From Cryptosporangium aurantiacum (GTDB lineage: Bacteria; Actinomycetota; Actinomycetes; Mycobacteriales; Cryptosporangiaceae), in assembly GCF_900143005.1 (NCBI RefSeq), contig NZ_FRCS01000026.1:1-64000 (forward strand): a DNA stretch of 64,000 nt, written 5' to 3'. The notes under the pieces are model-generated. The model saw only the letters and a program-made list of their open reading frames with translations, was not told where the DNA came from and ran no database searches. The translations under genes and the position numbers were made by a program. Positions 1 to 64,000 of the stretch are shown here, one piece after another; position 1 is the stretch's first letter, and each line of letters begins with the position of its first letter.

Positions 1-1337
1 CGGCGTCCGACGGCGATGGGGACGTCGTCGGGTCCGAGGACGATGCGGTTGATCGCGGCGTCGCAGGCGATGCGGTCGATGGCTTCGAGGGGGAGAGTGT
101 CGCCGAAGTCGGTGCGGCCTCCGTCGCCGGGTCCGGGGACCCAGCGGCTGCCGGGAACCCAGACCCGGGGACCACGACCGGATCCGCTTCCCGAGCCGCC
201 GGAGCCGCCGCCGGAGCCACTGCTGGAGCGGCCGAGGCCACCGTTACCCGAGCCGCCGCCGGGGCCGCCCGGGCCACTGCCGGAGCCGTTGGGGCGCACG
301 TCCAAGCCGCCGGGGACGCCGGGGCTCGTGTCGGGACCGCCGGGGCCGCTGTCGGGGTGGTTGCCGGTGGGGGCCGCGGGTTCGGGTTGGTGCTGGGGGT
401 CGGCGAGCCAGTCGGCGACCACGTCCCAGTCCCAGTCGGTGACCCACTCCTGCTCCCCGTCAGCGTCGAGGGGCCACTCGTCGTCCAGCCGGACCAGGAT
501 CTCGGGCAGCGGAGTGTCCGGGGCGGAAACTGGGGTGTCGGCCAGGACGGTGCGGCCGGTCGGGGTGCGGCGTAGGTCGCTGGCGTGCACGAGCACGGTC
601 AGGTGCGGCTGCTCCCCGGCGGTGGTGGGGAGTTCGCCGGTGTCCAGGATGTGCCGGATGAGGTCCCGGAGGGCGTCGTGGCGGCGTTCGGCCGCTGAGC
701 GCATGTCTTCGGGATCGGGTTTGGGCAGGGTCGCGAAGTAGGTCTGCAGCATCGCCCCGCATTCGGGCGAGAGGGAGCCTTTCAAGTCCCAGATGTCGTC
801 GTAGGTCTGACCCAGGTAGATGGCGCGTTCGGGTTCCGGCGGATGGTCTTTCGCCGGAAGCAGGTGCTCGAGGATGCGTTTGGCGATCTGCCGCAGCTCT
901 GAGCAGCTGAGCCGGTGGGCGTTCTCGAACAACATCTCCTCAGCGACCGGCACCAAATTCGGATCCACCGCGTCGACCTTCCGGGCCAGCCACGCGGCGA
1001 CCTTCACATGCCCGAACGAGACCACCCCGGCGGACAGGGCGCCGGCGAAACGCGGCAGAACCGGTAACCGGCGCGCGGTGTCGACCAGAGCGCTGGCCTC
1101 ACCGGAGGTCATTCTCAACGAGCCTTGGAGCCAGGCCTTCGTCGACGGGGCACCGTTGTAGGCGACCGCGCCTCGGCGATGCACCGCACCGACCGCTTCG
1201 GTGAGCCCGGCCTGGGCCACCCGCACGATTTCTTCCCAGTCTTCTACCCGGCCGAGCTGCGCGGAATCGGGGAGCCCGCCGAGGTCTTCCCCGGCCAACT
1301 CCCGCAACACCGCCACACACTCGACCATCGAACTCAT
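1..1337 (-). CDS. DUF222 (13E12-repeat) / probable HNH endonuclease protein, 3' end missing
   Basis: The reading frame opens at ATG 1337-1335 and stays open to the window edge, giving about 445 residues. The first ~240 residues are a helical DUF222 domain (segments ECVAVLRELAGEDLG, AYNGAPSTKAWLQ, SFGHVKVAAWLARKVD, LSCSELRQIAKRILEH). A long Gly/Ser/Pro-rich linker follows (about residues 330-400), then DRIACDAAINRIVLGPDD, which normally leads into a C-terminal HNH nuclease; that nuclease lies outside the window. DUF222-HNH proteins are multicopy in actinobacteria and are often linked to mobile or intron-like DNA, but their role is unproven. The Pro-rich plus-strand frame opposite the linker is an antisense artefact. 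Confidence 0.85.
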   Translation of the reverse strand, partial: MSSMVECVAVLRELAGEDLGGLPDSAQLGRVEDWEEIVRVAQAGLTEAVGAVHRRGAVAYNGAPSTKAWLQGSLRMTSGEASALVDTARRLPVLPRFAGALSAGVVSFGHVKVAAWLARKVDAVDPNLVPVAEEMLFENAHRLSCSELRQIAKRILEHLLPAKDHPPEPERAIYLGQTYDDIWDLKGSLSPECGAMLQTYFATLPKPDPEDMRSAAERRHDALRDLIRHILDTGELPTTAGEQPHLTVLVHASDLRRTPTGRTVLADTPVSAPDTPLPEILVRLDDEWPLDADGEQEWVTDWDWDVVADWLADPQHQPEPAAPTGNHPDSGPGGPDTSPGVPGGLDVRPNGSGSGPGGPGGGSGNGGLGRSSSGSGGGSGGSGSGSGRGPRVWVPGSRWVPGPGDGGRTDFGDTLPLEAIDRIACDAAINRIVLGPDDVPIAVGR

Positions 1338-1507
1338 GTGCGAAATTCTAGAGCTGCCCCCCGACAGAAAACGGATGCGCGGGAGTCAGACGCGCGCGCC
1401 ATGCACGCGTACGGCGGCACGGCGCCATCACTGATCCGCACGCTGGTTATGCCGGTGACGGGTGTCCACGGGTCGCCTGACTTTGATGGTCTGAGTTGGC
1501 CGCGTTC

Positions 1508-1732
1508 CTCCGGCTTGACCTGGCCCCACCCGGTGCTCCGGCAGGCAGAGTCTCCGGCTTGACCTGGCTCCGGATTCCGGATTGAGGTGGACCCGACGCT
1601 CCAGACGCACAACCGAGCGGCCAGTTGCCGGTGAACTTACCTATCCAACCCGCGTTGTTGCTGCTCAAACACCCAATAACGAGCGACCACTTGCCTGCAT
1701 TCGCAGTGCAGATCTCCGGCGGACCTGGCTCC
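1508..1732. repeat. Short direct repeats CTCCGGCTTGACCTGGC
   Basis: An identical 17-base unit, CTCCGGCTTGACCTGGC, occurs at 1508-1524 and 1552-1568, exactly 44 bases apart. Degenerate copies lie at about 1575-1590 (TTCCGGATTGAGGTGG) and 1714-1732 (CTCCGGCGGACCTGGCTCC). They could be binding sites for the downstream SARP-type regulator, since SARPs bind direct repeats on an 11-base pitch and 44 is 4x11. They could equally be the end of a lost insertion sequence. The sequence does not decide. Confidence 0.55.
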
Positions 1733-1798
1733 TAGCGTTGTCGTCATGCCGCGGCGAACCTACACACACCCGGCGGCGGAGGGCGGCAAGCCCGGACC

Positions 1799-1804
1799 AG
1801 GAGG
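1799..1804 (+). promoter_or_regulatory. Strong ribosome binding site AGGAGG of the short peptide gene
   Basis: A perfect AGGAGG lies 5 bases before ATG 1810. It is the best Shine-Dalgarno site in the area. It fixes the start of the 41-codon gene and argues against the longer in-frame readings that begin further upstream. Confidence 0.8.
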
Positions 1805-1809
1805 AGCCG

Positions 1810-1935
1810 ATGCCTTCGTCCCCGATCCTCAATCCCCACAACCCGCGGAAGGTCTTCCGCGTGGGCAAGACCGACGTTGTCAGCTTCGTCCGCGAGGTAC
1901 CCGAACGCCTCGCCGCGATCGGGTCAACGCGGTGA
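1810..1935 (+). CDS. 41-residue candidate RiPP precursor peptide
   Basis: This short gene has an excellent AGGAGG site and its TGA overlaps the GTG of the next gene (GTGA), so translation of the two is coupled. The peptide starts MPSSPILNPHNPRKVF and ends PERLAAIGSTR. It has no Cys; hydroxyl residues are Ser3, Ser4, Thr21, Ser25, Ser39 and Thr40. Its position directly before a leader-binding ThiF-like protein and a YcaO cyclodehydratase makes it the best precursor candidate. The N-terminal part would be the leader and the Gly-Ser-Thr-Arg tail the only obvious heterocyclisation site. It matches no precursor family known to me, and its Ser/Thr content is low for a classical azole peptide. It might instead be an accessory peptide, with the true precursor elsewhere. 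Confidence 0.6.
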   Translation: MPSSPILNPHNPRKVFRVGKTDVVSFVREVPERLAAIGSTR

Positions 1936-3449
1936 CGACCGGCCAGCTCGTGCGGCTGCGACCGGCGGTGCGGGCATCACAGACGCCGGACGGCATCTAC
2001 GTGCGCGGCTGGAGCACCGCCTTCACCGCTGCGGGCGGCGCGGACCTGTGGCACCTGTGGCAGCGGCTGGAGCCGACGCTGCGGGGCGGCGTCGAGGAGG
2101 GCCGGCTCGCGGGCCTGGCCACGCGGCCGGCCACCCGCGACGCAGTGGGACGCCTCGTCGATGCCCTGACTGAGCACGACATGCTCGTCGATGGGGGAGC
2201 CGAGCTCCCTGCGTGGCTGGAACAGCTGTCCCCGGACGCGATCGACGCCTGGCGGCGCCTCACCACCACGCCGGTGACGATCACCGGCGCGGGTGGCATC
2301 GCCGCCGCCGCCGCGTCGGCGCTCGAGGCGGCAGGCGTACCGGTGCTGACCGTGCGAGGCCGAGTGGCCACGGCGCCGGTCGTACTGAGCACCGGAGGCG
2401 CCGAGCCTGTCGCGGTGGCTGCGATCGGCGGACCGCACACCGGCTTCGTGACCCCGCCGAGTGCCGCCGTCGGATTCGCCAGCCGGGACGTCGACCGCAT
2501 CGCGCGCCTGCTGAGCGTCGTCGCCCCCGGCCGGTCGAACGGGCCGCTCGCGGCTCTGCTCGGCGGGGCCGCCGCGGACCGCATCATCCGGCGGATCGCC
2601 CGGCTCCCCGATGGGCCCGAGCCCGGGCCGTGGCCGATGGTGCTCGTGGCCCGGGCCGCACCGCTGTCGTCTGAATACCGCCCCTGGCTGCTGAGCGGCG
2701 GGGCGGAGCGGACGGACGCAGACGTGCGGCGCCGGTTGGCCGCACTCTGTGACGAGCAGGTCGGCGTCCTACCGCCGCCGCGCTCGGACGACCTGCCCCA
2801 ACTCCCGGTGGCGCTCGCGTCGTACGCGATGGCTCCTGGCGGGGTGACCGGCCTGGGGGCCACGGTCGGCGCGGCGCGGCTCGACGCGGCCTTGCGGGCG
2901 GCCGAGCGCCTTCTCGACCCGCAGGGTGCCGGCCGGCTCGCCGTCGGAATGAACGAGTCCCACGTGGACGGGATCCTGCTGCGCAGGGTGGTGTTCGACC
3001 TCGTCGGTCGCGCGGCCACCGCCGGCCTGCCGGGCCGCAGCGCGAAACGGCTGGCCGTCGCGCCGCTCGCGCACGGCCTGTTCGCCGCGCTCGTCACCGA
3101 GGACGGACGCGAGTCCGGTCGAGCGGTGGAGTTCACCGCCGAGCGGGCGGCGGCCTGCGCCGCCATGCAGGCGGACGGCGCGCGGCAGGCTCGCGCCGCA
3201 GGCCTTCCGGACGACGATGGGCCGCTGACGCTGTGCGGCGCGTTCGCCGCCGCGTCGTCGCACCACGGTCCCCCTGACGTCGAATGGCTGGACGGTTCGC
3301 CGGACGAGTCGCGCGTGCAGGACGCCCTTCGACTGATCGTGCCGTCCGCTCGCCGACCGCGTCCCGAGCGCCGACGGCGGCGGGGCGCCCTGTCGGAGGG
3401 GCTGCGAGCGACCGGCTTCGTCGTGAAGGTGGTCGACGCGGATGACTGA
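1932..3449 (+). CDS. TOMM biosynthesis ocin-ThiF-like protein (leader-peptide-binding F protein)
   Basis: The protein has 505 residues from GTG 1932, which overlaps the precursor stop. The frame is open further upstream to 1746 but has no ribosome site there. The first ~85 residues (VRLRPAVRASQTPDGIYVRG, then a helical stretch ending LTEHDMLVD) have the layout of the PqqD-like RiPP recognition element of thiazole-bacteriocin maturation proteins. The middle (PVTITGAGGIAAAAASALEAAG) is the degenerate Rossmann/ThiF part. In F-dependent TOMM systems such as heterocycloanthracin and thiopeptides, this protein binds the leader and presents the core to the YcaO enzyme. It overlaps the YcaO gene by 8 bases. 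Family assignment is from motif layout and neighbour; function is inferred. Confidence 0.8.
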   Translation: MTTGQLVRLRPAVRASQTPDGIYVRGWSTAFTAAGGADLWHLWQRLEPTLRGGVEEGRLAGLATRPATRDAVGRLVDALTEHDMLVDGGAELPAWLEQLSPDAIDAWRRLTTTPVTITGAGGIAAAAASALEAAGVPVLTVRGRVATAPVVLSTGGAEPVAVAAIGGPHTGFVTPPSAAVGFASRDVDRIARLLSVVAPGRSNGPLAALLGGAAADRIIRRIARLPDGPEPGPWPMVLVARAAPLSSEYRPWLLSGGAERTDADVRRRLAALCDEQVGVLPPPRSDDLPQLPVALASYAMAPGGVTGLGATVGAARLDAALRAAERLLDPQGAGRLAVGMNESHVDGILLRRVVFDLVGRAATAGLPGRSAKRLAVAPLAHGLFAALVTEDGRESGRAVEFTAERAAACAAMQADGARQARAAGLPDDDGPLTLCGAFAAASSHHGPPDVEWLDGSPDESRVQDALRLIVPSARRPRPERRRRRGALSEGLRATGFVVKVVDADD

Positions 3450-5355
3450 GCACAGCACGTTCGCCGCCGCACTACGAGCGAAGCTGGAATCCACGTCGGG
3501 TCCGCCGGTAGTGGTACTGGACGGTCCCACCACCGATGACCTCGACACCACCGCCGAAGCGGACCTTCTCGTCCTGCTGCCGACGACGTGGACCGCGGCG
3601 GACCTCACCGAGCTCAGCGACCGAGCCCCCGGTCCGAGCATCGCGCTGCGTCAGGACGCCGCGGTGACGGTGCTCGGTCCGGTAGTCGGCCCGGGTCAGC
3701 CCGGGTGCCTCCGCTGCGCGGAGCACGCTCGCCTGCGAATGCTGACGCTGCCGGGCGACCCGATGCTGCTGACGTTCGGCGGCCAGCCCTCACCGACCAG
3801 CCTGCCGCTGCTGGCTGCTCTGATCACCGCGGTGGCCCGCGATCCGAACATCGCGCCGGGGACGGTATGGACGCTCGGCCCCGCGGCGAACGTCGTCTCC
3901 GCCCATCAGGTCGCACCGGATCCGGACTGCCCGCGCTGCCACCCGATGCTCGACGACACCGCCGCCGGCGCCACGTTCACCCCGGTGCCACGGCCCGTCG
4001 GCACATCGTCCGAGCTGCGCGCGCCCAATCCTGCGGTCGAAGGAGACCGGCTGAACCGGGCGCTGATCACCGGGGGCTTCGGGACGGTGATCCGGCTGAA
4101 CGACATCGACGCCGCACCCGTGCCGCTGGCCTCGGCGGTGACCGTGGCCGGCGGACGTCACGAGTACGGGTACGGCCGCGGCGCCAGCGTGGCGGAGGCG
4201 CGGCGCACAGCGCTGTTCGAGGCGGTCGAACGTCGGGCCGCTCTGCGTCCGCATGGCCGTAGGACCGTGCTCCGGGCGTCCTACGAGGACCTCGGCCCAC
4301 AGGTCGCGATCGACCCCTCGACGCTCGGGCTCTCCGACCCGCGCCATCACGGACATCCCGCGTTCCGGCTCACCCCGTACCGGCCGGACGCGGTGACCAA
4401 CTGGGTCTACGGCTGGTCGATGACGCGTGAGCGCGCCGTCGCCGTTCCGGAGCACGTCGCGTACTACGGACTGCGTGCGAGCCGTTCCGCGCCGCACTTC
4501 GTCGATGAGAGATCCAACGGTTGCGGCACCGGCAGCAGCCTCGAGGAGGCCGCCCTCTACGGGTTGTTCGAGGTCGTCGAGCGTGATGCGTTCCTGCTCG
4601 CCTGGCACGCCCGCACCCCGCTGCATCGCGTCGCGCCGCCGAGCAGCGACGAGTTGACTTGGCACCTCGTCCAGAAGACCACTCGGGCCGGGTACGACCT
4701 GCAGTTCTTCGACGCGACCAACGACCTCGCCCTGCCGGTGGTGCTCTCGCTCGCACTGCGCCGCGATGGGACACCGGCCGGTCTGCACGCCTACTTCTCT
4801 GCCGGTGCCCATCCGGATCCCCGCGTCGCCCTGCGATCGGCAGCGATGGAGGCGGCCGTCGGGTTGCACGCGGCCGCCCGGATGGCCCGCGACCTCACGT
4901 CGCGTGACTCAGCGCGGATACGGCGGATGCTGACCGACCCCACCGAGGTGCGCACGATCGACGATCACGTCGCCCTCAACGCGCTACCCGAGGCGCGGCC
5001 GCGGTATGAGTTCCTGCTCGACGGCCCCGGCCCCGTTGACTGGCGCGAGCTCTGGCCGGGGCAGCCGGCCCCGGTGACCGACCTGACCGAGGTACTGACC
5101 GGGCTGATCGAACACCTCGCGGGGCGGGGCCTCGAGACGGTGGTCGTCGACCAGACTGATCCGTGGATCCGTGCGCGGCTCGGGCTGCGCTCGGCGAAGG
5201 TGATCGTGCCGGGCACGCTGCCGATGACGTTCGGGTACGTCCACCAGCGCACGGTCGGCCTGCCGCGCTTGCTGCACGTGCCGTTTCAGCTCGGCCGTGC
5301 CCCCGCCGTGCTCGACTACGCGGATCTTCCCCTCCATCCGCACCCGTTCCCATGA
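3442..5355 (+). CDS. Fused E1-like/YcaO azoline cyclodehydratase (TOMM C-D protein)
   Basis: The protein has 637 residues. Residues ~1-200 are the E1-like C domain, with VLGPVVGPGQPGCLRC and a likely zinc tetrathiolate from Cys89/Cys92 and Cys163/Cys166 (DCPRC). Residues ~230-637 are the YcaO domain, with the ATP/Mg motifs ARRTALFEAVERR, SNGCGTGSSLEEA, GLFEVVERDAFLL and ALRSAAMEAA. The C-terminus reads PLHPHPFP and contains the PxPxP signature of cyclodehydratase-type YcaO proteins. Such enzymes use ATP to cyclise Cys/Ser/Thr side chains onto the preceding amide, giving azolines. All expected residues appear intact. It is coupled to the F protein by overlap. No McbC-like flavin dehydrogenase is adjacent, so products may stay at the azoline stage or be oxidised by an unlinked enzyme. 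Confidence 0.92.
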   Translation: MTEHSTFAAALRAKLESTSGPPVVVLDGPTTDDLDTTAEADLLVLLPTTWTAADLTELSDRAPGPSIALRQDAAVTVLGPVVGPGQPGCLRCAEHARLRMLTLPGDPMLLTFGGQPSPTSLPLLAALITAVARDPNIAPGTVWTLGPAANVVSAHQVAPDPDCPRCHPMLDDTAAGATFTPVPRPVGTSSELRAPNPAVEGDRLNRALITGGFGTVIRLNDIDAAPVPLASAVTVAGGRHEYGYGRGASVAEARRTALFEAVERRAALRPHGRRTVLRASYEDLGPQVAIDPSTLGLSDPRHHGHPAFRLTPYRPDAVTNWVYGWSMTRERAVAVPEHVAYYGLRASRSAPHFVDERSNGCGTGSSLEEAALYGLFEVVERDAFLLAWHARTPLHRVAPPSSDELTWHLVQKTTRAGYDLQFFDATNDLALPVVLSLALRRDGTPAGLHAYFSAGAHPDPRVALRSAAMEAAVGLHAAARMARDLTSRDSARIRRMLTDPTEVRTIDDHVALNALPEARPRYEFLLDGPGPVDWRELWPGQPAPVTDLTEVLTGLIEHLAGRGLETVVVDQTDPWIRARLGLRSAKVIVPGTLPMTFGYVHQRTVGLPRLLHVPFQLGRAPAVLDYADLPLHPHPFP

Positions 5356-5516
5356 CGACGCTGGAGCGGGTGCGTTACCGGCCGGCGTCGCTTTGTTGAC
5401 ACAACCTCACTGCACGGTTGGGGCGATCGGTACAATTCGGCTTTGGCCAAGACCACAGTCGCGTCCCGATCGACGCTCGCCAGTCGTTCGGTCGCCCGGG
5501 GGCGGAAGGCGAGCGG

Positions 5517-8500
5517 GTGGGTGCAGGTCCCGGGAGAACCGGTCGAACACCTTCAGCGGAACCGTCCCTCGGCGACCTCGTCCGCACCCATCGGCAGAAC
5601 GCCGGTCTGGCGCAGGAGACGCTCGCCCTGCGGGCGGGCGTGAGCATTCGGACGGTCAGCAACATCGAACGCGGTAGCGTCGCGCGCCCGCGGGCCGAGT
5701 CGGTTCGGCGCCTGCTGACCGCGCTCGGTCTGGGCGCCGACGATTCGGTCCGGCCCGCCGAGATCGAACCCGTCCAGGCGGGCCGCCCGGCCCTGGCCGT
5801 CCGAGTGCTCGGCCCGCTGTCCGTGGAGCGGCACGGTAGGGCGATTCCGCTGCACTCTGCCCGATTACGCAGTCTGCTCGGGCGGTTGGCCGTCCAGCAC
5901 GGTCAGCCGGTCGGCCGCGAGGAGATCGCCGAAGCGCTGTGGGGCTCGCGCCCGCCGCGCACCTATCCGGCGCTGGTGAACAGCTACGTGGCCCGCCTGC
6001 GTGACGTCCTCGAACCGGATCGGGCAGCCCGTAGCCAGCTCGGTGTGGTCGTCCTGACCACCGGCGGTTACCGGCTCGACCTGCGCGAGGACCAACTCGA
6101 CGTCGCGCGGTTCGAGCGGCTCGCCGACCGGGGACGGCACGCCCGCGGCGCGGGCGACCTCGGTGCGGCCCAGGAGCTGTTCGAGCAGGCCCTGGCCATC
6201 TGGCGCGGGCCGGTGCTGGCGGATCTGCGCAATCCGCTGTCGACGCAGCATCCGTCCGCCGTGGCGCTCGGGCAGTTGCGGCTGGACACGGCGGTGGCCT
6301 ACGCCGACGCCAGCCTCACGCTCGGCCGCCACGAGGCGGTCGTCCGCACGCTGCGCGCGCTCGCTGACGAGGAGCCGCTGCACGAGGGGCTGGCCGCACG
6401 CCTGATGCTGGCGCTGGCCGCGACCGGACGCCAGGCCGAGGCCCTGGACCTGTTCTTCGCTCTGCGGACGCGCCTCGGCAACGAGCTCGGCATCGAACCG
6501 GGCACGGAACTGACCGATGCCCATCTGCGGGTGTTGCGCCAGCAGACGATGACGCCGAGGGCCGACGACGAGCCGGCCCGGGCGGTGCCCCGCCAGTTGC
6601 CGGCGGGCACCGTGGCGTTCCACGGACGGGCCGAGCACCTGAGCCGACTGGACGATCTGCTCGACGGTCTCGAGGCCGACCCTCGTCCCGACGCAGCGGT
6701 GGCCGTCGTGGCGGGGACGGCCGGCGTCGGAAAGACCACGCTCGCCGTGCACTGGGCACGCCGGCAGGCACACCGGTTTCCCCACGGTCAGCTGTACGTC
6801 AACCTTCAGGGGTACGACCGGTCGGGCGTTCCGGTGCAGCCCGCCGAGGCGATCCGCCACTTTCTGGACGCCCTCGGCGTGCCGCCCGAGCGGATCCCCG
6901 AGCGCCTGCCGGCCCAGGCCGCGCTGTACCGCAGCATCCTGGCCGATCGGCGGATGCTCGTGCTCCTCGACAACGCCCGCGACGTCACACAGGTCCGTGA
7001 GCTGCTGCCCGGCTCCGCCGACTGCCTCACGATCGTGACCAGCAGGGACCGGCTGGCTTGCCTGGTCGCCGACGGCGCCCTGCCGATCTCGGTGGACCTG
7101 CTGCCGGTCGGGGAGGCGGTGGAACTGCTCGCCCGCCGGATCGGCGGGCAGCGGGTGGGGGCCGAGCCGGACGCCGTCGAGGAGATCGTCAGACGGTGTT
7201 CGCGGCTGCCACTGGCGCTGGCGATCGTGGCAGCCCGCGCGGCGACGCATCCCGGCTTCGCGCTGGCTGAGCTGTCCGACGAGCTGACCGAGGCCAGTGC
7301 CGCTCTGGACGTGCTGAACACCGGTGATCTGGGCGTCAGAGCGGCGTTCTCCTGGTCCTATCGGGCGTTGACGCCGGCCGCAGCCCGGCTGTTCCGGCTG
7401 CTCGGACTACACCCCGGGCCGGACATCGCGATGCCCGCCGCCGCCAGCCTCGCCGCCGTCACCGCGGCCGGCGCTCGTCAACTGCTGGCCGAGCTGACGC
7501 GGGCCAATCTGATCACCGAACACTCCCTGGGACGGTTCGCCTGCCACGACCTGCTGCGCGCCTACGCCGGCGAACGGGGGCGGCGGGAAGATTCCGACGA
7601 GGAGCGGTCGGCTGCGGTGCGGCGGCTGGATGACCACTACCTGCGCACCGCACACGCCGCGGCACGGCTGCTCAACCCGGCGCGGCCCGCGATCCGCCTC
7701 CCGGCACGGCAGGCCTATGACGGCGTCACGCTGGCGGAGCTTGCCGATCACGGACAGGCCCTGCGGTGGTTCACCACCGAGCACCAAGTGCTGATGACGA
7801 TCACCAAGCAGCCCGCCGACCTCGAACTACGACGCGACCGGCACGTCTGGCAACTCGCCTGGTGCCTCGTCGACTTCTTCGACCGACAGGGCCACTGGCG
7901 CGACTGGATCACCACCCACACCGCCGCGCTGGCCGCTGCTCGGTCCCTGGCCTCCGACGCCGCGCAGGCGCACATCCACCGTGGACTGGGACTTGCTCAC
8001 GCCCGGCTGCGCTGGGACGGTGCCGAGGAGCATCTCCATCGCGCCCTGGAGCTCTTCGAGGCCCTCGACGACGGCGGTGGCCGGGCGGCCGTCCATCACG
8101 ACCTCGCTCGGATCCTCGAACACGCCGGCCACCACACGGATGCGGTGGAGCAGGCATGGAAGGCCCTGAGGATCTATCAGAGCCTCGGCGACCTGGGCGG
8201 GCAGGGCAAGGTGCTCAACGGCATCGGCTGGCACTACGCCCTGGTCGGCGAACACCACACGGCGCTGCGGCACTGCGAACGAGCCCGTGACCTGCTTGAG
8301 CAGGCCGGTAGTCGCATCGTGCTGGCTGCCACCTGGGACAGTCTCGGCTACATCAGCCACCATCTCGGCGACTACCACAACGCCGTGAACTACTACGCGC
8401 AGGCTTTGGACACCTTCGCCGAGTTCGGCGAACGGGCCCTCCAGGGCGAGGTGCTCCTACACCTCGGGGACACCCAGGCCGCCGTGGGCGATATCGACGC

Positions 8501-8627
8501 CGCGCTCGAGGCATGGGGAGGCGCGCAGAGCATCCTCGAGAAGCTCGGCGTCCCCGATGCCGATCAGGCACGAGCCAGGATCGACGCGTCGCTGGCCGAC
8601 CGAGTCTCGTCGGGGAGTCGATCCTGA
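5517..8627 (+). CDS. SARP/AfsR-type regulator: Xre HTH, OmpR-like wHTH, BTAD, NB-ARC, TPR
   Basis: The protein has about 1036 residues. The order is an Xre helix-turn-helix (residues ~15-75; LRTHRQ-like segment and SIRTVSNIERG), an OmpR-type winged helix (~93-175), a bacterial transcriptional activation domain (~180-325), an NB-ARC ATPase with P-loop GTAGVGKTT near residue 400, and C-terminal TPRs (~800-1020). GTG 5517 is chosen because a GGAAGG-like site precedes it; the frame is open back to a TTG at 5418. An Xre domain fused in front of a SARP core is a recurrent actinobacterial arrangement. It follows the YcaO gene after 161 bases, in the same direction, so it is the probable pathway-specific activator of the TOMM locus. 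That role is inferred. Confidence 0.85.
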   Translation: MGAGPGRTGRTPSAEPSLGDLVRTHRQNAGLAQETLALRAGVSIRTVSNIERGSVARPRAESVRRLLTALGLGADDSVRPAEIEPVQAGRPALAVRVLGPLSVERHGRAIPLHSARLRSLLGRLAVQHGQPVGREEIAEALWGSRPPRTYPALVNSYVARLRDVLEPDRAARSQLGVVVLTTGGYRLDLREDQLDVARFERLADRGRHARGAGDLGAAQELFEQALAIWRGPVLADLRNPLSTQHPSAVALGQLRLDTAVAYADASLTLGRHEAVVRTLRALADEEPLHEGLAARLMLALAATGRQAEALDLFFALRTRLGNELGIEPGTELTDAHLRVLRQQTMTPRADDEPARAVPRQLPAGTVAFHGRAEHLSRLDDLLDGLEADPRPDAAVAVVAGTAGVGKTTLAVHWARRQAHRFPHGQLYVNLQGYDRSGVPVQPAEAIRHFLDALGVPPERIPERLPAQAALYRSILADRRMLVLLDNARDVTQVRELLPGSADCLTIVTSRDRLACLVADGALPISVDLLPVGEAVELLARRIGGQRVGAEPDAVEEIVRRCSRLPLALAIVAARAATHPGFALAELSDELTEASAALDVLNTGDLGVRAAFSWSYRALTPAAARLFRLLGLHPGPDIAMPAAASLAAVTAAGARQLLAELTRANLITEHSLGRFACHDLLRAYAGERGRREDSDEERSAAVRRLDDHYLRTAHAAARLLNPARPAIRLPARQAYDGVTLAELADHGQALRWFTTEHQVLMTITKQPADLELRRDRHVWQLAWCLVDFFDRQGHWRDWITTHTAALAAARSLASDAAQAHIHRGLGLAHARLRWDGAEEHLHRALELFEALDDGGGRAAVHHDLARILEHAGHHTDAVEQAWKALRIYQSLGDLGGQGKVLNGIGWHYALVGEHHTALRHCERARDLLEQAGSRIVLAATWDSLGYISHHLGDYHNAVNYYAQALDTFAEFGERALQGEVLLHLGDTQAAVGDIDAALEAWGGAQSILEKLGVPDADQARARIDASLADRVSSGSRS

Positions 8628-9622
8628 TGGCGGCCGCGACACCCTCCGGCTCCGACGCGTCGACGACCGCGCCACGCGTGGAGCGTCGATACCTGCCCTG
8701 GCTCGTTCTCGGCTGGGCGCTGGCCTACGGCACCGTCCAGCTGACCTGGGCCATCATCGGCGCGCCGTCGTTCGAGCCGCTCGGAACCGACCTCATGGTG
8801 TTCGCCGGCTGGGCGTCGGTGGGGCTCTGCGCGGCGGTCGCCGCAACTGCCGTGGGCCTGATCCGCGCGCGCTCCTGGCGGCCCGCGTTGGCGGTGGCGG
8901 GCTGGGGCACGGCGGTAGCTCTGGTGCTGGCGTGCCCACTCCTCCTGTTGGACGTCGTTGGGCTGCTCTTTCCGGGCCTGGGGCTGCCGTTCGACCTCGC
9001 CGCGTTCCTCAGCCGGTCCGCCGCGCTGACCGGAGCCGTGCTCGAGGGCCTCGCGCTGCGCCGGTACCAGCGGTTGTTCCGCGGGGACTGTCGGCGATGC
9101 GGACGCACCGGCAACCCGCGGTCGGCCGAGAGCGCCGTCCACGTGCCGCGCTGGGCGTGGGCCGCGGCGTACCTGGCAGTCGCCGGCTGCCTGATCAGGC
9201 TGGCCGCCCAGCTCGCGGTGGGGCCGGGCAATACACCGCTGGCGGAGGGCCCGTCGATGGTGGCGTTCGAGATCGGGTTCCTGCTCGCCGGAATCGTGCT
9301 GCCGTTGGCGCTGGTCCACTCCTGGGGCCGCGTCTGGCCGCGCTGGGTCCCGCTGCTCGCCGGCCGCCGCGTGCCCCGCCTGTTGCTGCTGGGTCCGGCG
9401 GTGGCAATCAGCGGCGGCCTGATCGTCTACTTCGGCGTCGGCCTGGTGCAACTGTCCGTCGAGACCATCACCGGAACCTGGGACCCCGGCGACGGGGCAC
9501 TCCCGTTGTGGTTCTACTGGATCGCAATACCGGCTTACCTGCTGTGGGGGATCGGGCTGCTGGTGGCGACGGTCGCTTTCCAGAGGCGCACCCGGCGTCC
9601 GTGCCCGGCCTGCGGTCGCTGA
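8627..9622 (+). CDS. Polytopic membrane protein of unknown function
   Basis: The protein has 331 residues. Its ATG lies in the TGATG overlap with the regulator stop, so the two are co-translated. About 7-8 hydrophobic segments are seen (for example LPWLVLGWALAYGTVQLTW, ALVLACPLLLLDVVGLLF, LLLLGPAVAISGGLIVYFG). A cytoplasmic-type loop carries CRRCGRTG and the C-terminus ends CPACGR, so a shared four-Cys metal site is possible. No transporter family was recognised. Linkage to the TOMM operon suggests a role in export, sensing or self-protection, but nothing in the sequence proves it. Confidence 0.75.
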   Translation: MAAATPSGSDASTTAPRVERRYLPWLVLGWALAYGTVQLTWAIIGAPSFEPLGTDLMVFAGWASVGLCAAVAATAVGLIRARSWRPALAVAGWGTAVALVLACPLLLLDVVGLLFPGLGLPFDLAAFLSRSAALTGAVLEGLALRRYQRLFRGDCRRCGRTGNPRSAESAVHVPRWAWAAAYLAVAGCLIRLAAQLAVGPGNTPLAEGPSMVAFEIGFLLAGIVLPLALVHSWGRVWPRWVPLLAGRRVPRLLLLGPAVAISGGLIVYFGVGLVQLSVETITGTWDPGDGALPLWFYWIAIPAYLLWGIGLLVATVAFQRRTRRPCPACGR

Positions 9623-9678
9623 ATTCACGCCCGGGTCTCATACCTCACTGTGAGTGATCGGCGTTACCGTAGGTCGGT

Positions 9679-10485
9679 ATGGGCCGGTGGTGCCGGGCAG
9701 GGCTGAGCGTCGCGGTCGTCGTCGGACTGGTGGTGGGCATGCTGTGGGCGCTGCAGCGGCGGCTGATCTACTTTCCCGACCGCGCCGCGCCCGCGGTTCC
9801 GGCCGCGGTCACGGAGGTCGGTCTTACTGCTGACGACGGGCTGCGGCTCACCGCGTGGCAGGTGGCGCCGACCGCCTCGTCGAGAAACGACGTCGTCACC
9901 CTGGTGGTGCCGGGCAACGCGGGCAATCGTGCCGGCCGCGTGGAATTGGCCCGCAAGCTCGCTGCGGCCGGGCTCACCGTGCTGCTCATGGACTACCGAG
10001 GCTACGGCGGCAACCCCGGCGACCCGTCCGAGGATGGGCTCGTCCGCGACGCTCGTGCGGCTTGGGACCACCTCACCGGTGCCGGTGGATTTACCGCCGA
10101 CCGGATCATCCTGTTCGGCGAGAGCCTCGGCGCCGCAGTCGTCGCCCGGCTCGCCGCCGGTCTGTCTGAGCAGCCGCGCGGGATCGTGCTCCGCTCGCCG
10201 TTCGTGTCGCTGGCCGATGTCGGGAAGGCGCACTATCCGTTCCTGCCGGTCGGTCTGTTGTTGCGGGACCGGTTCCCGGTTGCGGACCAGATTCGCAGCG
10301 TCGGCGCGCCCACGATCGTCGTCTACGGCACGCGCGACACGATCGTCCCGCCGGACCAGAGCCGCACGGTCGCCGAGTCGGCCGCAAACCTCGTCGACAG
10401 CGTCTCGGTCGAGGGCGCCGACCACAACGACCCGGTGCTCGGCGACGGTCCCGCCGTGGTCGACGCGGTCCGACGCCTCGCCTAG
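9679..10485 (+). CDS. Membrane-anchored alpha/beta hydrolase (ABHD17/YfhR-like)
   Basis: The protein has 268 residues. An N-terminal transmembrane anchor (VAVVVGLVVGMLWALQ) is followed by RRLIYFPD, typical of this subfamily. The oxyanion segment is VVPGNAGNRAGR, the nucleophile elbow is GESLGA (Ser), an Asp lies in VYGTRDTIVP and a His in GADHND, so a full Ser-Asp-His triad is present. The substrate is unknown; relatives are thioesterases or peptidase-like esterases. It is transcribed alone, towards a strong hairpin shared with the convergent KaiC-like gene. Confidence 0.85.
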   Translation: MGRWCRAGLSVAVVVGLVVGMLWALQRRLIYFPDRAAPAVPAAVTEVGLTADDGLRLTAWQVAPTASSRNDVVTLVVPGNAGNRAGRVELARKLAAAGLTVLLMDYRGYGGNPGDPSEDGLVRDARAAWDHLTGAGGFTADRIILFGESLGAAVVARLAAGLSEQPRGIVLRSPFVSLADVGKAHYPFLPVGLLLRDRFPVADQIRSVGAPTIVVYGTRDTIVPPDQSRTVAESAANLVDSVSVEGADHNDPVLGDGPAVVDAVRRLA

Positions 10486-10502
10486 TCCGGGCCGCCGCCC
10501 GG

Positions 10503-10548
10503 GCGGATTGCATTTGGAAGGCCTATGGCCCTTGCAAATGCAATCCGC
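10503..10548. terminator. Bidirectional hairpin between convergent genes
   Basis: A perfect 14-base inverted repeat, GCGGATTGCATTTG (10503-10516) and CAAATGCAATCCGC (10535-10548), flanks an 18-base loop that can form an inner AAGG/CCTT stem. It sits between the stops at 10485 and 10565, as expected for a two-way terminator. It is unusually AT-rich for this genome. Confidence 0.75.
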
Positions 10549-10564
10549 TCAACGAATAGCGGCG

Positions 10565-12001
10565 TCAGGGGGCGCTGCAGTCGCGCGGGACGCTCCAGCC
10601 GAGCATCCCGGTGACCTGCGTGAGCTTGTCGCCGACGGCGATGCCGTCGTCGGTGATGCGGCAGTGGTACATGCCGTTGTCGTGAGCACTGTTGCGCATC
10701 TTCACGACGTTGAGCAGCCGGCCGATTTCGGCGCAACGTTCGATGTACCGGATCTGGATCACGTTGTGGAAGAGGAACATCAGCCCGACCAGCGGCTCTT
10801 CCACCGGCCCGAACGTGTTGGTCTCGCTGGTGACCCAGAGGGAAGCGCCGGCGGAGCGGATGACGCCGAGGAGACTGCGTAGGTAGGCGGGGAAGCGGTC
10901 GGTCTCGCGCGCGGCTTCGGCCATCTCGGCCAGGCTGTCGATCACGACCCGGGTGGTCGTGCCGTCGGCGAGGCGGTGACGGATCACCGCGGCCACGACG
11001 TCGAGTTCGAGTCGGCCCACCGGCACGTGGGAAATCATCAGGTGGTCGCTGGCGCGGGCGGCTTCGAAATCCCAGCCGAACTTGCCCGCCATGCCGACCA
11101 GTTGGTCGAGGGTGTCTTCGAAAGTGATGTAGAGGCAGCGTTCGCCGCGGGCCAGGCCCTCGGCGAGAAAGTTGAGACAGCAGATCGTCTTACCGACGCC
11201 GGAGGGCCCCAGGACGAGGGTGGCGTCAGCGTGCGGTATCCCGCCGTCCGTCAACGCGTCCAGGCCGGGAACCCCGGACGAGACGCGCAGGTTGTTCAGC
11301 GGCACTTCGTCGGGCAGGAACGACTCGACCCGGGGATACACCTGGAACCCGTCGGCCGAGATCGCCACCGTGTGAGCGCCGTTGAGATGGGTGGTGCCTC
11401 GCAGCTTGACGACCCGCAGAGTGCGCCGGTCCACCGGCTCGCGGGACTGGTACGACAGGTGCACGATGCCGTCGGCGAGGGCGAACTCCACCCCTGTCTG
11501 CATCTCCTCGGCGGTGTACTCGCCCAGCAGGAGTAGCACCGCCCCGCTGTGCGCGACCCGGCTGGTCAGATCGTAGAGCGCCGTCCGCAGGGCGTGATCG
11601 CTGACAAAATCCCGCAGCATCTTGGTGCTGTCGACCACCACCAGCACCGGCTCGTCGTCGAGAGCCCGGCGGACCACCTCGTCAACCAGCGGCTCGAGGT
11701 CACCGGCGCCGCGGTCTCGCAGCATGTCACCGAGGTGGACGTACTCGACCTTGGGCCCGAGAGCCGAAGGGTCGAAGAACGAAAACCCGCGCAGGTGTTC
11801 GACGAGCTTGGAGTGCGGCTCGGACAGGGTCGTGTAGTAGACGGCCTTGTGCTCGACGGTGGCGTTGGCGAAGCAGATCTGTTGCGCCAGGATCGTCTTC
11901 CCAGACCCGGGCGGCCCGGCCAGGACCACCACCGAGCCCGCGAACAGACCACCGCCGAGGATCAGGTCCAGGTCCGCCAGCCCGGTCGACAGCCGCTTCA
12001 C
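10565..12001 (-). CDS. KaiC-like RecA-superfamily ATPase with two domains
   Basis: The protein has 478 residues from GTG 12001. There are two KaiC/RAD55-type domains: domain 1 with Walker A GPPGSGKT and Walker B VLVVVDSTK, domain 2 with GPSGVGKT and TRVVIDSLAEM. The C-terminal extension that carries the phosphorylation tail of cyanobacterial KaiC is absent. The start overlaps the stop of a single-domain response regulator by 4 bases (GTGA), indicating one signalling unit. Stand-alone KaiC-like ATPases in non-cyanobacteria are linked to stress or signal transduction rather than proven clocks; the exact role is open. Confidence 0.85.
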   Translation of the reverse strand: MKRLSTGLADLDLILGGGLFAGSVVVLAGPPGSGKTILAQQICFANATVEHKAVYYTTLSEPHSKLVEHLRGFSFFDPSALGPKVEYVHLGDMLRDRGAGDLEPLVDEVVRRALDDEPVLVVVDSTKMLRDFVSDHALRTALYDLTSRVAHSGAVLLLLGEYTAEEMQTGVEFALADGIVHLSYQSREPVDRRTLRVVKLRGTTHLNGAHTVAISADGFQVYPRVESFLPDEVPLNNLRVSSGVPGLDALTDGGIPHADATLVLGPSGVGKTICCLNFLAEGLARGERCLYITFEDTLDQLVGMAGKFGWDFEAARASDHLMISHVPVGRLELDVVAAVIRHRLADGTTTRVVIDSLAEMAEAARETDRFPAYLRSLLGVIRSAGASLWVTSETNTFGPVEEPLVGLMFLFHNVIQIRYIERCAEIGRLLNVVKMRNSAHDNGMYHCRITDDGIAVGDKLTQVTGMLGWSVPRDCSAP

Positions 12002-12399
12002 TGCCCCTCACGTCCCTTCCGGAGCAGGTCATCGGCCACCGAGAGCAGCTCGGCGCGCTGGTAGGGCTTGGCCAGCGTCGCGTCGGCGTCGACCGCCAGC
12101 TGCCAGTCGCCGCTGACCGCGAGAATCGGAATGGTTGCGGTCGTCGGATCGGCGTGCAGCCGACGGATCAGTTCGACGCCGCCCATCACCGGCATCGTCA
12201 TGTCGGTCACTATGAGGTCCGGCCGCGCCTCGTACACCGAAGCCAGAGCAGCGGCGCCGTCACCGGCCTCGGTGACCTCGTGACCGGCTCGCGTGAAGAT
12301 GCGCCGCAGTAGGAACCGCAGGTCCGGCTCATCATCGACCACCAGGATCCTGCCCACCGAAGCCATCCATTCGACACGGCCGAGCCTCTGCGGACTCAC
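11998..12399 (-). CDS. Single-domain (CheY-like) response regulator
   Basis: The protein has 133 residues if started at GTG 12399; ATG 12366 (MASVGRILVVDDE) is an alternative start close to the domain. The receiver motifs are VVDDEPD (acidic pocket), IVTDMTMPVMGG (phospho-acceptor Asp), AVSGD and the conserved Lys in LAKPYQ. There is no output domain. Translational coupling to the KaiC-like ATPase suggests phosphorylation controls that ATPase. No histidine kinase is adjacent, so the partner kinase is unlinked. Confidence 0.9.
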   Translation of the reverse strand: MSPQRLGRVEWMASVGRILVVDDEPDLRFLLRRIFTRAGHEVTEAGDGAAALASVYEARPDLIVTDMTMPVMGGVELIRRLHADPTTATIPILAVSGDWQLAVDADATLAKPYQRAELLSVADDLLRKGREGQ

Positions 12400-12470
12400 C
12401 TCCGAACAGAATAACTACATAAAGATCATTTAACGGACAATTCTGGTGCGGCTCGAGTGGGTTGCTGCGG

Positions 12471-12773
12471 TCAGCGCAGCTGGCGCACGGCCAGAGCGAC
12501 GGCCACGTAGAGCACGATCGCGACGATCAGGATGGCGATCGCGCCGATGGTGCGCGCTCGGTGGTGGCCCGGCCTTCTGAGCAGACCAAAGACCAGGGCG
12601 GACGCCGTAAGCGTGAGCGCCGCTGCGAAGCAGCCCCCGACGATGAGCGCCAGTCCGTTCAGCACGGCGAGGCCCACAGCCACCCGCTTGTTCACGGGCC
12701 GAGCGGCGAGAATGCGTTCTTTGCCGCCCTCGAGTACCGGTGCCAACTGGAGCCAGTCGTAGCCGAAGGTCAC
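12471..12773 (-). CDS. Small membrane protein, possibly 5'-frameshifted
   Basis: One hundred residues from GTG 12773 contain three hydrophobic segments (VAVGLAVLNGLALIVGG, ALTLTASALVFGLL, TIGAIAILIVAIVLYVAVALAV). The same frame stays open and reads like a charged cytoplasmic N-terminus back to about 12915 (DLVYENHWNRRKPRLF, EEGDEDELPRDRWGNYQL), but no ATG, GTG or TTG is available there. A GTG at 12933 in the neighbouring frame (VRYRLTVQG) would join it if one G in the GGGG run near 12907 were lost. It is therefore either a short gene or a gene with a 1-base frameshift. Function unknown. Confidence 0.5.
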   Translation of the reverse strand: MTFGYDWLQLAPVLEGGKERILAARPVNKRVAVGLAVLNGLALIVGGCFAAALTLTASALVFGLLRRPGHHRARTIGAIAILIVAIVLYVAVALAVRQLR

Positions 12774-12987
12774 CGCCTGGCCCGTGGGTAACTGGTAGTT
12801 CCCCCACCGATCGCGCGGAAGCTCGTCCTCGTCGCCCTCCTCGCCGCCGGCCCTGAACAGGCGCGGCTTGCGTCGATTCCAGTGATTTTCGTAGACCAGG
12901 TCGGATCCCCTGCACCGTCAATCGATAGCGCACGCCTCGTGCGTTCCACCGGCACCGCCGGTCTAACCACGTGGAGTCGGGGCAGCG

Positions 12988-13590
12988 TTACACCGCGAGG
13001 AACTGGACGAGGCGGTCGATCACGGCTCCGACCTCGCGGCGCGCCCTGGCCGGATCCTCGGCTCGGGCCAGGTAGAGCGCCGCCTCGTCCAGCGCTCCGA
13101 TCAACACGTGCGAAAGCGGCTCGACCGGCTGCGCTGCCACCCGGCCGACCGAGATGCCGTGCTCGAGCAGCCCCTGCACGAGCCCCATCCCGTAGCGCAG
13201 GCCGATCTCCCGCCACCGCTCCCATCCGAGCACTGCCGGAGCCTCGATCAACACGATGCGCTGGACCTCGGGCTCGGCGCAGGCGCCCAGCCAGGTGGCC
13301 GCGCCCAACCTCATCAGCGCGATCGGATCGCTCTCGCCGCTGTTGCTCACCGCCGCATCGATCCGCCGGGTCATCTCTGCTTCGACCGCTTCGAACACCG
13401 CGGCGAACAGCTCGGTCTTGTTCGCGAACTGGTGGTACATCGCGCCGCGGGTCACCCCGGCGGCCCGCACGATCGCCTCGGTGCCGACCGCGCTGAATCC
13501 TGACTCCGCAAACTGCTCGCGCGCCGCGTTGATCAGCGCAGTCCGCGTCGCCTCGGAGCGCTGTTCCTGAGTCCGTCGATTGCTTTTCAT
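12988..13590 (-). CDS. TetR-family repressor
   Basis: The protein has 200 residues. The N-terminal HTH includes ALINAAREQFAESGFSAVGTEAIVRAAGVTRGAMYHQFANKTELF, a clear TetR signature, followed by a helical ligand domain. It is divergent from the alpha/beta hydrolase at 13647 with only 56 bases between starts, so it probably represses both. The spacer holds AGACAGTACGTATGTTTC, only weakly symmetric around TACGTA. Confidence 0.9.
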   Translation of the reverse strand: MKSNRRTQEQRSEATRTALINAAREQFAESGFSAVGTEAIVRAAGVTRGAMYHQFANKTELFAAVFEAVEAEMTRRIDAAVSNSGESDPIALMRLGAATWLGACAEPEVQRIVLIEAPAVLGWERWREIGLRYGMGLVQGLLEHGISVGRVAAQPVEPLSHVLIGALDEAALYLARAEDPARARREVGAVIDRLVQFLAV

Positions 13591-13646
13591 GCAGACAGTA
13601 CGTATGTTTCTTGGGGCATGGACCGAACCTACCCGAAGGGGACGCC

Positions 13647-14495
13647 ATGACTGTCACCGACATCCCACAAGGTCGCATCGAGTACCGATCCGCCGGACCA
13701 CAGGCCAGCACGGAGCCACCGGTCGTGTTCGTCCACGGCCTGCTGGTCAACGCGGAACTGTGGACCAAGGTCGCCGACGCGCTCGCTCTCGACGGCGTCC
13801 GCAGCTACGCCCCCGACCTGCCGCTCGGCTCGCACCGCATCCCGTTGCCGGTCGGCACCGATCTCAGCCCGCGAGGCGTCGCCCGGCTGATCAACGACTT
13901 CCTCGCCGCGCACGACCTCACCGACGTCACGCTTGTCGGCAACGACACCGGCGGCGCACTGTGCCAGTTCCTCATCGACACCGACCACAGCCGAATCGGA
14001 CGCCTCGTCCTCACTAACTGCGACGCGTTCGACCAGTTCCCGCCCGCGCCGTTCGGACTGATCTTCAAGGCCGGCCGCCGGCCCGCGCTGCTGCGCGCGC
14101 TGATGGCCTCGGTACGCCCGAAGGCCTTACGCCACTCCATGCTCGGCTTCGGAGGGCTGGTCCGTGACCCGCTCGATCCCGCGCTCACCCGCCGCTGGAT
14201 CACCCCAGCGCTCAACGACCCGGCGGTGCGCCGAAACACCGCCGACTTCCTGCGTCATGTCGACCCCAAGGACCTCGTCGACGTCTCGACCCGGCTGCAC
14301 CGATTCCCCAAAGCGGCCCGTATCGTCTGGGGAACTGCCGACCCGTTCTTCAAGATCGGCTTGGCTCGCCGCCTGCGTGACGCCTTCGCCGACGCCACCC
14401 TCGTCGAAATTGACCGTGGGCGGACCTTCCTTCCATTGGACGAACCGGAGTTGGTCGCCAATGAGATCCGCGCGGCCCACGCGCTGACGGCGTAG
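13647..14495 (+). CDS. Alpha/beta hydrolase with Asp nucleophile (haloalkane-dehalogenase-like)
   Basis: The protein has 282 residues. ATG 13647 is preceded by GAAGGGGACGCC; upstream in-frame codons lack a ribosome site. The motifs are VVFVHGLLVN (oxyanion) and VGNDTGG, which has Asp where esterases have Ser, as in haloalkane dehalogenases and some cofactor-free enzymes. Near the C-terminus the expected catalytic His segment reads DRGRTFLPLDEPEL, with Thr in place of His; related actinobacterial proteins often show ARTFVPLD. Whether it is catalytic is therefore uncertain. It is probably controlled by the divergent TetR. Confidence 0.8.
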   Translation: MTVTDIPQGRIEYRSAGPQASTEPPVVFVHGLLVNAELWTKVADALALDGVRSYAPDLPLGSHRIPLPVGTDLSPRGVARLINDFLAAHDLTDVTLVGNDTGGALCQFLIDTDHSRIGRLVLTNCDAFDQFPPAPFGLIFKAGRRPALLRALMASVRPKALRHSMLGFGGLVRDPLDPALTRRWITPALNDPAVRRNTADFLRHVDPKDLVDVSTRLHRFPKAARIVWGTADPFFKIGLARRLRDAFADATLVEIDRGRTFLPLDEPELVANEIRAAHALTA

Positions 14496-14605
14496 CGGGC
14501 TGCCTCGCGTTATCGACCCGAGCCAGAGCCTTCTACGACGCACGGCACAGTTGGAGATCCTCGCCGCGCCGGGTGACGTGGAGGGGGTGGGTGGCGATTC
14601 GTCGC

Positions 14606-15274
14606 TCAATCCGTTTCGTACTCGTCGCGGTGGCGCAGCCACTGCATGGTCGGGGTCTGCGGCCAGCCGGCCGGTGAGTCCTCCCAGGCCTCTTGGCGGC
14701 CGTACGGCGTCAGGTCGAGGAGGTTGAAGTCCAGGCGTAGCCGGTCCACGCCGCGTCCGCGGGTGAAGTAGGTGCGGAAGACCTCGTCGCCGTCGCGGAG
14801 CAAGACGCTCAGGCCGAAGCCTCCGTCGAGCCCGAGATCGTCGTTGAAGTCGCTGGGGTGGCTGGAGTACCACGGCGCGGTCCAGCTCATTCGCTGCCTG
14901 ACCGGCGTGATCTCTGCCTGAGGCGCGCGGGACATCAGGATCAGCCTGGTGTTGCGTGCCTTGAGATGCGGGCTCGCGTGCTCGGCCAGGTTGTCGGTGA
15001 ACGAGCTGCAGCCGTCACACAGGTGGTCCGAGCCCGGCTCGAGCATGAAGTGATAGATCACCAGCTGCCGTTGGCCGCCGAAGAGGTCGGTGAGGCCGAC
15101 CTCCTCGCCGTCCGGTGCGACGAAACGGTAGGGCTTGTCCAGGCGCGTCATCGGCAGCCGTCGCCGCTCGGCGGCGAGCCGGTCGAGCGCGTGCGTGAGC
15201 TCCTTCTCCTTGACGAGCAGCGCGTCGCGCGCTTCCTGCCACTCCTGCGGGGACACGACGGGCGGGCGGTTCAT
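14606..15274 (-). CDS. DUF899 thioredoxin-fold protein
   Basis: The protein has 222 residues with a GAGGAGG site before ATG 15274. Features of the DUF899 family are PPVVSPQEWQEAR, the helix with KEKELTHALDRLAAERRRLP, LVIYHFMLEPGSDH, the CDGCSSF CxxC-type motif and YGRQEAWEDSPAGWPQ near the end. The fold is thioredoxin/AhpC-like and the probable role is redox; no reaction is established. It is divergent from an HxlR regulator with two operator-like palindromes between them. Confidence 0.85.
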   Translation of the reverse strand: MNRPPVVSPQEWQEARDALLVKEKELTHALDRLAAERRRLPMTRLDKPYRFVAPDGEEVGLTDLFGGQRQLVIYHFMLEPGSDHLCDGCSSFTDNLAEHASPHLKARNTRLILMSRAPQAEITPVRQRMSWTAPWYSSHPSDFNDDLGLDGGFGLSVLLRDGDEVFRTYFTRGRGVDRLRLDFNLLDLTPYGRQEAWEDSPAGWPQTPTMQWLRHRDEYETD

Positions 15275-15292
15275 GGGCTGCCTCCTCTAGTT

Positions 15293-15342
15293 AGTCTCTT
15301 CAAGAGACTCGACCATACCAAACTTGGTCTCCTTAAGAAACT
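15293..15342. promoter_or_regulatory. Paired HxlR operator sites
   Basis: A perfect palindrome AGTCTCTT-C-AAGAGACT lies at 15293-15309 and a 13/17 copy GGTCTCCTTAAGAAACT at 15326-15342. Their centres are 33 bases apart, about three helical turns. They lie in the 88-base spacer between divergent DUF899 and HxlR genes, where an autoregulating HxlR dimer would bind. Confidence 0.65.
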
Positions 15343-15362
15343 AAGCGGGATATGCTCGGCTC

Positions 15363-15818
15363 ATGCAGCGCACGCAGTTCTCCGACATGGCTTGCTCCAT
15401 CGCCCGGACGCTCGACGTCATCGGGGAACCGTGGTCGCCGCTGATCCTGCGCGATGTCTACGTCGGCATCACCCGGTTCGATCAGCTGCTGCGCGATCTG
15501 GGGATCTCCCGCAAAGTCCTCACGCAGCGGCTCGCGTGGCTGGTCGAGCAGGGAGTGCTCGAGCGTCGGCAATACTCTGACCGGCCGGTACGCCACGAGT
15601 ACGTGCTGACTCCGAAGGGGACGGAGCTGTGCGACCTGCTCCTGGTGATGGTGCGGTGGGGCGACCGCTGGACCGCTGGTGAGGCCGGCCCACCGGTGGT
15701 GTACCGGCACCATGCCTGTGGCGAAATCGCCGCGGTGGAGCTGACCTGCTCGCACTGCGGCGAGCCGATGAACGCGACCGACGTCGACGTGCTGCCCGGC
15801 CCTGGAGCAGCCGGCTGA
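15363..15818 (+). CDS. HxlR-family winged-helix regulator
   Basis: The protein has 151 residues. MACSIARTLDVIGEPWSPLILRDV, GITRFDQLLRDLGISRKVLTQRL and LERRQYSDRPVRHEYVLTPKG are diagnostic HxlR segments. The C-terminal tail carries CG...CSHCGE, a possible small zinc or redox site. HxlR proteins often sense oxidants or electrophiles through Cys. It is divergent from and probably controls the DUF899 gene through the palindromes at 15293-15342. Confidence 0.92.
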   Translation: MQRTQFSDMACSIARTLDVIGEPWSPLILRDVYVGITRFDQLLRDLGISRKVLTQRLAWLVEQGVLERRQYSDRPVRHEYVLTPKGTELCDLLLVMVRWGDRWTAGEAGPPVVYRHHACGEIAAVELTCSHCGEPMNATDVDVLPGPGAAG

Positions 15819-15916
15819 GCCACAGCCGGACTGCCTACTGCCGGATCGTCGGTAACCCGCAGGCCGCGCGGTTCGCAGCCGGTCGCCCCGAGAACCGCAG
15901 GCTGCCCGGTTCCGAG

Positions 15917-16393
15917 CTAACCGGCGACGACCTCACCGTTCTCGAGATACAGCGTGCTGTCGTGGTCGGCCGCCCGTAGCGCCGCGCGGACGCGCCGGGC
16001 CAGCAGCGGCGACATCCGCTCTTCGGCCTCCGCCTCGGTGCACCACCGCCAGCTGCGCAGTTCCTCGGCCGGCAACCGGATGGCGGCGAGGTCCGGCTCC
16101 CGCAGCTGACCGGCGAAGACGAACATCAATCCCTCGGTACGGGTGCCGCGGGGCGGCACCCAGTCAGTCACCAGCAAGCGGCCCGGCGTGATCGCCAGAC
16201 CGAGTTCCTCCATCACCTCACGCGAGGCTGCCGCGAACGGTGACTCGTTGAGATCAACCGCGCCGCCGGGGATCTCCCAGTCGGGCTTGTACGTCGGCTC
16301 AACCAGCAGCACCCGCCCCTCGCCATCGGTGAACAGCACCGCGGCCGCGGCACGCTTGGTGGGGAGAGTCGCGGTGTAGTCGATGGTCACCAC
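15917..16393 (-). CDS. Nudix hydrolase
   Basis: The protein has 158 residues from GTG 16393. A complete Nudix box GX5EX7REVXEEXG is present (GGAVDLNESPF then REVMEELGL). The substrate, a nucleoside diphosphate derivative, cannot be read from the sequence. It is transcribed alone; a GC-rich hairpin at 16424-16448 separates it from the upstream remnant. Confidence 0.9.
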   Translation of the reverse strand: MVTIDYTATLPTKRAAAAVLFTDGEGRVLLVEPTYKPDWEIPGGAVDLNESPFAAASREVMEELGLAITPGRLLVTDWVPPRGTRTEGLMFVFAGQLREPDLAAIRLPAEELRSWRWCTEAEAEERMSPLLARRVRAALRAADHDSTLYLENGEVVAG

Positions 16394-16423
16394 CGCAGGC
16401 TAGTGACACGGCGAGGGCCGGAG

Positions 16424-16448
16424 CCCGCCGCGCGGACTGAGCGGCGGG
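16424..16448. terminator. GC-rich hairpin upstream of the Nudix gene
   Basis: CCCGCCGC (16424-16431) and GCGGCGGG (16441-16448) pair across a 9-base loop. It lies just past the stop of the 16465-16683 remnant on the minus strand, consistent with a terminator, although no U-tract follows. Confidence 0.45.
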
Positions 16449-16464
16449 ATCTAAGCGGTCCTGA

Positions 16465-16683
16465 TCAGCGCGTCAGCTCGTCGAGCAGTTCCGCGAGTTC
16501 GGCAGGGCGGGACAGGAACGGGGAGTGGCCGGTCGGGATCCGGCGGACGTCCTTCGTGTGGGCGGCCATTGTCTCCTGCAGCGCCGCACCGGCGCGTCCG
16601 CGGTGCGCTTCGTGGACCAACCGGTCGAGAATTTCCTGTTCCTGCTGGCGACCGCGCAGCCTTGCGTTGATTTCCGCAGTCAC
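16465..16683 (-). pseudogene. Chimeric remnant: start of a LuxR-type ATPase fused to the end of an alpha/beta hydrolase
   Basis: The 72-residue frame has an intact GTG start. Residues ~8-28 (LRGRQQEQEILDRLVHEAHRGR) match the segment just before the P-loop in LuxR-family ATPase regulators. Residues ~32-72 (LQETMAAHTKDVRRIP, GHSPFLSRPAELAELLDEL) match the last ~40 residues of salicylate-esterase-like alpha/beta hydrolases, including the catalytic His. A deletion between two neighbouring ancestral genes would produce this junction. Neither function can remain. Confidence 0.6.
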
Positions 16684-16730
16684 CTAGCCCCCTCACCCGG
16701 CAACGCGAAGCGTACCTGTGCGCCGTTGGC

Positions 16731-17336
16731 TCATCTCGGGCCTGCCAGGCCATTGAGCAGCAGCGCGGTCACGGTGTCGACGATCTCGTCGTCGGAGGCG
16801 TTGATGGCGCCGGAGGACAGCGTCGCGTAGGCGAGCATCGAGAGCATCCCGCCCATTGCCGCGGCGACGAGTGTGGGGTCGCCGGGCAGTGTGCGGCCGA
16901 GCTCGCGGACGTACTCCAGGTGGTCGCGGATCATGTCAGTGTCCTGGGTAAGCCGCCGCCACATCGCGTCCGACTTCGGCCCGGCCGCCACCGTCGACTC
17001 GAACAGCGCGACGACCACGGGAAGGTTCGCGCGCATCACCTGCCAGGTCGTCGCCAGGTGCTCGCGGAGTACCTCCGGGTCGGTCAGGTCGTGTTCGCGG
17101 GGATGCCCTCCGTCGGCCAGTCGCTCGCGCGCCTGGCCGTGCAATTCCATGAGCAGTGCCTGGAGCAGCTCTTCCTTGTCCGCGAAGTGGTCGTAGAACA
17201 CCCCGGTGGCCCGCCCGGCAGCCGAGGTGATGTCCACGATCTTCGTGTTCAGGTAGCCCCGCTCCACGAACACGGTGCGGGCTGCGCTCAGTAGGGCGGC
17301 CCGGGTCTCGGCCGCCTTGGCCTTACGAACACTCAT
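16731..17336 (-). CDS. TetR-family repressor of the adjacent ABC exporter
   Basis: The protein has 201 residues from ATG 17336. The frame is open upstream into antisense of the ABC gene, which is rejected. The HTH region has ALLSAARTVFVERGYLNTKIVDITSAAGRATGVFYDHFADKEELL. It is divergent from the ATP-binding gene at 17434, with a perfect inverted repeat between. It most likely represses itself and the exporter; the ligand is unknown. Confidence 0.9.
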   Translation of the reverse strand: MSVRKAKAAETRAALLSAARTVFVERGYLNTKIVDITSAAGRATGVFYDHFADKEELLQALLMELHGQARERLADGGHPREHDLTDPEVLREHLATTWQVMRANLPVVVALFESTVAAGPKSDAMWRRLTQDTDMIRDHLEYVRELGRTLPGDPTLVAAAMGGMLSMLAYATLSSGAINASDDEIVDTVTALLLNGLAGPR

Positions 17337-17387
17337 TTCGACGCTCCCTTGACGACGCTTCGACGTTGTCAGCATACTGAACCCCAG

Positions 17388-17411
17388 TTCGCCGAATGTT
17401 GATTCGGCGAA
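17388..17411. promoter_or_regulatory. TetR operator TTCGCCGAA-N6-TTCGGCGAA
   Basis: Perfect 9-base arms at 17388-17396 and 17403-17411 lie between the divergent TetR and ABC genes. The size and position fit a TetR dimer site. A further ATTCGG half-like element follows before GGAGG. Confidence 0.7.
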
Positions 17412-17433
17412 TTTCGATTCGGAGGATGGGCTC

Positions 17434-18183
17434 ATGAGCGCGACGAATGCCTTACGGCTGGTCGACGTCAGCAAGACCTTTGGGGACGCCGACACTGCGG
17501 TGCGTGCGTTGGACGGCATTTCGCTGAGCCTGGGGACGGGCTCCTTCACCGCGGTGATGGGGCCATCCGGCTCCGGCAAGTCGACGCTGCTGCAGTGCGC
17601 GGCCGGGCTCGAGCAGCCGGACAGCGGGTTCATCGAGGTCGACGGAGCCCCGATGGCGGTCGGCAGCGAGGCGAAGCTGACGAAGTTCCGCCGGGACCGG
17701 ATCGGTTTCGTCTTCCAGCAGTACAACCTGCTGCCGATGCTGACCGTGGTCGAGAACACGACGCTGCCGCTCACGCTCGCCGGGCGGCGGGTCGACACGG
17801 CCCGGGCCCGAGCGATCCTCACCCAGGTCGGTCTCGGTGACCGCCTCGACCACCGGCCCGACCAGCTCTCCGGCGGGCAGCGTCAGCGCGTCGCGATCGT
17901 GCGGGCGCTGGTCACCGAACCGCCGGTCGTCTTCGCGGACGAGCCGACGGGAGCCCTGGACACCCGCAGCGCGCGCGATGTTCTCCACCTGCTGCGGCGG
18001 GCGGTCGACGATCACGGGCGCAGCGTGGTGATGGTGACGCACGATCCGGTCGCTGCGTCCTATGCCGACTCGGTGGTGTTCCTCGCTGACGGCCGGCTGG
18101 CCGGCGAACTGCGGGCGCCGACGGCAGACGCGGTCGCCGAGCGGCTGGCACACCTCGCCGACACCGTGTCCGCGGGGGTGTGA
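17434..18183 (+). CDS. ABC transporter ATP-binding protein (MacB/LolD type)
   Basis: The protein has 249 residues with a GGAGG site before ATG 17434. Walker A is GPSGSGKST, the Q-loop is FVFQQYNLLP, the signature is LSGGQRQRVAI, Walker B is VVFADEPTGALD and the switch His is in MVTHD. The PTGALDTRS motif is typical of MacB/LolD ATPases that serve FtsX-type permeases. It overlaps the permease by 4 bases. It powers an export or mechanotransmission complex at the cytoplasmic membrane. Confidence 0.95.
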   Translation: MSATNALRLVDVSKTFGDADTAVRALDGISLSLGTGSFTAVMGPSGSGKSTLLQCAAGLEQPDSGFIEVDGAPMAVGSEAKLTKFRRDRIGFVFQQYNLLPMLTVVENTTLPLTLAGRRVDTARARAILTQVGLGDRLDHRPDQLSGGQRQRVAIVRALVTEPPVVFADEPTGALDTRSARDVLHLLRRAVDDHGRSVVMVTHDPVAASYADSVVFLADGRLAGELRAPTADAVAERLAHLADTVSAGV

Positions 18184-19520
18184 AGCAGATGCTCTCGCTC
18201 GCGATCCGCTCGATCCGGCACCGGCCGGGCCGCCTCGTCGCCACGCTGCTGGCCGCTTTTCTCGGCAGCGTCATCGTCATGACGTTCAACTCGCTGCACG
18301 ACACGGCCGCCGGGGCGGGCGTCGACCCGGCCAGCGCCGAGTCGCTCAGCCTCACCGGAGGCGTCGTCGGCGGATACGGCACGCTGCTGGTCCTCTTCGC
18401 GGTCGCGTCGACGCTGACGGTGAACGTCCGCCAACGCAGCAGCGAGATGGACCTGCTCCGGGCCACCGGAGCCACGCCGGGGCAGATCAGCCGACTGATC
18501 GTCGGCGAAGCCGCGATCGTCGCCGTTGCCGGTGCCCTACTCGCGATCTGGCCGGCGATGCTGGCCGGCCGCGCCCTGGTGGATCGTTTCCACGACAGCG
18601 GCCAGGTCGCGGAGTCGGTGCCGTACGTGTTCGGACCGATCGGGCTTGGTGCGGGCTTCGCCATTACCGTGATCGCGTCGGTGGGAGCCGCCTTCCTGGC
18701 CGTCCGCCGCGGACTGCGGGCCGCTGCGGGCAAGCGCGCCTCCCGTGGACGGTTCCGGCAGGTGGCGGGTCTGATCGCACTGCTCGCCGGCGCCGGTGCG
18801 GTCAGCGCGACGTTCGCGATGCAGGCGACCGACACCGCGCTGATGGCGGCCCCGGCCTACGGCGCCATCCTGTTGTCGATCGGCCTCGCGGTCTTCTCGC
18901 CGCTACTGCTGCGGGCGCTGCTCGCGGTGGCGGAGCGTCCCCTCCGGGCGGTGTTCGGCGCCGGCGGCCACCTGGCCGTGCTCAACGTGCGCCGGCGCGC
19001 CGACGAACTCTCCGGCATCCTCATGCCGCTGGTCGTCTTCGTCGGGATGGCGACCGCCACCCTCTACCTGCAGGCGGTCGAGAGCGACGCGATCGAGGCC
19101 TCCGGCGTCACCAAGTCGGTCGAGGACAAGAACCTCGAGACGCTCAACGTGGTGGTCGTCGGCATCATCGCGGCGTTCTCCTGCCTCATGCTGGTCAACA
19201 CGCTGTACGCCGCCACCTCGTATCGGCGGCAGGAGTTCGGGCAGCAGCGTCTGGCCGGCGCGACACCGGGTCAGGTGCTCCGCATGGTGGGCAGCGAGGC
19301 GGTCGTGCTGACGTTCACCGGTGTCCTGTTCGGCACGGTCGCGGGCGTCGCCGGGATCCTCGCCTTCACGTTCGTGCGGACGGACGCTCTGCGTCCGGAC
19401 GTGGGCCCCGGGCTCTGGCTCGGGATCGTGGCCATCGCGGCGGTCGCGACGCTGGTCACCAGCCTCGTGACGGCGACCCGGACGCTCCGCGCACCCGCGA
19501 TCGCCGCGGTGGCCGCCTGA
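18180..19520 (+). CDS. FtsX-like ABC permease
   Basis: The protein has 446 residues from GTG 18180 (GTGA overlap). It contains two FtsX-type domains with RQRSSEMDLLRATGATPGQI and RRQEFGQQRLAGATPGQVLRM, the repeated loop characteristic of the family, and about 8 transmembrane segments. It is smaller than the ~800-residue actinobacterial FtsX permeases because the periplasmic domains are minimal. With the ATPase it forms a complete exporter, probably for a peptide, lipid or antibiotic, controlled by the divergent TetR. Confidence 0.92.
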   Translation: MKQMLSLAIRSIRHRPGRLVATLLAAFLGSVIVMTFNSLHDTAAGAGVDPASAESLSLTGGVVGGYGTLLVLFAVASTLTVNVRQRSSEMDLLRATGATPGQISRLIVGEAAIVAVAGALLAIWPAMLAGRALVDRFHDSGQVAESVPYVFGPIGLGAGFAITVIASVGAAFLAVRRGLRAAAGKRASRGRFRQVAGLIALLAGAGAVSATFAMQATDTALMAAPAYGAILLSIGLAVFSPLLLRALLAVAERPLRAVFGAGGHLAVLNVRRRADELSGILMPLVVFVGMATATLYLQAVESDAIEASGVTKSVEDKNLETLNVVVVGIIAAFSCLMLVNTLYAATSYRRQEFGQQRLAGATPGQVLRMVGSEAVVLTFTGVLFGTVAGVAGILAFTFVRTDALRPDVGPGLWLGIVAIAAVATLVTSLVTATRTLRAPAIAAVAA

Positions 19521-19578
19521 GCGGGCGTCCCGCAACGACCCGCCTCGTTTACATCTCGTTCGCAACGCTCTTCCTAAC

Positions 19579-21258
19579 GTGCCCCGCATGCGCACGCTCC
19601 TGGTGGCTCTTCTCCTGATCGCGACGCTCACCGCTTGCACCGACGACACCGGTCCCGAGCCCGCTCCGCGCGAGAGCGTCGGCCAGTGTGATGCCGGGCT
19701 CCACGCGGCGTTCAGCGCCTGGACACGAGCCGGATTCAGCGGTTCGGTGGCCATCTCGACCAAGGGTCGGTTCGACTGCCTCGCCGGCTTCGGTTCGGCG
19801 AACGACAGCGCCGGGACGCCCAACACTCCTGACACGGTGTTCAGCATCGGTTCGGTCACCAAGTCGTTCACCGCCGCGACGGTCTTCCACCTCGTCGACG
19901 CCGGGAAACTGTCGCTCGACGACCCGGCCGGCCGGCTCCTGCCCGAGCTGGCCGGGCCGGTGGCCGGCGTCACGGTGGAGCAACTGCTCCTGCACACCAG
20001 CGGCCTGAACGGCTCGCACGGCGAAGACCACCAACCGCTCTCTCGGAACGAGGCCATCACCGCGATCAACCGGCTGGAACTCGCGTTTCCGCCGGGCACC
20101 GACTACGTGTACTCGAACGCCGGATACACGCTGCTCGCGCTGATCATCGAGAAGGTGTCGGGTTCGAGCTACCGGGACTACACCGCGACGAACATCCTGC
20201 CGCTGCCGGGCAGGACGGTGGCAGGCGGTTTCTGGGACGGCGAGCCGGCGGCGCCGGGCCCCCGCGCCGTCGGCTACACCGAGAGCGGCGCCCCCGGTCA
20301 CGACGGCACGTTCGCCGGGCCGCATTGGGCGGTGGACGGCAACGGCGCGCTCGCGATGACGGCCCGCGACCTGGCCGCCTGGACCCATGAGCTGTTCACC
20401 GGTCGGCTGGTGTCGCCCGCGTCGGTACGGGCGATCAGCACCCCGGGGCACGATCTCGGGAATGGCCAGGCCGAGACCCCCGGCTGGGCGGCCGTCGACG
20501 CGTCGGCCTACGGCAAGCCGTTCCTCACGGCGTCCGGCGGCGGGGGCGACGTCGGCCACAACGCGGTCGTCGCGTGGGTACCGGAGCGCCAGCAGGCGAT
20601 CGTGGTGATGTCCAACAAGCCGCGTCTGCCGGCCGGGAAACTGCTGAAGACGCTGGCGCCGGCGCTGATCTCCGGGCATCGAATGCCGACGCCCGGCGCC
20701 CCGCCCGCCGACGCCGATACTGCCGCTAGGGTCGGGACCTACCGCCTCGCCACCGGAGGTTCACTCGACGTGAGCGCGAGCGGCAACCGCCTCGTGATGT
20801 CGGCGCGCGGCACCGACGCCGTCATCGCCGCCCTGCCACCACGCGACCTCTCCACCGAGGACATCCGCGACCACGAGCGCCGCGTGCTGGCGGTGCTGCG
20901 GGGGGAGTCGTCCGATGGCCGCACCGAACGCAAGTTGTTCGAGTCGGATTACGGGCCGATCACCGACATCGCGCTGGCCGGGACGGTGTTCCACGACAAC
21001 GACGTCCGCACGTACGTGACGATCAGTACCCGATCGCGGTCGGTCCTCGGCTGGTTCTCCGTCGACGAGAAAGGCGGCGTCGGGGCGGTCGAGGTTCCGA
21101 CCGAGCCGCCGTCGCTAGCGCTCGTGCCGTCCGGGAACGGCCGCTACCGGCCGGACGATCCGACCGAGACGGGACCCGAGGTGACCGTCGAGTTCGCCGA
21201 CGATCGGATGACCGTCACCACCCCGCGCGGCACCACGGTCGCGCGGCGGGCCGGCTGA
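19579..21258 (+). CDS. Serine hydrolase / beta-lactamase-fold lipoprotein
   Basis: The protein has 559 residues from GTG 19579 (ATG 19588 also possible). The signal peptide ends in lipobox LTAC, so it is an exported lipoprotein. The class C beta-lactamase/DD-peptidase fold shows S92-x-x-K95 (SVTK), the HTSGL segment and Y178-S-N180. A C-terminal ~170-residue beta domain follows the catalytic part. It probably acts on peptides or cell-wall material outside the membrane. The two-component genes start 5 bases after its stop, so it may be part of their operon or signal. Confidence 0.88.
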   Translation: MPRMRTLLVALLLIATLTACTDDTGPEPAPRESVGQCDAGLHAAFSAWTRAGFSGSVAISTKGRFDCLAGFGSANDSAGTPNTPDTVFSIGSVTKSFTAATVFHLVDAGKLSLDDPAGRLLPELAGPVAGVTVEQLLLHTSGLNGSHGEDHQPLSRNEAITAINRLELAFPPGTDYVYSNAGYTLLALIIEKVSGSSYRDYTATNILPLPGRTVAGGFWDGEPAAPGPRAVGYTESGAPGHDGTFAGPHWAVDGNGALAMTARDLAAWTHELFTGRLVSPASVRAISTPGHDLGNGQAETPGWAAVDASAYGKPFLTASGGGGDVGHNAVVAWVPERQQAIVVMSNKPRLPAGKLLKTLAPALISGHRMPTPGAPPADADTAARVGTYRLATGGSLDVSASGNRLVMSARGTDAVIAALPPRDLSTEDIRDHERRVLAVLRGESSDGRTERKLFESDYGPITDIALAGTVFHDNDVRTYVTISTRSRSVLGWFSVDEKGGVGAVEVPTEPPSLALVPSGNGRYRPDDPTETGPEVTVEFADDRMTVTTPRGTTVARRAG

Positions 21259-21263
21259 CCAGC

Positions 21264-21938
21264 ATGCGCATCCTGCTCGTCGAGGACGATCCCGACCTCG
21301 CGGAGATCACCGCGCTCGGGCTGCGCAACGAGTCGTACGCGGTCGACGTGGCCGGCACCTACGCCGACGCCGAGGAGTTTCTCCGGGCGACCCCGTACGA
21401 CGTCGCCTGCTTCGATCTGGGGCTGCCCGACGGCAACGGGCTCGACCTCGTCCGCCGGGTCTCGCACGATCCGGACCTGCACCGGCCGCGGCGAACACTG
21501 GTGCTCACCGCGCGGGACGCGGTCGCCGACCGGGTCGCCGGTCTCGACGCCGGCGCTGACGACTACCTGGTCAAGCCGTTCCACTTCGCCGAGCTGGTGG
21601 CTCGGCTGCGGGCGCTGGGCCGCCGGGGGGACGAGCGAGGGTCGACGCTGCGGGTCGGCGAGCTCACGATCAACCTCGCCACCCACCAGGCGTGGCGGGC
21701 AGGCTGCGGCCTCGACCTCACCGCCCGCGAGTTCTCCCTGCTCCGCTACTTTCTGCACCATCCCGGCGTGGTGCTGTCCGCCGAAGAGCTGCTGGAGCAC
21801 GTATGGGACGCCCATGCCAACCCGTTCACCGCCTCGGTCCGGGTGATCCTCAGCCGGTTACGTCGCAAGCTCGGCGATCCGCCGCTCATCGTCACCGTGA
21901 CCGGCGTGGGCTACCAGTTGAGGACCGATCATGAGTGA
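21264..21938 (+). CDS. OmpR/PhoB-family response regulator
   Basis: The protein has 224 residues. The receiver motifs are LLVEDDPDL, CFDLGLPDG (phospho-Asp) and VLTARDA, with the Lys in LVKPFHFAEL. The winged helix includes LDLTAREFSLLRYFLHHPG and RVILSRLRRKLGDPP. It starts 5 bases after the lipoprotein stop and overlaps the kinase by 8 bases. It probably controls envelope genes, possibly this operon. Confidence 0.95.
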   Translation: MRILLVEDDPDLAEITALGLRNESYAVDVAGTYADAEEFLRATPYDVACFDLGLPDGNGLDLVRRVSHDPDLHRPRRTLVLTARDAVADRVAGLDAGADDYLVKPFHFAELVARLRALGRRGDERGSTLRVGELTINLATHQAWRAGCGLDLTAREFSLLRYFLHHPGVVLSAEELLEHVWDAHANPFTASVRVILSRLRRKLGDPPLIVTVTGVGYQLRTDHE

Positions 21939-23013
21939 CGGTGGCCGGGTCTGGCGGTCGCTGCGGGCACGGCTCGCGGTGCTCGGATTCCTCGCGGGCT
22001 ACGTCCCGGTCCTTCTGCTCTTCGGCGTGGTGCTGGCGACCGACGTCGACACGACGGTCACCGCCACCGGCGGCGCGGAGGCCGTCACGGCCACCACGGC
22101 CCAGCGGTCGGCATCGGTGACCTGGACCGTCGTCGGTCTCGCGCCGGTGGCGGCCGGCCTGGCGTGGTGGTGGGCCGGCCGGGCGGTGCGCCCGATCGAG
22201 CGCATCCGGGCGGTCGCCGAGGACATCCAGGGCACCGATCTGGGCCGGCGCATCGCGCTCGATCAGGGCCCCACCGAGGTGGTGGCGCTGGCGGCGAGCT
22301 TCGACGCGATGCTCGGCCGGCTGGAGCAGTCGGCCGATACCCAGCGACGACTCATCGAGGAGACCAGCCACGAACTCCGCATGCCGCTGGCGGTCCTGCT
22401 GACCAACGCCGAGGTGCTGCTCGCCCACCCCGACCCGACGATCGAGGTGTATCAGCAAGGATTGCAGCGCTCGCGTGGAGCGGTGATCCAACTACAGGCC
22501 ACGATCGACGGTCTGCTGGTGGACGCTCGTGGGCGCGCTCGCGTCCTCGACCGCCGGCCCACGGACGTGATGGCCCTCGTCGCCGAGGTGGTCGCCGACG
22601 CGCGGGTGCTGGCCGAGCCGGGAGAGCTGACCGTCACCGGCCCACCCACGGCCGCGTGCCCGGTCGACGCCCCGACGGTGCGGCGGGCCATCGCCAACCT
22701 GGTCGACAACGCCATCCGGTACACAGCCTTCCGGTACCCACCGGGCGGCTCGGACGTGGAGATCGCGGTCGAGGTCACCGACGCGGACGTCGCAGTCGTC
22801 GTCACCGACCACGGACCAGGTATCCCCACCGACCAGCAGAACCGTGTCTTCGAACGGTTCTGGCGCGGCCATCGCAACCCGCCAGGCGCCGGCCTCGGCC
22901 TGCCGATCGCGCATCAGGTGGCGCTCGCCCACGGAGGTAGCCTCTCCCTGCGGTCGCCGGGGCCGGCCGGCGATGGCTGCGCTTTCCGGTTGACGCTTCC
23001 GCGCACGGCATAG
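21931..23013 (+). CDS. Sensor histidine kinase
   Basis: The protein has 360 residues: two transmembrane helices (VLGFLAGYVPVLLLFGVVL and VTWTVVGLAPVAAGLAWWW) with only a short extracytoplasmic loop, a HAMP domain, the H-box EETSHELRMPLAVL, the N-box NLVDNAIRYT, the G-box DHGPGIP and a final GAGLGLPIAHQV. All catalytic motifs are present. The small sensor loop suggests it senses the membrane or works through a partner such as the upstream lipoprotein. It is the cognate kinase of 21264-21938. Confidence 0.95.
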   Translation: MSDGGRVWRSLRARLAVLGFLAGYVPVLLLFGVVLATDVDTTVTATGGAEAVTATTAQRSASVTWTVVGLAPVAAGLAWWWAGRAVRPIERIRAVAEDIQGTDLGRRIALDQGPTEVVALAASFDAMLGRLEQSADTQRRLIEETSHELRMPLAVLLTNAEVLLAHPDPTIEVYQQGLQRSRGAVIQLQATIDGLLVDARGRARVLDRRPTDVMALVAEVVADARVLAEPGELTVTGPPTAACPVDAPTVRRAIANLVDNAIRYTAFRYPPGGSDVEIAVEVTDADVAVVVTDHGPGIPTDQQNRVFERFWRGHRNPPGAGLGLPIAHQVALAHGGSLSLRSPGPAGDGCAFRLTLPRTA

Positions 23014-23032
23014 CCGTCCGGGGCCCGGTGGC

Positions 23033-24646
23033 TCACACACTGTGGGCGGCTTCGACGTAACGGTTCTTCCCGGCGTCCTTCGCGCTGTACATGGCGGCGT
23101 CGGCGACCCGGACGAGATCGTCGGCGGTGTCGCCGGGATGGCTGACCGCGATACCGATGCTGGCGGAGACGTGGGCCGGCGTGCCCGCGAGGTCGATCGG
23201 CGCTCGGACCTCGGCGATGACCCGCTCGGCGGTCACGCGGGCGGCGTCGGTGGTCGTACAGCCCTCAAGGAGGATGGCGAACTCGTCACCGCCGAGGCGG
23301 GCGACGGTGTCTGCGGCGCGCACGCTGGCGCAGAGTCGGTCGGCGACCGCTCGCAGGACGGTGTCGCCTGCGTGGTGTCCGAGCTGGTCGTTGACGGCCT
23401 TGAATCCGTCGAGATCGATGTACAGGAGTGCGATGCGATGCCCGGAGCGGGATTGCGTGAGCAGCGCGTGCGTGAGCCGGTCGTAGAGCAGCGCCCGGTT
23501 GGCTATTCCGGTCAGCGGATCGTGGAAGGCCAGGTGATGCAGCTGCTGCTCGCGTTCGCGGAGCTGGGCTTCGACGTGTTCCCGGCGAGCGATGTCGCGG
23601 CGCAGCGCCGTGGTGGCTTGATCGACCTGGTGCAGGGCGTGGCTGCGGCTACCGGCGAGCACTCCGGTCACCGCGCCGAGCATCAGGGTCAGTGCGGTGC
23701 CCGCAGCGAGGGTGAGCCGGCTCATGCCTCGGTCGGTGGCGGCCAGCAGGTCGGTGGTGGGCCACGCGGTCATCTGCCAGCGACGTTGCCCGACGAACAA
23801 GGTGCGGTGCCGTACCAGCGAGGCGTCATCGACGCGCCGGCCGGGACGCACGGCGGTGAGGACGGTGCCGTCTGTCCGGCCCTCGGTCACGCTGACCTGG
23901 ACCGCGCCCTGGCCGCGGTCGAGCAAGGTCCTGGACAGGAAATCCTGGCCGCGAACGGGCATGACGACCCAGCCGTGGAACCGGTCGGGCAGCGCCAAGC
24001 CTTGTGCGGCGTACACCGGGGCGGCGAACACGAAGGACGGCTGTCGGCGTTGCTCGGCCAGCCGCTGGTCACGGAGAAGCTGGAACGTCGTGCTGACGGC
24101 CAAGGTGTGGCCTTGCCAGGCGCGGAGAAGAGCTTCGGCGGGCTGGGGGCTCTGTGTCAGGTCGATGCCGGGGACGTCGGCGAGAGCGTCGAAGGAGCGC
24201 TCGTACACCACGAACGCGTGGCGTGACGTTCCCGCGGCCGGGCGCAGCGTCAGATCGGTGGCGCCCAGAGCACGCCAGTGCCGTTGCACGGCGGGAATCT
24301 GGCTGGGGGTGGCGGGAACGACAAAACTGATGCCGGCCGAGCCAGGCATGCGCGTGGTGGTGAGCCCGGCGGTGATCCTCGTGAAGTCGTCCTTGCGCAG
24401 GTCGGACTGGGCGCCGACGGCAGCAGCGAGGTCATTCAGCGCCTCGGCGTACCGCGCGGTTCGGTCGCTGATCGCTGCCGACAGCTCGTCGGCGTAGCGG
24501 TCCATGAGCTGGTTGGCGGCAAGCCTCTCGCCTCGCTCGACGGTCGTGAACGCGGTCGCGGTGACCAGTCCGCCGGTGGCCAGCACCATGGCTACCACCA
24601 TCAGACCAGCCCGGTTTCGCCGCTGTGCTCGCCATCGCGCCCGCAT
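23033..24646 (-). CDS. Membrane diguanylate cyclase (CHASE-like sensor plus GGDEF)
   Basis: The protein has 537 residues from ATG 24646; the frame is open to 24760 but that part overlaps the small VapB-like gene. An N-terminal membrane helix (AGLMVVAMVLATGGLVTAT), a ~240-residue extracytoplasmic CHASE-type domain, a second helix (LTLAAGTALTLMLGAVTGVLAG), a coiled linker and a GGDEF domain follow. The active site GGDEF is intact and an inhibitory I-site RAAD lies five residues before it. It should make c-di-GMP with feedback control. No EAL domain is present. Confidence 0.9.
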   Translation of the reverse strand: MRARWRAQRRNRAGLMVVAMVLATGGLVTATAFTTVERGERLAANQLMDRYADELSAAISDRTARYAEALNDLAAAVGAQSDLRKDDFTRITAGLTTTRMPGSAGISFVVPATPSQIPAVQRHWRALGATDLTLRPAAGTSRHAFVVYERSFDALADVPGIDLTQSPQPAEALLRAWQGHTLAVSTTFQLLRDQRLAEQRRQPSFVFAAPVYAAQGLALPDRFHGWVVMPVRGQDFLSRTLLDRGQGAVQVSVTEGRTDGTVLTAVRPGRRVDDASLVRHRTLFVGQRRWQMTAWPTTDLLAATDRGMSRLTLAAGTALTLMLGAVTGVLAGSRSHALHQVDQATTALRRDIARREHVEAQLREREQQLHHLAFHDPLTGIANRALLYDRLTHALLTQSRSGHRIALLYIDLDGFKAVNDQLGHHAGDTVLRAVADRLCASVRAADTVARLGGDEFAILLEGCTTTDAARVTAERVIAEVRAPIDLAGTPAHVSASIGIAVSHPGDTADDLVRVADAAMYSAKDAGKNRYVEAAHSV

Positions 24647-24729
24647 ACCGTTCTGATCGGCACGCACGACCGGCCGTTGACCGATCTGTGGTCGGTGTAA
24701 CCGGCGCCGGGTGAGGCGCGCTGGACGTG

Positions 24730-24813
24730 CTACGGAACTGAGCCGGCCGGAACGACCCATTCGACGGGTGCGGGCTCGGTCAGGTCGGGGTCCAGGTCGA
24801 TGACGGTCTTCAT
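24730..24813 (-). pseudogene. 27-codon VapB-antitoxin-like fragment
   Basis: ATG 24813 has a good AGGTGGAG site and follows a 33-base palindrome. The peptide begins MKTVIDLDPDL, like the first beta strand of ribbon-helix-helix VapB antitoxins, but then runs into unrelated sequence and stops (ending VEWVVPAGSVP). No VapC toxin follows. It may be a decayed toxin-antitoxin promoter end, or a real leader peptide. Confidence 0.4.
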
Positions 24814-24820
24814 GGCTCCA

Positions 24821-24853
24821 CCTCGTCGTATATACAGCGTATATACGACGAGG
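24821..24853. promoter_or_regulatory. 33-base palindromic operator
   Basis: Perfect 15-base arms CCTCGTCGTATATAC (24821-24835) and GTATATACGACGAGG (24839-24853) are separated by AGC. It lies 7 bases before ATG 24813 on the minus strand and about 160 bases before the GAF-ANTAR start on the plus strand. TATATAC half-sites are typical of antitoxin-type or other dimeric repressors. It overlaps the ribosome site of the small gene, so it could also form an RNA hairpin. Confidence 0.65.
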
Positions 24854-25009
24854 GGCCCCCGGCCAGGGCCGGACGGGAGCGGCTCGAGCTCGTGTCTCAC
24901 GAAATCACGTACGGTTGGGGTACCGGTGATTCCCCGTGCGCAGCCGTTCAAGGCTTCGTCGTCCTCGGCCGCACAACAACCGAAGCGACGCTTCAGGAAG
25001 CCGGATTCG

Positions 25010-25777
25010 ATGGACAACACGTCCCCCGCCCCGCTGGCCGACCTCAACGCCGAGTTGTTCTCGCTCCTGGCCGGGTCTCCAGGCATGGGTGAGTTCTTGG
25101 AGCACGTCGTCGTGCTCGCGTCGGACGTCGTCGATCCGGCGGCGGCCTGCGGCCTGACCGCTCACCGCGACGGTCAGCCGTTCACCGCGGCCACGAGTGC
25201 GGAGCTGGCCGCCCGGGTCGATGAAATTCAGTACGACGCCGACCAGGGACCGTGCCTGGAAGCGCTGCACACCGGCCGGGCCGTCTGGGTCGATGACCTG
25301 TCCGTCGACGTACGCTGGCCCCGCTACCGGATGCCCGCCCTCGCCGCAGGCGTCGCCAGCTCACTATCGCTGCCCTTGCGCGTCGACGGCCACACCGTCG
25401 CGGCGTTGAATCTCTATTCGGTTCAGGCCCGCGCTTTCACCTCACCCGCGCGGCAGTTCGCGGAGGCGTACGCGGCTCAGTGCGCCGCCGCCCTCACGCT
25501 CGCTCTGCGTCACGCCTCGCAAGCCCAGGTCGAGGAGCAGTTGAACGCCGCGCTGGCCTCCCGCAGCGTCATCGACCAAGCCCTCGGCATCCTCATGGGC
25601 CAGCAGCTGTGCACCCCTACGAGAGCGTTCCAACTGCTGAGGGAGGCCTCTCAGCACCGCAACCGAAAACTCCGTGACGTTGCGGCCGACGTCATCACGC
25701 GAGTCACCGGGCAGCCTCCGCAGGAGCCATCGGTGTCCCGCGCGACGCCGAGCGAATTTGTGCGCTACGGCAGCTGA
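25010..25777 (+). CDS. GAF-ANTAR RNA-binding antiterminator regulator (1 of 3)
   Basis: The protein has 255 residues from ATG 25010 (AGGAAG site); the open frame to 24800 crosses the palindrome and is rejected. Residues ~20-165 are a GAF domain (EIQYDADQGPCLEALHTG, SSLSLPLRVDGHTVAALNLYS). Residues ~175-235 are an ANTAR domain (QLNAALASRSVIDQALGILMGQ, FQLLREASQHRNRKLRDVA). ANTAR domains bind two-hairpin RNA motifs and prevent termination. The GAF domain has no assigned ligand. Confidence 0.92.
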   Translation: MDNTSPAPLADLNAELFSLLAGSPGMGEFLEHVVVLASDVVDPAAACGLTAHRDGQPFTAATSAELAARVDEIQYDADQGPCLEALHTGRAVWVDDLSVDVRWPRYRMPALAAGVASSLSLPLRVDGHTVAALNLYSVQARAFTSPARQFAEAYAAQCAAALTLALRHASQAQVEEQLNAALASRSVIDQALGILMGQQLCTPTRAFQLLREASQHRNRKLRDVAADVITRVTGQPPQEPSVSRATPSEFVRYGS

Positions 25778-25959
25778 ACGACGTCCCGGCCGAGCGTGGG
25801 GCGGCGGGCCGTTTTCGAGGAACTCGCTCCGAATCCGGTTTTGCCGGTCAGACCGGACTACTCTGGATGTACCGAGGTCATTTCGAGCGTTGGCAGCTTG
25901 GTCGACGTCGTCCTGGGCGAATCGCAACCGCCGGCCACCGCCGGGGACAGGTCGATGTC

Positions 25960-26343
25960 ATGACGCCACTCCCGCCGGTCGTCACCCCGCTGCGGCGTCG
26001 GCCGGGGCGCATCACGGCCACCGTCGACGAACGCGGCCCTCGGAAGCACGCCGGTGCAACGGGTGGCACCGTGCGGGCGCTGACCGCGGCGCTGGCACCG
26101 CACCTGTCCACGGCCGATCCCGAGCTGCACGGTCTGGCAGCCACTCTGCTCACCGCGCAACAGGACTACGCGCTGAGCGTGTCGGACACGCCCGGCGCCA
26201 CACGGGACGAGGTGCGCCACCGGTATTTCGAAGCGGCGCGCGACTACTGCGAGGCGTTGGAGCGCCGCGGACTCGCGCTGCCGCCCGGCCTGTTAGAAGC
26301 CGAGCACTGGCTCGCTGATCGGGTGGATCCCGCGGACGACTAG
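25960..26343 (+). CDS. Hypothetical protein, helical
   Basis: The protein has 127 residues from ATG 25960 with a moderate GGACAGG site; the frame is open back to 25867. After a basic Pro-rich start it is helical (VRALTAALAPHLSTAD, RHRYFEAARDYCEALERRGL, WLADRVDPADD). It lies 39 bases before the DUF5994 gene and is probably co-transcribed. No family recognised. Confidence 0.6.
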   Translation: MTPLPPVVTPLRRRPGRITATVDERGPRKHAGATGGTVRALTAALAPHLSTADPELHGLAATLLTAQQDYALSVSDTPGATRDEVRHRYFEAARDYCEALERRGLALPPGLLEAEHWLADRVDPADD

Positions 26344-26382
26344 GGGACCGGACGCTGACCTTGCGCCGGATCGGAGGTTTTC

Positions 26383-26826
26383 ATGGCTGCTGATGCCGTG
26401 CCTGACGAGGGCCGGGTACGCCTGGTGCTCAGCGAGCAACGTGCCGGGGAAAGCGTTCTCGACGGTGCGTGGTGGCCCCGCACCCGCCATCCGCTGGTCG
26501 AATTCCCGCTGTTGATGGCTGAAGTGGTCACGGTCATCGGTGAGGTGGAGCGCATGTCGCTCAGCGGATCCGGATGGCTCACCACCCCGCGGGCGGTGCC
26601 ATTCGACCGGCACCGGGTCGAGATCTGCTGGTTCAGCCCCAACGACCAGCACGAAGTCGTCGTTCTGGGGAAGAACGACCTCGTCCTGGAACTCCTGGTC
26701 ATCCCGCCCGCCACGGCGCCGATCGCCGCTCTGGCAGCGATGGCCGCCGCCAGCCGCGGCACCAGCGCAACCCGTGGCTCACAGGTGCTCGCCAACCATG
26801 GAGTGCTGCACAGCGGCACGGGGTGA
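26383..26826 (+). CDS. DUF5994 family protein
   Basis: The protein has 147 residues with a GGAGG site 7 bases before ATG 26383. VLDGAWWPRTRHPLVEFPLLM, ERMSLSGSGW, the RHRVEICWF strand and LLVIPPATAP match the conserved layout of DUF5994, a small actinobacterial family often near ANTAR or stress genes. No biochemical role is known. It converges with the nitroreductase. Confidence 0.75.
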   Translation: MAADAVPDEGRVRLVLSEQRAGESVLDGAWWPRTRHPLVEFPLLMAEVVTVIGEVERMSLSGSGWLTTPRAVPFDRHRVEICWFSPNDQHEVVVLGKNDLVLELLVIPPATAPIAALAAMAAASRGTSATRGSQVLANHGVLHSGTG

Positions 26827-26849
26827 TCGGTGGCTCCGCCGTACGTGCG

Positions 26850-27863
26850 CTAGCACCGGCCGCGATCGACGGGGGTGAGATCCTCGGCCGCTCGGCGTGG
26901 CGCGGGAGGAGTCGGCTGGTCAGCGACGGGCATCCCGATCCGCAGGACCGCATGCGCGTAGCCCCGGTTGCCGAGCAGGCTGTGCACCAGGGTCCGCGAG
27001 ATCGGTGTCTCGACGACGTCGCTCATCGGGCTGACGTCCAACTCGGCGACGGTCGCGTCCAGCAGGATCGAGCTCGTCACCTCACCGGCTGCCAGCCAGG
27101 ACGCCGGGTCATCGCCGGGGCTCCAGAGCACCAGGTAGCGGGCGCCGCCGTCCTCTCCGGGGCCCGGCAGCAGGAGATCGTGGCCCTCCGGGCAGAGCGC
27201 TCGGAGCGGTATCCGTCGTCGCGTCGAGGCCGCCACTTCCCCCTGATGGGCAGCCTGGCTCTGGCCCAGCTCGCCCGCCCGCGCGGTGAAGACGTGAAAA
27301 TCGACGAGGCACTCCGGGTCGAGTTCCGTCACGTACACACCCCAGCTCTCGGCCATACGACGGAGGCGGTCGATCGTCCCGGCCGGTACCGGCGTGGAGG
27401 AGAAGGGGTGCTGATCGGTGCGGCGTTCGGTCATGGCCCGCAGCAGTCGAGTGTCTGTTGCCGTCGGCTCGTACGTCCCGGACGGGACGATCCGGGCCAC
27501 CAGCCCCGGTTCGTCGACCGGGAATCGATCCACCGAAGCCCACTGACCGGACGCGGCGAGGGCGACCAGCGCGTGATCCAGCGCGATTCCGCAGCCGAGC
27601 GTCAGCATGCGCCCATGCGGGTCGACTGCGGTCAGCTGTCGTGTCTGATCGGCGCGCAGCTCCAGCTGATGCGAGTTGAGCTGCCAGCGCCAAGGCTCGA
27701 GCCTGAACATCGACGGCGCCCGTCCGGCGGCCTCGATCGCCTCGCGCAGGCTGCGGTCGACGGCGGCATCCGTCCGGAACTCGGGGCCCGAAGTCCTGTC
27801 TGGGCGCACGCTGTGCAGATTCATGCTGATCCCGTCTCGGCCGGCGTCAGATGTGCGTGACAT
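26850..27863 (-). CDS. Acg-like nitroreductase-family FMN-binding protein
   Basis: The protein has 337 residues from ATG 27863 (ATG 27824 also possible). Two nitroreductase-like halves are seen, with AIEAAGRAPSMFRLEPWRWQL near the N-terminus, RRTDQHPFSS in the middle and RTLVHSLLGNRGYAHAVLRIG at the end. Acg proteins bind FMN but lack normal nitroreductase activity; in mycobacteria they belong to the DosR dormancy regulon. The neighbouring GAF-ANTAR and DUF5994 genes fit a stress or low-oxygen island. Confidence 0.82.
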   Translation of the reverse strand: MSRTSDAGRDGISMNLHSVRPDRTSGPEFRTDAAVDRSLREAIEAAGRAPSMFRLEPWRWQLNSHQLELRADQTRQLTAVDPHGRMLTLGCGIALDHALVALAASGQWASVDRFPVDEPGLVARIVPSGTYEPTATDTRLLRAMTERRTDQHPFSSTPVPAGTIDRLRRMAESWGVYVTELDPECLVDFHVFTARAGELGQSQAAHQGEVAASTRRRIPLRALCPEGHDLLLPGPGEDGGARYLVLWSPGDDPASWLAAGEVTSSILLDATVAELDVSPMSDVVETPISRTLVHSLLGNRGYAHAVLRIGMPVADQPTPPAPRRAAEDLTPVDRGRC

Positions 27864-28234
27864 ACGGGTGCTCGGTCGGAAGGAGTGGCCCGGCGCTCCG
27901 GCGTCCGCATGAGGATCAGAAGGCGCAGCCGACGTCGTCGGCGGGCAGCCATGAGGTCAGGGGCGATCAACATCGGTCAGACCGACGGATCGCGGATGGG
28001 CGTCGTCGTGGTCGACATAGGGCTCCAAGCGGAGATCCCTGAGAAGGCCGGCTCTGAGCGGTGGTGCTCGCGGGGCGCGGCTGACTGCGCGGCGGTCCCG
28101 TCCCGGATCGGCTGACGGCTCAGCTGCTTCACCGTACCGCAACGTCCCAGTTCGCGGGGTACCTGTGTGTCGTGAGCCGGTCCTCGAGGTGCGGGATACT
28201 TCGGTCGACTCGACGCGGCGATCCGGAGGCTCCG
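27864..28234. other. 371-base divergent promoter region
   Basis: It lies between the divergent nitroreductase and the second GAF-ANTAR gene. No supported gene is seen in any frame. It should hold both promoters; no clear palindrome or consensus promoter was found. Confidence 0.5.
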
Positions 28235-28969
28235 ATGGAGGACGACGATCTCGCCGCCGGCCTGGCCGGATTGGCCGGGTTGCTGACCGACCATCGCATG
28301 CTCTCGGAGACGCTGACCGAGATCGCCGGATTCGCGGTGCGGGCGATCCCCGGCGCGGAAGGCGCCGGGTTGACCGTGCTGGAGGACGATCGCCCGCAGA
28401 CCGTCGTGGCGACCGCGACCTTCGTCCGGGCGGTCGACGACGTGCAGCAGGCGGTCGGTGAGGGTCCGGCCGTACTGGCCGTCCGAACACGACAGACGCA
28501 GACGTCGGGCTCACTGGGCGGGGAGCGGCGCTGGCCCCGGTTCGGCCCGCGCGCCGGGCGGATAGGGGTGCACAGCGTCCTGTCGTTGCCGTTACTCGTT
28601 CCCGAACAGGTGGTGGGTGCCCTGACCGTGTACGCCCACGGCAAGGACGCGTTCACCCTCGACGCGGTTCGGCTGGGCGAGATGTTCGCCCGGCCGGCAG
28701 CGGTGGCGGTCCGCAACGCTCAGGCGTTGGCCGGCTCACAGCGGCTGGCCGCCCAGCTCGGGGAGGCGTTGACCAGCCGGGCGGTCATCGACCAGGCGTT
28801 GGGGATCATCATGAGTCGCACCGGCGCCGGGCCCGAGGAAGCCTTCGAACGGTTGCGGACGATGAGCCAGTCCCAGCACAAGAAGGTGGCCGCGGTGGCG
28901 CGGACGCTGGTCGAGGAGGCCATCGGTCGCGCCCGCGCCCGGCGACCGGACGACCACCCCCGAGGCTGA
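28235..28969 (+). CDS. GAF-ANTAR regulator (2 of 3)
   Basis: The protein has 244 residues; CGGAGG precedes ATG 28235. Residues ~15-165 form a GAF domain (LTEIAGFAVRAIPGAEGAGL, HSVLSLPLLVPEQVVGALTVYA). Residues ~170-230 form ANTAR (QLGEALTSRAVIDQALGIIMS, RLRTMSQSQHKKVAAVARTLVEEA). Paralogous to 25010-25777 and 29184-29912 but clearly diverged from both. Confidence 0.92.
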   Translation: MEDDDLAAGLAGLAGLLTDHRMLSETLTEIAGFAVRAIPGAEGAGLTVLEDDRPQTVVATATFVRAVDDVQQAVGEGPAVLAVRTRQTQTSGSLGGERRWPRFGPRAGRIGVHSVLSLPLLVPEQVVGALTVYAHGKDAFTLDAVRLGEMFARPAAVAVRNAQALAGSQRLAAQLGEALTSRAVIDQALGIIMSRTGAGPEEAFERLRTMSQSQHKKVAAVARTLVEEAIGRARARRPDDHPRG

Positions 28970-29183
28970 CCGTCTCCAGCGAGTCGTCGTTCGGCGCTGC
29001 GGGGCAGCGCCGACGCCTCGCACGGGGTACGGTCATTCGGCTCCCCAGACCCCGGAGCGTGTCGAAGACCGCCATTGCCCGTAGGCCACTGTCCAGTCGT
29101 CGGTGTGTCTGGGCAAACGCTCGCCTCGATGAGGCTTCGCGGGTGTAGCTCGCCAGGGCGGGTTCCATGGGAGGCAGCAGTAC

Positions 29184-29912
29184 ATGCACGACAGCTCCAC
29201 AGACAGATCGACTCCGGCGCGAGCCTTCGCCGAACTCGGGCGGACCCCGGTTGTCGACCCTCCCCTCGGCGACACCCTGAGGAAGATCGCCCTTCTCACC
29301 TGCCAGACGATCGCCGCCGCCGACGCGGTATCCATCACCGAGGTGGACCGCAACCACGCCACCACCGTCGCCCACACCGGTTCGCGGGCCCTGATGCTCG
29401 ACCAGAGCCAGTACCGGGTGGGGTGCGGGCCGTGCATGGATGCCGCCCGCGGCGGACAGATCGTGACGATCAACGACATGGCCGTCGAGACCCGATGGCC
29501 CGGTTACACGCCCAAGGCCCTCGCCCAGGGGATACAGAGTTCGCTGTCGATACCTCTTCCCGTGCAGCACCGAACCATCGGAAGCCTCACTCTTTACGCC
29601 TCCCGTCCCACCGCCTTCGACGAGCAGGCCGTCGAACTGGCCCTCGCGTTCGCCGGTTACGCGGCGATCGCGATCGCGAACGCCTTCCGCCCCACTTCCA
29701 CACCTCAATTGATCGACGACATGCGTGCGGTCATGCAGTCCCGCGCGATCGTCGACCAAGCGCTGGGCGTCCTGATCGGCCAACACGGTGGAACCGCGGA
29801 GGAGGCGCTCGGAGACCTGACGCGGATGTCCCAGGAGGCTCACCGATCCTTGCGCGACACGGCCGAGGAACTGGTCCTGGGCGTGCAGCGCCCCACCGCA
29901 CCGTCGATGTGA
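29184..29912 (+). CDS. GAF-ANTAR regulator (3 of 3)
   Basis: The protein has 242 residues with GGGAGG before ATG 29184. Its GAF domain includes YRVGCGPCMDAARGGQIVTI and SSLSIPLPVQHRTIGSLTLYA. Its ANTAR domain includes RAVMQSRAIVDQALGVLIGQ and LTRMSQEAHRSLRDTAEELV. The 213-base gap before it has no gene and could carry an ANTAR-responsive leader; none was recognised by eye. Confidence 0.92.
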   Translation: MHDSSTDRSTPARAFAELGRTPVVDPPLGDTLRKIALLTCQTIAAADAVSITEVDRNHATTVAHTGSRALMLDQSQYRVGCGPCMDAARGGQIVTINDMAVETRWPGYTPKALAQGIQSSLSIPLPVQHRTIGSLTLYASRPTAFDEQAVELALAFAGYAAIAIANAFRPTSTPQLIDDMRAVMQSRAIVDQALGVLIGQHGGTAEEALGDLTRMSQEAHRSLRDTAEELVLGVQRPTAPSM

Positions 29913-29937
29913 CCCTCACGTCCCCGGCGCGTGCGGA

Positions 29938-30284
29938 CTAGCCGACCGGTTCGGATTCCACCTCGATCGGCACCGGGATCTCGGCGTCCACCTCGAACGA
30001 CGCGCGGACGGTGTCGGATCACGTTCCTCGGCCCAGAGAACCTGAGCGGCCGGGCGCCGTCCGACCCGGGTGATCTCGTCGGAGAAGCTGCCGATCCGGA
30101 ACGCCACGCGGGGCTCGGCGACGAACGTGCCGCGGGGCGGGCGCCGGTAGACGTAACCCTCGTTCTCCAGCAGCGAGAGCGCGTGGCGGGCGGTACCCCG
30201 ATGGAGGAACCGTGCACCTCCACCCTCGCCGACTAGGCCCACATCGGAGCCAACCAAGCCGCCCAGCTCACCAGCGGGCCTCAC
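29938..30284 (-). pseudogene. Broken GntR-family regulator
   Basis: One frame reads RGTARHALSLLENEGYVYRR then PRGTFVAEPRVAFRIG, the second half of a GntR winged helix. After VLWAEERDP the sense continues only in the next frame (VRASFEVDAEIPVPIEVESE, then TAG at 29940-29938). The N-terminal helix is also unrecognisable. The gene therefore has at least one frameshift and lacks an intact start. Confidence 0.7.
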
Positions 30285-30300
30285 GCGCTCAAAGCGTGAG
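30280..30300. terminator. Short hairpin at the mraY stop
   Basis: CTCACGC (30280-30286) and GCGTGAG (30294-30300) pair across a 7-base loop that contains the mraY stop codon. This is a plausible but short terminator. Confidence 0.35.
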
Positions 30301-31359
30301 TGTGTCGAGATAGTCGGCGACGAAGATGCTCAGGCCCGCGGCGACGAAGACCCCGGAGATGATCCAGAAACGCACCACGATCGTGGTCTCCTGCCACCCG
30401 ACCAGCTCGAAGTGGTGCTGCAGCGGCGCCATCCGGAACACCCGCCGACCGGTGCTGCGGAACGAGATGATCTGGATGACGACCGACATCGTGACGATCA
30501 CGAACAGCCCACCGAGGATCAGCAGCAGCAACGTCGTCCGGGTGGTCAGCGCCAGGCCCGCGATCAGGCCACCGATTCCCAGCGCACCGGTGTCGCCCAT
30601 GAACAGCCGGGCGGGCGGCGCGTTCCACCAGAGAAACCCGGCCAGCGCACCAGCCGCCGCTGCCGCGAGCACCGCCGCATCGAGCGGGTCGCGAACCGTA
30701 TAGCAGTTCGGGCCGGCGACTTCGCCGCAGATGTGCCGGTACTGCCACAACCCGATCAGGATGTAGCCGGAGAGCACCATGATCGACGGTCCCGTCGCCA
30801 GGCCGTCCAGACCGTCGGTGAGGTTGACGCCGTTGGCCGCGGCGATGACGACGAACGCGAAGAACAGCGCCGCCCCCACCTGGGTCAGGTGTGCCCAGCT
30901 GACATCCCGGGTGAAGGAGAGCTTTTCGGACGCGATCGTGTAGCCGTTCTCATCCGGCAGATTCAGCGCGAGGAACGCGAACCCGGCCGCGACCACGGCC
31001 TGGCCGATCAGTTTGCCCCGCTTGTTCAGGCCGAGGCTGCGCTTCCTCCGGATCTTGATGAAGTCGTCGACGAAGCCGACGAGCCCCATACCGACGAACA
31101 GCCCCAGTAGCGTCACCGCGGTCGGGCTGACCCGGTGGCCACCGACCACAACGTGGATGACCACATAGGCGAGCACCGTCGCCAGGATGAAAACGATGCC
31201 GCCCATCGTGGGGGTTCCACGCTTGGACCAGTGACGCTTCGGACCCTCCTCCCGGATCTCCTGGCCGAACTTCAGCCGGTGGAGATGACCGATGGCGATC
31301 GGAGTACCGAAGATCGAGGCGACGAAGGCCACGAACGCCGCGGCCAGAACACTCCTCAC
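30289..31359 (-). CDS. mraY: Phospho-N-acetylmuramoyl-pentapeptide-transferase, stand-alone copy
   Basis: The protein is full length at 356 residues, from GTG 31359, with ten membrane segments. MraY signatures are present: [19 protein letters not shown] (paired Asp), [13 protein letters not shown] (third catalytic Asp), [12 protein letters not shown] and [13 protein letters not shown] (His cluster). It transfers phospho-MurNAc-pentapeptide to undecaprenyl phosphate, making lipid I. In actinobacteria mraY normally sits between murF and murD in the division/cell-wall cluster; here it lies between a broken GntR gene and a hydrolase. It is probably a second copy, possibly a target duplication against an MraY inhibitor, but the window cannot show whether another copy exists. 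Confidence 0.93.
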
Positions 31360-31478
31360 GCGGGGCCGACCCCGGCCGGCGCCGGCTGCTCGGTGAGCAG
31401 CCGCACCACGCCATCCACATCCGGCACGAGCACCGACTCCTCTACCGCAGGACTCAGCGCGAGAATACGGTCACCCAC
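31356..31478 (-). pseudogene. Possible murF 3' end fragment upstream of mraY
   Basis: The frame ending at 31356 overlaps the mraY start as GTGA, the arrangement murF and mraY usually share. Its last residues include [18 protein letters not shown], which resembles the end of MurF domain 3, and codons there have strong third-position G/C. The usual GDVVLVKGSR-type ending is absent and the match is short, so this is weak. Confidence 0.2.
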
Positions 31479-31614
31479 CAAGGCAGCGGCGATGCGCCGG
31501 TGGTCACTGTCGTTGCGTGCAGAGCACAGAGCGCTGCACGGACGTACAAGACGTCGGGTGAGCGCTTTCCTACGGTCTGAATCAAGGAAGTCGCCGCGAG
31601 GTTGAGGGGAAAGC

Positions 31615-32475
31615 GTGTCCGGACTTACCACCCGTGAGCTCGAGGAGATCGAGCGCGCGAACGACGCCGGCCGGCCGGTCGTCGTCTTCATCCATGGGTT
31701 GTGGTTGCTGTCGAGCAGCTGGGACCGCTGGCGTGCTCTGTTCGAGGACGCTGGCTACGCCACCATCGCACCCGGCTGGCCGGATGACCCGGACTCCGTC
31801 CAGGAAGCCCGTGCGAACCCCGAGGTCTTCGCGCACAAGATGGTCCAGCAGGTCACTGACCATTATTTGGACGCCATCGGACGCCTGATCGGGGGTAAGC
31901 CGGCGATCGTCGGCCACTCGTTCGGTGGGCTGATCGCGCAGAAGATCGCGGGCGACGGCGCGGCGGCGGTCACCGTGGCGATCGACCCGGCACCGTTTCG
32001 CGGTGTCCTGCCGGTGCCGGTCTCGTCGCTGCGATCGAGCGCGGCGGTGATCGGCAACCCGGCGAACATCGGCCGCGCGGTCGCGCTGACCTTTGACCAG
32101 TTCCGTTACGGCTGGGCCAATGCCCTCCCGGAGGAGGAGGCCCGCGCGCTCTACGACGAGTTCCACGTCGCGGCGTCGGGCGTGCCGATCTTCCAGGCGG
32201 TCGGGGCGAACTTCAATCCTTTCACCGAGGCCAGGGTCGAAACGAAGAACCCCGAGCGTGGTCCGCTGCTGCTGATCTCCGGCGAGAAGGACCACACGAT
32301 CCCGTGGGCCGTGACCCACGCCCAGTTCAAGAAGCAGGAACGCAACCCCGGCGTCACCGAGATCGTCGAGCTGCCGGGCCGGGGCCACTCGCTCACGATC
32401 GACTCCGGCTGGCGGGAGGTGGCCGAGACCGCGCTCACGTTCGTGACCACGCACGTCCAGCACTCTTCCGTTTGA
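31615..32475 (+). CDS. Alpha/beta hydrolase
   Basis: The protein has 286 residues from GTG 31615, preceded by GAGGGGA. The motifs are VFIHGLWLLSS (oxyanion), VGHSFGGLIA (Ser nucleophile), LISGEKDHTIP (Asp) and GRGHSLTID (His), so the triad is complete. It resembles non-haem-peroxidase/esterase-type hydrolases common in soil bacteria. Substrate unknown. A strong hairpin follows at 32500. Confidence 0.88.
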   Translation: MSGLTTRELEEIERANDAGRPVVVFIHGLWLLSSSWDRWRALFEDAGYATIAPGWPDDPDSVQEARANPEVFAHKMVQQVTDHYLDAIGRLIGGKPAIVGHSFGGLIAQKIAGDGAAAVTVAIDPAPFRGVLPVPVSSLRSSAAVIGNPANIGRAVALTFDQFRYGWANALPEEEARALYDEFHVAASGVPIFQAVGANFNPFTEARVETKNPERGPLLLISGEKDHTIPWAVTHAQFKKQERNPGVTEIVELPGRGHSLTIDSGWREVAETALTFVTTHVQHSSV

Positions 32476-32499
32476 GTTCGAGTAGGTCTTAGCATTCGG

Positions 32500-32526
32500 C
32501 CGGGCAGCCGCGCGCCGGCTGCCCGG
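32500..32526 (+). terminator. Rho-independent-like hairpin after the hydrolase
   Basis: Perfect 11-base arms CCGGGCAGCCG (32500-32510) and CGGCTGCCCGG (32516-32526) with a CGCGC loop lie 25 bases after the hydrolase stop and before the AraC gene. No U-tract follows, as is usual in high-GC actinobacteria. Confidence 0.7.
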
Positions 32527-32552
32527 TCGGCACCATCATCAGGGAATCGGTC

Positions 32553-33506
32553 ATGACGCTCCTGCTGGACACCGACCGCCTCGACGCCCCGGATCGCGCC
32601 GACGCGGTCCGGCAGGCCCTGTCGATGACCTGCACCGGGACTCGGGTGGCCTTCGACGATTCCCCGCTGGGCGTTACCGCCCAGATGAACCTCTGGACGC
32701 TGGGCTCGGCTGCTCAGCTGTTCACCACGGTGAGCACCGGCCTGACGATCCAGCTGCCGAGCAAGCCATTAGCAGTACCGGCGGAGCAGCTCTCGATCAC
32801 GCTCCACGAGCACGCCGGCGGCAGGCATCTGCAGCACGGGGTTCTGCAGGAGATCGGGCCCGACGACACGACGATGATCGACATGACAGCCGCGTACCGC
32901 TGGCAGGCGATCGGTTACGGCCCGTCCCGGGCCGTCATCGTCGACGTCGACACGCTGGGGCTCACGGTCGACGACGTCCGCCGCGCCATACCGACCTTCC
33001 GGCAGAACCCGCTGCGGGCACTAGTCCACAGCCACCTGGCGCAGCTGTTCGCGCGGGCCGACGAGCTGGCGGCCTCACCAGCTGCGGCTGCGATCGGCGC
33101 CGCCACCGTCGATCTGCTCCGGGCGCTGGTTCAGGTGCCACTCGGGGGTGCACACACGCGACAGGCCCGGTACGACACGCTGCTTGCGCGGGTCACCAGC
33201 TACGTCCGAACTCACCTGCGCGAACCCGACCTGAGCCCGGCCCGGGTCGCTGCGGCCCACCACATCTCGGTGCGCCATCTGCACGCTGTCTGGTCGTCCA
33301 CCGGGTCGACGCTGGAGCAGTGGGTCATGGCCGAGCGACTGGCCGGCGCGCGCGTCGAGTTACACGCGCCGGGGCCGCACGTCCGGTCGATTGCCCAGAT
33401 CGCCCACGACTGGGGTTTCACCGACGCCAGCCACTTCAGCCGACGCTTCCGCCACGCGTACCAGGTCACGCCCGGCGACTTCCGACGGCAGGCCCGCTCC
33501 GCATGA
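32553..33506 (+). CDS. AraC-family regulator (tandem copy 1)
   Basis: The protein has 317 residues; AGGGA precedes ATG 32553. The N-terminal ~200 residues are an AraC ligand-binding-like domain. The C-terminal double HTH includes VAAAHHISVRHLHAVWSSTGSTLEQWVMAERL and IAQIAHDWGFTDASHFSRRFRHAYQVTPGDFRR. Its stop overlaps the start of a similar gene (ATGA). The two share layout and wording (for example LLDTDRLDAPDRADAVRQA against VLDTDSLPSEHRTDALRDA). Confidence 0.92.
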   Translation: MTLLLDTDRLDAPDRADAVRQALSMTCTGTRVAFDDSPLGVTAQMNLWTLGSAAQLFTTVSTGLTIQLPSKPLAVPAEQLSITLHEHAGGRHLQHGVLQEIGPDDTTMIDMTAAYRWQAIGYGPSRAVIVDVDTLGLTVDDVRRAIPTFRQNPLRALVHSHLAQLFARADELAASPAAAAIGAATVDLLRALVQVPLGGAHTRQARYDTLLARVTSYVRTHLREPDLSPARVAAAHHISVRHLHAVWSSTGSTLEQWVMAERLAGARVELHAPGPHVRSIAQIAHDWGFTDASHFSRRFRHAYQVTPGDFRRQARSA

Positions 33507-34447
33507 CGTTCGTCCTCGACACCGACTCGCTGCCGTCCGAGCACCGGACCGACGCGCTGCGCGACGCGATCGCTCATGCCACCGTGCCGTCGCTGATCCG
33601 TCTGGAGGATGCCGAGCACGTGCGGGCGCGGTTGGGGTATTGGGAACTCGGCGGCGGGACGAGCGTCTACAGCCATGAGGGCACTGGCCTGCGGCTGACG
33701 CGCGGACCGGCGCAACTGCGGGTGGCCGCACCCGAACGGGTCGCGCTGGCGTTACAGACCGGTGGCCGCGGGGAGTACCGCCAGGCGGGCGCTTCCCGGG
33801 TCGTCGACCCTGGTGACCTCATGGTGGTCGACCTCAGCATCGAATACGACTACTGGTGGACCGGCGAGGGCGGGTCGTTTGCGGTACAGGTCGACCATGA
33901 GCACCTCGGGATGCCGGCCGACGCGATCCGCCGGGCGGCGGCCCGGCTGGATCCCTCGTCGGCTGTCCATACTCTGGTCCGCGCCCACCTCGAGCATCTC
34001 CGGGCGAGCATCGCGACGATCGGCGCCATCCCCGGTGCCGCGGGACCGGTCGGTAGCGCGACGGTTGAGCTGGTCCGCGCGCTGCTCATGGACGCCGCGG
34101 CCGAGCCCCTCGATCTGACGCCAGACGCCCGGCTGGCCGCGGTCAGGCACTGGATCCACCGCCACCTGGCCGACCCGGCGCTGACGCCGCAGCGCATCGC
34201 GGACGCGCACGGCATCTCGCTGCGCAGCCTGTACAACATTTGGTCGCACCCGGAGCTGAGCCTGAGCCAGTGGATCATCCACGAGCGGCTCGAGGCGGTC
34301 CGTCGCGAGCTGAGCAGGCCGGACAGTGACCGCGCGCCGATCTCGGCGGTGGCCAGACGGTGGGGCTTCACGGACATGCCGTACTTCAGCCGTCGCTTCC
34401 GCGAGAGCTACGGCGCGAGCCCGCGGGACTGGCGCCGGTCACACTGA
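33503..34447 (+). CDS. AraC-family regulator (tandem copy 2)
   Basis: The protein has 314 residues from ATG 33503 in an ATGA overlap; the frame is open to 33320 inside copy 1, which is rejected. An AraC ligand-binding-like N-terminus is followed by a C-terminal HTH with IADAHGISLRSLYNIWSHPELSLSQWIIHERL and ISAVARRWGFTDMPYFSRRFRESYGASPRDWRR. The conserved length and motifs indicate a tandem duplication with both copies kept. No obvious target operon is adjacent. Confidence 0.92.
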   Translation: MTFVLDTDSLPSEHRTDALRDAIAHATVPSLIRLEDAEHVRARLGYWELGGGTSVYSHEGTGLRLTRGPAQLRVAAPERVALALQTGGRGEYRQAGASRVVDPGDLMVVDLSIEYDYWWTGEGGSFAVQVDHEHLGMPADAIRRAAARLDPSSAVHTLVRAHLEHLRASIATIGAIPGAAGPVGSATVELVRALLMDAAAEPLDLTPDARLAAVRHWIHRHLADPALTPQRIADAHGISLRSLYNIWSHPELSLSQWIIHERLEAVRRELSRPDSDRAPISAVARRWGFTDMPYFSRRFRESYGASPRDWRRSH

Positions 34448-34470
34448 ACTGGGGGGCCTCTACGTCCGCC

Positions 34471-35268
34471 TCAGACTTTGCGAGCTACACCGCAGTAGAC
34501 GGCCAGTTCCGACGGATGGGTGCCGGGTTCGGGCCGCCACAGTGGATTCGAGACGACGCCGGGCTCGACCAGTTCGAGACCGTCGAAAAACGCGGCGATC
34601 TGCTCGACGGTCCGCAAGGTGTAATCCACCGCGCCGTAGCTGTGGGCGGTCACGGCGGCATCGTCGTTCTGCGGCGTGGTGATGCTGTCGTTGATCACGA
34701 GGTAACTGCCGGGTGCCAGAGCGTCGACGATGGTGCGCACGACCTCTGCCGGACCGTCCGCGTCCGGGATGTGGCCGAGGATGCCGATCATCATGACGGC
34801 GACCGGGCGGGAGAAGTCGAGGGTGGCCGCCGCGGCTTGCAGGATCCTCGCCGGATCCCGGGCGTCGGCGTCGATGTAGTCGGTAGCGCCTTCCGGGCTG
34901 CTGGTCAGCAGCGCGCGGGCGTGCACCAGAACCAGCGGATCGTTGTCGACGTACACGACCCTGGACTCGGGCGCGATGCGCTGCGCCAGTTCATGTGTGT
35001 TGTTGACCGTCGGTAGTCCTGGTCCCACGTCGAGGAACTGACGAATGCCGGCCTCGCCGGCCAGGAACCCGACGGCGCGGGAGAGGAAGAGGCGACCGGC
35101 CCGAGCGAATTCGGCCATCTCGGGAAGCCGAGCGACGATGGCGTCGGCGGCGGCGCGATCTACGGCGAAGTTGTCTTTGCCGCCGAGCAGATAGTCCCAC
35201 ATCCGCGCGCCTGCTGGCTGGTCGGTGCGTAACCGGGCCTGCAGGTCAAACCTGGCACCGGAGGTCAT
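34471..35268 (-). CDS. DUF574-type SAM-dependent methyltransferase
   Basis: The protein has 265 residues from ATG 35268, chosen because GGAAAGCGGG precedes it; ATG 35304 lacks a site. Family hallmarks are ARMWDYLLGGKDNFAVDRAA, GIRQFLDVGPGLPTVNNTHELAQ (SAM motif), VVYVDNDPLVLVHARALL and ADARDPARIL. This family is highly expanded in Streptomyces-like genomes and its substrates are unknown. Confidence 0.92.
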   Translation of the reverse strand: MTSGARFDLQARLRTDQPAGARMWDYLLGGKDNFAVDRAAADAIVARLPEMAEFARAGRLFLSRAVGFLAGEAGIRQFLDVGPGLPTVNNTHELAQRIAPESRVVYVDNDPLVLVHARALLTSSPEGATDYIDADARDPARILQAAAATLDFSRPVAVMMIGILGHIPDADGPAEVVRTIVDALAPGSYLVINDSITTPQNDDAAVTAHSYGAVDYTLRTVEQIAAFFDGLELVEPGVVSNPLWRPEPGTHPSELAVYCGVARKV

Positions 35269-35354
35269 CGACCCGCTTTCCGTCGACTGAGGACCATCCT
35301 GCATGAAAACAGCATAGTGATGACGTCCTCGCCCTCCACCTCCGAGAGTTCATT

Positions 35355-35364
35355 TACATATGTA
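35355..35364. promoter_or_regulatory. PadR operator-like palindrome TACATATGTA
   Basis: A perfect 10-base palindrome lies 24 bases before the PadR start, in an AT-rich pocket. PadR proteins typically bind ATGT-ACAT type repeats, so this is a probable autoregulatory site. Confidence 0.55.
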
Positions 35365-35387
35365 GTTCATCGTCATATTCTGACGAC

Positions 35388-35741
35388 ATGACTGGAGCGA
35401 ACTCGCGGATGCGAGAGCCGACGTACTTCATCCTCTCCGCCCTACAGGACGAGCCGCTGCACGGCTACGCGATCATCAAGCAGGCCGCGGCGCTCTCCCA
35501 GGGCCGCGTCACGCTGGCCACCGGCACGCTGTACTCGGCCCTGGACCGGCTCACAGCCGAGGGTTATGTCCGAGTGGTGAAAGAGGAGATCGTCAGCGGC
35601 CGGGCCCGGCGCTACTACGCCACGACACCCGAGGGTGACGCCGCCCTTCAGGCCGAGGCCGCTTATCTGGCTGATGCCGCCCGGGTGGTCACCGATCGCG
35701 CCGTACGGATGGCGCGCCGACCGGCAGCAGGGCTGGCATGA
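35388..35741 (+). CDS. PadR-family repressor
   Basis: The protein has 117 residues. MREPTYFILSALQDEPLHGYAIIKQ, GTLYSALDRLTAEGYVRVVKEEI and RARRYYATTPEGDAALQAE are typical of the short PadR subfamily. It overlaps the next gene by 4 bases (ATGA). PadR plus membrane protein is a common coupled pair in which the regulator responds to membrane or drug stress. Confidence 0.93.
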   Translation: MTGANSRMREPTYFILSALQDEPLHGYAIIKQAAALSQGRVTLATGTLYSALDRLTAEGYVRVVKEEIVSGRARRYYATTPEGDAALQAEAAYLADAARVVTDRAVRMARRPAAGLA

Positions 35742-36646
35742 GCGGCGACCTGGAACGTCGCTACGCGCGCGTCTTGCGGCTCTACCCGGCTGCCTATCGA
35801 CGCGACCGCGGCCCCGAGTTGCTGGCGACGCTCCTGGAGTCGGCAGGGGACAGCAGGACGAGTCCGACCTCGAGGGAGGTGTCCGCGCTCGTTCTCGGCG
35901 CTCTGCGCGCGCACGCCGGCCAGGAGCGCCGAAGCGTCCGAGGCAGCTGGCAGTCCGCGTCCGGAGTGGCCGCGTTGATGCTGCTGGTGTCGACGATCGC
36001 GAGCGCTCCGGTGAGCGTCGCCATTGATCTTGCTGCCGGGGCGCCGGCGACCCGGTGGGTGCTTCAACCGCACCTGCAGGACCTGGCCGCGCTTCCGCTC
36101 GGCGTGGTCGCGCTGGTCGCCGCTCTGCGGGGTTACTACCGCAGCGCCGCCGCGGCCGCCGCTGCCGCGTCGATCGTCGGAACGGCGGTCTTCTGGATCA
36201 CGGGCAAGGACCTGCAAGGCGGGTGGATCGTTTACCTGTGTGTCGCGGGCCTGCTGCTACCGCTGGTCAGAGAGGCTCCGCGTCCCGCCGGTGGTCTGCT
36301 CAGGTACCTGCCGCTCGTCCCGCTTCTGCTGCTGACCACCGATCAGGTCATGTTGCGATTCTCCTCCGAGGCGGCCGGAACCGCGGGCGCGGTGGGCACG
36401 GTTGCGCTCTGTGTGGGAGTTCTGGTCTGGGTGGCGGTGGACGAGCGCGCCGCGGCGGCCGTCGGGCTCGTTCTGCTCAGCCAATTCCTGGTGAAGACCG
36501 TCGTCCTGGCGACCTTCGTCATCCAGAGCGGCGGAGCTCCACTGGCTCCGTCGGACATCGGTCGGCAGATGGCGCTGGCCGCTCTCGGACCGGCCCTGTT
36601 GCTCGCTGTCTCCGTCGTCGCCGTCCGCCGCCAACTCCGCCTCTGA
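35738..36646 (+). CDS. Membrane protein paired with PadR
   Basis: The protein has 302 residues. The cytoplasmic start RRYARVLRLYPAAYRRDRGPELLATLLES is the conserved lead of the permease-prefix-type domain often found after PadR regulators. About 7 hydrophobic helices follow. No catalytic or transport motif was recognised. It is translationally coupled to PadR and very probably under its control. Confidence 0.8.
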   Translation: MSGDLERRYARVLRLYPAAYRRDRGPELLATLLESAGDSRTSPTSREVSALVLGALRAHAGQERRSVRGSWQSASGVAALMLLVSTIASAPVSVAIDLAAGAPATRWVLQPHLQDLAALPLGVVALVAALRGYYRSAAAAAAAASIVGTAVFWITGKDLQGGWIVYLCVAGLLLPLVREAPRPAGGLLRYLPLVPLLLLTTDQVMLRFSSEAAGTAGAVGTVALCVGVLVWVAVDERAAAAVGLVLLSQFLVKTVVLATFVIQSGGAPLAPSDIGRQMALAALGPALLLAVSVVAVRRQLRL

Positions 36647-36660
36647 TCGCCAACGATTGA

Positions 36661-36674
36661 TTAGTATGGACTAA
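36661..36674. promoter_or_regulatory. Palindrome TTAGT-ATGG-ACTAA
   Basis: Five-base arms around ATGG lie 56 bases before the SRPBCC start and overlap an AT-rich CTAATATAAA stretch that could be a -10 region. This is a possible operator for an unlinked repressor. Confidence 0.4.
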
Positions 36675-36730
36675 TATAAAGCGACGTTGTTACTGTGCGT
36701 CCGTTCCCTCGAGAACTGGAGCGCTCCGAG

Positions 36731-37222
36731 ATGAAGTACACCGTCTCGATCGAGATCGCCCTGCCGCGGGAGCGGGTGGCCCAGCTGCTCGCCGACCCGG
36801 AACACCTGCCGAAATGGTTGCGGGGCATGGTGCTGCACGAGCCGCTGAACGGCGTGCACGGGCAGGTCGGCACCAAGTCGCGAGTGGTGATGCAGATGGG
36901 ACAGCAGAAGTTCGAGGGCACCGAGACCATCACGCGCCGGGAACCGGTGGACCTGCGCGAGATCCCGAAAGAGAGCATCGTCCACTTCGACCGCGAGATC
37001 GTCACCAAGGGCATGTGGAGCGCCGCGCGCGAACGCCTGACCGAAACCGGCCCGGAGACGACGCTCTGGGAGAGCGAGAACGAGTACCGGTTCAACGGCT
37101 TGCTGATGCGGTTGGTGGGGCTGTTGATGCCCGGCGCGTTCCGCAAGCAGTCGCTACAGCACATGCGGGACTTCAAGGCATTCGCCGAGCACGGAACGGA
37201 CGTCCGCCAAACGGCGGGCTGA
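36731..37222 (+). CDS. SRPBCC (START/Bet v1-fold) protein
   Basis: The protein has 163 residues from ATG 36731. MKYTVSIEIALPRERVAQLLADPEHLPKW is the usual opening strand and helix of SRPBCC proteins, and a long C-terminal helix (FRKQSLQHMRDFKAFAEHG) closes the cavity. Such proteins bind hydrophobic ligands; the ligand is unknown. It is a single gene converging on the aldo/keto reductase. Confidence 0.82.
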   Translation: MKYTVSIEIALPRERVAQLLADPEHLPKWLRGMVLHEPLNGVHGQVGTKSRVVMQMGQQKFEGTETITRREPVDLREIPKESIVHFDREIVTKGMWSAARERLTETGPETTLWESENEYRFNGLLMRLVGLLMPGAFRKQSLQHMRDFKAFAEHGTDVRQTAG

Positions 37223-37397
37223 TCCGCGGGGACCATCTGCCGCCGACCGCTGCCCATGGCCTAGGCGTACGCGGTAGACCGCCGACGGGAGAGGCCCGCC
37301 GGCAACCGAGGCCGTCAGTAACTAGCGGCGCGAAGAACTTTGTTGGACGGGGTCGGCGGCCCCTATGCCCGTCGGTGCCGGGGGTGTCGAGTGGACG

Positions 37398-38366
37398 TCA
37401 CCACCAGTAGTTGTCCTGCGGCGTGTACGGTTTCTCCAGTTCTGCGATCTCGTCTGGAGTGAGGGCAAGGTCCAGGGCGGTGACCGCGTCCTGGAGATGG
37501 TGCGGTTTTGTCGCGCCGACGATCGGGCAGGACACCGCGGGTTTGGACAGGACCCAGGCCAGAGCCACTTGGGCCATCGGAACGCCGCGGGCTTCGGCGA
37601 TCTGTTCCACCGCGTCCACGACCGGCTTGTCGACGTCCCGGTCGAAGGCTTTGGCGACGTTGTCGGCCGAGGACCGTGTGGTCTGTTCGCCCCAGGGCCG
37701 TGTGGCCCGGCCCTTGGCCAGCGGCGAGTATGGGGTCAGGCCGACGCCCTGGTCGAGGCACATCGGGACCATGTCCCGCTCTTCCTCGCGTTTGAGCACG
37801 TTGTACTGGTCCTGCATCGCCGAGAACGTCGTCCACCCGTTCACCGCGGCGGTGTGCTGGAGTTTCGCGAACTGCCACGCCCACATCGACGACGCCCCGA
37901 GGTAACGCACCTTCCCGGCCCGGACCAGGTCGTCGAGGGTCGCCATGGTCTCCTCGACCGGCGTCTCAGGGTCGAAGCGGTGAATGTAGTAGACGTCGAT
38001 GAAATCGGTGCCCAGCCGGCGCAGAGAGGCGTCCGCCTGCTCCAGGATCGCCTTGCGGGACAGACCGCTGCCGCCGGGACCGTCGTGCATCTTCCCGCTC
38101 ACCTTGGTGGCCAGCACGATGTCCTCGCGGCGGGAGAATTCGCGGATCGCCCGTCCGACGAACTCTTCCGACGTGCCGCCCTGGTACACGTTCGCGGTGT
38201 CCCAGAACGTCACACCCAGCTCGACGGCCTGCCGGAAGAACGGGGCTGCGGCGTCCTCGTCCAAGGTCCACTGATGCATGCCCGCCGCGGCGTGGCCGTA
38301 GCTCATGCACCCCAGCCCGATCCGGCTCACCCGAAGGCCCGTCCTGCCCAGCCGTGTGAACTCCAC
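37398..38366 (-). CDS. Aldo/keto reductase
   Basis: The protein has 322 residues from GTG 38366, with GGGAAGG before it. The catalytic tetrad is Asp in FWDTANVY, Tyr in the same segment, Lys in LATKVSGK and His in YYIHRFD. The C-terminal NADPH-binding part has [12 protein letters not shown]. It belongs to the YakC/Gcy-like short AKR group with broad aldehyde substrates. It is transcribed alone. Confidence 0.93.
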
Positions 38367-38463
38367 TTCGCTGCCTTCCCGGAGATCCCGTGAGCGAGCC
38401 CAAGCCCATGTCGGTGCATGCAGCTACGCCGCCGCGCGGTCCGTGCAGCGCCGCAACAGTTTC

Positions 38464-39237
38464 TCAAAGGCGCCCGGCTACATCGCAAGTGCGCCACTGT
38501 TGGCGTTTCTTCTCGTCCCGGACGACCAGCCCGTAGGTAGCCAGCTCGGCACGCAACGCCGCCAGTTCGTCCTTCTTACCCTTGTTGAGGGCTTTCTGGC
38601 GGGCCTTGAACACCACGTGGGCGGCAGGCGGCAGCGACGGGTCCTCCTCGACCCAGGGCTGGAACCGGGCGGCGTGCGGATCGGTGTCCGACCACGGGTA
38701 GCCGTGCGCGGTGAACGCGTCGCGGAGCTTCGCCTTGTTCAGGTCGTGGGACTCCCGGGCCAACTCCCGGGTGTCGCGGCCCAGCAGGACAAGCTTCTTG
38801 CCGTCGGGGAAGACGGCGCCGATGCCCTCACGGGCGATCTCGCGCGGCGCGGGCCCGTCGAAGAACGTTCCGAATCGGCCGCCGCGGTCCAGGGTGACCG
38901 TCTGCGCGGTGACGGTGACCTTCAGCCGCTCGTAGGTGGCCATGCCGACCAGAACCAGCCCGGCAACGGCACCGGCGGCGACCAATACCACCAGGCCCCA
39001 GGGCTCGGGCAGGTCCTCGACGAATCGCATCGGCCGGCGCAGCGGCTTCCAGGGGAAGTCGGCCAGCCAGCCGACGATCAGGTAGGCCAGGGCGCCCGTC
39101 CCGGCGCCCGCGGCGGGCAACCCGACCGCGACGACGGCTTTGACCGGTCCGGGCTCCTCGACAGTGGTGACGGACATGTCAGGCACGGTAGGGGCGGGCG
39201 GGACGACGCCGCCAGGGGCGATCGTCGGCGTGCTCAT
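38464..39237 (-). CDS. YqeB-family membrane protein
   Basis: The protein has 257 residues from ATG 39237; the longer frame to 39522 overlaps the MFS gene and is rejected. Two transmembrane segments (residues ~30-110) are followed by a cytoplasmic domain with VTVTAQTVTLDRGGRFGTFF, IGAVFPDGKKLVLLGRDTREL and FTAHGYPW, the wording of actinobacterial YqeB proteins. The C-terminus is basic (KALNKGKKDELAALRAEL). Function unknown. Confidence 0.78.
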   Translation of the reverse strand: MSTPTIAPGGVVPPAPTVPDMSVTTVEEPGPVKAVVAVGLPAAGAGTGALAYLIVGWLADFPWKPLRRPMRFVEDLPEPWGLVVLVAAGAVAGLVLVGMATYERLKVTVTAQTVTLDRGGRFGTFFDGPAPREIAREGIGAVFPDGKKLVLLGRDTRELARESHDLNKAKLRDAFTAHGYPWSDTDPHAARFQPWVEEDPSLPPAAHVVFKARQKALNKGKKDELAALRAELATYGLVVRDEKKRQQWRTCDVAGRL

Positions 39238-39406
39238 CGACTTTGGTCTACGGCTGTTGTCCGCCGTGCGTCCGGCCCCACCAGGCCGCCGGCGCGGCCG
39301 GCAGGGAGGGTCATTATCGCCAGCGCCACCCGGAACGGGCTGCCGGACCGTGGTGGCGGCTGGGCGACGAATATCGAGTGGCTGTGCAAGCCGGAGGACG
39401 GTCCCG

Positions 39407-40609
39407 TCAGCGAAGGTTGGTGTTGGCGCGGGCGGCCCGGATAGTGATGGCCGCGCCGAGGGCGCAGATGCCGCCGAGCCACAGCACCGCATCGAGGGAG
39501 AGGGTGTCGACGAGGACGCCACCGACGAGTGCGCCGAATCCGATCGACAGGTTGAACACCGCCACCCAGAGGGCGGAGGCCGGTTCCACGGCGTTCGGTG
39601 CCGCCTTGATCATCCAGGTCTGCAGTCCGACCGACATGCCGCCGTAAGCGAGACCCCAAGTGATCAGGAGGATGGTCCCGCCGGCCGGCCCTCCGCCCAG
39701 TAGCAGGTAGAGCGGCATCACCACCGCCAGGGCAACGGTGAGGACCAGCATGGTTCGGTACGTGTGCCGTCCCAGCGCTGCTCCGGCGACGAAGTTGCCG
39801 ACCATGCCGGCCGTGCCGAAGGCGAACAGCAGCGGACCGACGAGGCGCTCGTCGATTCCAGACAGTTGCTGCAGTGCCGGGCTCACGAACGTGTAGGCCG
39901 AGAAGTGACCGGTCACGATGAGGAACGTTGCGAGGATGCCGATGCGGACGCCGGGGTTGCGGAACTGGTCGATCAGCAGTCGGGGACGGACGAGCTGAGG
40001 TGCGGCCAGCGGCGGTAGTACAGCCAGCAGCGCGAGCACGGTGACCAGCGCCAGGACGCTCAACGTGACAAAGGCGATCCGCCAGCCGACGAGCTCACCC
40101 ATCAGGGTACCGAGCGGCACTCCGAACACGTTGGCGGCGCCGACGCCACCGAAGATGATCGCGGTGGCCCGCGGCACGTGCGCGGTGGCAACGAGCCGCA
40201 CAGCGAGTCCGCTCGCGACGGCCCAGAAACCGCCGATCGCCACGCCGACCAGCACCCGGGAGGTGACCAGCACCGCGAAGTTCGGCGCCACCGCCGTCGT
40301 CACGTTCGCGAGCGTCATCAGGCCCATCAGGGCGAGTAACAGCGCGCGCCGGTCCATCCCGCCGACGACGACCGGCACGAGGGGCGCTGCGACCGCGGCG
40401 ACCAGGCTCGGCACCGTCACCATCAACCCGGCTGTGCCTTCGGAGACCGACAGCGCCGAACCGACAGCGGTCAGCAGTCCGATCGGTAGCTGTTCAGCGG
40501 TCACCAGCAGAAATGTGCCTAGCGCTACCGCTGTGACCGCCGGCCAGCCACTTCGCGGCGCGGCGGACTGGGTTGCTGTCTGACCGGTGGTCTGTACTTC
40601 ATGCGTCAC
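39407..40609 (-). CDS. MFS drug/sugar efflux transporter
   Basis: The protein has 400 residues from GTG 40609, with GGAGGG six bases before; ATG 40627 would lie in the operator region. Twelve hydrophobic helices are seen, with FGGVGAANVFGVPLGTLMGE and MDRRALLLALMGLM typical of the AraJ/CmlR-like DHA1 efflux group. It is divergent from a TetR gene with two identical palindromic operators between, so export is probably substrate-induced. Confidence 0.9.
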   Translation of the reverse strand: MTHEVQTTGQTATQSAAPRSGWPAVTAVALGTFLLVTAEQLPIGLLTAVGSALSVSEGTAGLMVTVPSLVAAVAAPLVPVVVGGMDRRALLLALMGLMTLANVTTAVAPNFAVLVTSRVLVGVAIGGFWAVASGLAVRLVATAHVPRATAIIFGGVGAANVFGVPLGTLMGELVGWRIAFVTLSVLALVTVLALLAVLPPLAAPQLVRPRLLIDQFRNPGVRIGILATFLIVTGHFSAYTFVSPALQQLSGIDERLVGPLLFAFGTAGMVGNFVAGAALGRHTYRTMLVLTVALAVVMPLYLLLGGGPAGGTILLITWGLAYGGMSVGLQTWMIKAAPNAVEPASALWVAVFNLSIGFGALVGGVLVDTLSLDAVLWLGGICALGAAITIRAARANTNLR

Positions 40610-40629
40610 CGGACGCCCTCCGTTCATTC

Positions 40630-40682
40630 GGGAGCGATCGCTCCCATACGTGCCGCCACCGTAGTATGGGAGCGATCGCTCC
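40630..40682. promoter_or_regulatory. Two GGAGCGATCGCTCC operators
   Basis: Perfect palindromes lie at 40630-40645 (GGGAGCGATCGCTCCC) and 40669-40682 (GGAGCGATCGCTCC), with centres 38 bases apart. They fill the spacer between the divergent MFS and TetR genes, as expected for a TetR-type repressor that controls both. Confidence 0.8.
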
Positions 40683-40705
40683 ACAACTCGGGTATGCTGC
40701 AACGC

Positions 40706-41287
40706 ATGGCACGCCCTCGGCAGTTCGACGAGCAGGATGCGGTCAGCACGGCAACCGACGTGTTCTGGCGCCGCGGCTACCACGCCACCTCGGTGCGGGA
40801 TCTCGGCGCCGAACTCCACCTGACACCCAGCAGCCTGTATCGAACCTTCACCGACAAGCACACCCTGTTCCTGCGCGCACTCGATCACTACCGGGCTACT
40901 GAGACGGTTCAAGCTCAGCGACTGCTGGCCAGCACCGGCCGACCGATCCGGGAGGTGCTCCGGGAATGGATGGTGTGGCTGGTCACGTGCCAGTCCGGCG
41001 AGGAGCCGGGGCGGGGGTGCTTCGTCGTCAACACCACGACCGAGCTCGGCGGCGGCGACGTCGAGGTTCGCCGACGGATCGAGGCGTCGTTCGAGGTCAC
41101 CCGGGAATCGTTGCGGTCGTTGCTGCAGGAAGGCCGTCGCACGGGGCAGCTATCGGACGGCCTAGATATCGATGCCGCAGTGGAGATGCTGTTCACGACG
41201 GTGCTCGGCCTCCGGGTCCGGGAACGCGCCGGCCATGACGTCGCACACCTGACCACGGCCATCGACTACGCGCTCCAGGCGCTGTAG
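40706..41287 (+). CDS. TetR-family repressor of the MFS gene
   Basis: The protein has 193 residues from ATG 40706; upstream in-frame codons run through the operator. The HTH has ATDVFWRRGYHATSVRDLGAELHLTPSSLYRTFTDKHTLFLRAL. The ligand domain includes GCFVVNTTTELGGGDVEV, typical of the YxaF/LmrA-like subgroup that controls drug efflux. Confidence 0.92.
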   Translation: MARPRQFDEQDAVSTATDVFWRRGYHATSVRDLGAELHLTPSSLYRTFTDKHTLFLRALDHYRATETVQAQRLLASTGRPIREVLREWMVWLVTCQSGEEPGRGCFVVNTTTELGGGDVEVRRRIEASFEVTRESLRSLLQEGRRTGQLSDGLDIDAAVEMLFTTVLGLRVRERAGHDVAHLTTAIDYALQAL

Positions 41288-41372
41288 TCCACAACGGCGC
41301 CGTATCCACGACGTCGTCATCGGTCTGCGTGGCGGCCGGCCGCGCCGCTACTCCGACACGCGAGCACCAGTG

Positions 41373-41972
41373 CTATCGCGTCTGAGCCGGAAGGCGAGAC
41401 CGGAGCAGGCTGAGCGCGGCATCCTTAGCGAGCCGGGCGGCTTCGGTATCGCTCGCATGATCGGCGAGGACGGTCGCGCCTACCCGAAGGGCGAGCATCT
41501 GCTTGGCGACATCGACGGCGTCGGCAACACCGGCGCGTCCGGCGATGTCGGTCAGCACAGCGAGCTGGCGCTGCAGGTGCTGATGGGCCACCGCGCGGGC
41601 CGTACCGTCCCCGTGCTGCTGCGTGGCTGCGTTGAGGATCGCGCAGCCACGGAAGGTCGGCTCGTCGTGCCACCGGGCGAGCGCGTCGAAGACCGCGCTG
41701 AGCTGGTCTAGCGGGTCGTCGCCGGCGGCGGCGACGGCGTCGTGCACCCAGCGCAGGATGCGGTCACTCTGCGCCTCCAGAACCGCACGGACCAGCCCTT
41801 GCTTGGATCCGAAGTGGCGATACAGCGTCTCCTTCGAGATACCGATTATCGCGCACAGCTCGGCCACCCCGATGCCGTCGAGCCCTCGTTGGTAGAGCAG
41901 GCGGGTGGCCGCCTGCAGGATGCCGGCGCGGGTCTGCGCCGGATCGAGGGTCGCGCCTTTGGCAACGGGCAT
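41373..41972 (-). CDS. TetR-family repressor of the hydrolase/MFS operon
   Basis: The protein has 199 residues from ATG 41972; the longer frame into the hydrolase antisense is rejected. The HTH has ILQAATRLLYQRGLDGIGVAELCAIIGISKETLYRHFGSKQGLVRAVL. It is divergent from the alpha/beta hydrolase at 42055, with two related palindromes between. It probably represses 42055-44027 and itself. Confidence 0.92.
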   Translation of the reverse strand: MPVAKGATLDPAQTRAGILQAATRLLYQRGLDGIGVAELCAIIGISKETLYRHFGSKQGLVRAVLEAQSDRILRWVHDAVAAAGDDPLDQLSAVFDALARWHDEPTFRGCAILNAATQQHGDGTARAVAHQHLQRQLAVLTDIAGRAGVADAVDVAKQMLALRVGATVLADHASDTEAARLAKDAALSLLRSRLPAQTR

Positions 41973-41982
41973 GACCGAGATG

Positions 41983-42038
41983 GTACCGAGCGGTTTGAAG
42001 TCTCTGCTAGCGTGCGACCTCATCGAACCGATCGGTTC
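41983..42038. promoter_or_regulatory. Paired operators GAACCGATCGGTTC
   Basis: A perfect palindrome GAACCGATCGGTTC lies at 42025-42038 and an imperfect copy GTACCGAGCGGTTT (11/14) at 41983-41996. The centres are 42 bases apart, four helical turns. They lie between the divergent TetR and hydrolase genes. Confidence 0.7.
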
Positions 42039-42054
42039 TATCTCGGGAGGGCGT

Positions 42055-42894
42055 ATGACTACCGACTTCCTCATGACCGACTCTCGGCATGCCGACACGC
42101 CGGCCAGCACACCGGCGGTAACGCTCGCCAGCGGCGGCGAGACGCTGCTGGGAGTCCTGCACGTGCCGGCGGGCGCCGGGCCGCACCCGATCGCGGTGCT
42201 CCTGCACGGGTTCCCCGGGAACGAGCGCAACTTCGACCTCGCCCATGCGCTGCGTCGCGCGGGGTACGCGGCGCTGGTGTTCCACTACCGCGGCTCGTGG
42301 GGAGTGGGTGGTGCGTGGTCGTGGCGCAACGTGCTCGACGACGCCGCGCAGGCAGTGGCTTCTGTCCAGGAGAACGCCTTCTCCACTGCCTACCGGTTGG
42401 ATCCAGGGCGGCTGGCGGTGATCGGGCACAGCGCCGGTGGCTTCGCGGCGTTGATGACCGCCGCTGCCGACCCGACGGTGGGCGCCGTCGTCTCCGTTGC
42501 CGGATTCGACTTCGGCGCCGTATCGGCCGACCTGGCTGATCCTGCGGTCCGGGCGGCGTACGTCCAGGACTGGGACGGAGAGCTCTTACCGCTGCGAGGC
42601 ACCAGCGGCGAGGCGCTCGTCGCCGAGGTCGAGGCTGCCGGGCAGTCATGGAGCCTGGCGGGGCTCGCGCCACGGCTGATGGGGCGGCCGGTGCTGCTGG
42701 TGGGCACCGGTCGGGATCCGGTCGCTCCGCCCGACGTGCATCACTCGCCGTTGGTCGAGGCGTACCGGGCTCATCCGGCGATCCGGCTGGAGCACCAGGT
42801 CTTCCCGACCGATCACGCGTTGTCCGATCACCGGGTAACGCTGGCTCGCTCGGTGACGTCCTTCCTCGACCGGCACCTGCGCCCGGTCGGGTGA
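42055..42894 (+). CDS. Alpha/beta hydrolase (dienelactone hydrolase/acyl-peptidase-like)
   Basis: The protein has 279 residues with GGGAGG before ATG 42055. The motifs are VLLHGFPGNERN (oxyanion), FHYRGSWGVGG, IGHSAGGFAA (Ser), VGTGRDPVAPP (Asp) and TDHALSDHR (His). This resembles S9-like serine esterases. It overlaps the MFS gene by 4 bases (GTGA), suggesting the hydrolase processes a compound that the MFS exports or imports. Confidence 0.88.
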   Translation: MTTDFLMTDSRHADTPASTPAVTLASGGETLLGVLHVPAGAGPHPIAVLLHGFPGNERNFDLAHALRRAGYAALVFHYRGSWGVGGAWSWRNVLDDAAQAVASVQENAFSTAYRLDPGRLAVIGHSAGGFAALMTAAADPTVGAVVSVAGFDFGAVSADLADPAVRAAYVQDWDGELLPLRGTSGEALVAEVEAAGQSWSLAGLAPRLMGRPVLLVGTGRDPVAPPDVHHSPLVEAYRAHPAIRLEHQVFPTDHALSDHRVTLARSVTSFLDRHLRPVG

Positions 42895-44027
42895 CGGAGC
42901 CCACCTGGCGCTCGGCCCGCTTGGCGCTGGGCACCGCATCGGCGCTCGGACTCGGCCGGTTCGCCTACGGATTAGTACTGCCGAGCATGGCCGAGCAGTT
43001 GCATTGGGACCTGGCCCGGGCCGGAGTGATGACGACCGCGAATGGGCTCGGGTACCTCGCCGGCGCGCTGGTCACGGGGGCGCTGGCGAGGCGGCTGGGC
43101 GTCGCCGGGACGTTCCGGCTCGGCATGGTGCTGTGTGCGGTCGCCCTGGCCGCGACCGCCGCGACGGTCTCCTATCCAGGGCTGCTCGCTGCGCGGGTAC
43201 TGGCCGGCGTCGCCGGAGCGCTGGTATTCATCGCCGGTGCGGTGCTCGCGCCGACCACCGTGTACTTCGCCGGCGCCGGACTCGGGATCGTGCTCAGTGG
43301 CGCGCTCGTCCCGTCACTGTTGGACCACCATCCGGAACGCTGGCCGCTGGCTTGGGTAGGACTCGCGGCGGGCGCCGGTCTCGCGGCAGCGGTGAGCTGG
43401 ACCGCCGTCCGACCGACGTCGCCCGCGCCCGGCGGAGCCACCATCACGGTCCGCCGCCTCTGGCCCCTCGCGGTCGTCTATTTCCTGTTCGCGGCCGGGT
43501 ACATCGCGTACATCACGTTCCTGTCGGCGTACCTGGTCGGCCGAAACGCCTCAACCACACAGACGACGCTCACCTGGATCGTGCTCGGGCTCGCGGTGAT
43601 CGCCGCACCCAGCCTGTGGCAGCGTCCGATCAGCGCATGGCCGGGCGGGCGCGTCCTCGCCGTGCTACTCGGCGTCATCGCCGGCGCGGCCGGAGCCGTG
43701 CTGCTTCGCCCGGGCTCCGCAGTCGTGATCGTGTCCGCGCTCGCCTACGGAGCGACGTTCATGGCCGTGCCCGCTGCGGTCACCGCGCTGGTGCGCGCGG
43801 CTACCCCGTCCGACCGGCTGGCCGGCACATTGGCCCTCTTCACGGTCGTCTTCGCGGTCGGTCAGATGGCCGGTCCCTGGCTGGCAGGGGAGGTGGCCGA
43901 CCGCACGACCGCCGACGCCACTCTCGGGTGGACCGTCGCGCTGTGCGGCGCCGGTGCGCTCCTGGCCGCGATCTCCGTCAGACCGGCTGGATGCCGTCAA
44001 GCCCGCGGCCCGCTCGTCGGCCGTTGA
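42891..44027 (+). CDS. YbfB/YjiJ-family MFS transporter
   Basis: The protein has 378 residues from GTG 42891. The opening LALGTASALGLGRFAYGLVLPSM and ANGLGYLAGALVTG are the signature of YbfB/YjiJ transporters, followed by about 12 helices. It is translationally coupled to the hydrolase and under the divergent TetR by position. Substrate unknown. A hairpin over the stop ends the operon. Confidence 0.9.
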   Translation: MTEPTWRSARLALGTASALGLGRFAYGLVLPSMAEQLHWDLARAGVMTTANGLGYLAGALVTGALARRLGVAGTFRLGMVLCAVALAATAATVSYPGLLAARVLAGVAGALVFIAGAVLAPTTVYFAGAGLGIVLSGALVPSLLDHHPERWPLAWVGLAAGAGLAAAVSWTAVRPTSPAPGGATITVRRLWPLAVVYFLFAAGYIAYITFLSAYLVGRNASTTQTTLTWIVLGLAVIAAPSLWQRPISAWPGGRVLAVLLGVIAGAAGAVLLRPGSAVVIVSALAYGATFMAVPAAVTALVRAATPSDRLAGTLALFTVVFAVGQMAGPWLAGEVADRTTADATLGWTVALCGAGALLAAISVRPAGCRQARGPLVGR

Positions 44028-44037
44028 ACGAGCGGGC
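44008..44037. terminator. Bidirectional hairpin over the MFS stop
   Basis: GCCCGCTCGT (44008-44017) pairs with ACGAGCGGGC (44028-44037) across a 10-base loop that contains the MFS stop codon. It lies between convergent genes (stops at 44027 and 44045). Confidence 0.65.
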
Positions 44038-44044
44038 GCGTCTG

Positions 44045-45106
44045 CTACCTCTTGGTGTCGCGGACGCGGTCTACCACCGCTCGCTCGATCACCGCGACGG
44101 AGATGGTTGCCGCCCGGCTCTCGGTCCGCGTTCCGAGGAGCGAGTAGGTCTTCGCGTCGAAGATCCATTCCATCTCGTATACCGGATCCAGGCGGGACTG
44201 CGTTCCGCCTTCGGACGGCAGAGCGGCGAGCGCGGTACTCCGCCGGACCACACCGATACCGTGCCGTCCGGCCGCGTCCACGGCGTCCGGCACCAACTGG
44301 ACGCCGGGGATCTGGGCCGCCGCTCGGTACAGCGCTGCGCCCAGCGCCGGCGGCAGCGGACCGTGGCGGACCAGGTCACCGATGATGGTGAATGCGGCCT
44401 GATCCATGTCGACTACCGCGTCCGGCTTGCTGCCTTCGGTCTGGGCGACTGCAGCGCGGATTCGGGCGAGCAGCACGTCGGGATCGGTGGGGAGGGTGGT
44501 CAGGTACTTGTACGTCGGCGACTCGAGGTTCGGTTCGGGGTTTGCCGCAGTCGGCCCGCCCTGACGGTGACCGCGCTTGTCGGCACTGATGTTCCAACCC
44601 GGCTTGCTCCCGTCCGCCGACTCCCAGTACTGGGAGTCGTCGTCGATCGTCGTTGGCTGACCGTCCGACTTTCGACGGGCGAGAATGGAGCGCACTTTCA
44701 TCTCGGTGTAGATGAACTGGTCGTCGCGCACGGACACCGAAGTCCGGTCGGTCACCCACGAGACTTCCCTGAGCAACATCGGGGCGTCGGAGGGCCGGGC
44801 ATGGCTGGGCTGGGCCTGGATGGTCGAGTCCGGAGCGCGCTGGGCACCGCGATCGGAGGAGCCGACAACAACGCCCGCACCGACCGCGGCGGCGACACCG
44901 ATAGCGGCCACACCGGCGAGTGCGGGACGCAGCGAGCGACGGCCGGCGCGGCCATGCCGGAGCCCGGCCGCGGACACGTTAGCGCTCTGCAGGGTTGCGT
45001 TCTGCACCGCGTGCCGCATCCGTTGGACGGCGTCCGGTGGCGGTTCGGTCAGATCGCGGCGGATCTCGGCGAGCAACAACTCGCCCCCATTCAGCTGGTT
45101 GTCCAC
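44045..45106 (-). CDS. CU044_5270-family membrane protein (sigma-factor partner)
   Basis: The protein has 353 residues from GTG 45106 with GAAAGGA before it. A cytoplasmic N-terminus (LAEIRRDLTEPPPDAVQRMRHAV) leads into one transmembrane helix (LAGVAAIGVAAAVGAGVVVG) and a ~270-residue outer domain (YTEMKVRSILARR, YEMEWIFDAKTYSLLGTRTE). This matches CU044_5270 proteins, which sit directly after an ECF sigma gene and are thought to act as membrane anti-sigma or signal partners. Role inferred from family and context. Confidence 0.85.
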   Translation of the reverse strand: MDNQLNGGELLLAEIRRDLTEPPPDAVQRMRHAVQNATLQSANVSAAGLRHGRAGRRSLRPALAGVAAIGVAAAVGAGVVVGSSDRGAQRAPDSTIQAQPSHARPSDAPMLLREVSWVTDRTSVSVRDDQFIYTEMKVRSILARRKSDGQPTTIDDDSQYWESADGSKPGWNISADKRGHRQGGPTAANPEPNLESPTYKYLTTLPTDPDVLLARIRAAVAQTEGSKPDAVVDMDQAAFTIIGDLVRHGPLPPALGAALYRAAAQIPGVQLVPDAVDAAGRHGIGVVRRSTALAALPSEGGTQSRLDPVYEMEWIFDAKTYSLLGTRTESRAATISVAVIERAVVDRVRDTKR

Positions 45107-45130
45107 GAGTTGGGTCCTTTCGGAGAGGGT

Positions 45131-45706
45131 CTAGACAGAGGGCGCGTAGTGATCCGGCAACGCGTCGCGTAGGCGCGCCTTGGCACGGTGGAGTCGTGAG
45201 CGGACAGTGCCCGGCGGCAGCTCGAGTGCGGCGGCCAGTTCGGGATAGTCCATGCCGGCCCAGACATGGAGCAGCAAGACGTCACGCTGCGTGCTGGGCA
45301 TTGCGGCCAGCACGCCCGCGATCGACCGGACGGCCGCTTGCGCATCGATGCGCTCGCCGGCGCGATCGACGAACGGTTGGCTCGCCTGGCGCGCGAGCGG
45401 ATCAGTACCGGCGCGGGCGAATGCCCGCCAGGCTCTCGCCTCGGACCGACGCGACCTCCTTAGCAGGTTGGTCAGGATCCCGAATAGCCACGGCCGTGCG
45501 CTGGCCGCCGACGTGTCGTACCGGCTCCGCGCCGTGAAGGCGGCCAGGAACGCCTCGGCCACCAGGTCTTCGGCGGCCTGTGGGCCGACGCGACGGGCGG
45601 CATAGCCGTAGAGCTGGGCGGAGTACCGCTCGAACAACTCCCCGAACCACTCCGGCGGGCCGGTAATGAGAGCCGCGTCGGTCCGGTCACTGAGGGAGAG
45701 GGGCAC
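45131..45706 (-). CDS. ECF RNA polymerase sigma factor
   Basis: The protein has 191 residues from GTG 45706 (GGAGGG site), preferred over TTG 45718. The sigma-2 region has LFERYSAQLYGYAARRVGPQAAEDLVAEAFLAAF and ARPWLFGILTNLLRRSRR. Sigma-4 has LAAMPSTQRDVLLLHVWAGMDYPELAAALELPPGTVRSRLHRAKARL. It lies 24 bases before the CU044_5270 gene, its likely regulator. No consensus autoregulatory promoter was identified. Confidence 0.93.
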   Translation of the reverse strand: MPLSLSDRTDAALITGPPEWFGELFERYSAQLYGYAARRVGPQAAEDLVAEAFLAAFTARSRYDTSAASARPWLFGILTNLLRRSRRSEARAWRAFARAGTDPLARQASQPFVDRAGERIDAQAAVRSIAGVLAAMPSTQRDVLLLHVWAGMDYPELAAALELPPGTVRSRLHRAKARLRDALPDHYAPSV

Positions 45707-45931
45707 GGCACCCTCCAATGTCTGGGTTCATGCCCGGTTGTTCACCGCAGAGCCTGCCGAGGTTCCGCCCAGTTTGCGGCGCCGCACGCGACTAGGGCAC
45801 CTGCCTCGACCCCGTCCACCCCGCCTAACGGCGGACTATGGCACAGGTCACATTCTCGGACGTCGAGCGGGCGTATCCGGCTCCGACACCCTGCTGAGAC
45901 GAGTTCGTCGCAATCCTTCTGGAGGTTCACG

Positions 45932-46534
45932 ATGTCGGACACCACCTGCCACATGTCGATCTCGCTGGACGGCTTCGTCGCCGGGCCCGACCAGAGCCGC
46001 GAGCAGCCCCTGGGCAAGCGAGGGCTGGAGTTGCACGGCTGGCACATCGGCGACCCGCGGGCCAACGACGCCGACAAGATCGCGAACGAGTGGCTCATGC
46101 GCCCGCGAGGCGCGTACGTGATGGGTCGCAATATGTTCGGCCCGATCCGCGGGGACTGGGACGAGGAATGGACCGGGTGGTGGGGCACCGAGCCGCCGTA
46201 CCACGCGCCGGTGTTCGTGCTGAGCCACCACGCACACGACCCGATCCGGATGGACGGCGGGACCACGTTCCACTTCGTCACGGAGGGCTTCGACGCGGCC
46301 TACTCCGCAGCGCGTCAGGCCGCAGGCGACAAGGGCGTGGACATCGCCGGTGGGGCCTCGACCGTCCGGCAGGCACTGACCGCAGGTGTGATCGACGAGC
46401 TCACCCTCGACGTCGCACCGGTCCTGCTCGGTTCCGGCGAGCGCATCTTCGACGGCGTCGAATCGTTCGGGTTCGAACCCGTCGAGGTGCTTCACTCACC
46501 GCTGGCCACCCACATCCGATACCGCCGCCGCTGA
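45932..46534 (+). CDS. Dihydrofolate-reductase-fold (RibD C-terminal) protein
   Basis: The protein has 200 residues; TGGAGG precedes ATG 45932. CHMSISLDGFVAGPDQSREQPLG, YVMGRNMFGPIRG, VFVLSHHAHDPI, DIAGGASTVRQALTAGVIDELTLDVAPVLLGSGERIF are the standard blocks of this family, found in many soil actinobacteria. It probably binds NADPH; its substrate is unknown and it is not a true folate enzyme. Confidence 0.9.
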   Translation: MSDTTCHMSISLDGFVAGPDQSREQPLGKRGLELHGWHIGDPRANDADKIANEWLMRPRGAYVMGRNMFGPIRGDWDEEWTGWWGTEPPYHAPVFVLSHHAHDPIRMDGGTTFHFVTEGFDAAYSAARQAAGDKGVDIAGGASTVRQALTAGVIDELTLDVAPVLLGSGERIFDGVESFGFEPVEVLHSPLATHIRYRRR

Positions 46535-46664
46535 CCACCCACTTCCTGGACGAGACCGACACCGGCGGCCGGATCGACCAGCAGGGCGAGGCGCTCACGA
46601 TCCGCGTCCCCGAAGGCGCGCGTCTGGTGCCCGAGCAACGCGGCAATGGCTGTATCGGACGACC

Positions 46665-47093
46665 TCAGCGCCACCGCTCGCCAGGGGCGAGGACGTACTT
46701 CCGGTAGACGTAGGGCCACGGCACCACCGCCAGGAAGATGACGACGAGAAGGCACGAGGCCGTGTACCCCCACGTCTCGTCGTCCATCCGATCGGAGAGC
46801 CACGCGGGCAGGGCCACCGCGCTCAGCCAGATCACCTTCCAGGCCGACTCGAACAGGAGGAGCGGGAGCATCTTCACGGGGTAGCGAAGGCCGACGAACG
46901 ACAGGAGAGATAACGCCGCCAGGATGCAGTAGACGAGGCTCTCGGTCCCTCTCCAGGACGAGTCGTGGACCAGGACGACAGGCCACGTCTCGATCGCGAG
47001 ACCGAACGCGAGCAGGGAGTATCCGAAGCGCAGCGCGTAGAGGCGCGGCACCGACACGTCGATATCTTCCACCGGGGCAGCAGTCGTGGTCAT
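46665..47093 (-). CDS. Small four-helix membrane protein
   Basis: The protein has 142 residues. Four hydrophobic segments are seen (FGYSLLAFGLAIETWPVVL, YCILAALSLLSFVGL, MLPLLLFESAWKVIWLSAVALP, ASCLLVVIFLAVVPWPYV). The conserved-looking YPVKMLPLLLFESAWKVIW block recurs in actinobacterial hypothetical proteins. It is divergent from the LuxR gene with 74 bases between starts. Function unknown. Confidence 0.75.
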   Translation of the reverse strand: MTTTAAPVEDIDVSVPRLYALRFGYSLLAFGLAIETWPVVLVHDSSWRGTESLVYCILAALSLLSFVGLRYPVKMLPLLLFESAWKVIWLSAVALPAWLSDRMDDETWGYTASCLLVVIFLAVVPWPYVYRKYVLAPGERWR

Positions 47094-47167
47094 GGGCCAA
47101 CGGTAGAAAGAACGCGGTTGACGCTCATCAGTGGAAGTACTGAGCCGGTACTGAGTACCGTCGTGTC

Positions 47168-49402
47168 GTGGTCACCCGCAGTCGACGATCGGGCAACCTC
47201 CCCGCCGAGGCCACGAGCTTCGTCGGTCGCCGCCGAGAGCTGGCCGAGGCGAGGAAGAAGCTGGCCGACGGTCGTCTGGTGAGCTTGGTCGGGCCCGGTG
47301 GCGTGGGCAAGACGCGCCTCGCGATCCGTCTCGCCACCGATCTCGCCCGCAGGTTCCGGGACGGCGCGTGGCTGGTCGAACTCGGTAAGCTGCGCGATCC
47401 GGCGCTGGTGACCCACACCGCGATGGCGGCCCTCGACCTGCGCGACCAGGCCGCCTCCGAACCGCGTGAGCTGCTGCTACGGCACCTCCGCGACGCCGAG
47501 CTGCTGCTCGTCGTCGACAACTGCGAACATCTGCTCGACGCCGCGGCCGAGCTGGTCGGCGAGGTGCTCCGGGCGGCGCCGGCGGTTCGAGTGATCGCCA
47601 CCAGCCAGGCGCCGCTCCGGGCTGCCGGGGAACACGTGCTGCCGGTGCCGCCGTTGTCGCTCCCGGCGGACGATCCGCTGGAGCGTCTGCGCGAGAACGA
47701 AGCGGTTCGGCTTTTCGTCGAGCGCGCAGCGGCGGCGTCGGGCGACTTCGAGCTCACCGACGCCAACCGGGCGGCCGTGGTGGACCTGTGCCGACGCCTC
47801 GACGGGTTGCCCCTGGCGATCGAGCTGGCGGCGGTCCGGACCCGGGCGCTCGCCCCCGCACAGATCCTCGACCGGCTGCACGACCGGTTCGCGCTGCTCG
47901 CCGGCGGCACCAGGGCGGCCCTGCCGCGCCACGAGACGCTGCGCACGACCCTCGAGTGGAGCTACGACCTGCTGACTTCCGCCGAACAGACGCTGTTGTC
48001 CCGGCTTTCGGTGTTCGTCGGCCGGTTCACGCTCGACGACGTCGAGGCGGTGTGCTGCTTCGGTAGCGTGCCGGCGGCGCAGAGCGTCGAACTGGTGTCC
48101 TCGCTGGTCGACAAGTCGCTGCTGCAGCGAGAGCATGCTGCGGGCACGACCGTCTACCGCCTGTACGAGACCATGCGCGAGTACGTCGGCTCGACGCGTT
48201 CCCCGGATGGCCTCGAACAGCGCTGGGCGGACCACTACCTGCGGCAATGCGCACAATTCGGTGCCGAGGGCCGGTACCGGCTGGTGGAGTGGCTGACGTG
48301 GATCGAGCCGGAGATCGACAACGTCCGGGCTTTGCTGCGGGCGTTATCCGACGACGTGCGCGGCATCGCTCTGGCCACCAGCCTGACCTGGTACTGGATC
48401 ACCCGCGCCACGACCGAGGGCGTCCGATGGCTCGACGAGTTGGCTCCCGCGGCGGCGTTGCCGTGGACCTACTTCGCCCGGGGCTTCCTGGCCGTGCTGC
48501 AGAGCGACCCGGTCGTCGCCGTGCCGGTGTTGGAGCGTGGCCTGCTAGCCGCTCGCGGGGCCGGGCAGCCGGACGTCCTGTGCCAGCTGCTCGGCATGGC
48601 GGCGATCGCGGCGCACATGGCAGGCGACCGTCCGTCCGCCCAACGGCTGCTCGACGAAGCGGTAGCCCTGTCCGCCGGCCAAGACGACGTCGGTGCCACG
48701 TTAATCGTGCACCAGGCGCGGACCCTCAACGCACTCGGAGACGGTGATCTCGACACCGCCCGTTCCGCGGCCGCCGACGGCGCACGGCTGAGTCGCCGGG
48801 CGGGCGATCTGTACAGCCTCACGATGATGCTGGTGAACCAGGGCTTCGCCGCGCTGCGCTCCGGTGACGCCGACGAGGCGGAGCGTCGGTTCGTCGAGGC
48901 GCTGCCGATCGCCCGCCGGGTAGACGACCGGGTCGCGCAGTGTTACCTGCTCGGCGGCTTCGGCGCGTGCGCCGCCTCGGCTCGCGACCCGCAGCGTGCG
49001 GCTCAGCTGCTCGGGGCCATGGACGGGCTGCGTGTCGAGGTGGGTGTGATCATCAACAGTGGAATGGCGCCCGCGCTGTCGTCGGCGACCGTATCGGCGC
49101 GGGCGGCTCTCGGTCCGGCGCGCTTCGAGTCGTCGCTACGCGACGGCCGGCGGATGAGCCGTGCCGACGCGCTGCGACTGGCGCTGCGCGAGGTAGCCGC
49201 CCCGAGCCCGAACGGTCCGTTGGGACCGCGCGAGGAGGACGTCGCCGGGCTGGTGGCCGAAGGCCTGAGCAACAAGGACATCGGCGCGCGGCTGTTCATC
49301 TCCGAACGCACGGTCGAGAGTCACGTGCGCAACATCCTGAACAAGCTGGGCTTCCACTCGCGTGCCCAGATCGCGAGCTGGGTCGCCGCCTCCGAGAGCT
49401 AG
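47168..49402 (+). CDS. Large ATPase transcriptional regulator with LuxR HTH
   Basis: The protein has 744 residues from GTG 47168. An N-terminal NB-ARC-type ATPase has LPAEATSFVGRRREL, P-loop GPGGVGKTRLA and Walker B LLLVVDNCEHLLDAA. A TPR-like helical middle (~400-650) and a C-terminal LuxR HTH (LGPREEDVAGLVAEGLSNKDIGARL, SERTVESHVRNILNKLGF) follow. Such regulators resemble MalT/AfsR-like STAND proteins that are switched by a ligand. Target and ligand are unknown; the divergent membrane protein is a candidate target. Confidence 0.92.
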   Translation: MVTRSRRSGNLPAEATSFVGRRRELAEARKKLADGRLVSLVGPGGVGKTRLAIRLATDLARRFRDGAWLVELGKLRDPALVTHTAMAALDLRDQAASEPRELLLRHLRDAELLLVVDNCEHLLDAAAELVGEVLRAAPAVRVIATSQAPLRAAGEHVLPVPPLSLPADDPLERLRENEAVRLFVERAAAASGDFELTDANRAAVVDLCRRLDGLPLAIELAAVRTRALAPAQILDRLHDRFALLAGGTRAALPRHETLRTTLEWSYDLLTSAEQTLLSRLSVFVGRFTLDDVEAVCCFGSVPAAQSVELVSSLVDKSLLQREHAAGTTVYRLYETMREYVGSTRSPDGLEQRWADHYLRQCAQFGAEGRYRLVEWLTWIEPEIDNVRALLRALSDDVRGIALATSLTWYWITRATTEGVRWLDELAPAAALPWTYFARGFLAVLQSDPVVAVPVLERGLLAARGAGQPDVLCQLLGMAAIAAHMAGDRPSAQRLLDEAVALSAGQDDVGATLIVHQARTLNALGDGDLDTARSAAADGARLSRRAGDLYSLTMMLVNQGFAALRSGDADEAERRFVEALPIARRVDDRVAQCYLLGGFGACAASARDPQRAAQLLGAMDGLRVEVGVIINSGMAPALSSATVSARAALGPARFESSLRDGRRMSRADALRLALREVAAPSPNGPLGPREEDVAGLVAEGLSNKDIGARLFISERTVESHVRNILNKLGFHSRAQIASWVAASES

Positions 49403-49443
49403 GCGCCTTGCCGGACTTCGCCTGGATCCCGCACGCTTGAGAT

Positions 49444-50094
49444 TCAGGCGCAGGAACCACTCCGCAGATACGCGAGAACCGCGAGGACGCGGCGGTGGCC
49501 GTCCTCGGACTCGGCCAGGTCCAGCTTGAGCATCACGTGCCGGACATGGCCCTCCACCGTGCGTTCACTCACCGTCAGCCGCCGCGCGATCGCCGGATTG
49601 TTCAGTCCCTCGGCCATCAGTCCCAGGACCTCCCGTTCCCGCGTGGATAGGCTCGCCAGCGGGTCGGCGTCGGCGCGTGCCGTCATCAGGGCGCCGACCA
49701 CCTCTGGGTCCAGCGCCGAACCGCCCTCGGCCACCCGCGTGGCCGCGGCGACGAACTCCCGGACGTTCAGCACCCGATCTTTGAGGAGGTAGCCGAATCC
49801 GCCGAGGCCAACCAGGTCCGCCGTGTGCGTCCGGTCGATGTGCCCGGAGAGCACCAGCACGCCGACCTCCGGCGACGTTCGCTTGATCGCCAGCGCGGTG
49901 CGCGTCCCCTCGTCGGTGTAGGTCGGTGGCATTTTGACGTCGAGAAGGACCAGGTCCGGATGCTCGTCCTCGATCGTCGGCAGTACCCGCTCGGCGTCGC
50001 CGAAGGCGGCGACGACCTCGTGCCCGCGATCCTGGAACAGACGCACCAGACCCTCGCGCAGCAACAGTTGGTCCTCGGCAATCAGGAGACGCAT
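49444..50094 (-). CDS. NarL-family response regulator
   Basis: The protein has 216 residues. The receiver has IAEDQLLLREG, VLLDVKMPPTYTDEG (phospho-Asp) and LLKDRV. The LuxR-type HTH has LSTREREVLGLMAEGLNNPAIARRL and SERTVEGHVRHVMLKLDL. Its start overlaps the kinase end by 13 bases, so the two are co-translated. Confidence 0.94.
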   Translation of the reverse strand: MRLLIAEDQLLLREGLVRLFQDRGHEVVAAFGDAERVLPTIEDEHPDLVLLDVKMPPTYTDEGTRTALAIKRTSPEVGVLVLSGHIDRTHTADLVGLGGFGYLLKDRVLNVREFVAAATRVAEGGSALDPEVVGALMTARADADPLASLSTREREVLGLMAEGLNNPAIARRLTVSERTVEGHVRHVMLKLDLAESEDGHRRVLAVLAYLRSGSCA

Positions 50095-51998
50095 GGCAGC
50101 CTCGCGATCACGCTCGTGCCGGCGCCCGGCTCGCTCTCCACCCGCAGCCGTCCTCCCTGGGCCGCGACCCGGTCGGCGAGGCCGCGCAGCCCGGTCCCGT
50201 CGGACGGACGTGCGCCTCCGGTGCCGTCGTCCCGGACCGTCAGAATCAGCTGCCCGTCCGCGTGCTCCGCGGAGAGGTCGACGCGGGTCGCGTCGGCGTG
50301 CTTCACCGCGTTGGTCAACGTCTCGCAGGCGACGAAGTACGCGGTCGCCTCGACGTCGGCGGGATACCGCTCCGGCCCGGCGCGCACCGTGACCGCCAGC
50401 GGCGTCCGTCCGGCCAGTTCGCGGAGCGCCACCCCGAGTCCCTCATCCAGCAGGGCCGGGCGGATGCCGTTGGCCAGCTCGCGCAGCTCGGCGATGGCGA
50501 CGGTGAGTTCGTTGACAGCGGCGTCGATCGCCCGAGCCACCGGCGAGTCGCCCAGCCCGAACTGGGTGTTGCGCAGCGCGAGCCCCACGCTGACGATCCG
50601 CTGCTGTGCCCCGTCGTGCAGGTCCTGCTCGAGGCGTCGCCGCTCGGCGTAGCCGGCCGCGACGATCCGGGTCCGGGACGCTTCGACCTCCGCGAGCTGG
50701 TGACTCACCTCCGCTCGCAGACGCGCGATCTCGATCGCGAGCCCTGCGCGGGCAACCGCCTCACCGAGCAGCCGTTCGGTCCCGTCGGCGGCGCCCGCGT
50801 GCTCGACGATCGCCAGCGGGACGCTTGCACGCTCGACGAGCAGTTCGGTGTCCCGGCGACCCACCGGCGCCGCCGCACGGGGCGGTAGATAGCGCAGCTC
50901 CAGCCCCGGTTGCGCCGTAACGTCGCGGAGCAGCTGTTCGAGGGCTTCGGGTTCGGCGCGTCCCGTCCGCAAGTCGTCCAAGAAAGTATCTACGCGGGCC
51001 AGCGCCTCGAAACGCGCGCGCCGGAAGCGTCGATCCACGAGGTCTTGAACGCGACCGCGGAGCGGTCGGAAAGCGACCGCGACGGTCAGGGTCGCACCGG
51101 CCGTCGCCCACGGAGATCGACTCCCACCGAGCACCGCTCCCAGGACCAGCACCGCCCCGAGATACGCGAGGGTCAGCAACACGGTCAGCGCACCATAGAC
51201 GACCGTGCGGTTGATGATCAGGTCGATGTCGTAGAGCCGGTAACGCAGGATCGCGACGCAGATCGAGATCGGAAGCAGCGGGACCACGAGCGCGATCGCC
51301 AGCCGCACCAGCCAGCTGTCGTGGAAGTAGAACGTCGCGAATGTGCCGGCCACCGCCTGCAGCGCCAGTGCGTACGCGATCCACTTCAGCTGCTGGCGCT
51401 CGACTCCGGCCGACCACCGGAACCGGACCACCACCGACCCGATCGCCGACAGCAGGCAGACGAGGAACAACGCCTGCCCGACGACGAAGGCCGGCTCGAG
51501 CCCGTCGATCGCGTGCGGATTCACGCCCACCACGAACGAGGGATCCGAGGCGTGGCTGAACGCCGACCCGAACGCGGACAGCCCAGCGCCCATCGCGCCG
51601 GCCCATACACCGGCCTTACGGAACCGGCTCAGCTCACGCCCGGTGGGAAACAGGATCACGAGGATCGCGGTGCATCCGATACCCAGATGGTTCGTCCAGT
51701 GCGCCAGCCACTCACTGGTCGCTGCCGCCGGCCAGGCGGGGTGGTACCCGTACCCTTCGGCGAACTCCACGAAGGCGGCGTCGAAGCCCATCGCGCACAG
51801 CACCCAGCCGATGGGATTGGACCGGCGATAGGTCACGACCAGCGCACCGGCCAGGCCGAGCGCGACGGCGTTCACCGGGTACAGCAGGGCGTCGAACGTC
51901 TCTTCGCGGCCCACCGAAATCGGCACCGAGGCAACCGCGATCAGACAGGTGAGGGCCAAGAACGCCGCTGGGAGGTCTCGCAGGCCCGTCCGTCGCAT
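50082..51998 (-). CDS. Membrane-bound NarX-type sensor histidine kinase
   Basis: The protein has 638 residues from ATG 51998; the frame is open to 52511 opposite another gene, which is rejected. Residues ~1-270 carry about 8 transmembrane helices. A GAF-like linker follows, then a HisKA_3 domain with RRLEQDLHDGAQQRIVSVGLALR, the N-box CETLTNAVKHA and the G-box VRDDGTGGARP. The segment LRYRLYDIDLIINRTVVYGALT is typical of this actinobacterial kinase group. It phosphorylates the regulator at 49444. Confidence 0.93.
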   Translation of the reverse strand: MRRTGLRDLPAAFLALTCLIAVASVPISVGREETFDALLYPVNAVALGLAGALVVTYRRSNPIGWVLCAMGFDAAFVEFAEGYGYHPAWPAAATSEWLAHWTNHLGIGCTAILVILFPTGRELSRFRKAGVWAGAMGAGLSAFGSAFSHASDPSFVVGVNPHAIDGLEPAFVVGQALFLVCLLSAIGSVVVRFRWSAGVERQQLKWIAYALALQAVAGTFATFYFHDSWLVRLAIALVVPLLPISICVAILRYRLYDIDLIINRTVVYGALTVLLTLAYLGAVLVLGAVLGGSRSPWATAGATLTVAVAFRPLRGRVQDLVDRRFRRARFEALARVDTFLDDLRTGRAEPEALEQLLRDVTAQPGLELRYLPPRAAAPVGRRDTELLVERASVPLAIVEHAGAADGTERLLGEAVARAGLAIEIARLRAEVSHQLAEVEASRTRIVAAGYAERRRLEQDLHDGAQQRIVSVGLALRNTQFGLGDSPVARAIDAAVNELTVAIAELRELANGIRPALLDEGLGVALRELAGRTPLAVTVRAGPERYPADVEATAYFVACETLTNAVKHADATRVDLSAEHADGQLILTVRDDGTGGARPSDGTGLRGLADRVAAQGGRLRVESEPGAGTSVIARLPCVS

Positions 51999-52134
51999 CC
52001 TCGAATCGTGACGACGGCGCGGTGGCCGGAACAACCGTGCCTGCACCTGTTCGCGAACGCGTACGCGCGCGGATGCCCGGTCCGGGGCGGCGGCCGCACC
52101 GTGGTGGAACACATCCGACTCTCGGGAGCCCGCG

Positions 52135-52707
52135 ATGAATCCACTACGGACCACAGCCATGACCGCCTTGGTCATCACCTCGCTCGGCGTCGTGTACACC
52201 ACGTTCTGCGCCGTCACCCAGAGAAACCTCTCGTTCGGCTGGCTCGCCCAAACGGTGCTCCATATCGGAGAACTGCTCGTCGTCGTGGCGCTCGCCGGTA
52301 CAGCCGACCGCAGCCTCGTCGTCCGGGCCGGGCTCGGTGCCGCCGCGATCGGACAGGGGATGCTCGCCCTCGCCGAGGTCGTCTGGACGGTCAACCCCGA
52401 TCTGGCCAACGTGCTGTTCGGCGTCGGGCCAATGGCTACCGGCATCGGAATGATCGTCGCCGGGATCGGCATCGCCCGCCGCTGGGACCGGCCCGCACCG
52501 CACCGGTTCACGCCCCTGGCCCTCGGGATCTACGTCTTTGCGGTGCTGACCCCGGTGCTGATCGGCAGCGGAGGGCCGCCAGCCCCGGCGGCCCTCTGGG
52601 CGATCGCCGGCTGGGACGTCCTGTGGGCCCTGGCCGCTGTCGGGGTGCTGCCTCCCAAATCGTCGGTCGAAACCGACTCGCCCAGAGTCGAGGCAGAACT
52701 GCGTTAG
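52135..52707 (+). CDS. Six-helix membrane protein of unknown function
   Basis: The protein has 190 residues with GGGAG before ATG 52135. About six hydrophobic helices are seen (TTAMTALVITSLGVVYTTF, LHIGELLVVVALAGT, MATGIGMIVAGIGIA, LALGIYVFAVLTPVLIG, ALWAIAGWDVLWALAAVGVL). It is divergent from the kinase gene, 136 bases away, so it may be a target of that two-component system. Confidence 0.75.
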   Translation: MNPLRTTAMTALVITSLGVVYTTFCAVTQRNLSFGWLAQTVLHIGELLVVVALAGTADRSLVVRAGLGAAAIGQGMLALAEVVWTVNPDLANVLFGVGPMATGIGMIVAGIGIARRWDRPAPHRFTPLALGIYVFAVLTPVLIGSGGPPAPAALWAIAGWDVLWALAAVGVLPPKSSVETDSPRVEAELR

Positions 52708-52724
52708 ATATCGACGCCCGACAC

Positions 52725-52756
52725 CGCGCGCCGGCCGCTCCCGCGACCGGCGCGCG
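52725..52756 (+). terminator. GC-rich hairpin terminator
   Basis: CGCGCGCCGG (52725-52734) pairs with CCGGCGCGCG (52747-52756) across 12 bases and is followed by TTCGTTGG. It lies 18 bases after the stop of the membrane protein gene. Confidence 0.65.
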
Positions 52757-52876
52757 TTCGTTGGCGCGTCCCGGAGAACGTGGAGAATTGGCCAGCCGCA
52801 GCTCTGCATCTCGATGCGGCTGCCCGCGCCGAACACTAGATGACGTGTACCGACGGGCCTCGCGGACGGACCCGGG

Positions 52877-53533
52877 TCAGTCGTGGTCCGGACCGTCCGA
52901 CGCCTGATCGTCGAGGAGCGCGTCGATGAAGGCTACGAGTTGTCCGCGCAGGCCGGGCAGTTCGGCGGGTTCGTCGGCGGCCAGATGTGCGGTGACAAGC
53001 GCGCTGACCGCACCGATGACAGCGCGGCCGAGGAACTGCGGATCCAGTCCGCCGCGCCACCGTTGGCCGTGGAGAATGACGTCGGCGATGGCCACGGCGA
53101 ACCGATCCTGCACGGCGAGCCGGCGCGCCACGGCGGCGGGCCCGGCACCGTACACCTCGATCAGGAACACCCGAGCTAATGTCGGCGCCTCCGACAACAC
53201 CCCGAGATAGGTGGCCAGCACCCGGTCCAGTCGAGTCAGCACCGGGTCTTCCGGTGGGCCGAGGGCGTCGGCGATCACGGCGATCAGCAGGTTCGCCGCG
53301 TCGTCGAACGCGGCCAAGAAACAGTCCTGTTTGTCGGTGAAGTGCTGGTAGAACGTCTCGCGGGAGATGCGGGCCCGCTTGAGGACCGCCCCGACGCTCG
53401 TGCCGGCGTACCCGTGCTCGGCGACGACGTCGACGATGGCGGTGAGCAGGCGGGCACGTTGCGCGGCGCTGACTTCCTCGCGGCTGAGGTGGTGGTGTCC
53501 GCGGGGAAGGATCGGAACATCACCGGAGCTCAT
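52877..53533 (-). CDS. TetR-family repressor
   Basis: The protein has 218 residues from ATG 53533. The HTH has RLLTAIVDVVAEHGYAGTSVGAVLKRARISRETFYQHFTDKQDCFLAAF. The ligand domain includes VFLIEVYGAGPAAVARR. No divergent target with a clear operator is seen; the 232-base gap before 53766 shows no obvious palindrome. Confidence 0.9.
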   Translation of the reverse strand: MSSGDVPILPRGHHHLSREEVSAAQRARLLTAIVDVVAEHGYAGTSVGAVLKRARISRETFYQHFTDKQDCFLAAFDDAANLLIAVIADALGPPEDPVLTRLDRVLATYLGVLSEAPTLARVFLIEVYGAGPAAVARRLAVQDRFAVAIADVILHGQRWRGGLDPQFLGRAVIGAVSALVTAHLAADEPAELPGLRGQLVAFIDALLDDQASDGPDHD

Positions 53534-53765
53534 CTGCGGGAATCTACCCAGCGACCCGGCTTTCGAAAACGGAGCGGGAGTAGTTGGCGCCCGGCGGCAG
53601 CGGCGCGGGGCCCGGGTGGACTGCCGGTTCGGCTCCATCTCGGATCTTTGTGTACGTCGTTGTTCCTAGAAGCTATCGTCGGTAGGAGAGCGCCACCCAC
53701 AAGGGACCGCGCGACCATGGCCAGACTCGCGGTGAACACGGTGAGAGAGAGCAGAGGCGATCATT

Positions 53766-54464
53766 GTGGACCTCATGCTGTATCCGCGGGACAGCCCTTG
53801 GGTAGAGCTGACCGAACCCACCAGGCTGCTGGCCGCGCAGCTGGGCCTGGGCGCGTTACGGGAGTCGTTCGCCACGCACGGGAGCCTCTTCAAGGATCGA
53901 CCGAACCGAATCCACCGGTTCGATGGCGGGCTGGTCCGACACAACTGGGGGAAAGAGCCGGCTGCCTTCCGGTGGAACGACGTCACCACATGGGAGTCTC
54001 GGGTAGCCGACCTCATGAGGTACGGCGCGTATCTACGCACCGATTTCAGTTTCACGTTCGTCCGCAGCGACGGCGCCAAAGCCCAATTAGAGGGTTCCCA
54101 CGCACGCAACGGCCCAGCCGAGGCACTGGCCTACGCCGCGCTGGGCCACCGCGTGTGCGGCATCCTCGGCAAGGCCGCGCTGGCTGCCGCTCTCGACGAG
54201 TTGCGGGCCGGGCAGACGCTCACCTTCGGCCGCACCACGTTGACCACCGCCCGACTTCGAGTCACCTCCGCGGGACTGCGCTACCGGACGCGCGAGATCG
54301 CGTGGGCGCAGATGGCGGCACCTATCGTCGCGAAGGGCACCCTTACCGTCCCGTACGCAGCCGACGGCCGCGCGTTCTACCGCTGCACCGTCGCCGACAT
54401 TCCGCGAATGACACTCCTCCTCAACGTTCTCGAAGCGAGACAGGCAGCCTCCGAGCGGTCGTAA
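53766..54464 (+). CDS. Hypothetical protein resembling DUF6585
   Basis: The protein has 232 residues from GTG 53766 (ATG 53775 also possible). HRFDGGLVRHNWGKEPAAFRWNDVTTWESRV, TFVRSDGAKAQLEG, a repeated second half (ALDELRAGQTLTFGRTTLTTARLRV, REIAWAQMAAPIVAKGTLTV) suggest a duplicated PH-like beta domain as in DUF6585. No membrane segment is clear. Function unknown. Confidence 0.65.
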   Translation: MDLMLYPRDSPWVELTEPTRLLAAQLGLGALRESFATHGSLFKDRPNRIHRFDGGLVRHNWGKEPAAFRWNDVTTWESRVADLMRYGAYLRTDFSFTFVRSDGAKAQLEGSHARNGPAEALAYAALGHRVCGILGKAALAAALDELRAGQTLTFGRTTLTTARLRVTSAGLRYRTREIAWAQMAAPIVAKGTLTVPYAADGRAFYRCTVADIPRMTLLLNVLEARQAASERS

Positions 54465-54607
54465 GGGACAGCGTGGCTCGGAGAATCGGCACGTCGACGA
54501 AATCGTCGACAAGTGGGTCCGCGAGCCGTCGTAGGCCGCGAATTCGTCCGGACCGACCGTGGAGGCTGCCTTGACCTCACAGCGGCGCACCCACTTCCGA
54601 ACACGCC

Positions 54608-55234
54608 TCAGCCGATTCCCGCGTCGCGAGCCCGCACGATCGCCTCCGCTCGACTGGCCACGTGGAGCTTTCCGAAAACATTGCTGACGTAGTTCCGCAC
54701 CGTTTTCGGGCTCAGGCTCAGCCGCGTCCCGATGGCATCGTTGGAGAGTCCACGCGCCATGAGCTCCAGCACGTTGCGCTCACTCGCGGTCAGCGCGGGA
54801 AACGGGTCAGCGGGACGACCAGCGAAAAACGCCATCATTCGGGTCGCGATCGCGGGGCTGTAGATCGCCTCACCGTTGGCGACCGCACGAATGGCGCGCG
54901 CCATCTCGTCGTCCTCAGTGTCTTTGAGTACGTAGCCCCGGGCCCCCGCGCGGAGAGCCGCGAACACCGAGTCGTCGTCCTCGAACATCGTCACTACCAG
55001 AATGTGAGCGCTGCCGGACAACCGGCGGATGGCCGAAAGGCCGTCGCCGCCGGGCATCTGCAGGTCCAGCAGGACCAGACGTGGACGGAGCCGCTCCACG
55101 AGCGCGATGGCTTCATTCCCGTTCGTGGCTTCACCGACGACCTCGATGCCGGGCATCGTCCCCAGCAACGCGCGCAGGCCCTTGCGGAACATCGGGTGAT
55201 CGTCGGCGAGCACGACGGTGATCGGTTCAGCCAT
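54608..55234 (-). CDS. NarL-family response regulator
   Basis: The protein has 208 residues. The receiver has VLADDHPMFRKGLRAL, VLLDLQMPGGDG (phospho-Asp) and YVLKDTEDDEM. The HTH has LTASERNVLELMARGLSNDAIGTRL and SPKTVRNYVSNVFGKLHV. It overlaps the kinase by 8 bases and is the last gene of a three-gene operon. Confidence 0.94.
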   Translation of the reverse strand: MAEPITVVLADDHPMFRKGLRALLGTMPGIEVVGEATNGNEAIALVERLRPRLVLLDLQMPGGDGLSAIRRLSGSAHILVVTMFEDDDSVFAALRAGARGYVLKDTEDDEMARAIRAVANGEAIYSPAIATRMMAFFAGRPADPFPALTASERNVLELMARGLSNDAIGTRLSLSPKTVRNYVSNVFGKLHVASRAEAIVRARDAGIG

Positions 55235-56450
55235 GCGTCCTCATCGGGAAGGTGACGGCGACCCGGGTGCCGCCGCCGGGCGCCGGGCCGATGTCGATCG
55301 TCCCACCCAGCTCCGTGCTGCGTTCGCGCATCGAGCGGTGACCGACGCCGGCGAGATAGTTCTCCGGCAGGCCGCACCCGTCGTCGGTGACGGTGAACGT
55401 CACTTCGTCGTCCGAGACGGTCAGCTCGATCGCGCAGCGGGTGGCGCCGGCGTGCCTGGCCGCGTTGTGCAGCGACTCCGCCGCGATCCGGTAGATCGCC
55501 ACTTCGACCGCGGCGGGAAGGGTGGGAAGCGGATCCGGTACCGAGACCGAACGCGGAGGCCCGTCGGTCGGGTTGAGGTTGCGCAGCGCGTCGACCAGGC
55601 CGAACTCGTCGAGCATCGGGGGCCGCAGCTCGTACACGAGGCGGCGGATCTCCGCGGTCGCCTGGCGGACGTCGCCGCGTAGCTCGGCGGCGAGGGTCTC
55701 GGCCGCCGCCGGGTCGGCACGGAGCGTGCGCTGCAGGACGCCGAGCTGCAGCCCCAGCGAGGCGAGCGTCGGTCCGAGTCCGTCGTGCAGGTCACGGCGG
55801 ATGCGGAGGCGTTCCTCCTCGCGTGCGGTCACGAGCTGCTCCCGGGAGTGCTGCACCGCCGCGGTGAGACCGGCGGCGTGCAGCGTGATCGCGACATGAC
55901 GCGCCAAGTCCTCGAGCAGGCGGACGTCGGCCGCGGACAGCGAGTCGCGGCGCCGGCGTCCGCTCACCCGGAGCGTGCCGAGGGTCAGGTGGTAATAGGT
56001 GAGCGGGATCGTGACGACCGCCGCGCCGTCCGGCACCGCACCGTGCGTGGTGACGACACTGCCCTCGGCCTCGATCTCCACGTAGGGGAGCGCGAGGGTG
56101 TCGGCCAGAAGTGCCGCGACCGAGGGCAGCAGTTCGTCGGGTCGCGGGTCGGACTGCAACTGCCGGTAGACCCGGCCGGCGACGTCGTAGGTGTTGTCCC
56201 GCTGCCCGAACGCGAGCTGGTGCACCCCCCGTTCGATTTGGGCCGACACCGGTGCCCAGGTCGCCACCACGACCACCGTCGCGATCGCGTGCGACCACCA
56301 AGGGATCTCACCCACCGAGCTGAGCGGGCGGGACCCCCAGGTGGCCAGCACCGCGACCACCCCGGCGACGACGAACACATACCAGAGCATCAGCAGCGGG
56401 AAGAGCAGCTGGTAGAGCCTGCGATCGGCGCGGGTCCGTTCAGACCGCAC
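55227..56450 (-). CDS. NarX-type sensor histidine kinase
   Basis: The protein has 407 residues from GTG 56450. Two transmembrane helices (LLFPLLMLWYVFVVAGVVAVL and AIATVVVVATWAPV), a GAF-like middle, then HisKA_3 with EERLRIRRDLHDGLGPTLASLGLQLG, the N-box IAAESLHNAARHA and the G-box VTDDGCGLP. The layout resembles DevS/LiaS-like kinases. It overlaps the upstream membrane protein gene by 11 bases. Confidence 0.93.
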   Translation of the reverse strand: MRSERTRADRRLYQLLFPLLMLWYVFVVAGVVAVLATWGSRPLSSVGEIPWWSHAIATVVVVATWAPVSAQIERGVHQLAFGQRDNTYDVAGRVYRQLQSDPRPDELLPSVAALLADTLALPYVEIEAEGSVVTTHGAVPDGAAVVTIPLTYYHLTLGTLRVSGRRRRDSLSAADVRLLEDLARHVAITLHAAGLTAAVQHSREQLVTAREEERLRIRRDLHDGLGPTLASLGLQLGVLQRTLRADPAAAETLAAELRGDVRQATAEIRRLVYELRPPMLDEFGLVDALRNLNPTDGPPRSVSVPDPLPTLPAAVEVAIYRIAAESLHNAARHAGATRCAIELTVSDDEVTFTVTDDGCGLPENYLAGVGHRSMRERSTELGGTIDIGPAPGGGTRVAVTFPMRTHG

Positions 56451-56820
56451 TGACGACCCGTTCCCGCCACAAACACAGGGTCATGACGACGACGTGGTGC
56501 ACCAGCATCACCGACGCGAAGGCCAGCTCCGAGCCGGTCGAGTCGAACAGCAGTGAACCGACCGCCTGCACAATCCAGAACGCGTTGACGACGATCAACA
56601 GAACCGCGCCCCACTTCTGCGCGCGCCAGGCGCCGTAGGCCGCGACGAGGGCCAGGATGTCGGACGTGAAGCTCCCGAGGACGAGCGCGAACGGGTCCTC
56701 GCTCCCGTCCGCCCCACGCACCAGGTTGGGCAGGTCGAACATCGTGATGCCGATGACCGCCACCAGCACGGACAGAACGGCGGCGATCTTCAGCGCGGTG
56801 GTGCGGGCCATGATGCTCAT
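56440..56820 (-). CDS. Four-helix membrane protein, first gene of a two-component operon
   Basis: The protein has 126 residues; GGAGGATTTCGA precedes ATG 56820. Four hydrophobic segments are seen (IAAVLSVLVAVIGITMF, VLGSFTSDILALVAAYGAW, WGAVLLIVVNAFWIVQAVGSLLF, LAFASVMLVHHVVVMTLCLW). Overlap with the kinase suggests it is a sensory or accessory partner, like LiaF in LiaFSR systems, although no sequence relation to LiaF is evident. Confidence 0.75.
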   Translation of the reverse strand: MSIMARTTALKIAAVLSVLVAVIGITMFDLPNLVRGADGSEDPFALVLGSFTSDILALVAAYGAWRAQKWGAVLLIVVNAFWIVQAVGSLLFDSTGSELAFASVMLVHHVVVMTLCLWRERVVSAV

Positions 56821-56962
56821 TCGAAATCCTCCGGGTACCGGTTGTCGAGGATTTCGACGCTAGAAGCGACCTGACTCGCCCCGCCGGGGGCAGTTGTCCC
56901 GACCTTGTGGGACATCTCGCTGGGACAGGTACGTGGGAAACCAGCCGATAGCTCCCGGCCGT

Positions 56963-57202
56963 CTACTCCGCAGGCCTCGATGGCCGGACGGTGAAGAGGT
57001 CCCCGGGTTGGCACTGAAGGACGTCGCAGATCGCGGTAAGGGTGCTGAAACGCACCGCGCGGGCTCGTCCGTTCTTGAGGATCGAGAGGTTGGCGAGGGT
57101 GATGCCGACCCGGCTGGCGAGCTCGGTGAGCGTCAGCCCACGCTCGGCCAGGAACTTGTCGATGTGGACGTCGACGCGATGCTCGTCCTCGGGCGGCATC
57201 AC
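56963..57202 (-). CDS. Xre-type small DNA-binding protein
   Basis: The protein has 79 residues, with GTG 57202 or ATG 57199 as start. LTELASRVGITLANLSILKNGRARAVRFSTL is a YozG-like HTH; the end CDVLQCQPGDLFTV is typical of this group. Its start overlaps the DUF2975 stop. YozG-like proteins are regularly paired with a DUF2975 membrane protein that may control them. Confidence 0.92.
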   Translation of the reverse strand: MMPPEDEHRVDVHIDKFLAERGLTLTELASRVGITLANLSILKNGRARAVRFSTLTAICDVLQCQPGDLFTVRPSRPAE

Positions 57203-57720
57203 ACCACCGTGTCGAGCTCAGCGCGCATCGCCTGCCCACGACGGATTACCTCGCTGGTCGCGAGTAGTCCGACGCCGGCGACGAACCACAGTGCAGGTGT
57301 ACTGAGGTCGAGGTCCGCGCTGGCGCCTCCGGTCGTGGCCGTGCCACTGAGGGCGAATCGAGCCGCGAACTCGATCATTGACGCGGCGGGGCCACCGGCG
57401 ACCAGCAGCCAGCCGAGAGTCCGCAGACGGCGGACGGTGGCGCTGGTGAACGGGTCGGCGCGGTGAGCCGCGCCGACCAGCCGGGAGAGCAGGATCCGCA
57501 AGTCGATAGCGCCGTCGGCGGTGACGCCAGCGTCCGCCCCGACCAACGCGTCCGAGACAAGCACCGCGCCGGAGGGCGCACTGGTCTCGATCGGCTGACC
57601 GATCAGTATCGCGCTCATGCTCAGAACGCCGAGAAGGCCACTGAGTACCACGCCGGTGAGGAGTAACCCGTGCAGCTGGCGTAGCCAGTCCGTCCGGGGG
57701 AGGGATTCTCGAGGCGCCAT
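57199..57720 (-). CDS. DUF2975-like membrane protein
   Basis: The protein has 173 residues with AAGGAG before ATG 57720. Four hydrophobic segments are seen; the second half (LRTLGWLLVAGGPAASMIEFAARF, LWFVAGVGLLATSEVIRRGQAMRAEL) matches DUF2975. It is coupled to the Xre gene. Similar pairs occur in firmicutes and actinobacteria; the signal they sense is unknown. Confidence 0.85.
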   Translation of the reverse strand: MAPRESLPRTDWLRQLHGLLLTGVVLSGLLGVLSMSAILIGQPIETSAPSGAVLVSDALVGADAGVTADGAIDLRILLSRLVGAAHRADPFTSATVRRLRTLGWLLVAGGPAASMIEFAARFALSGTATTGGASADLDLSTPALWFVAGVGLLATSEVIRRGQAMRAELDTVV

Positions 57721-57730
57721 CAGGGCTCCT

Positions 57731-57760
57731 TATCGATTACCGATGCATCGATAGTCGATA
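57731..57760. promoter_or_regulatory. Repeated TATCGA operator before the DUF2975-Xre pair
   Basis: TATCGAT (57731-57737) and ATCGATA (57747-57753) form an inverted repeat, followed by another TCGATA (57755-57760). They lie 10-40 bases before the DUF2975 start, in an AT-rich pocket. A likely site for the small Xre protein. Confidence 0.55.
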
Positions 57761-57898
57761 TGGTGCCCGTGTTTGTCAACCGACGGCTGGGACTCATGCC
57801 CCGGCGCCAGAGTGCCGCGGTCGTCATAGTTGGCGGTCTGTCGCTTGATGCCGCGGCCCGCGAGGAAGTGAAGAGGGTGCGCCGGGGCCGGAGTTGGT

Positions 57899-58642
57899 TC
57901 AGTCGTCGAACGCTGGCCCAACGTAGTCGAGGATTACCGGCCCGGGCGAGTCCTTGCCCCACGAACCGTCCTCCACTGTTGAACTGGTCGTGATGACGTG
58001 CATCCGCCCCGGGCCGAAATCCATTCGGCTGCCGCTCTGTGCGTACAACTGCGCCTCGCGGCCGACTTGCAACAGCTTCAGATGAAAACCACCCATCATG
58101 CCCGGGACCGCGAACCAGAGGTGCGGATTCTCCATCTCCCGCATCACGCCGAGCTCTGGCAACCGCAACGAGTTCTCGGCCACCAACTGCTGTGCGATGC
58201 CCCAGATCACCTCGTGCAGGCGCCGCTGAAGGACGTGGAGAGTTTCGTCCGAAATATTCAGAACGTCTGGTGGGTCCAACAGATCGCTCAAGCGCGCGTG
58301 TCCTCGACGGACGGCAACGTCGACCGGCCGCTCGCCCTTGTTGGTGCGGAGTCCGCGCCAGGCGCCGACAGCGATTAGCCGATCGATGACCTCCCGAGGA
58401 GCCCCAGCGTAAGCCGCCTGATGCAGGGGCGTGTACCAGCTCCGGCCGTCCAACCGGAAAGCGTTGACGAACGCGGGGTGTTCGTCCAGCACGGTAAATA
58501 CCGTGCCCCAATCGGCCTGCTTGGCGGCGTCGGCCAGCTGGGTTCGTGCTTGAACGACCCAGTCGTTGACAGACCCTGAACGCGTGGTGCCGATCCACTC
58601 CCGTGGGTTCGACGCTCCGTCAAAGAACTCCTGCACGTCCAA
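57899..58642 (-). CDS. Ankyrin-repeat protein
   Basis: The protein has 247 residues. TTG 58642 is the start because a CGGAGGAG site lies just before it. Two to three ankyrin-like repeats cover residues ~35-130 (WGTVFTVLDEHPAFVNAF, YTPLHQAAYAGAPREVIDRLI, KGERPVDVAVRRGHARLSDLL). The C-terminal half (LWFAVPGMMGGFHLKLL, GRMHVITTSSTVEDG) is a compact domain seen in actinobacterial ankyrin proteins of unknown role. It is transcribed alone. Confidence 0.85.
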   Translation of the reverse strand: MDVQEFFDGASNPREWIGTTRSGSVNDWVVQARTQLADAAKQADWGTVFTVLDEHPAFVNAFRLDGRSWYTPLHQAAYAGAPREVIDRLIAVGAWRGLRTNKGERPVDVAVRRGHARLSDLLDPPDVLNISDETLHVLQRRLHEVIWGIAQQLVAENSLRLPELGVMREMENPHLWFAVPGMMGGFHLKLLQVGREAQLYAQSGSRMDFGPGRMHVITTSSTVEDGSWGKDSPGPVILDYVGPAFDD

Positions 58643-58842
58643 CCCGCGCTCCTCCGGTCAGGGAGCCTCGAACTTTAGAGACACCAGGTTGCGCATCAGC
58701 CAAGTGGTCGAGCCTGATTCAGTCCGGCTCGCCCGGCCGTCATCAAGCCAGCGCCGCGGAACGCACCGTCGGGGAGCCCGGCCACGACCAGTTCGCCTTC
58801 AGCCAGCTTGCCGTGCGCGCAGGCTGAGCTGCCCGAACTCAG
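58643..58842. other. Start of a ~390-base spacer, no gene seen
   Basis: Together with 58843-59035 this is the stretch between the ankyrin gene and the ABC operon. This first part has no frame with coding character and no clear hairpin. Confidence 0.4.
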
Positions 58843-59031
58843 CTATGACGGACCGGGTGGACCGCAGTCGTCCGCGTCTTGTCCGTGGCGGTCATCGGTG
58901 GGCCTAGTGGTCGCCGGTGGTTGGGCGAGTACCGCGACGACGGTGAGGAGATCGTCCAGCCCTCGGAAGTCGTCGGGGTTCGTGGCGAACCGGCGCCGAC
59001 GCCAGAGGTACGGGTGCCCGCTGACCGACAC
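58843..59031 (-). CDS. Possible small protein after the ABC permease
   Basis: Sixty-two residues from GTG 59031, only four bases after the permease stop and with GGGAG seven bases before the GTG, so it could be translated from the exporter mRNA. The segment YLWRRRRFATNPDDFRGLDDLLTVVAVL looks protein-like; the tail is polar and Pro/Asp-rich. No family recognised; it may be spurious. Confidence 0.35.
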   Translation of the reverse strand: MSVSGHPYLWRRRRFATNPDDFRGLDDLLTVVAVLAQPPATTRPTDDRHGQDADDCGPPGPS

Positions 59032-59035
59032 GCTG

Positions 59036-59776
59036 TCACTCCCAGCGGAACCAACGCGCGGCGATCGCCATCATGATGGCCGCCCACACGCTGAGGACGA
59101 CGAAGTGCTTCAGGTCGGGCCAGTCGCCCGCCGCGGCCTGGCTCAGCGCCTGCGCCGCGGCGCCGAACGGGGTGAGCTCCAGCGTTCCTCGCAGCCCCTC
59201 CGGTAGCGCGTGCAGCGGTACGTAGATGCCTGCCGTGAACATCGCCGGGAAGAACGTCGCGAGCCCGATGGCGGTCGCCGCCTTCAACGTCCGCGCCATG
59301 GCCGTGATGACCGAACCGATCGCCAGCCCGGCCACCGCGGTGGTGAGCAGGGTGACGACGTAGGCGAGCGGCTGCTTCGGCAATGCGACGTCGTAGAGCA
59401 GGAAGCCGACCGCCACGCAGAGGATCGCGGACACGATTGCGGCCGACGCGTTCAGGGCGATCTGGGCAATCAGCAGGTGCGCGGGACGGGCAGGCGTGGT
59501 GCGCATCCGTCGCAGGATGCCTCGCTCGCGGTAGTTGACGATCGCCGCCGGCATGCTTTGCAGGCTCGCCGTGATCAGAGCGACCAGCACGACGCTCGGT
59601 ACGTAGAAGTCGATGATCCGGTACCCGCCGAGGTCGGAGCTGGCTTGCCGGTACTGGGGGATCAGACCGAAGCCGACGAGCAGCAGCGACGGGAAGACAA
59701 GAATCCAGAACAGCGTGCCCGGCTCGCGGGTGAACAGCTTGGTCTCGGTGCTCAGCACAGCTGTAGCGGCGGACAT
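59036..59776 (-). CDS. ABC-2 type permease (DrrB-like)
   Basis: The protein has 246 residues with GGAGG before ATG 59776. About six transmembrane helices; the N-terminal TETKLFTREPGTLFWILVFPSLLLVGFGLIP and YRERGILRRMRTTPARPAHLL are characteristic of DrrB-like drug or lipid export permeases. It starts one base after the ATPase stop and forms the exporter with it. Confidence 0.93.
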   Translation of the reverse strand: MSAATAVLSTETKLFTREPGTLFWILVFPSLLLVGFGLIPQYRQASSDLGGYRIIDFYVPSVVLVALITASLQSMPAAIVNYRERGILRRMRTTPARPAHLLIAQIALNASAAIVSAILCVAVGFLLYDVALPKQPLAYVVTLLTTAVAGLAIGSVITAMARTLKAATAIGLATFFPAMFTAGIYVPLHALPEGLRGTLELTPFGAAAQALSQAAAGDWPDLKHFVVLSVWAAIMMAIAARWFRWE

Positions 59777-59777
59777 G

Positions 59778-60701
59778 TCACGATCCTCCGTGCGTCGCGT
59801 CGTCGGCTTTGCCGGTGATGTTGAGGAATGCGTCGTCCAGCGTGGCGTCGACGATGCGGAGTTCCGTCGCGCGGATGCGTTTGCGAGCGATCAGCGAGTT
59901 CACCGCCTCGACGGTGGCGTCATTGCCGTTGATGACGACCCGCGCGCCCTCGGTGCTCACCAAGGACGCACCGGGCAGATCGCGAAGCTCGTTGTCCGCC
60001 ACCGGTTCCTGGGGACGGAACGAGATGACGATCGGGCTCTCCGAGCGGCTGATCAGGCCGGCCGGGGTGTCCAACGCCACGATCTTGCCGCGGTCGAAGA
60101 CGGCGAGGCGGTCACAGAGGTGCTCCGCCTCCTCCATGAAGTGGGTGACCAGCAGCACCGTGGTGCCGGCGTTGCGGATGTCCTCGACGAGCTTCCAGGT
60201 CTCCCGCCGGGCACGGGGGTCCAGCGCGGTGGTCAGCTCGTCGAAGACCACGATCTTCGGCGACCCGACCAGGCTCAGAGCGACGAACAGCCGCTGCTTC
60301 TGGCCGCCGGAGAGCTTGCCGAACCGCTGCTCGAGCAGCTCACCGAGGCCCATCCGGTCGACCAGGCTTCGCCAGTCGATCGGGTTCGGGTAGAGCGCGC
60401 TGTAGAGCCGCAGCGCCTCACGGACCGTGAGCTTGGCCTGCAGCTCGCTCTCCTGGAGCTGCACGCCGAGAATCCGGGTGACGTCGTCGTGCTGCCGGAT
60501 CGGATCGAGCCCGGCCACCCGGATCATCCCCGCCTCCGGCACGCGCAGTCCCTCGATGCACTCCACCGCGGTGGTCTTGCCTGCGCCGTTGGGACCAAGG
60601 ATTCCGAAGATCTCGCCTTCCTCCACAGTGAATGACACGTCGTCGACCACTGTCTTGGAGCCGTAGACCTTGCGTAAGCCTTGCACTTTGATGATCGGCA
60701 T
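59778..60701 (-). CDS. ABC transporter ATP-binding protein (DrrA-like)
   Basis: The protein has 307 residues. Walker A is GPNGAGKTT, the signature is KLSGGQKQRLF, Walker B is IVVFDELTTALD (with Leu where Pro is usual in DEPT) and the switch His is in LLVTHFMEEAE. The C-terminal ~80 residues form the extra domain of DrrA-type ATPases. It powers the permease at 59036. A near-perfect 26-base palindrome lies 70 bases upstream of its start. Confidence 0.94.
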   Translation of the reverse strand: MPIIKVQGLRKVYGSKTVVDDVSFTVEEGEIFGILGPNGAGKTTAVECIEGLRVPEAGMIRVAGLDPIRQHDDVTRILGVQLQESELQAKLTVREALRLYSALYPNPIDWRSLVDRMGLGELLEQRFGKLSGGQKQRLFVALSLVGSPKIVVFDELTTALDPRARRETWKLVEDIRNAGTTVLLVTHFMEEAEHLCDRLAVFDRGKIVALDTPAGLISRSESPIVISFRPQEPVADNELRDLPGASLVSTEGARVVINGNDATVEAVNSLIARKRIRATELRIVDATLDDAFLNITGKADDATHGGS

Positions 60702-60770
60702 GGCTTAGGCCTGCCCTCCTCTGCTACCGGCTGCGGCGACGCATTCAGCATCTCGGCAGGGAGGAGCCGT

Positions 60771-60796
60771 GCGTATCTGCCGATCGGCAGATGCGC
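60771..60796. promoter_or_regulatory. 26-base palindrome upstream of the ABC operon
   Basis: GCGTATCTGCCGA (60771-60783) faces TCGGCAGATGCGC (60784-60796), with one mismatch in 13 pairs and no spacer. It lies between the kinase stop (60910) and the ABC start (60701), both on the minus strand. It suits a repressor dimer site, but could also act as a terminator of the kinase transcript. Confidence 0.6.
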
Positions 60797-60909
60797 GGGA
60801 CACTCGCCTCTGCTTGTGCGGGTCGAGTGATGTCGCTAGCCGCGCGTCGCGGTGATCCTGTGAGTGCCGCCGCGGACGTCCAGCCGGGCGGGGCCGGGAC
60901 CGATGATCG

Positions 60910-63102
60910 CTAGGGGAGCGTCAGTGAGCACAACGAATCGCCAGCCGTCGTGATCGGGTCGCAGTGCAGGTACAGGGCGGTACCGTCGGTCAGCATCCCA
61001 CCGGCGAGCTTCACGCCGTCGTCCTCGCCGACGGTCCGAACCACCGCGCCGGTGGCCGGTCGGAGCGACACCACCCCATCGGTGCGCGCGAAGTGGAACA
61101 GGTCGCCGGCGTAGACCGGCTGCTCGTTCTGGTAGGCCTCGACCTCCCGATGCCACAGCGTCCGTCCGTCGTCGAGCGAGATTCCGGTCAACAACCCTCC
61201 CGACTCGGCCTCTCCCGACCAGGAGCGGACGCAGGCGACCTGTCCGCCGACCACCAGGTATCCGGAACCGACCGAAGACTTCCAGAGGGTGGCGCCGTCC
61301 TTCGCGTTCACCGCGACCAGCTTGTCGGCCACACCGGGCAGGTAGATCCGGTCGCCGACGACCATCGGGGCGCCCGCCACGCCGCCCAGGACTTGCGCCC
61401 ACACCTCGCTCCCGGTTCGGCCGTCGAGCGCGAACAGCTGGCCGGCCCCGCCCGCCACGTAGACCCGCCCGCCGGCCGCGATCGGCATACCGGCCGGCGT
61501 AGTGGGGGCGTCGCCGAGCCGGACCCGCCATCGGAGGACGCCTGCCGCGGCGTCGATGCCGTAGACGTATCCCTCGTCGTCGGCCGCGTACACCCAGCTC
61601 CCGGCCATCGAGACCCCCTGAGCGTCCGACGAAGCGAGCGGAGTACGCCAGGCGGGCGTACCGGTGCGGGGGTCGAGTCCGTAGACGGCAGCGTCGCCGC
61701 CTTCCTCGTGACCGGCCAGGACGATGCGGCCCGCCACGAAAGGGGGAGCAGGCGGGTACGTCCCCAGCGGAGCGATCGGCTGCTCCCAGCGCCGCGCGCC
61801 GGTGGCCAGCTCGAACCCGGTGATGACCGGATCCGAGCCGCCGGCGTAGGCGATCCCGACGCCGCCCGCGGCGGTCACCACCGAGCCGGTGCTCACGGGG
61901 GCACCGCCTGACCAGCGTCGACGTCCGGTCGCCGGATCGATGCCCTGCAGCTGATCGTTGTCGGTCGGGGCGAGCAGGAGCCCGCCGGCCAGCCACGGCC
62001 CCGGCCAACTCGGTCCGACGTCGGATTCGATCCGCCATCGCACCGGCCCGGACGAGCGACCCGCCCACCAGATGCCAAAGGTCGCGCCGCCGGCGGCGAG
62101 CACGACCGCGCCGAGCCCACCGGCCACGAGCGCACGCCGGGACAGCCGCCGGGACCGCTGTCCGGTCTCCACGAGCGTCGGGGAAGCGGGCACCGGCACG
62201 CGCCAGGGCGCCGCCGTCAACCCGGGCAGCATCGCAACGGCCCGGCCGATCTCGTCCGCGATCGGCGTCGGCAGCCACCGGGTGTCGTCGAGCGTCGGCG
62301 CGTCCACCGACCAGGCGGCCAGGAGGTCGGCCGGGACCGGACGGCGGTCGGGCGCCTTGTCGAGGCAAGCGGCCAGCCGAGCGCGAAGATCGGCGTCGAC
62401 GACGCCATCCAGGCACGGTTCCTCGGTGACGGTCCGCAACAGCAGCTCGTGACTGTTGCCGCCGCCGAACGGCCCGACTCCGGTCAGCGTGTACACCAGG
62501 AGCGCACCGAGGGCGAAGACGTCGACCGCGGGCCCGGTGTCGGCACCGGTGATCTGCTCGGGGGCCAGGTAGCCGGGGGTGCCGATGATGACGCCGGTGC
62601 CGGTCAGCGTCGAGAAGTCGGCCGCGCGGGCGATGCCGAAGTCGATCACCCGTGGGCCTACCGCGGTGAGCAGGACGTTCGGGGGCTTCAGGTCACGGTG
62701 GACCACGCCGGCCCGGTGAATCGCGTCGAGCGCTTCGGCGAGCGCGGCACCAAGCGCCCGCGCGGCGGGGACCGGCAGCGGGCCGTGCGTGGCCACCGCG
62801 TCGGTGAGCGAGAGAGCGGGCAGGTACGCCGTGGCCAGCCAGGGCACCGAGGCCTCGGCGTCGGCATCGACGAGCGGCGCGGTGAACACTCCGTCGACCC
62901 GGCGCGCCGCCGCGACCTCCCGCCCGAACCGGGCGCGGAACCCCTCGTCGGCTGCCAGATTCTCGTGGATCACCTTGACCGCGACCGGCCGACCACCGCG
63001 GGAGCGCGCGAGGTAGACCTGGCCCATCCCGCCCGCGCCCAAGCGCGCGAGCAGTTGGTGGGGACCGATCCGGTCCGGGTCGTCGGGGAGAAGCGGCTCC
63101 AC
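60910..63102 (-). CDS. Ser/Thr protein kinase with C-terminal PQQ-type beta-propeller
   Basis: The protein has 730 residues from GTG 63102 (GGGGTGA site), which lies four bases after the upstream stop; the ATG at 63132 would overlap that gene. Residues ~15-265 are a Hanks-type kinase: GAGGMGQVYLAR, VAVKVI (Lys), HRDLKPPNVLL (catalytic Asp), VIDFGIAR (DFG), GTPGYLAPEQ. One transmembrane helix (~320, LVAGGLGAVVLAAGGATFGIWW) leads to an outer seven- or eight-bladed PQQ/Trp-docking propeller (GIDPATGRRRW, YGLDPRTGTPAW, FALDGRTGSEVW repeats). It is a transmembrane receptor kinase. Confidence 0.93.
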   Translation of the reverse strand: MEPLLPDDPDRIGPHQLLARLGAGGMGQVYLARSRGGRPVAVKVIHENLAADEGFRARFGREVAAARRVDGVFTAPLVDADAEASVPWLATAYLPALSLTDAVATHGPLPVPAARALGAALAEALDAIHRAGVVHRDLKPPNVLLTAVGPRVIDFGIARAADFSTLTGTGVIIGTPGYLAPEQITGADTGPAVDVFALGALLVYTLTGVGPFGGGNSHELLLRTVTEEPCLDGVVDADLRARLAACLDKAPDRRPVPADLLAAWSVDAPTLDDTRWLPTPIADEIGRAVAMLPGLTAAPWRVPVPASPTLVETGQRSRRLSRRALVAGGLGAVVLAAGGATFGIWWAGRSSGPVRWRIESDVGPSWPGPWLAGGLLLAPTDNDQLQGIDPATGRRRWSGGAPVSTGSVVTAAGGVGIAYAGGSDPVITGFELATGARRWEQPIAPLGTYPPAPPFVAGRIVLAGHEEGGDAAVYGLDPRTGTPAWRTPLASSDAQGVSMAGSWVYAADDEGYVYGIDAAAGVLRWRVRLGDAPTTPAGMPIAAGGRVYVAGGAGQLFALDGRTGSEVWAQVLGGVAGAPMVVGDRIYLPGVADKLVAVNAKDGATLWKSSVGSGYLVVGGQVACVRSWSGEAESGGLLTGISLDDGRTLWHREVEAYQNEQPVYAGDLFHFARTDGVVSLRPATGAVVRTVGEDDGVKLAGGMLTDGTALYLHCDPITTAGDSLCSLTLP

Positions 63103-63106
63103 GGGC

Positions 63107-64000
63107 TCACCCCGGCGCCGGTGAGCTGCCACCGGCGAGGTCGAGTGCGTAGAAGTCCCCGTCGGTGTCGCCCAGGTACACGGTGTCGGTGGTGACCGCG
63201 GGACGTGCCATGTCGTTGACGTAGCCGTCGACGTCGAACCTCCACTGCGGTTGCCCGGACGCTGCGGCCACCGCGTAGACGGAGTGATTGCCCGCGACGA
63301 CGACGCTTCCGGCGGCGCCCTTCGGCGGATTCGACGCTCCGGCCGCGAACGTCCACCCGGCCGCCCTGCGCGCCAGGTCGACCATGATCAGGTTGCCGTG
63401 CTCGTCGCACACGAAGACCCGGGCGCCGTCGGGATCGGCCCACGGCTGCGTGCGCAGGCCGTCCGGGCTCGCGGGCGTCGTCCACAGGATGGCGCCGGTA
63501 CGGAGATCGATCGCGTGCACGGCGCCCTGCTGGTCGCCGCAGAAGACGGTGCGGTCGACCGACACCGCGGGGGTCGGCTCGGCCAGCGGGCGGCGCCAGC
63601 GCGTCGCTCCGCCGGCGGCGTCGAGCGCGTGCAGGGCATCCGTTCCGGCGACCAGGACGGTGCCGCCGGTGACGTGAATCGTCGCTTTTCGCGTGGTGAG
63701 CGTGCGGGTCCAGTGCGGAGACCCGGTTCCCGCGTCGACCGCCACGACGTCGCCGGTGCGGCCTTCGCCCTCACTGTCCTGGCCGGTCGCGAGTCCGATC
63801 ACGTACACCACACCTTCGACGACGACCGGCGCGGACGGCGCGATACCGCCCACCCGTCGCCGCCAGCGCCGAGCGCCGGAGGCCGGGTCCACCGCGTAGA
63901 GGTAGCCGTCCGCGTTGCTGGCGTAGATCGCGTGGTCGCCCACCAGCGTCACACCGCGGAACTCGCCGTCGCCCGGCGTCGTCCATCGTCGCTTGCCGGT
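63107..64000 (-). CDS. PQQ-like beta-propeller protein, 5' part outside the window
   Basis: About 297 residues are visible; the frame enters from the right edge (TGKRRWTTPGDGEFRG) and ends at TGA 63107. Repeated blades YAVDPASGARRWRRR, VAVDAGTGSPHWTR, HALDAAGGATRWRR, HAIDLRTGAILWTT, YAVAAASGQPQWRF match the propeller of the downstream kinase. It may be the end of a second receptor kinase or a plain propeller protein. Its stop is four bases before the kinase start, so the two are one operon. Confidence 0.85.
   Translation of the reverse strand, partial: TGKRRWTTPGDGEFRGVTLVGDHAIYASNADGYLYAVDPASGARRWRRRVGGIAPSAPVVVEGVVYVIGLATGQDSEGEGRTGDVVAVDAGTGSPHWTRTLTTRKATIHVTGGTVLVAGTDALHALDAAGGATRWRRPLAEPTPAVSVDRTVFCGDQQGAVHAIDLRTGAILWTTPASPDGLRTQPWADPDGARVFVCDEHGNLIMVDLARRAAGWTFAAGASNPPKGAAGSVVVAGNHSVYAVAAASGQPQWRFDVDGYVNDMARPAVTTDTVYLGDTDGDFYALDLAGGSSPAPG

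Follow-up and report, generated by a model that had tools for sequence, protein, structure and literature searches.

Within the 64,000-nucleotide stretch of Cryptosporangium aurantiacum DNA analysed here (the window), we find a short operon that holds two enzymes of a thiopeptide pathway, seemingly without its other members, beside an unrelated small peptide gene (Table 1). The operon probably encodes the azoline-forming two-protein enzyme of such a pathway, of the LazD/LazE or TbtF/TbtG type, separated from the remaining pathway, and we infer that the pair is still functional. Such a pair, largely intact and lacking its pathway, offers a direct way to ask if an azoline-forming module can persist by itself and which substrate it then takes, and it bears on the reduction and reuse of RiPP pathways; an active pair would, moreover, provide a two-protein tool for azoline synthesis.

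Table 1. Features of the operon and its flanks, in window coordinates
Feature	Position	Strand	Basis or remark
DUF222 protein, divergent from the operon, running off the contig start	3..1328	-	PF02720, 105.4 bits (cut-off 24.4)
Intergenic region 5' of the operon	1330..1809	.	Opening 41-48 bases found at 7 further sites in the genome
Ribosome-binding site AGGAGG	1799..1804	+	Read from the sequence; 5 bases before ATG; 4/4000 shuffles
Cys-free ORF, 41 aa, candidate substrate or small partner	1810..1935	+	No convincing relatives
GTGA stop/start overlap, TGA of the 41-mer with GTG of the F gene	1932..1935	+	
F protein, 505 aa, LazD/TbtF-like leader-binding partner	1932..3449	+	Relatives' neighbourhoods and trees; structure model
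RRE of F protein, residues 2-89	1935..2198	+	
E1/ThiF-like fold of F protein, residues 88-254	2193..2693	+	
YcaO-like fold, C-terminal half of F protein, residues 260-505	2709..3446	+	Structure only
Site of missing block in F protein, about residue 370	3039..3042	+	Most relatives have a ..RRWWxALT.. block
Fused E1-YcaO cyclodehydratase, 637 aa, LazE/TbtG-like	3442..5355	+	TIGR03604, TIGR03882, PF02624
First CxxC, C89 and C92	3706..3717	+	Invariant (16-protein alignment)
Second CxxC, C163 and C166	3928..3939	+	C166 invariant, C163 nearly so (16-protein alignment)
YcaO domain	4174..5217	+	
C-terminal PHPFP (PxPxP)	5338..5352	+	16/16 aligned proteins
HTH-BTAD-NB-ARC-TPR regulator (AfsR/SARP-like)	5517..8627	+	Context

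A probable cyclodehydratase pair of thiopeptide type

A sequence-only reading of this DNA had described a short cysteine-free gene behind a perfect AGGAGG, coupled through GTGA to an F gene that overlaps a fused E1/YcaO gene with two CxxC pairs and a PxPxP terminus, and the sequence bears out this description as a whole: the translation of the short gene contains no Cys, its stop codon overlaps the GTG start of the F gene, and the 3' end of the F gene overlaps the ATG of the E1-YcaO gene. The predicted function, an F-dependent azoline-forming pair of C-D type, is also supported, given the RRE fold of the F protein and the matches of the 637-residue protein to TIGR03604 (288.9 bits) and TIGR03882 (64.4 bits), both above cut-off. 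The structure model of the F protein has a mean pLDDT of 79.2 and a pTM of 0.66, and comparison of this model fits its RRE to that of PbtF (8t19), the F protein of a GE2270-type pathway; a profile search of the PDB by sequence gave no credible match. The label "ocin-ThiF-like" holds by fold and fails by profile, there being no match to TIGR03693 at E 10, but this mismatch is not decisive because two relatives of thiopeptide type (L016 and L058) have F proteins that likewise lack a match at 0.01. The E1-YcaO protein has the conserved YcaO residues and no RRE of its own; its family profile aligns only to residues 129-775 of LynD, whose RRE we take to lie before residue 129. Two further relatives end in PHPFN rather than PHPFP.

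When genomes were searched with the F protein, we scored the best three to five candidates per genome, so that counts of relatives are lower bounds, and we read neighbourhoods in 8/8, 8/8, 9/19 and 10/37 other genomes of the search sets. All 40 distinct relatives listed at E 1e-8 adjoin LanB-type genes; a LanB N-terminal protein lies beside F in 39, the remaining one being cut by a contig end, and a pyridine synthase (37), an elimination domain (34) and a precursor (34) are also found there. In many the order is precursor, LanB, pyridine synthase, F, YcaO and elimination/dehydrogenase, as in lactazole A-B-C-D-E-F. Left out of the 40 were repeats of a protein already counted, L139 (the same as L058), several matches to the RRE part only, and four loci (L052, L143, L054 and L021). 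The F-like genes of L052 and L143 miss E 1e-8, yet adjoin LanB-like and YcaO genes, and the match in L054 was not reproduced on re-examination. In L021, 91 residues resemble the RRE (38%, E 2e-8) in a reading frame that thereafter appears broken, and no gene of thiopeptide type was recognised within 18 kb; from this isolated stretch we conclude that F remnants do occur, a point against the preferred reading. Among the genomes searched, the arrangement without a thiopeptide pathway was found in one only.

Trees and a residue test were built from 31 relatives having both genes, two distant ones (L024 and L025) being omitted; gene calls for relatives came from an in-house script, whose wrong calls include the start in L018 and the strand in L021. 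In the trees both window proteins fall within the proteins of thiopeptide clusters, as sister to L134 plus Rugosimonospora africana L058 (support 97/90 for YcaO and 98/93 for F). These two, the nearest among the listed relatives, share 61% (L134, genome G760) and 56% (L058) identity in YcaO and 46% and 41% in F, and, unlike the window pair, they sit in clusters of thiopeptide type that include genes for a precursor, a LanB protein and a pyridine synthase. The E1-YcaO protein retains 101 of 109 near-invariant residues (ranking 5 of 32 for the share lost) and its terminal branch of 0.40 compares with 0.27 and 0.39 in the two sisters; a normal YcaO branch length is uninformative if the partners were lost recently. 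The F protein has lost 5 of 37 near-invariant residues, two of them through the missing block and the highest rate of the 32, followed by two relatives at 5/38, one owing to a start mis-call. Its branch is the longest of the trio (0.78 vs 0.47 and 0.60), and its RRE conservation of 61% equals that between two complete clusters. The residue losses and long branch of the F protein speak against the reading preferred here.

By homology, a leader peptide would be held in the N-terminal RRE of the F protein and presented to the E1-YcaO partner, which would use ATP to convert Cys, Ser or Thr to azolines. With neither a dehydratase nor a pyridine synthase, and no dehydrogenase next to the pair, a linear azoline peptide would be the expected product; an azole would result if SagB, encoded on another contig (C12), takes part. 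Lactazole LazD/LazE likewise divides leader binding and YcaO catalysis between two proteins, a likeness judged here by layout; in the experiments cited, LazD and LazE alone gave 2-5 dehydrations, and with LazF three thiazoles and one oxazole (PMC7210931). The window genome differs in having no LazB or LazF equivalent, and its contig no LazC equivalent. The resemblance to TbtF/TbtG of thiomuracin and to PbtF is one of RRE fold; the window's local peptide has no Lx4F motif, and no Cys-rich precursor was found for the pair. Heterocycloanthracin HcaF/HcaD is also an F-dependent truncated cyclodehydratase, and its precursor is reported to be encoded elsewhere in most clusters of the Bacillus cereus group, while every cluster carries a B dehydrogenase (PMC4603692). 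In contrast, no dehydrogenase lies among the three searched neighbours of the window pair, and the pair nests with actinobacterial thiopeptide proteins in a tree from which heterocycloanthracin proteins are absent. F proteins go with thiopeptide and heterocycloanthracin clusters, and a 2015 survey counted only two outside them (PMC4603692).

Missing partners and the coupled 41-residue frame

The remaining pathway was sought in the organism's own genome, a draft of 44 contigs (98.46% complete) in which the window starts at a contig end. The elimination domain (Lant_dehydr_C) had no match, the same search being positive in 3 of 6 other genomes, and nothing exceeded the cut-off for the glutamylation domain (Lant_dehydr_N), the one hit containing a stop and scoring 20.8 bits against 28, where a relative's LanB scored 78.4 bits with the same model. 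No pyridine synthase was found on the contig, nor genome-wide with Lant_dehydr_C, a model that scores a true one weakly (27.3 bits). A 16-precursor profile for LxVTxMRDxxALPExxAS-type leaders gave a best E of 0.485 in the genome (150 of 203 candidates scored, without a positive control), and no such leader, LazA-like or other, was seen among the contig's short ORFs. We also looked for ORFs whose second half is at least 40% Cys/Ser/Thr and which have a 4-base ribosome-binding site: 14 starts qualified in the window and 6 in the other 16.8 kb of the 80.8-kb contig. Two had a positive codon score, one being a 20-mer (0.8) and the other (5.2) lying within the frame of the gene at 60910-63102; none of the candidates is credible. 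The genome does have a second TOMM locus, with a Cys-rich precursor, a SagB dehydrogenase (contig C12) and its own C and D proteins.

On two comparisons the 41-residue ORF is probably, not certainly, a real coupled gene. When 1330-1932 was shuffled 4000 times with dinucleotides preserved, a start preceded by an exact AGGAGG and leading in frame through 30 or more open codons to that stop arose 4 times. The codon score of the ORF exceeds those of 1043 among 1114 non-coding 41-codon stretches in the window, but it lies low among true coding stretches, of which 41 in 401 score no higher. In most relatives the pyridine-synthase gene ends at the position of 1932-1935, as a rule with a 4-base overlap too. 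The peptide is not the tail of such a gene by our comparison (323 of 500 shuffles reach the best local score, and there is no profile score). Nor does it score as a worn thiopeptide precursor, equalled by 268 of 500 shuffles at standard gap costs, or as a thiopeptide leader, matched by 112/500 and 156/500 shuffles with two profiles and by 1381/2000 and 1063/2000 in block tests. A likeness is visible by eye ("DVVSFVRE..PE..AA" vs the leader "DVTSLRD..ALPE..AAS"), and with lenient gap costs picked afterwards 16 of 500 shuffles were as good. On inspection the peptide lacks the Lx4F motif described as bound by actinobacterial thiopeptide RREs (PMC12710340); it has an FxxxB motif (F26..V30), which by hand estimate about 4 in 10 such peptides would have by chance.

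The sequence-only reading had gone on to propose a small RiPP family of peptide and enzymes, to be checked by their co-occurrence elsewhere. A six-frame reading of 36 relative loci (678 kb) yielded nothing related to the 41-mer, and 396 further genomes of the order yielded nothing convincing, their lone match (E=0.0018) being antisense to a called gene; plasmid records held neither an F relative nor a credible relative of the 41-mer. Thiopeptide precursors are linked instead in 34 of 40 relatives, so that both outcomes which the sequence-only reading had named as refuting it were observed. What survives of the earlier interpretation is the F-dependent azoline-forming pair, now seen to be thiopeptide-related, and a probable coupled peptide gene; the family does not. 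As the sole local candidate, the 41-mer may be the substrate, though at odds below even, and a peptide encoded remotely is nearly as likely. A Cys-free local peptide, with no recognised dehydrogenase or peptidase alongside, sits poorly with the preferred explanation.

Alternative readings

The locus could be a relic, the last two genes of a thiopeptide cluster whose product has been lost, with the 41-residue ORF incidental or a translation-coupling frame. We think this doubtful. The genome's want of dehydratase and elimination genes and of a found precursor is what a relic would leave, as are an F protein minus a conserved block and the most deviant of 32, and a peptide without relatives; repeated sequence 430 bases upstream makes a rearrangement there plausible, and L021 provides an isolated, apparently broken F-like remnant in another genome. 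Yet both long ORFs are open with most near-invariant residues kept, the RRE is as conserved as between complete clusters, the YcaO branch is normal and a perfect ribosome-binding site precedes the operon. The contig also lacks remnants of neighbour genes: none was found in 1330..1809, and when 14 thiopeptide-cluster proteins were compared with the whole contig by tblastn, the best E was 0.012, inside the YcaO gene.

It is possible, if unlikely, that the 41-mer serves as the dedicated precursor from which a small RiPP of oxazoline type is made, its Gly-Ser-Thr-Arg tail being the core, an account that overlaps the preferred one and names the substrate. The peptide is the coupled first gene of the operon behind a strong ribosome-binding site, the contig shows no credible Cys/Ser/Thr-rich coding ORF by the criteria used, and such enzymes can cyclise Ser, as in the oxazole of lactazole (PMC7210931). 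Against this, it is conserved nowhere searched, resembles thiopeptide leaders no better than shuffles under standard scoring and lacks Lx4F. More specifically, and with still less confidence, a newly arisen Cys-free peptide might have captured a thiopeptide cyclodehydratase pair, giving a three-gene RiPP that makes Ser/Thr oxazolines without dehydratase or dehydrogenase; if true, this would be a natural case of a thiopeptide reduced to a linear azoline peptide.

An active pair acting on a precursor encoded elsewhere in the genome seems rather improbable. A remote precursor is on record for an F-dependent system (PMC4603692), the second TOMM locus offers a Cys-rich one together with SagB, and the genome-wide search scored only part of its candidates; but the profile found none among those scored, and the second locus owns C and D proteins. 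That the missing genes lie on another contig or went unassembled is very improbable, for all the fragmentation of the draft, the position at a contig end and the repeat at 1330-1377, since about 430 bases of 1330..1809, non-recurrent in the genome and free of gene remnants, lie directly upstream of the operon and no dehydratase genes were found genome-wide.

As the sequence-only reading had it, no dehydrogenase, peptidase or known exporter is adjacent, the family search of the three immediate neighbours returning the DUF222 protein, the regulator and, after the latter, a 331-residue protein without any family match. A scan of 1300-5700 for promoters and terminators gave no site of either kind, and the GC content of the operon (73%, window 70%) is not telling. 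The AfsR/SARP-like regulator may or may not belong to the operon; it is 33-37% identical to regulators adjoining some of the relative clusters.

Placement and genomic company of the F and YcaO proteins

By its sequence, the F/YcaO pair of the window belongs to the thiopeptide-type group. IQ-TREE analyses of 32 F and 32 YcaO proteins grouped the window proteins with those of two thiopeptide-type clusters, L134 (genome G760) and L058 (Rugosimonospora africana), with support of 98/93 for F and 97/90 for YcaO. Within the peptide-recognition (RRE) part of F, the window protein is 61% identical to L134, equal to the value for L134 against L058, and identities outside this part are 44-54%. In LynD, the RRE presumably lies before residue 129. 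The pair was likened to TbtF/TbtG (thiomuracin) and LazD/LazE (lactazole) by gene order, fold and description.

Scanning the collection with F as sole query gave no match, and a three-row alignment as query gave 16 named loci. In genome searches, at least 9 genomes among 298 from the order contained an F match, as did at least 9 among 394 from the class, the window's own genome being counted both times; for two families of the order the figures are at least 19/354 and 37/390, sets that overlap in part with the 298. The four other genomes of its own family held no close YcaO relative, the best match (36%, genome G036) belonging to a different TOMM.

We read 36 loci carrying 40 distinct F relatives, with genes called by our own script and roles verified by NCBIfam and Pfam on cluster L016 and parts of L058, and assigned by blastp to reference proteins elsewhere. 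Near these F relatives lie a LanB N-terminal protein (39/40, the sole exception having 139 bases before the contig end), a pyridine synthase (37), a YcaO (36), an elimination domain (34, the missing ones on loci also lacking other parts or ending nearby) and a precursor (34, missing in L024, L025, L062, L136, L145 and L146). Many of the loci match the A-to-F gene order of lactazole, as given in PMC7210931. The contrary case, outside the 40, is a weak F match in L021 (genome G289). Here an RRE-like stretch with 38% identity to window F over 91 residues stands alone; its frame looks broken further on, and none of the genes in the 18-kb locus was recognised as a thiopeptide gene. The stretch is possibly a remnant of another F gene. 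In L046/L068 and L070, two F-plus-dehydratase-type gene sets run in opposite directions, with a gene pair between them that by eye resembles an ABC transporter. Loci L142 and L064 carry a frame between F and YcaO whose start looks cyclodehydratase-like by eye; the L142 frame (71 aa) is perhaps a partial duplication.

Features in the window and in other loci
Feature	Sequence	Position	Strand	Setting
Repeat	window	1330-1377		just upstream of DUF222 gene
Three imperfect 20-base direct repeats, CTCCGGCTTGACCTGGCYCC-like	window	1508-1594		upstream of operon
Further copy of an 11-base part of these repeats	window	1722-1732
HTH-BTAD-NB-ARC-TPR regulator	window	5517-8627		downstream of operon
RRE-like stretch	L021	~9326-9586	minus	genome G289
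71-aa frame	L142	10995-11210		between F and YcaO genes
Separate TOMM locus	L022	3723-11890	minus	own genome, contig C12 20000-39000

The 41-residue peptide

The 41-residue frame is probably a genuine gene. An exact AGGAGG with an open frame reaching its stop arose in 4 of 4000 shuffles, and its codon score exceeds those of 1043/1114 non-coding stretches, while only 41/401 coding stretches score equal to or below it. Cys is absent from the peptide, which contains four Ser and two Thr. A six-frame search found no relative in the 36 loci (best E 4.7), and none emerged from 396 other genomes of the order, except one match judged to be chance, or, credibly, from plasmid records. Remnants of a pyridine-synthase tail and of a thiopeptide leader were rejected as its origin, since no likeness was detectable. 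On these comparisons, the enzymes are thus old and common to relatives, whereas the peptide is private.

An orphaned pair or a relic

The assembly (9.58 Mb, 44 contigs, 98.46% complete) gave no Lant_dehydr_C match, the identical search being positive in 3/6 other genomes, and nothing over the cut-off for Lant_dehydr_N. Searching with a profile of thiopeptide precursors brought up no credible match (best E 0.485; 150/203 candidates scored, without positive control), and the window's contig bears no trace of thiopeptide genes. The repeat upstream of the DUF222 gene has seven further copies in the genome, of which two lie no more than 1.6 kb from where another contig starts. A misjoin at the window copy would not conceal genes that normally touch F, because the ~430 bases immediately 5' of the operon are single-copy.

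We somewhat favour an active, orphaned pair, its activity being inferred, and roughly half of that likelihood falls on the 41-residue peptide as substrate. By homology, F would bind a leader in its RRE and present it to the YcaO partner, which would form azolines at the expense of ATP. The YcaO keeps 101/109 near-invariant residues (rank 5 among the 32 proteins when ordered by fraction lost). That the pair is instead a relic seems unlikely, though well short of negligible; window F keeps only 32/37 such residues, narrowly the smallest share among the 32, and two of those lost fall in a block missing near residue 370.

In the lactazole system, the number of dehydrations obtained with just LazD and LazE ranged from two to five; addition of LazF led to three thiazoles and one oxazole (PMC7210931). 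F-dependent systems with a precursor encoded elsewhere are on record for heterocycloanthracin, and the same survey places F proteins outside thiopeptide and heterocycloanthracin clusters only twice (PMC4603692). Titles and abstract openings in the open-licence literature yielded no account of an F/YcaO pair severed from a thiopeptide cluster and accompanied by a peptide lacking Cys.

Other loci and flanking genes

The regulator downstream of the operon is 33-37% identical to regulators near thiopeptide-type clusters L020, L046, L065, L145 and L146, a likeness that counts as weak evidence because the family is common. The separate TOMM locus of the same genome encodes a C protein, a YcaO D protein, a SagB dehydrogenase, an M36-like metallopeptidase and a protein of 736 aa that matches no family. 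Its likely precursor is 177 aa long and has a stretch rich in Cys, VSCCCCTPCCSCC, close to the end.
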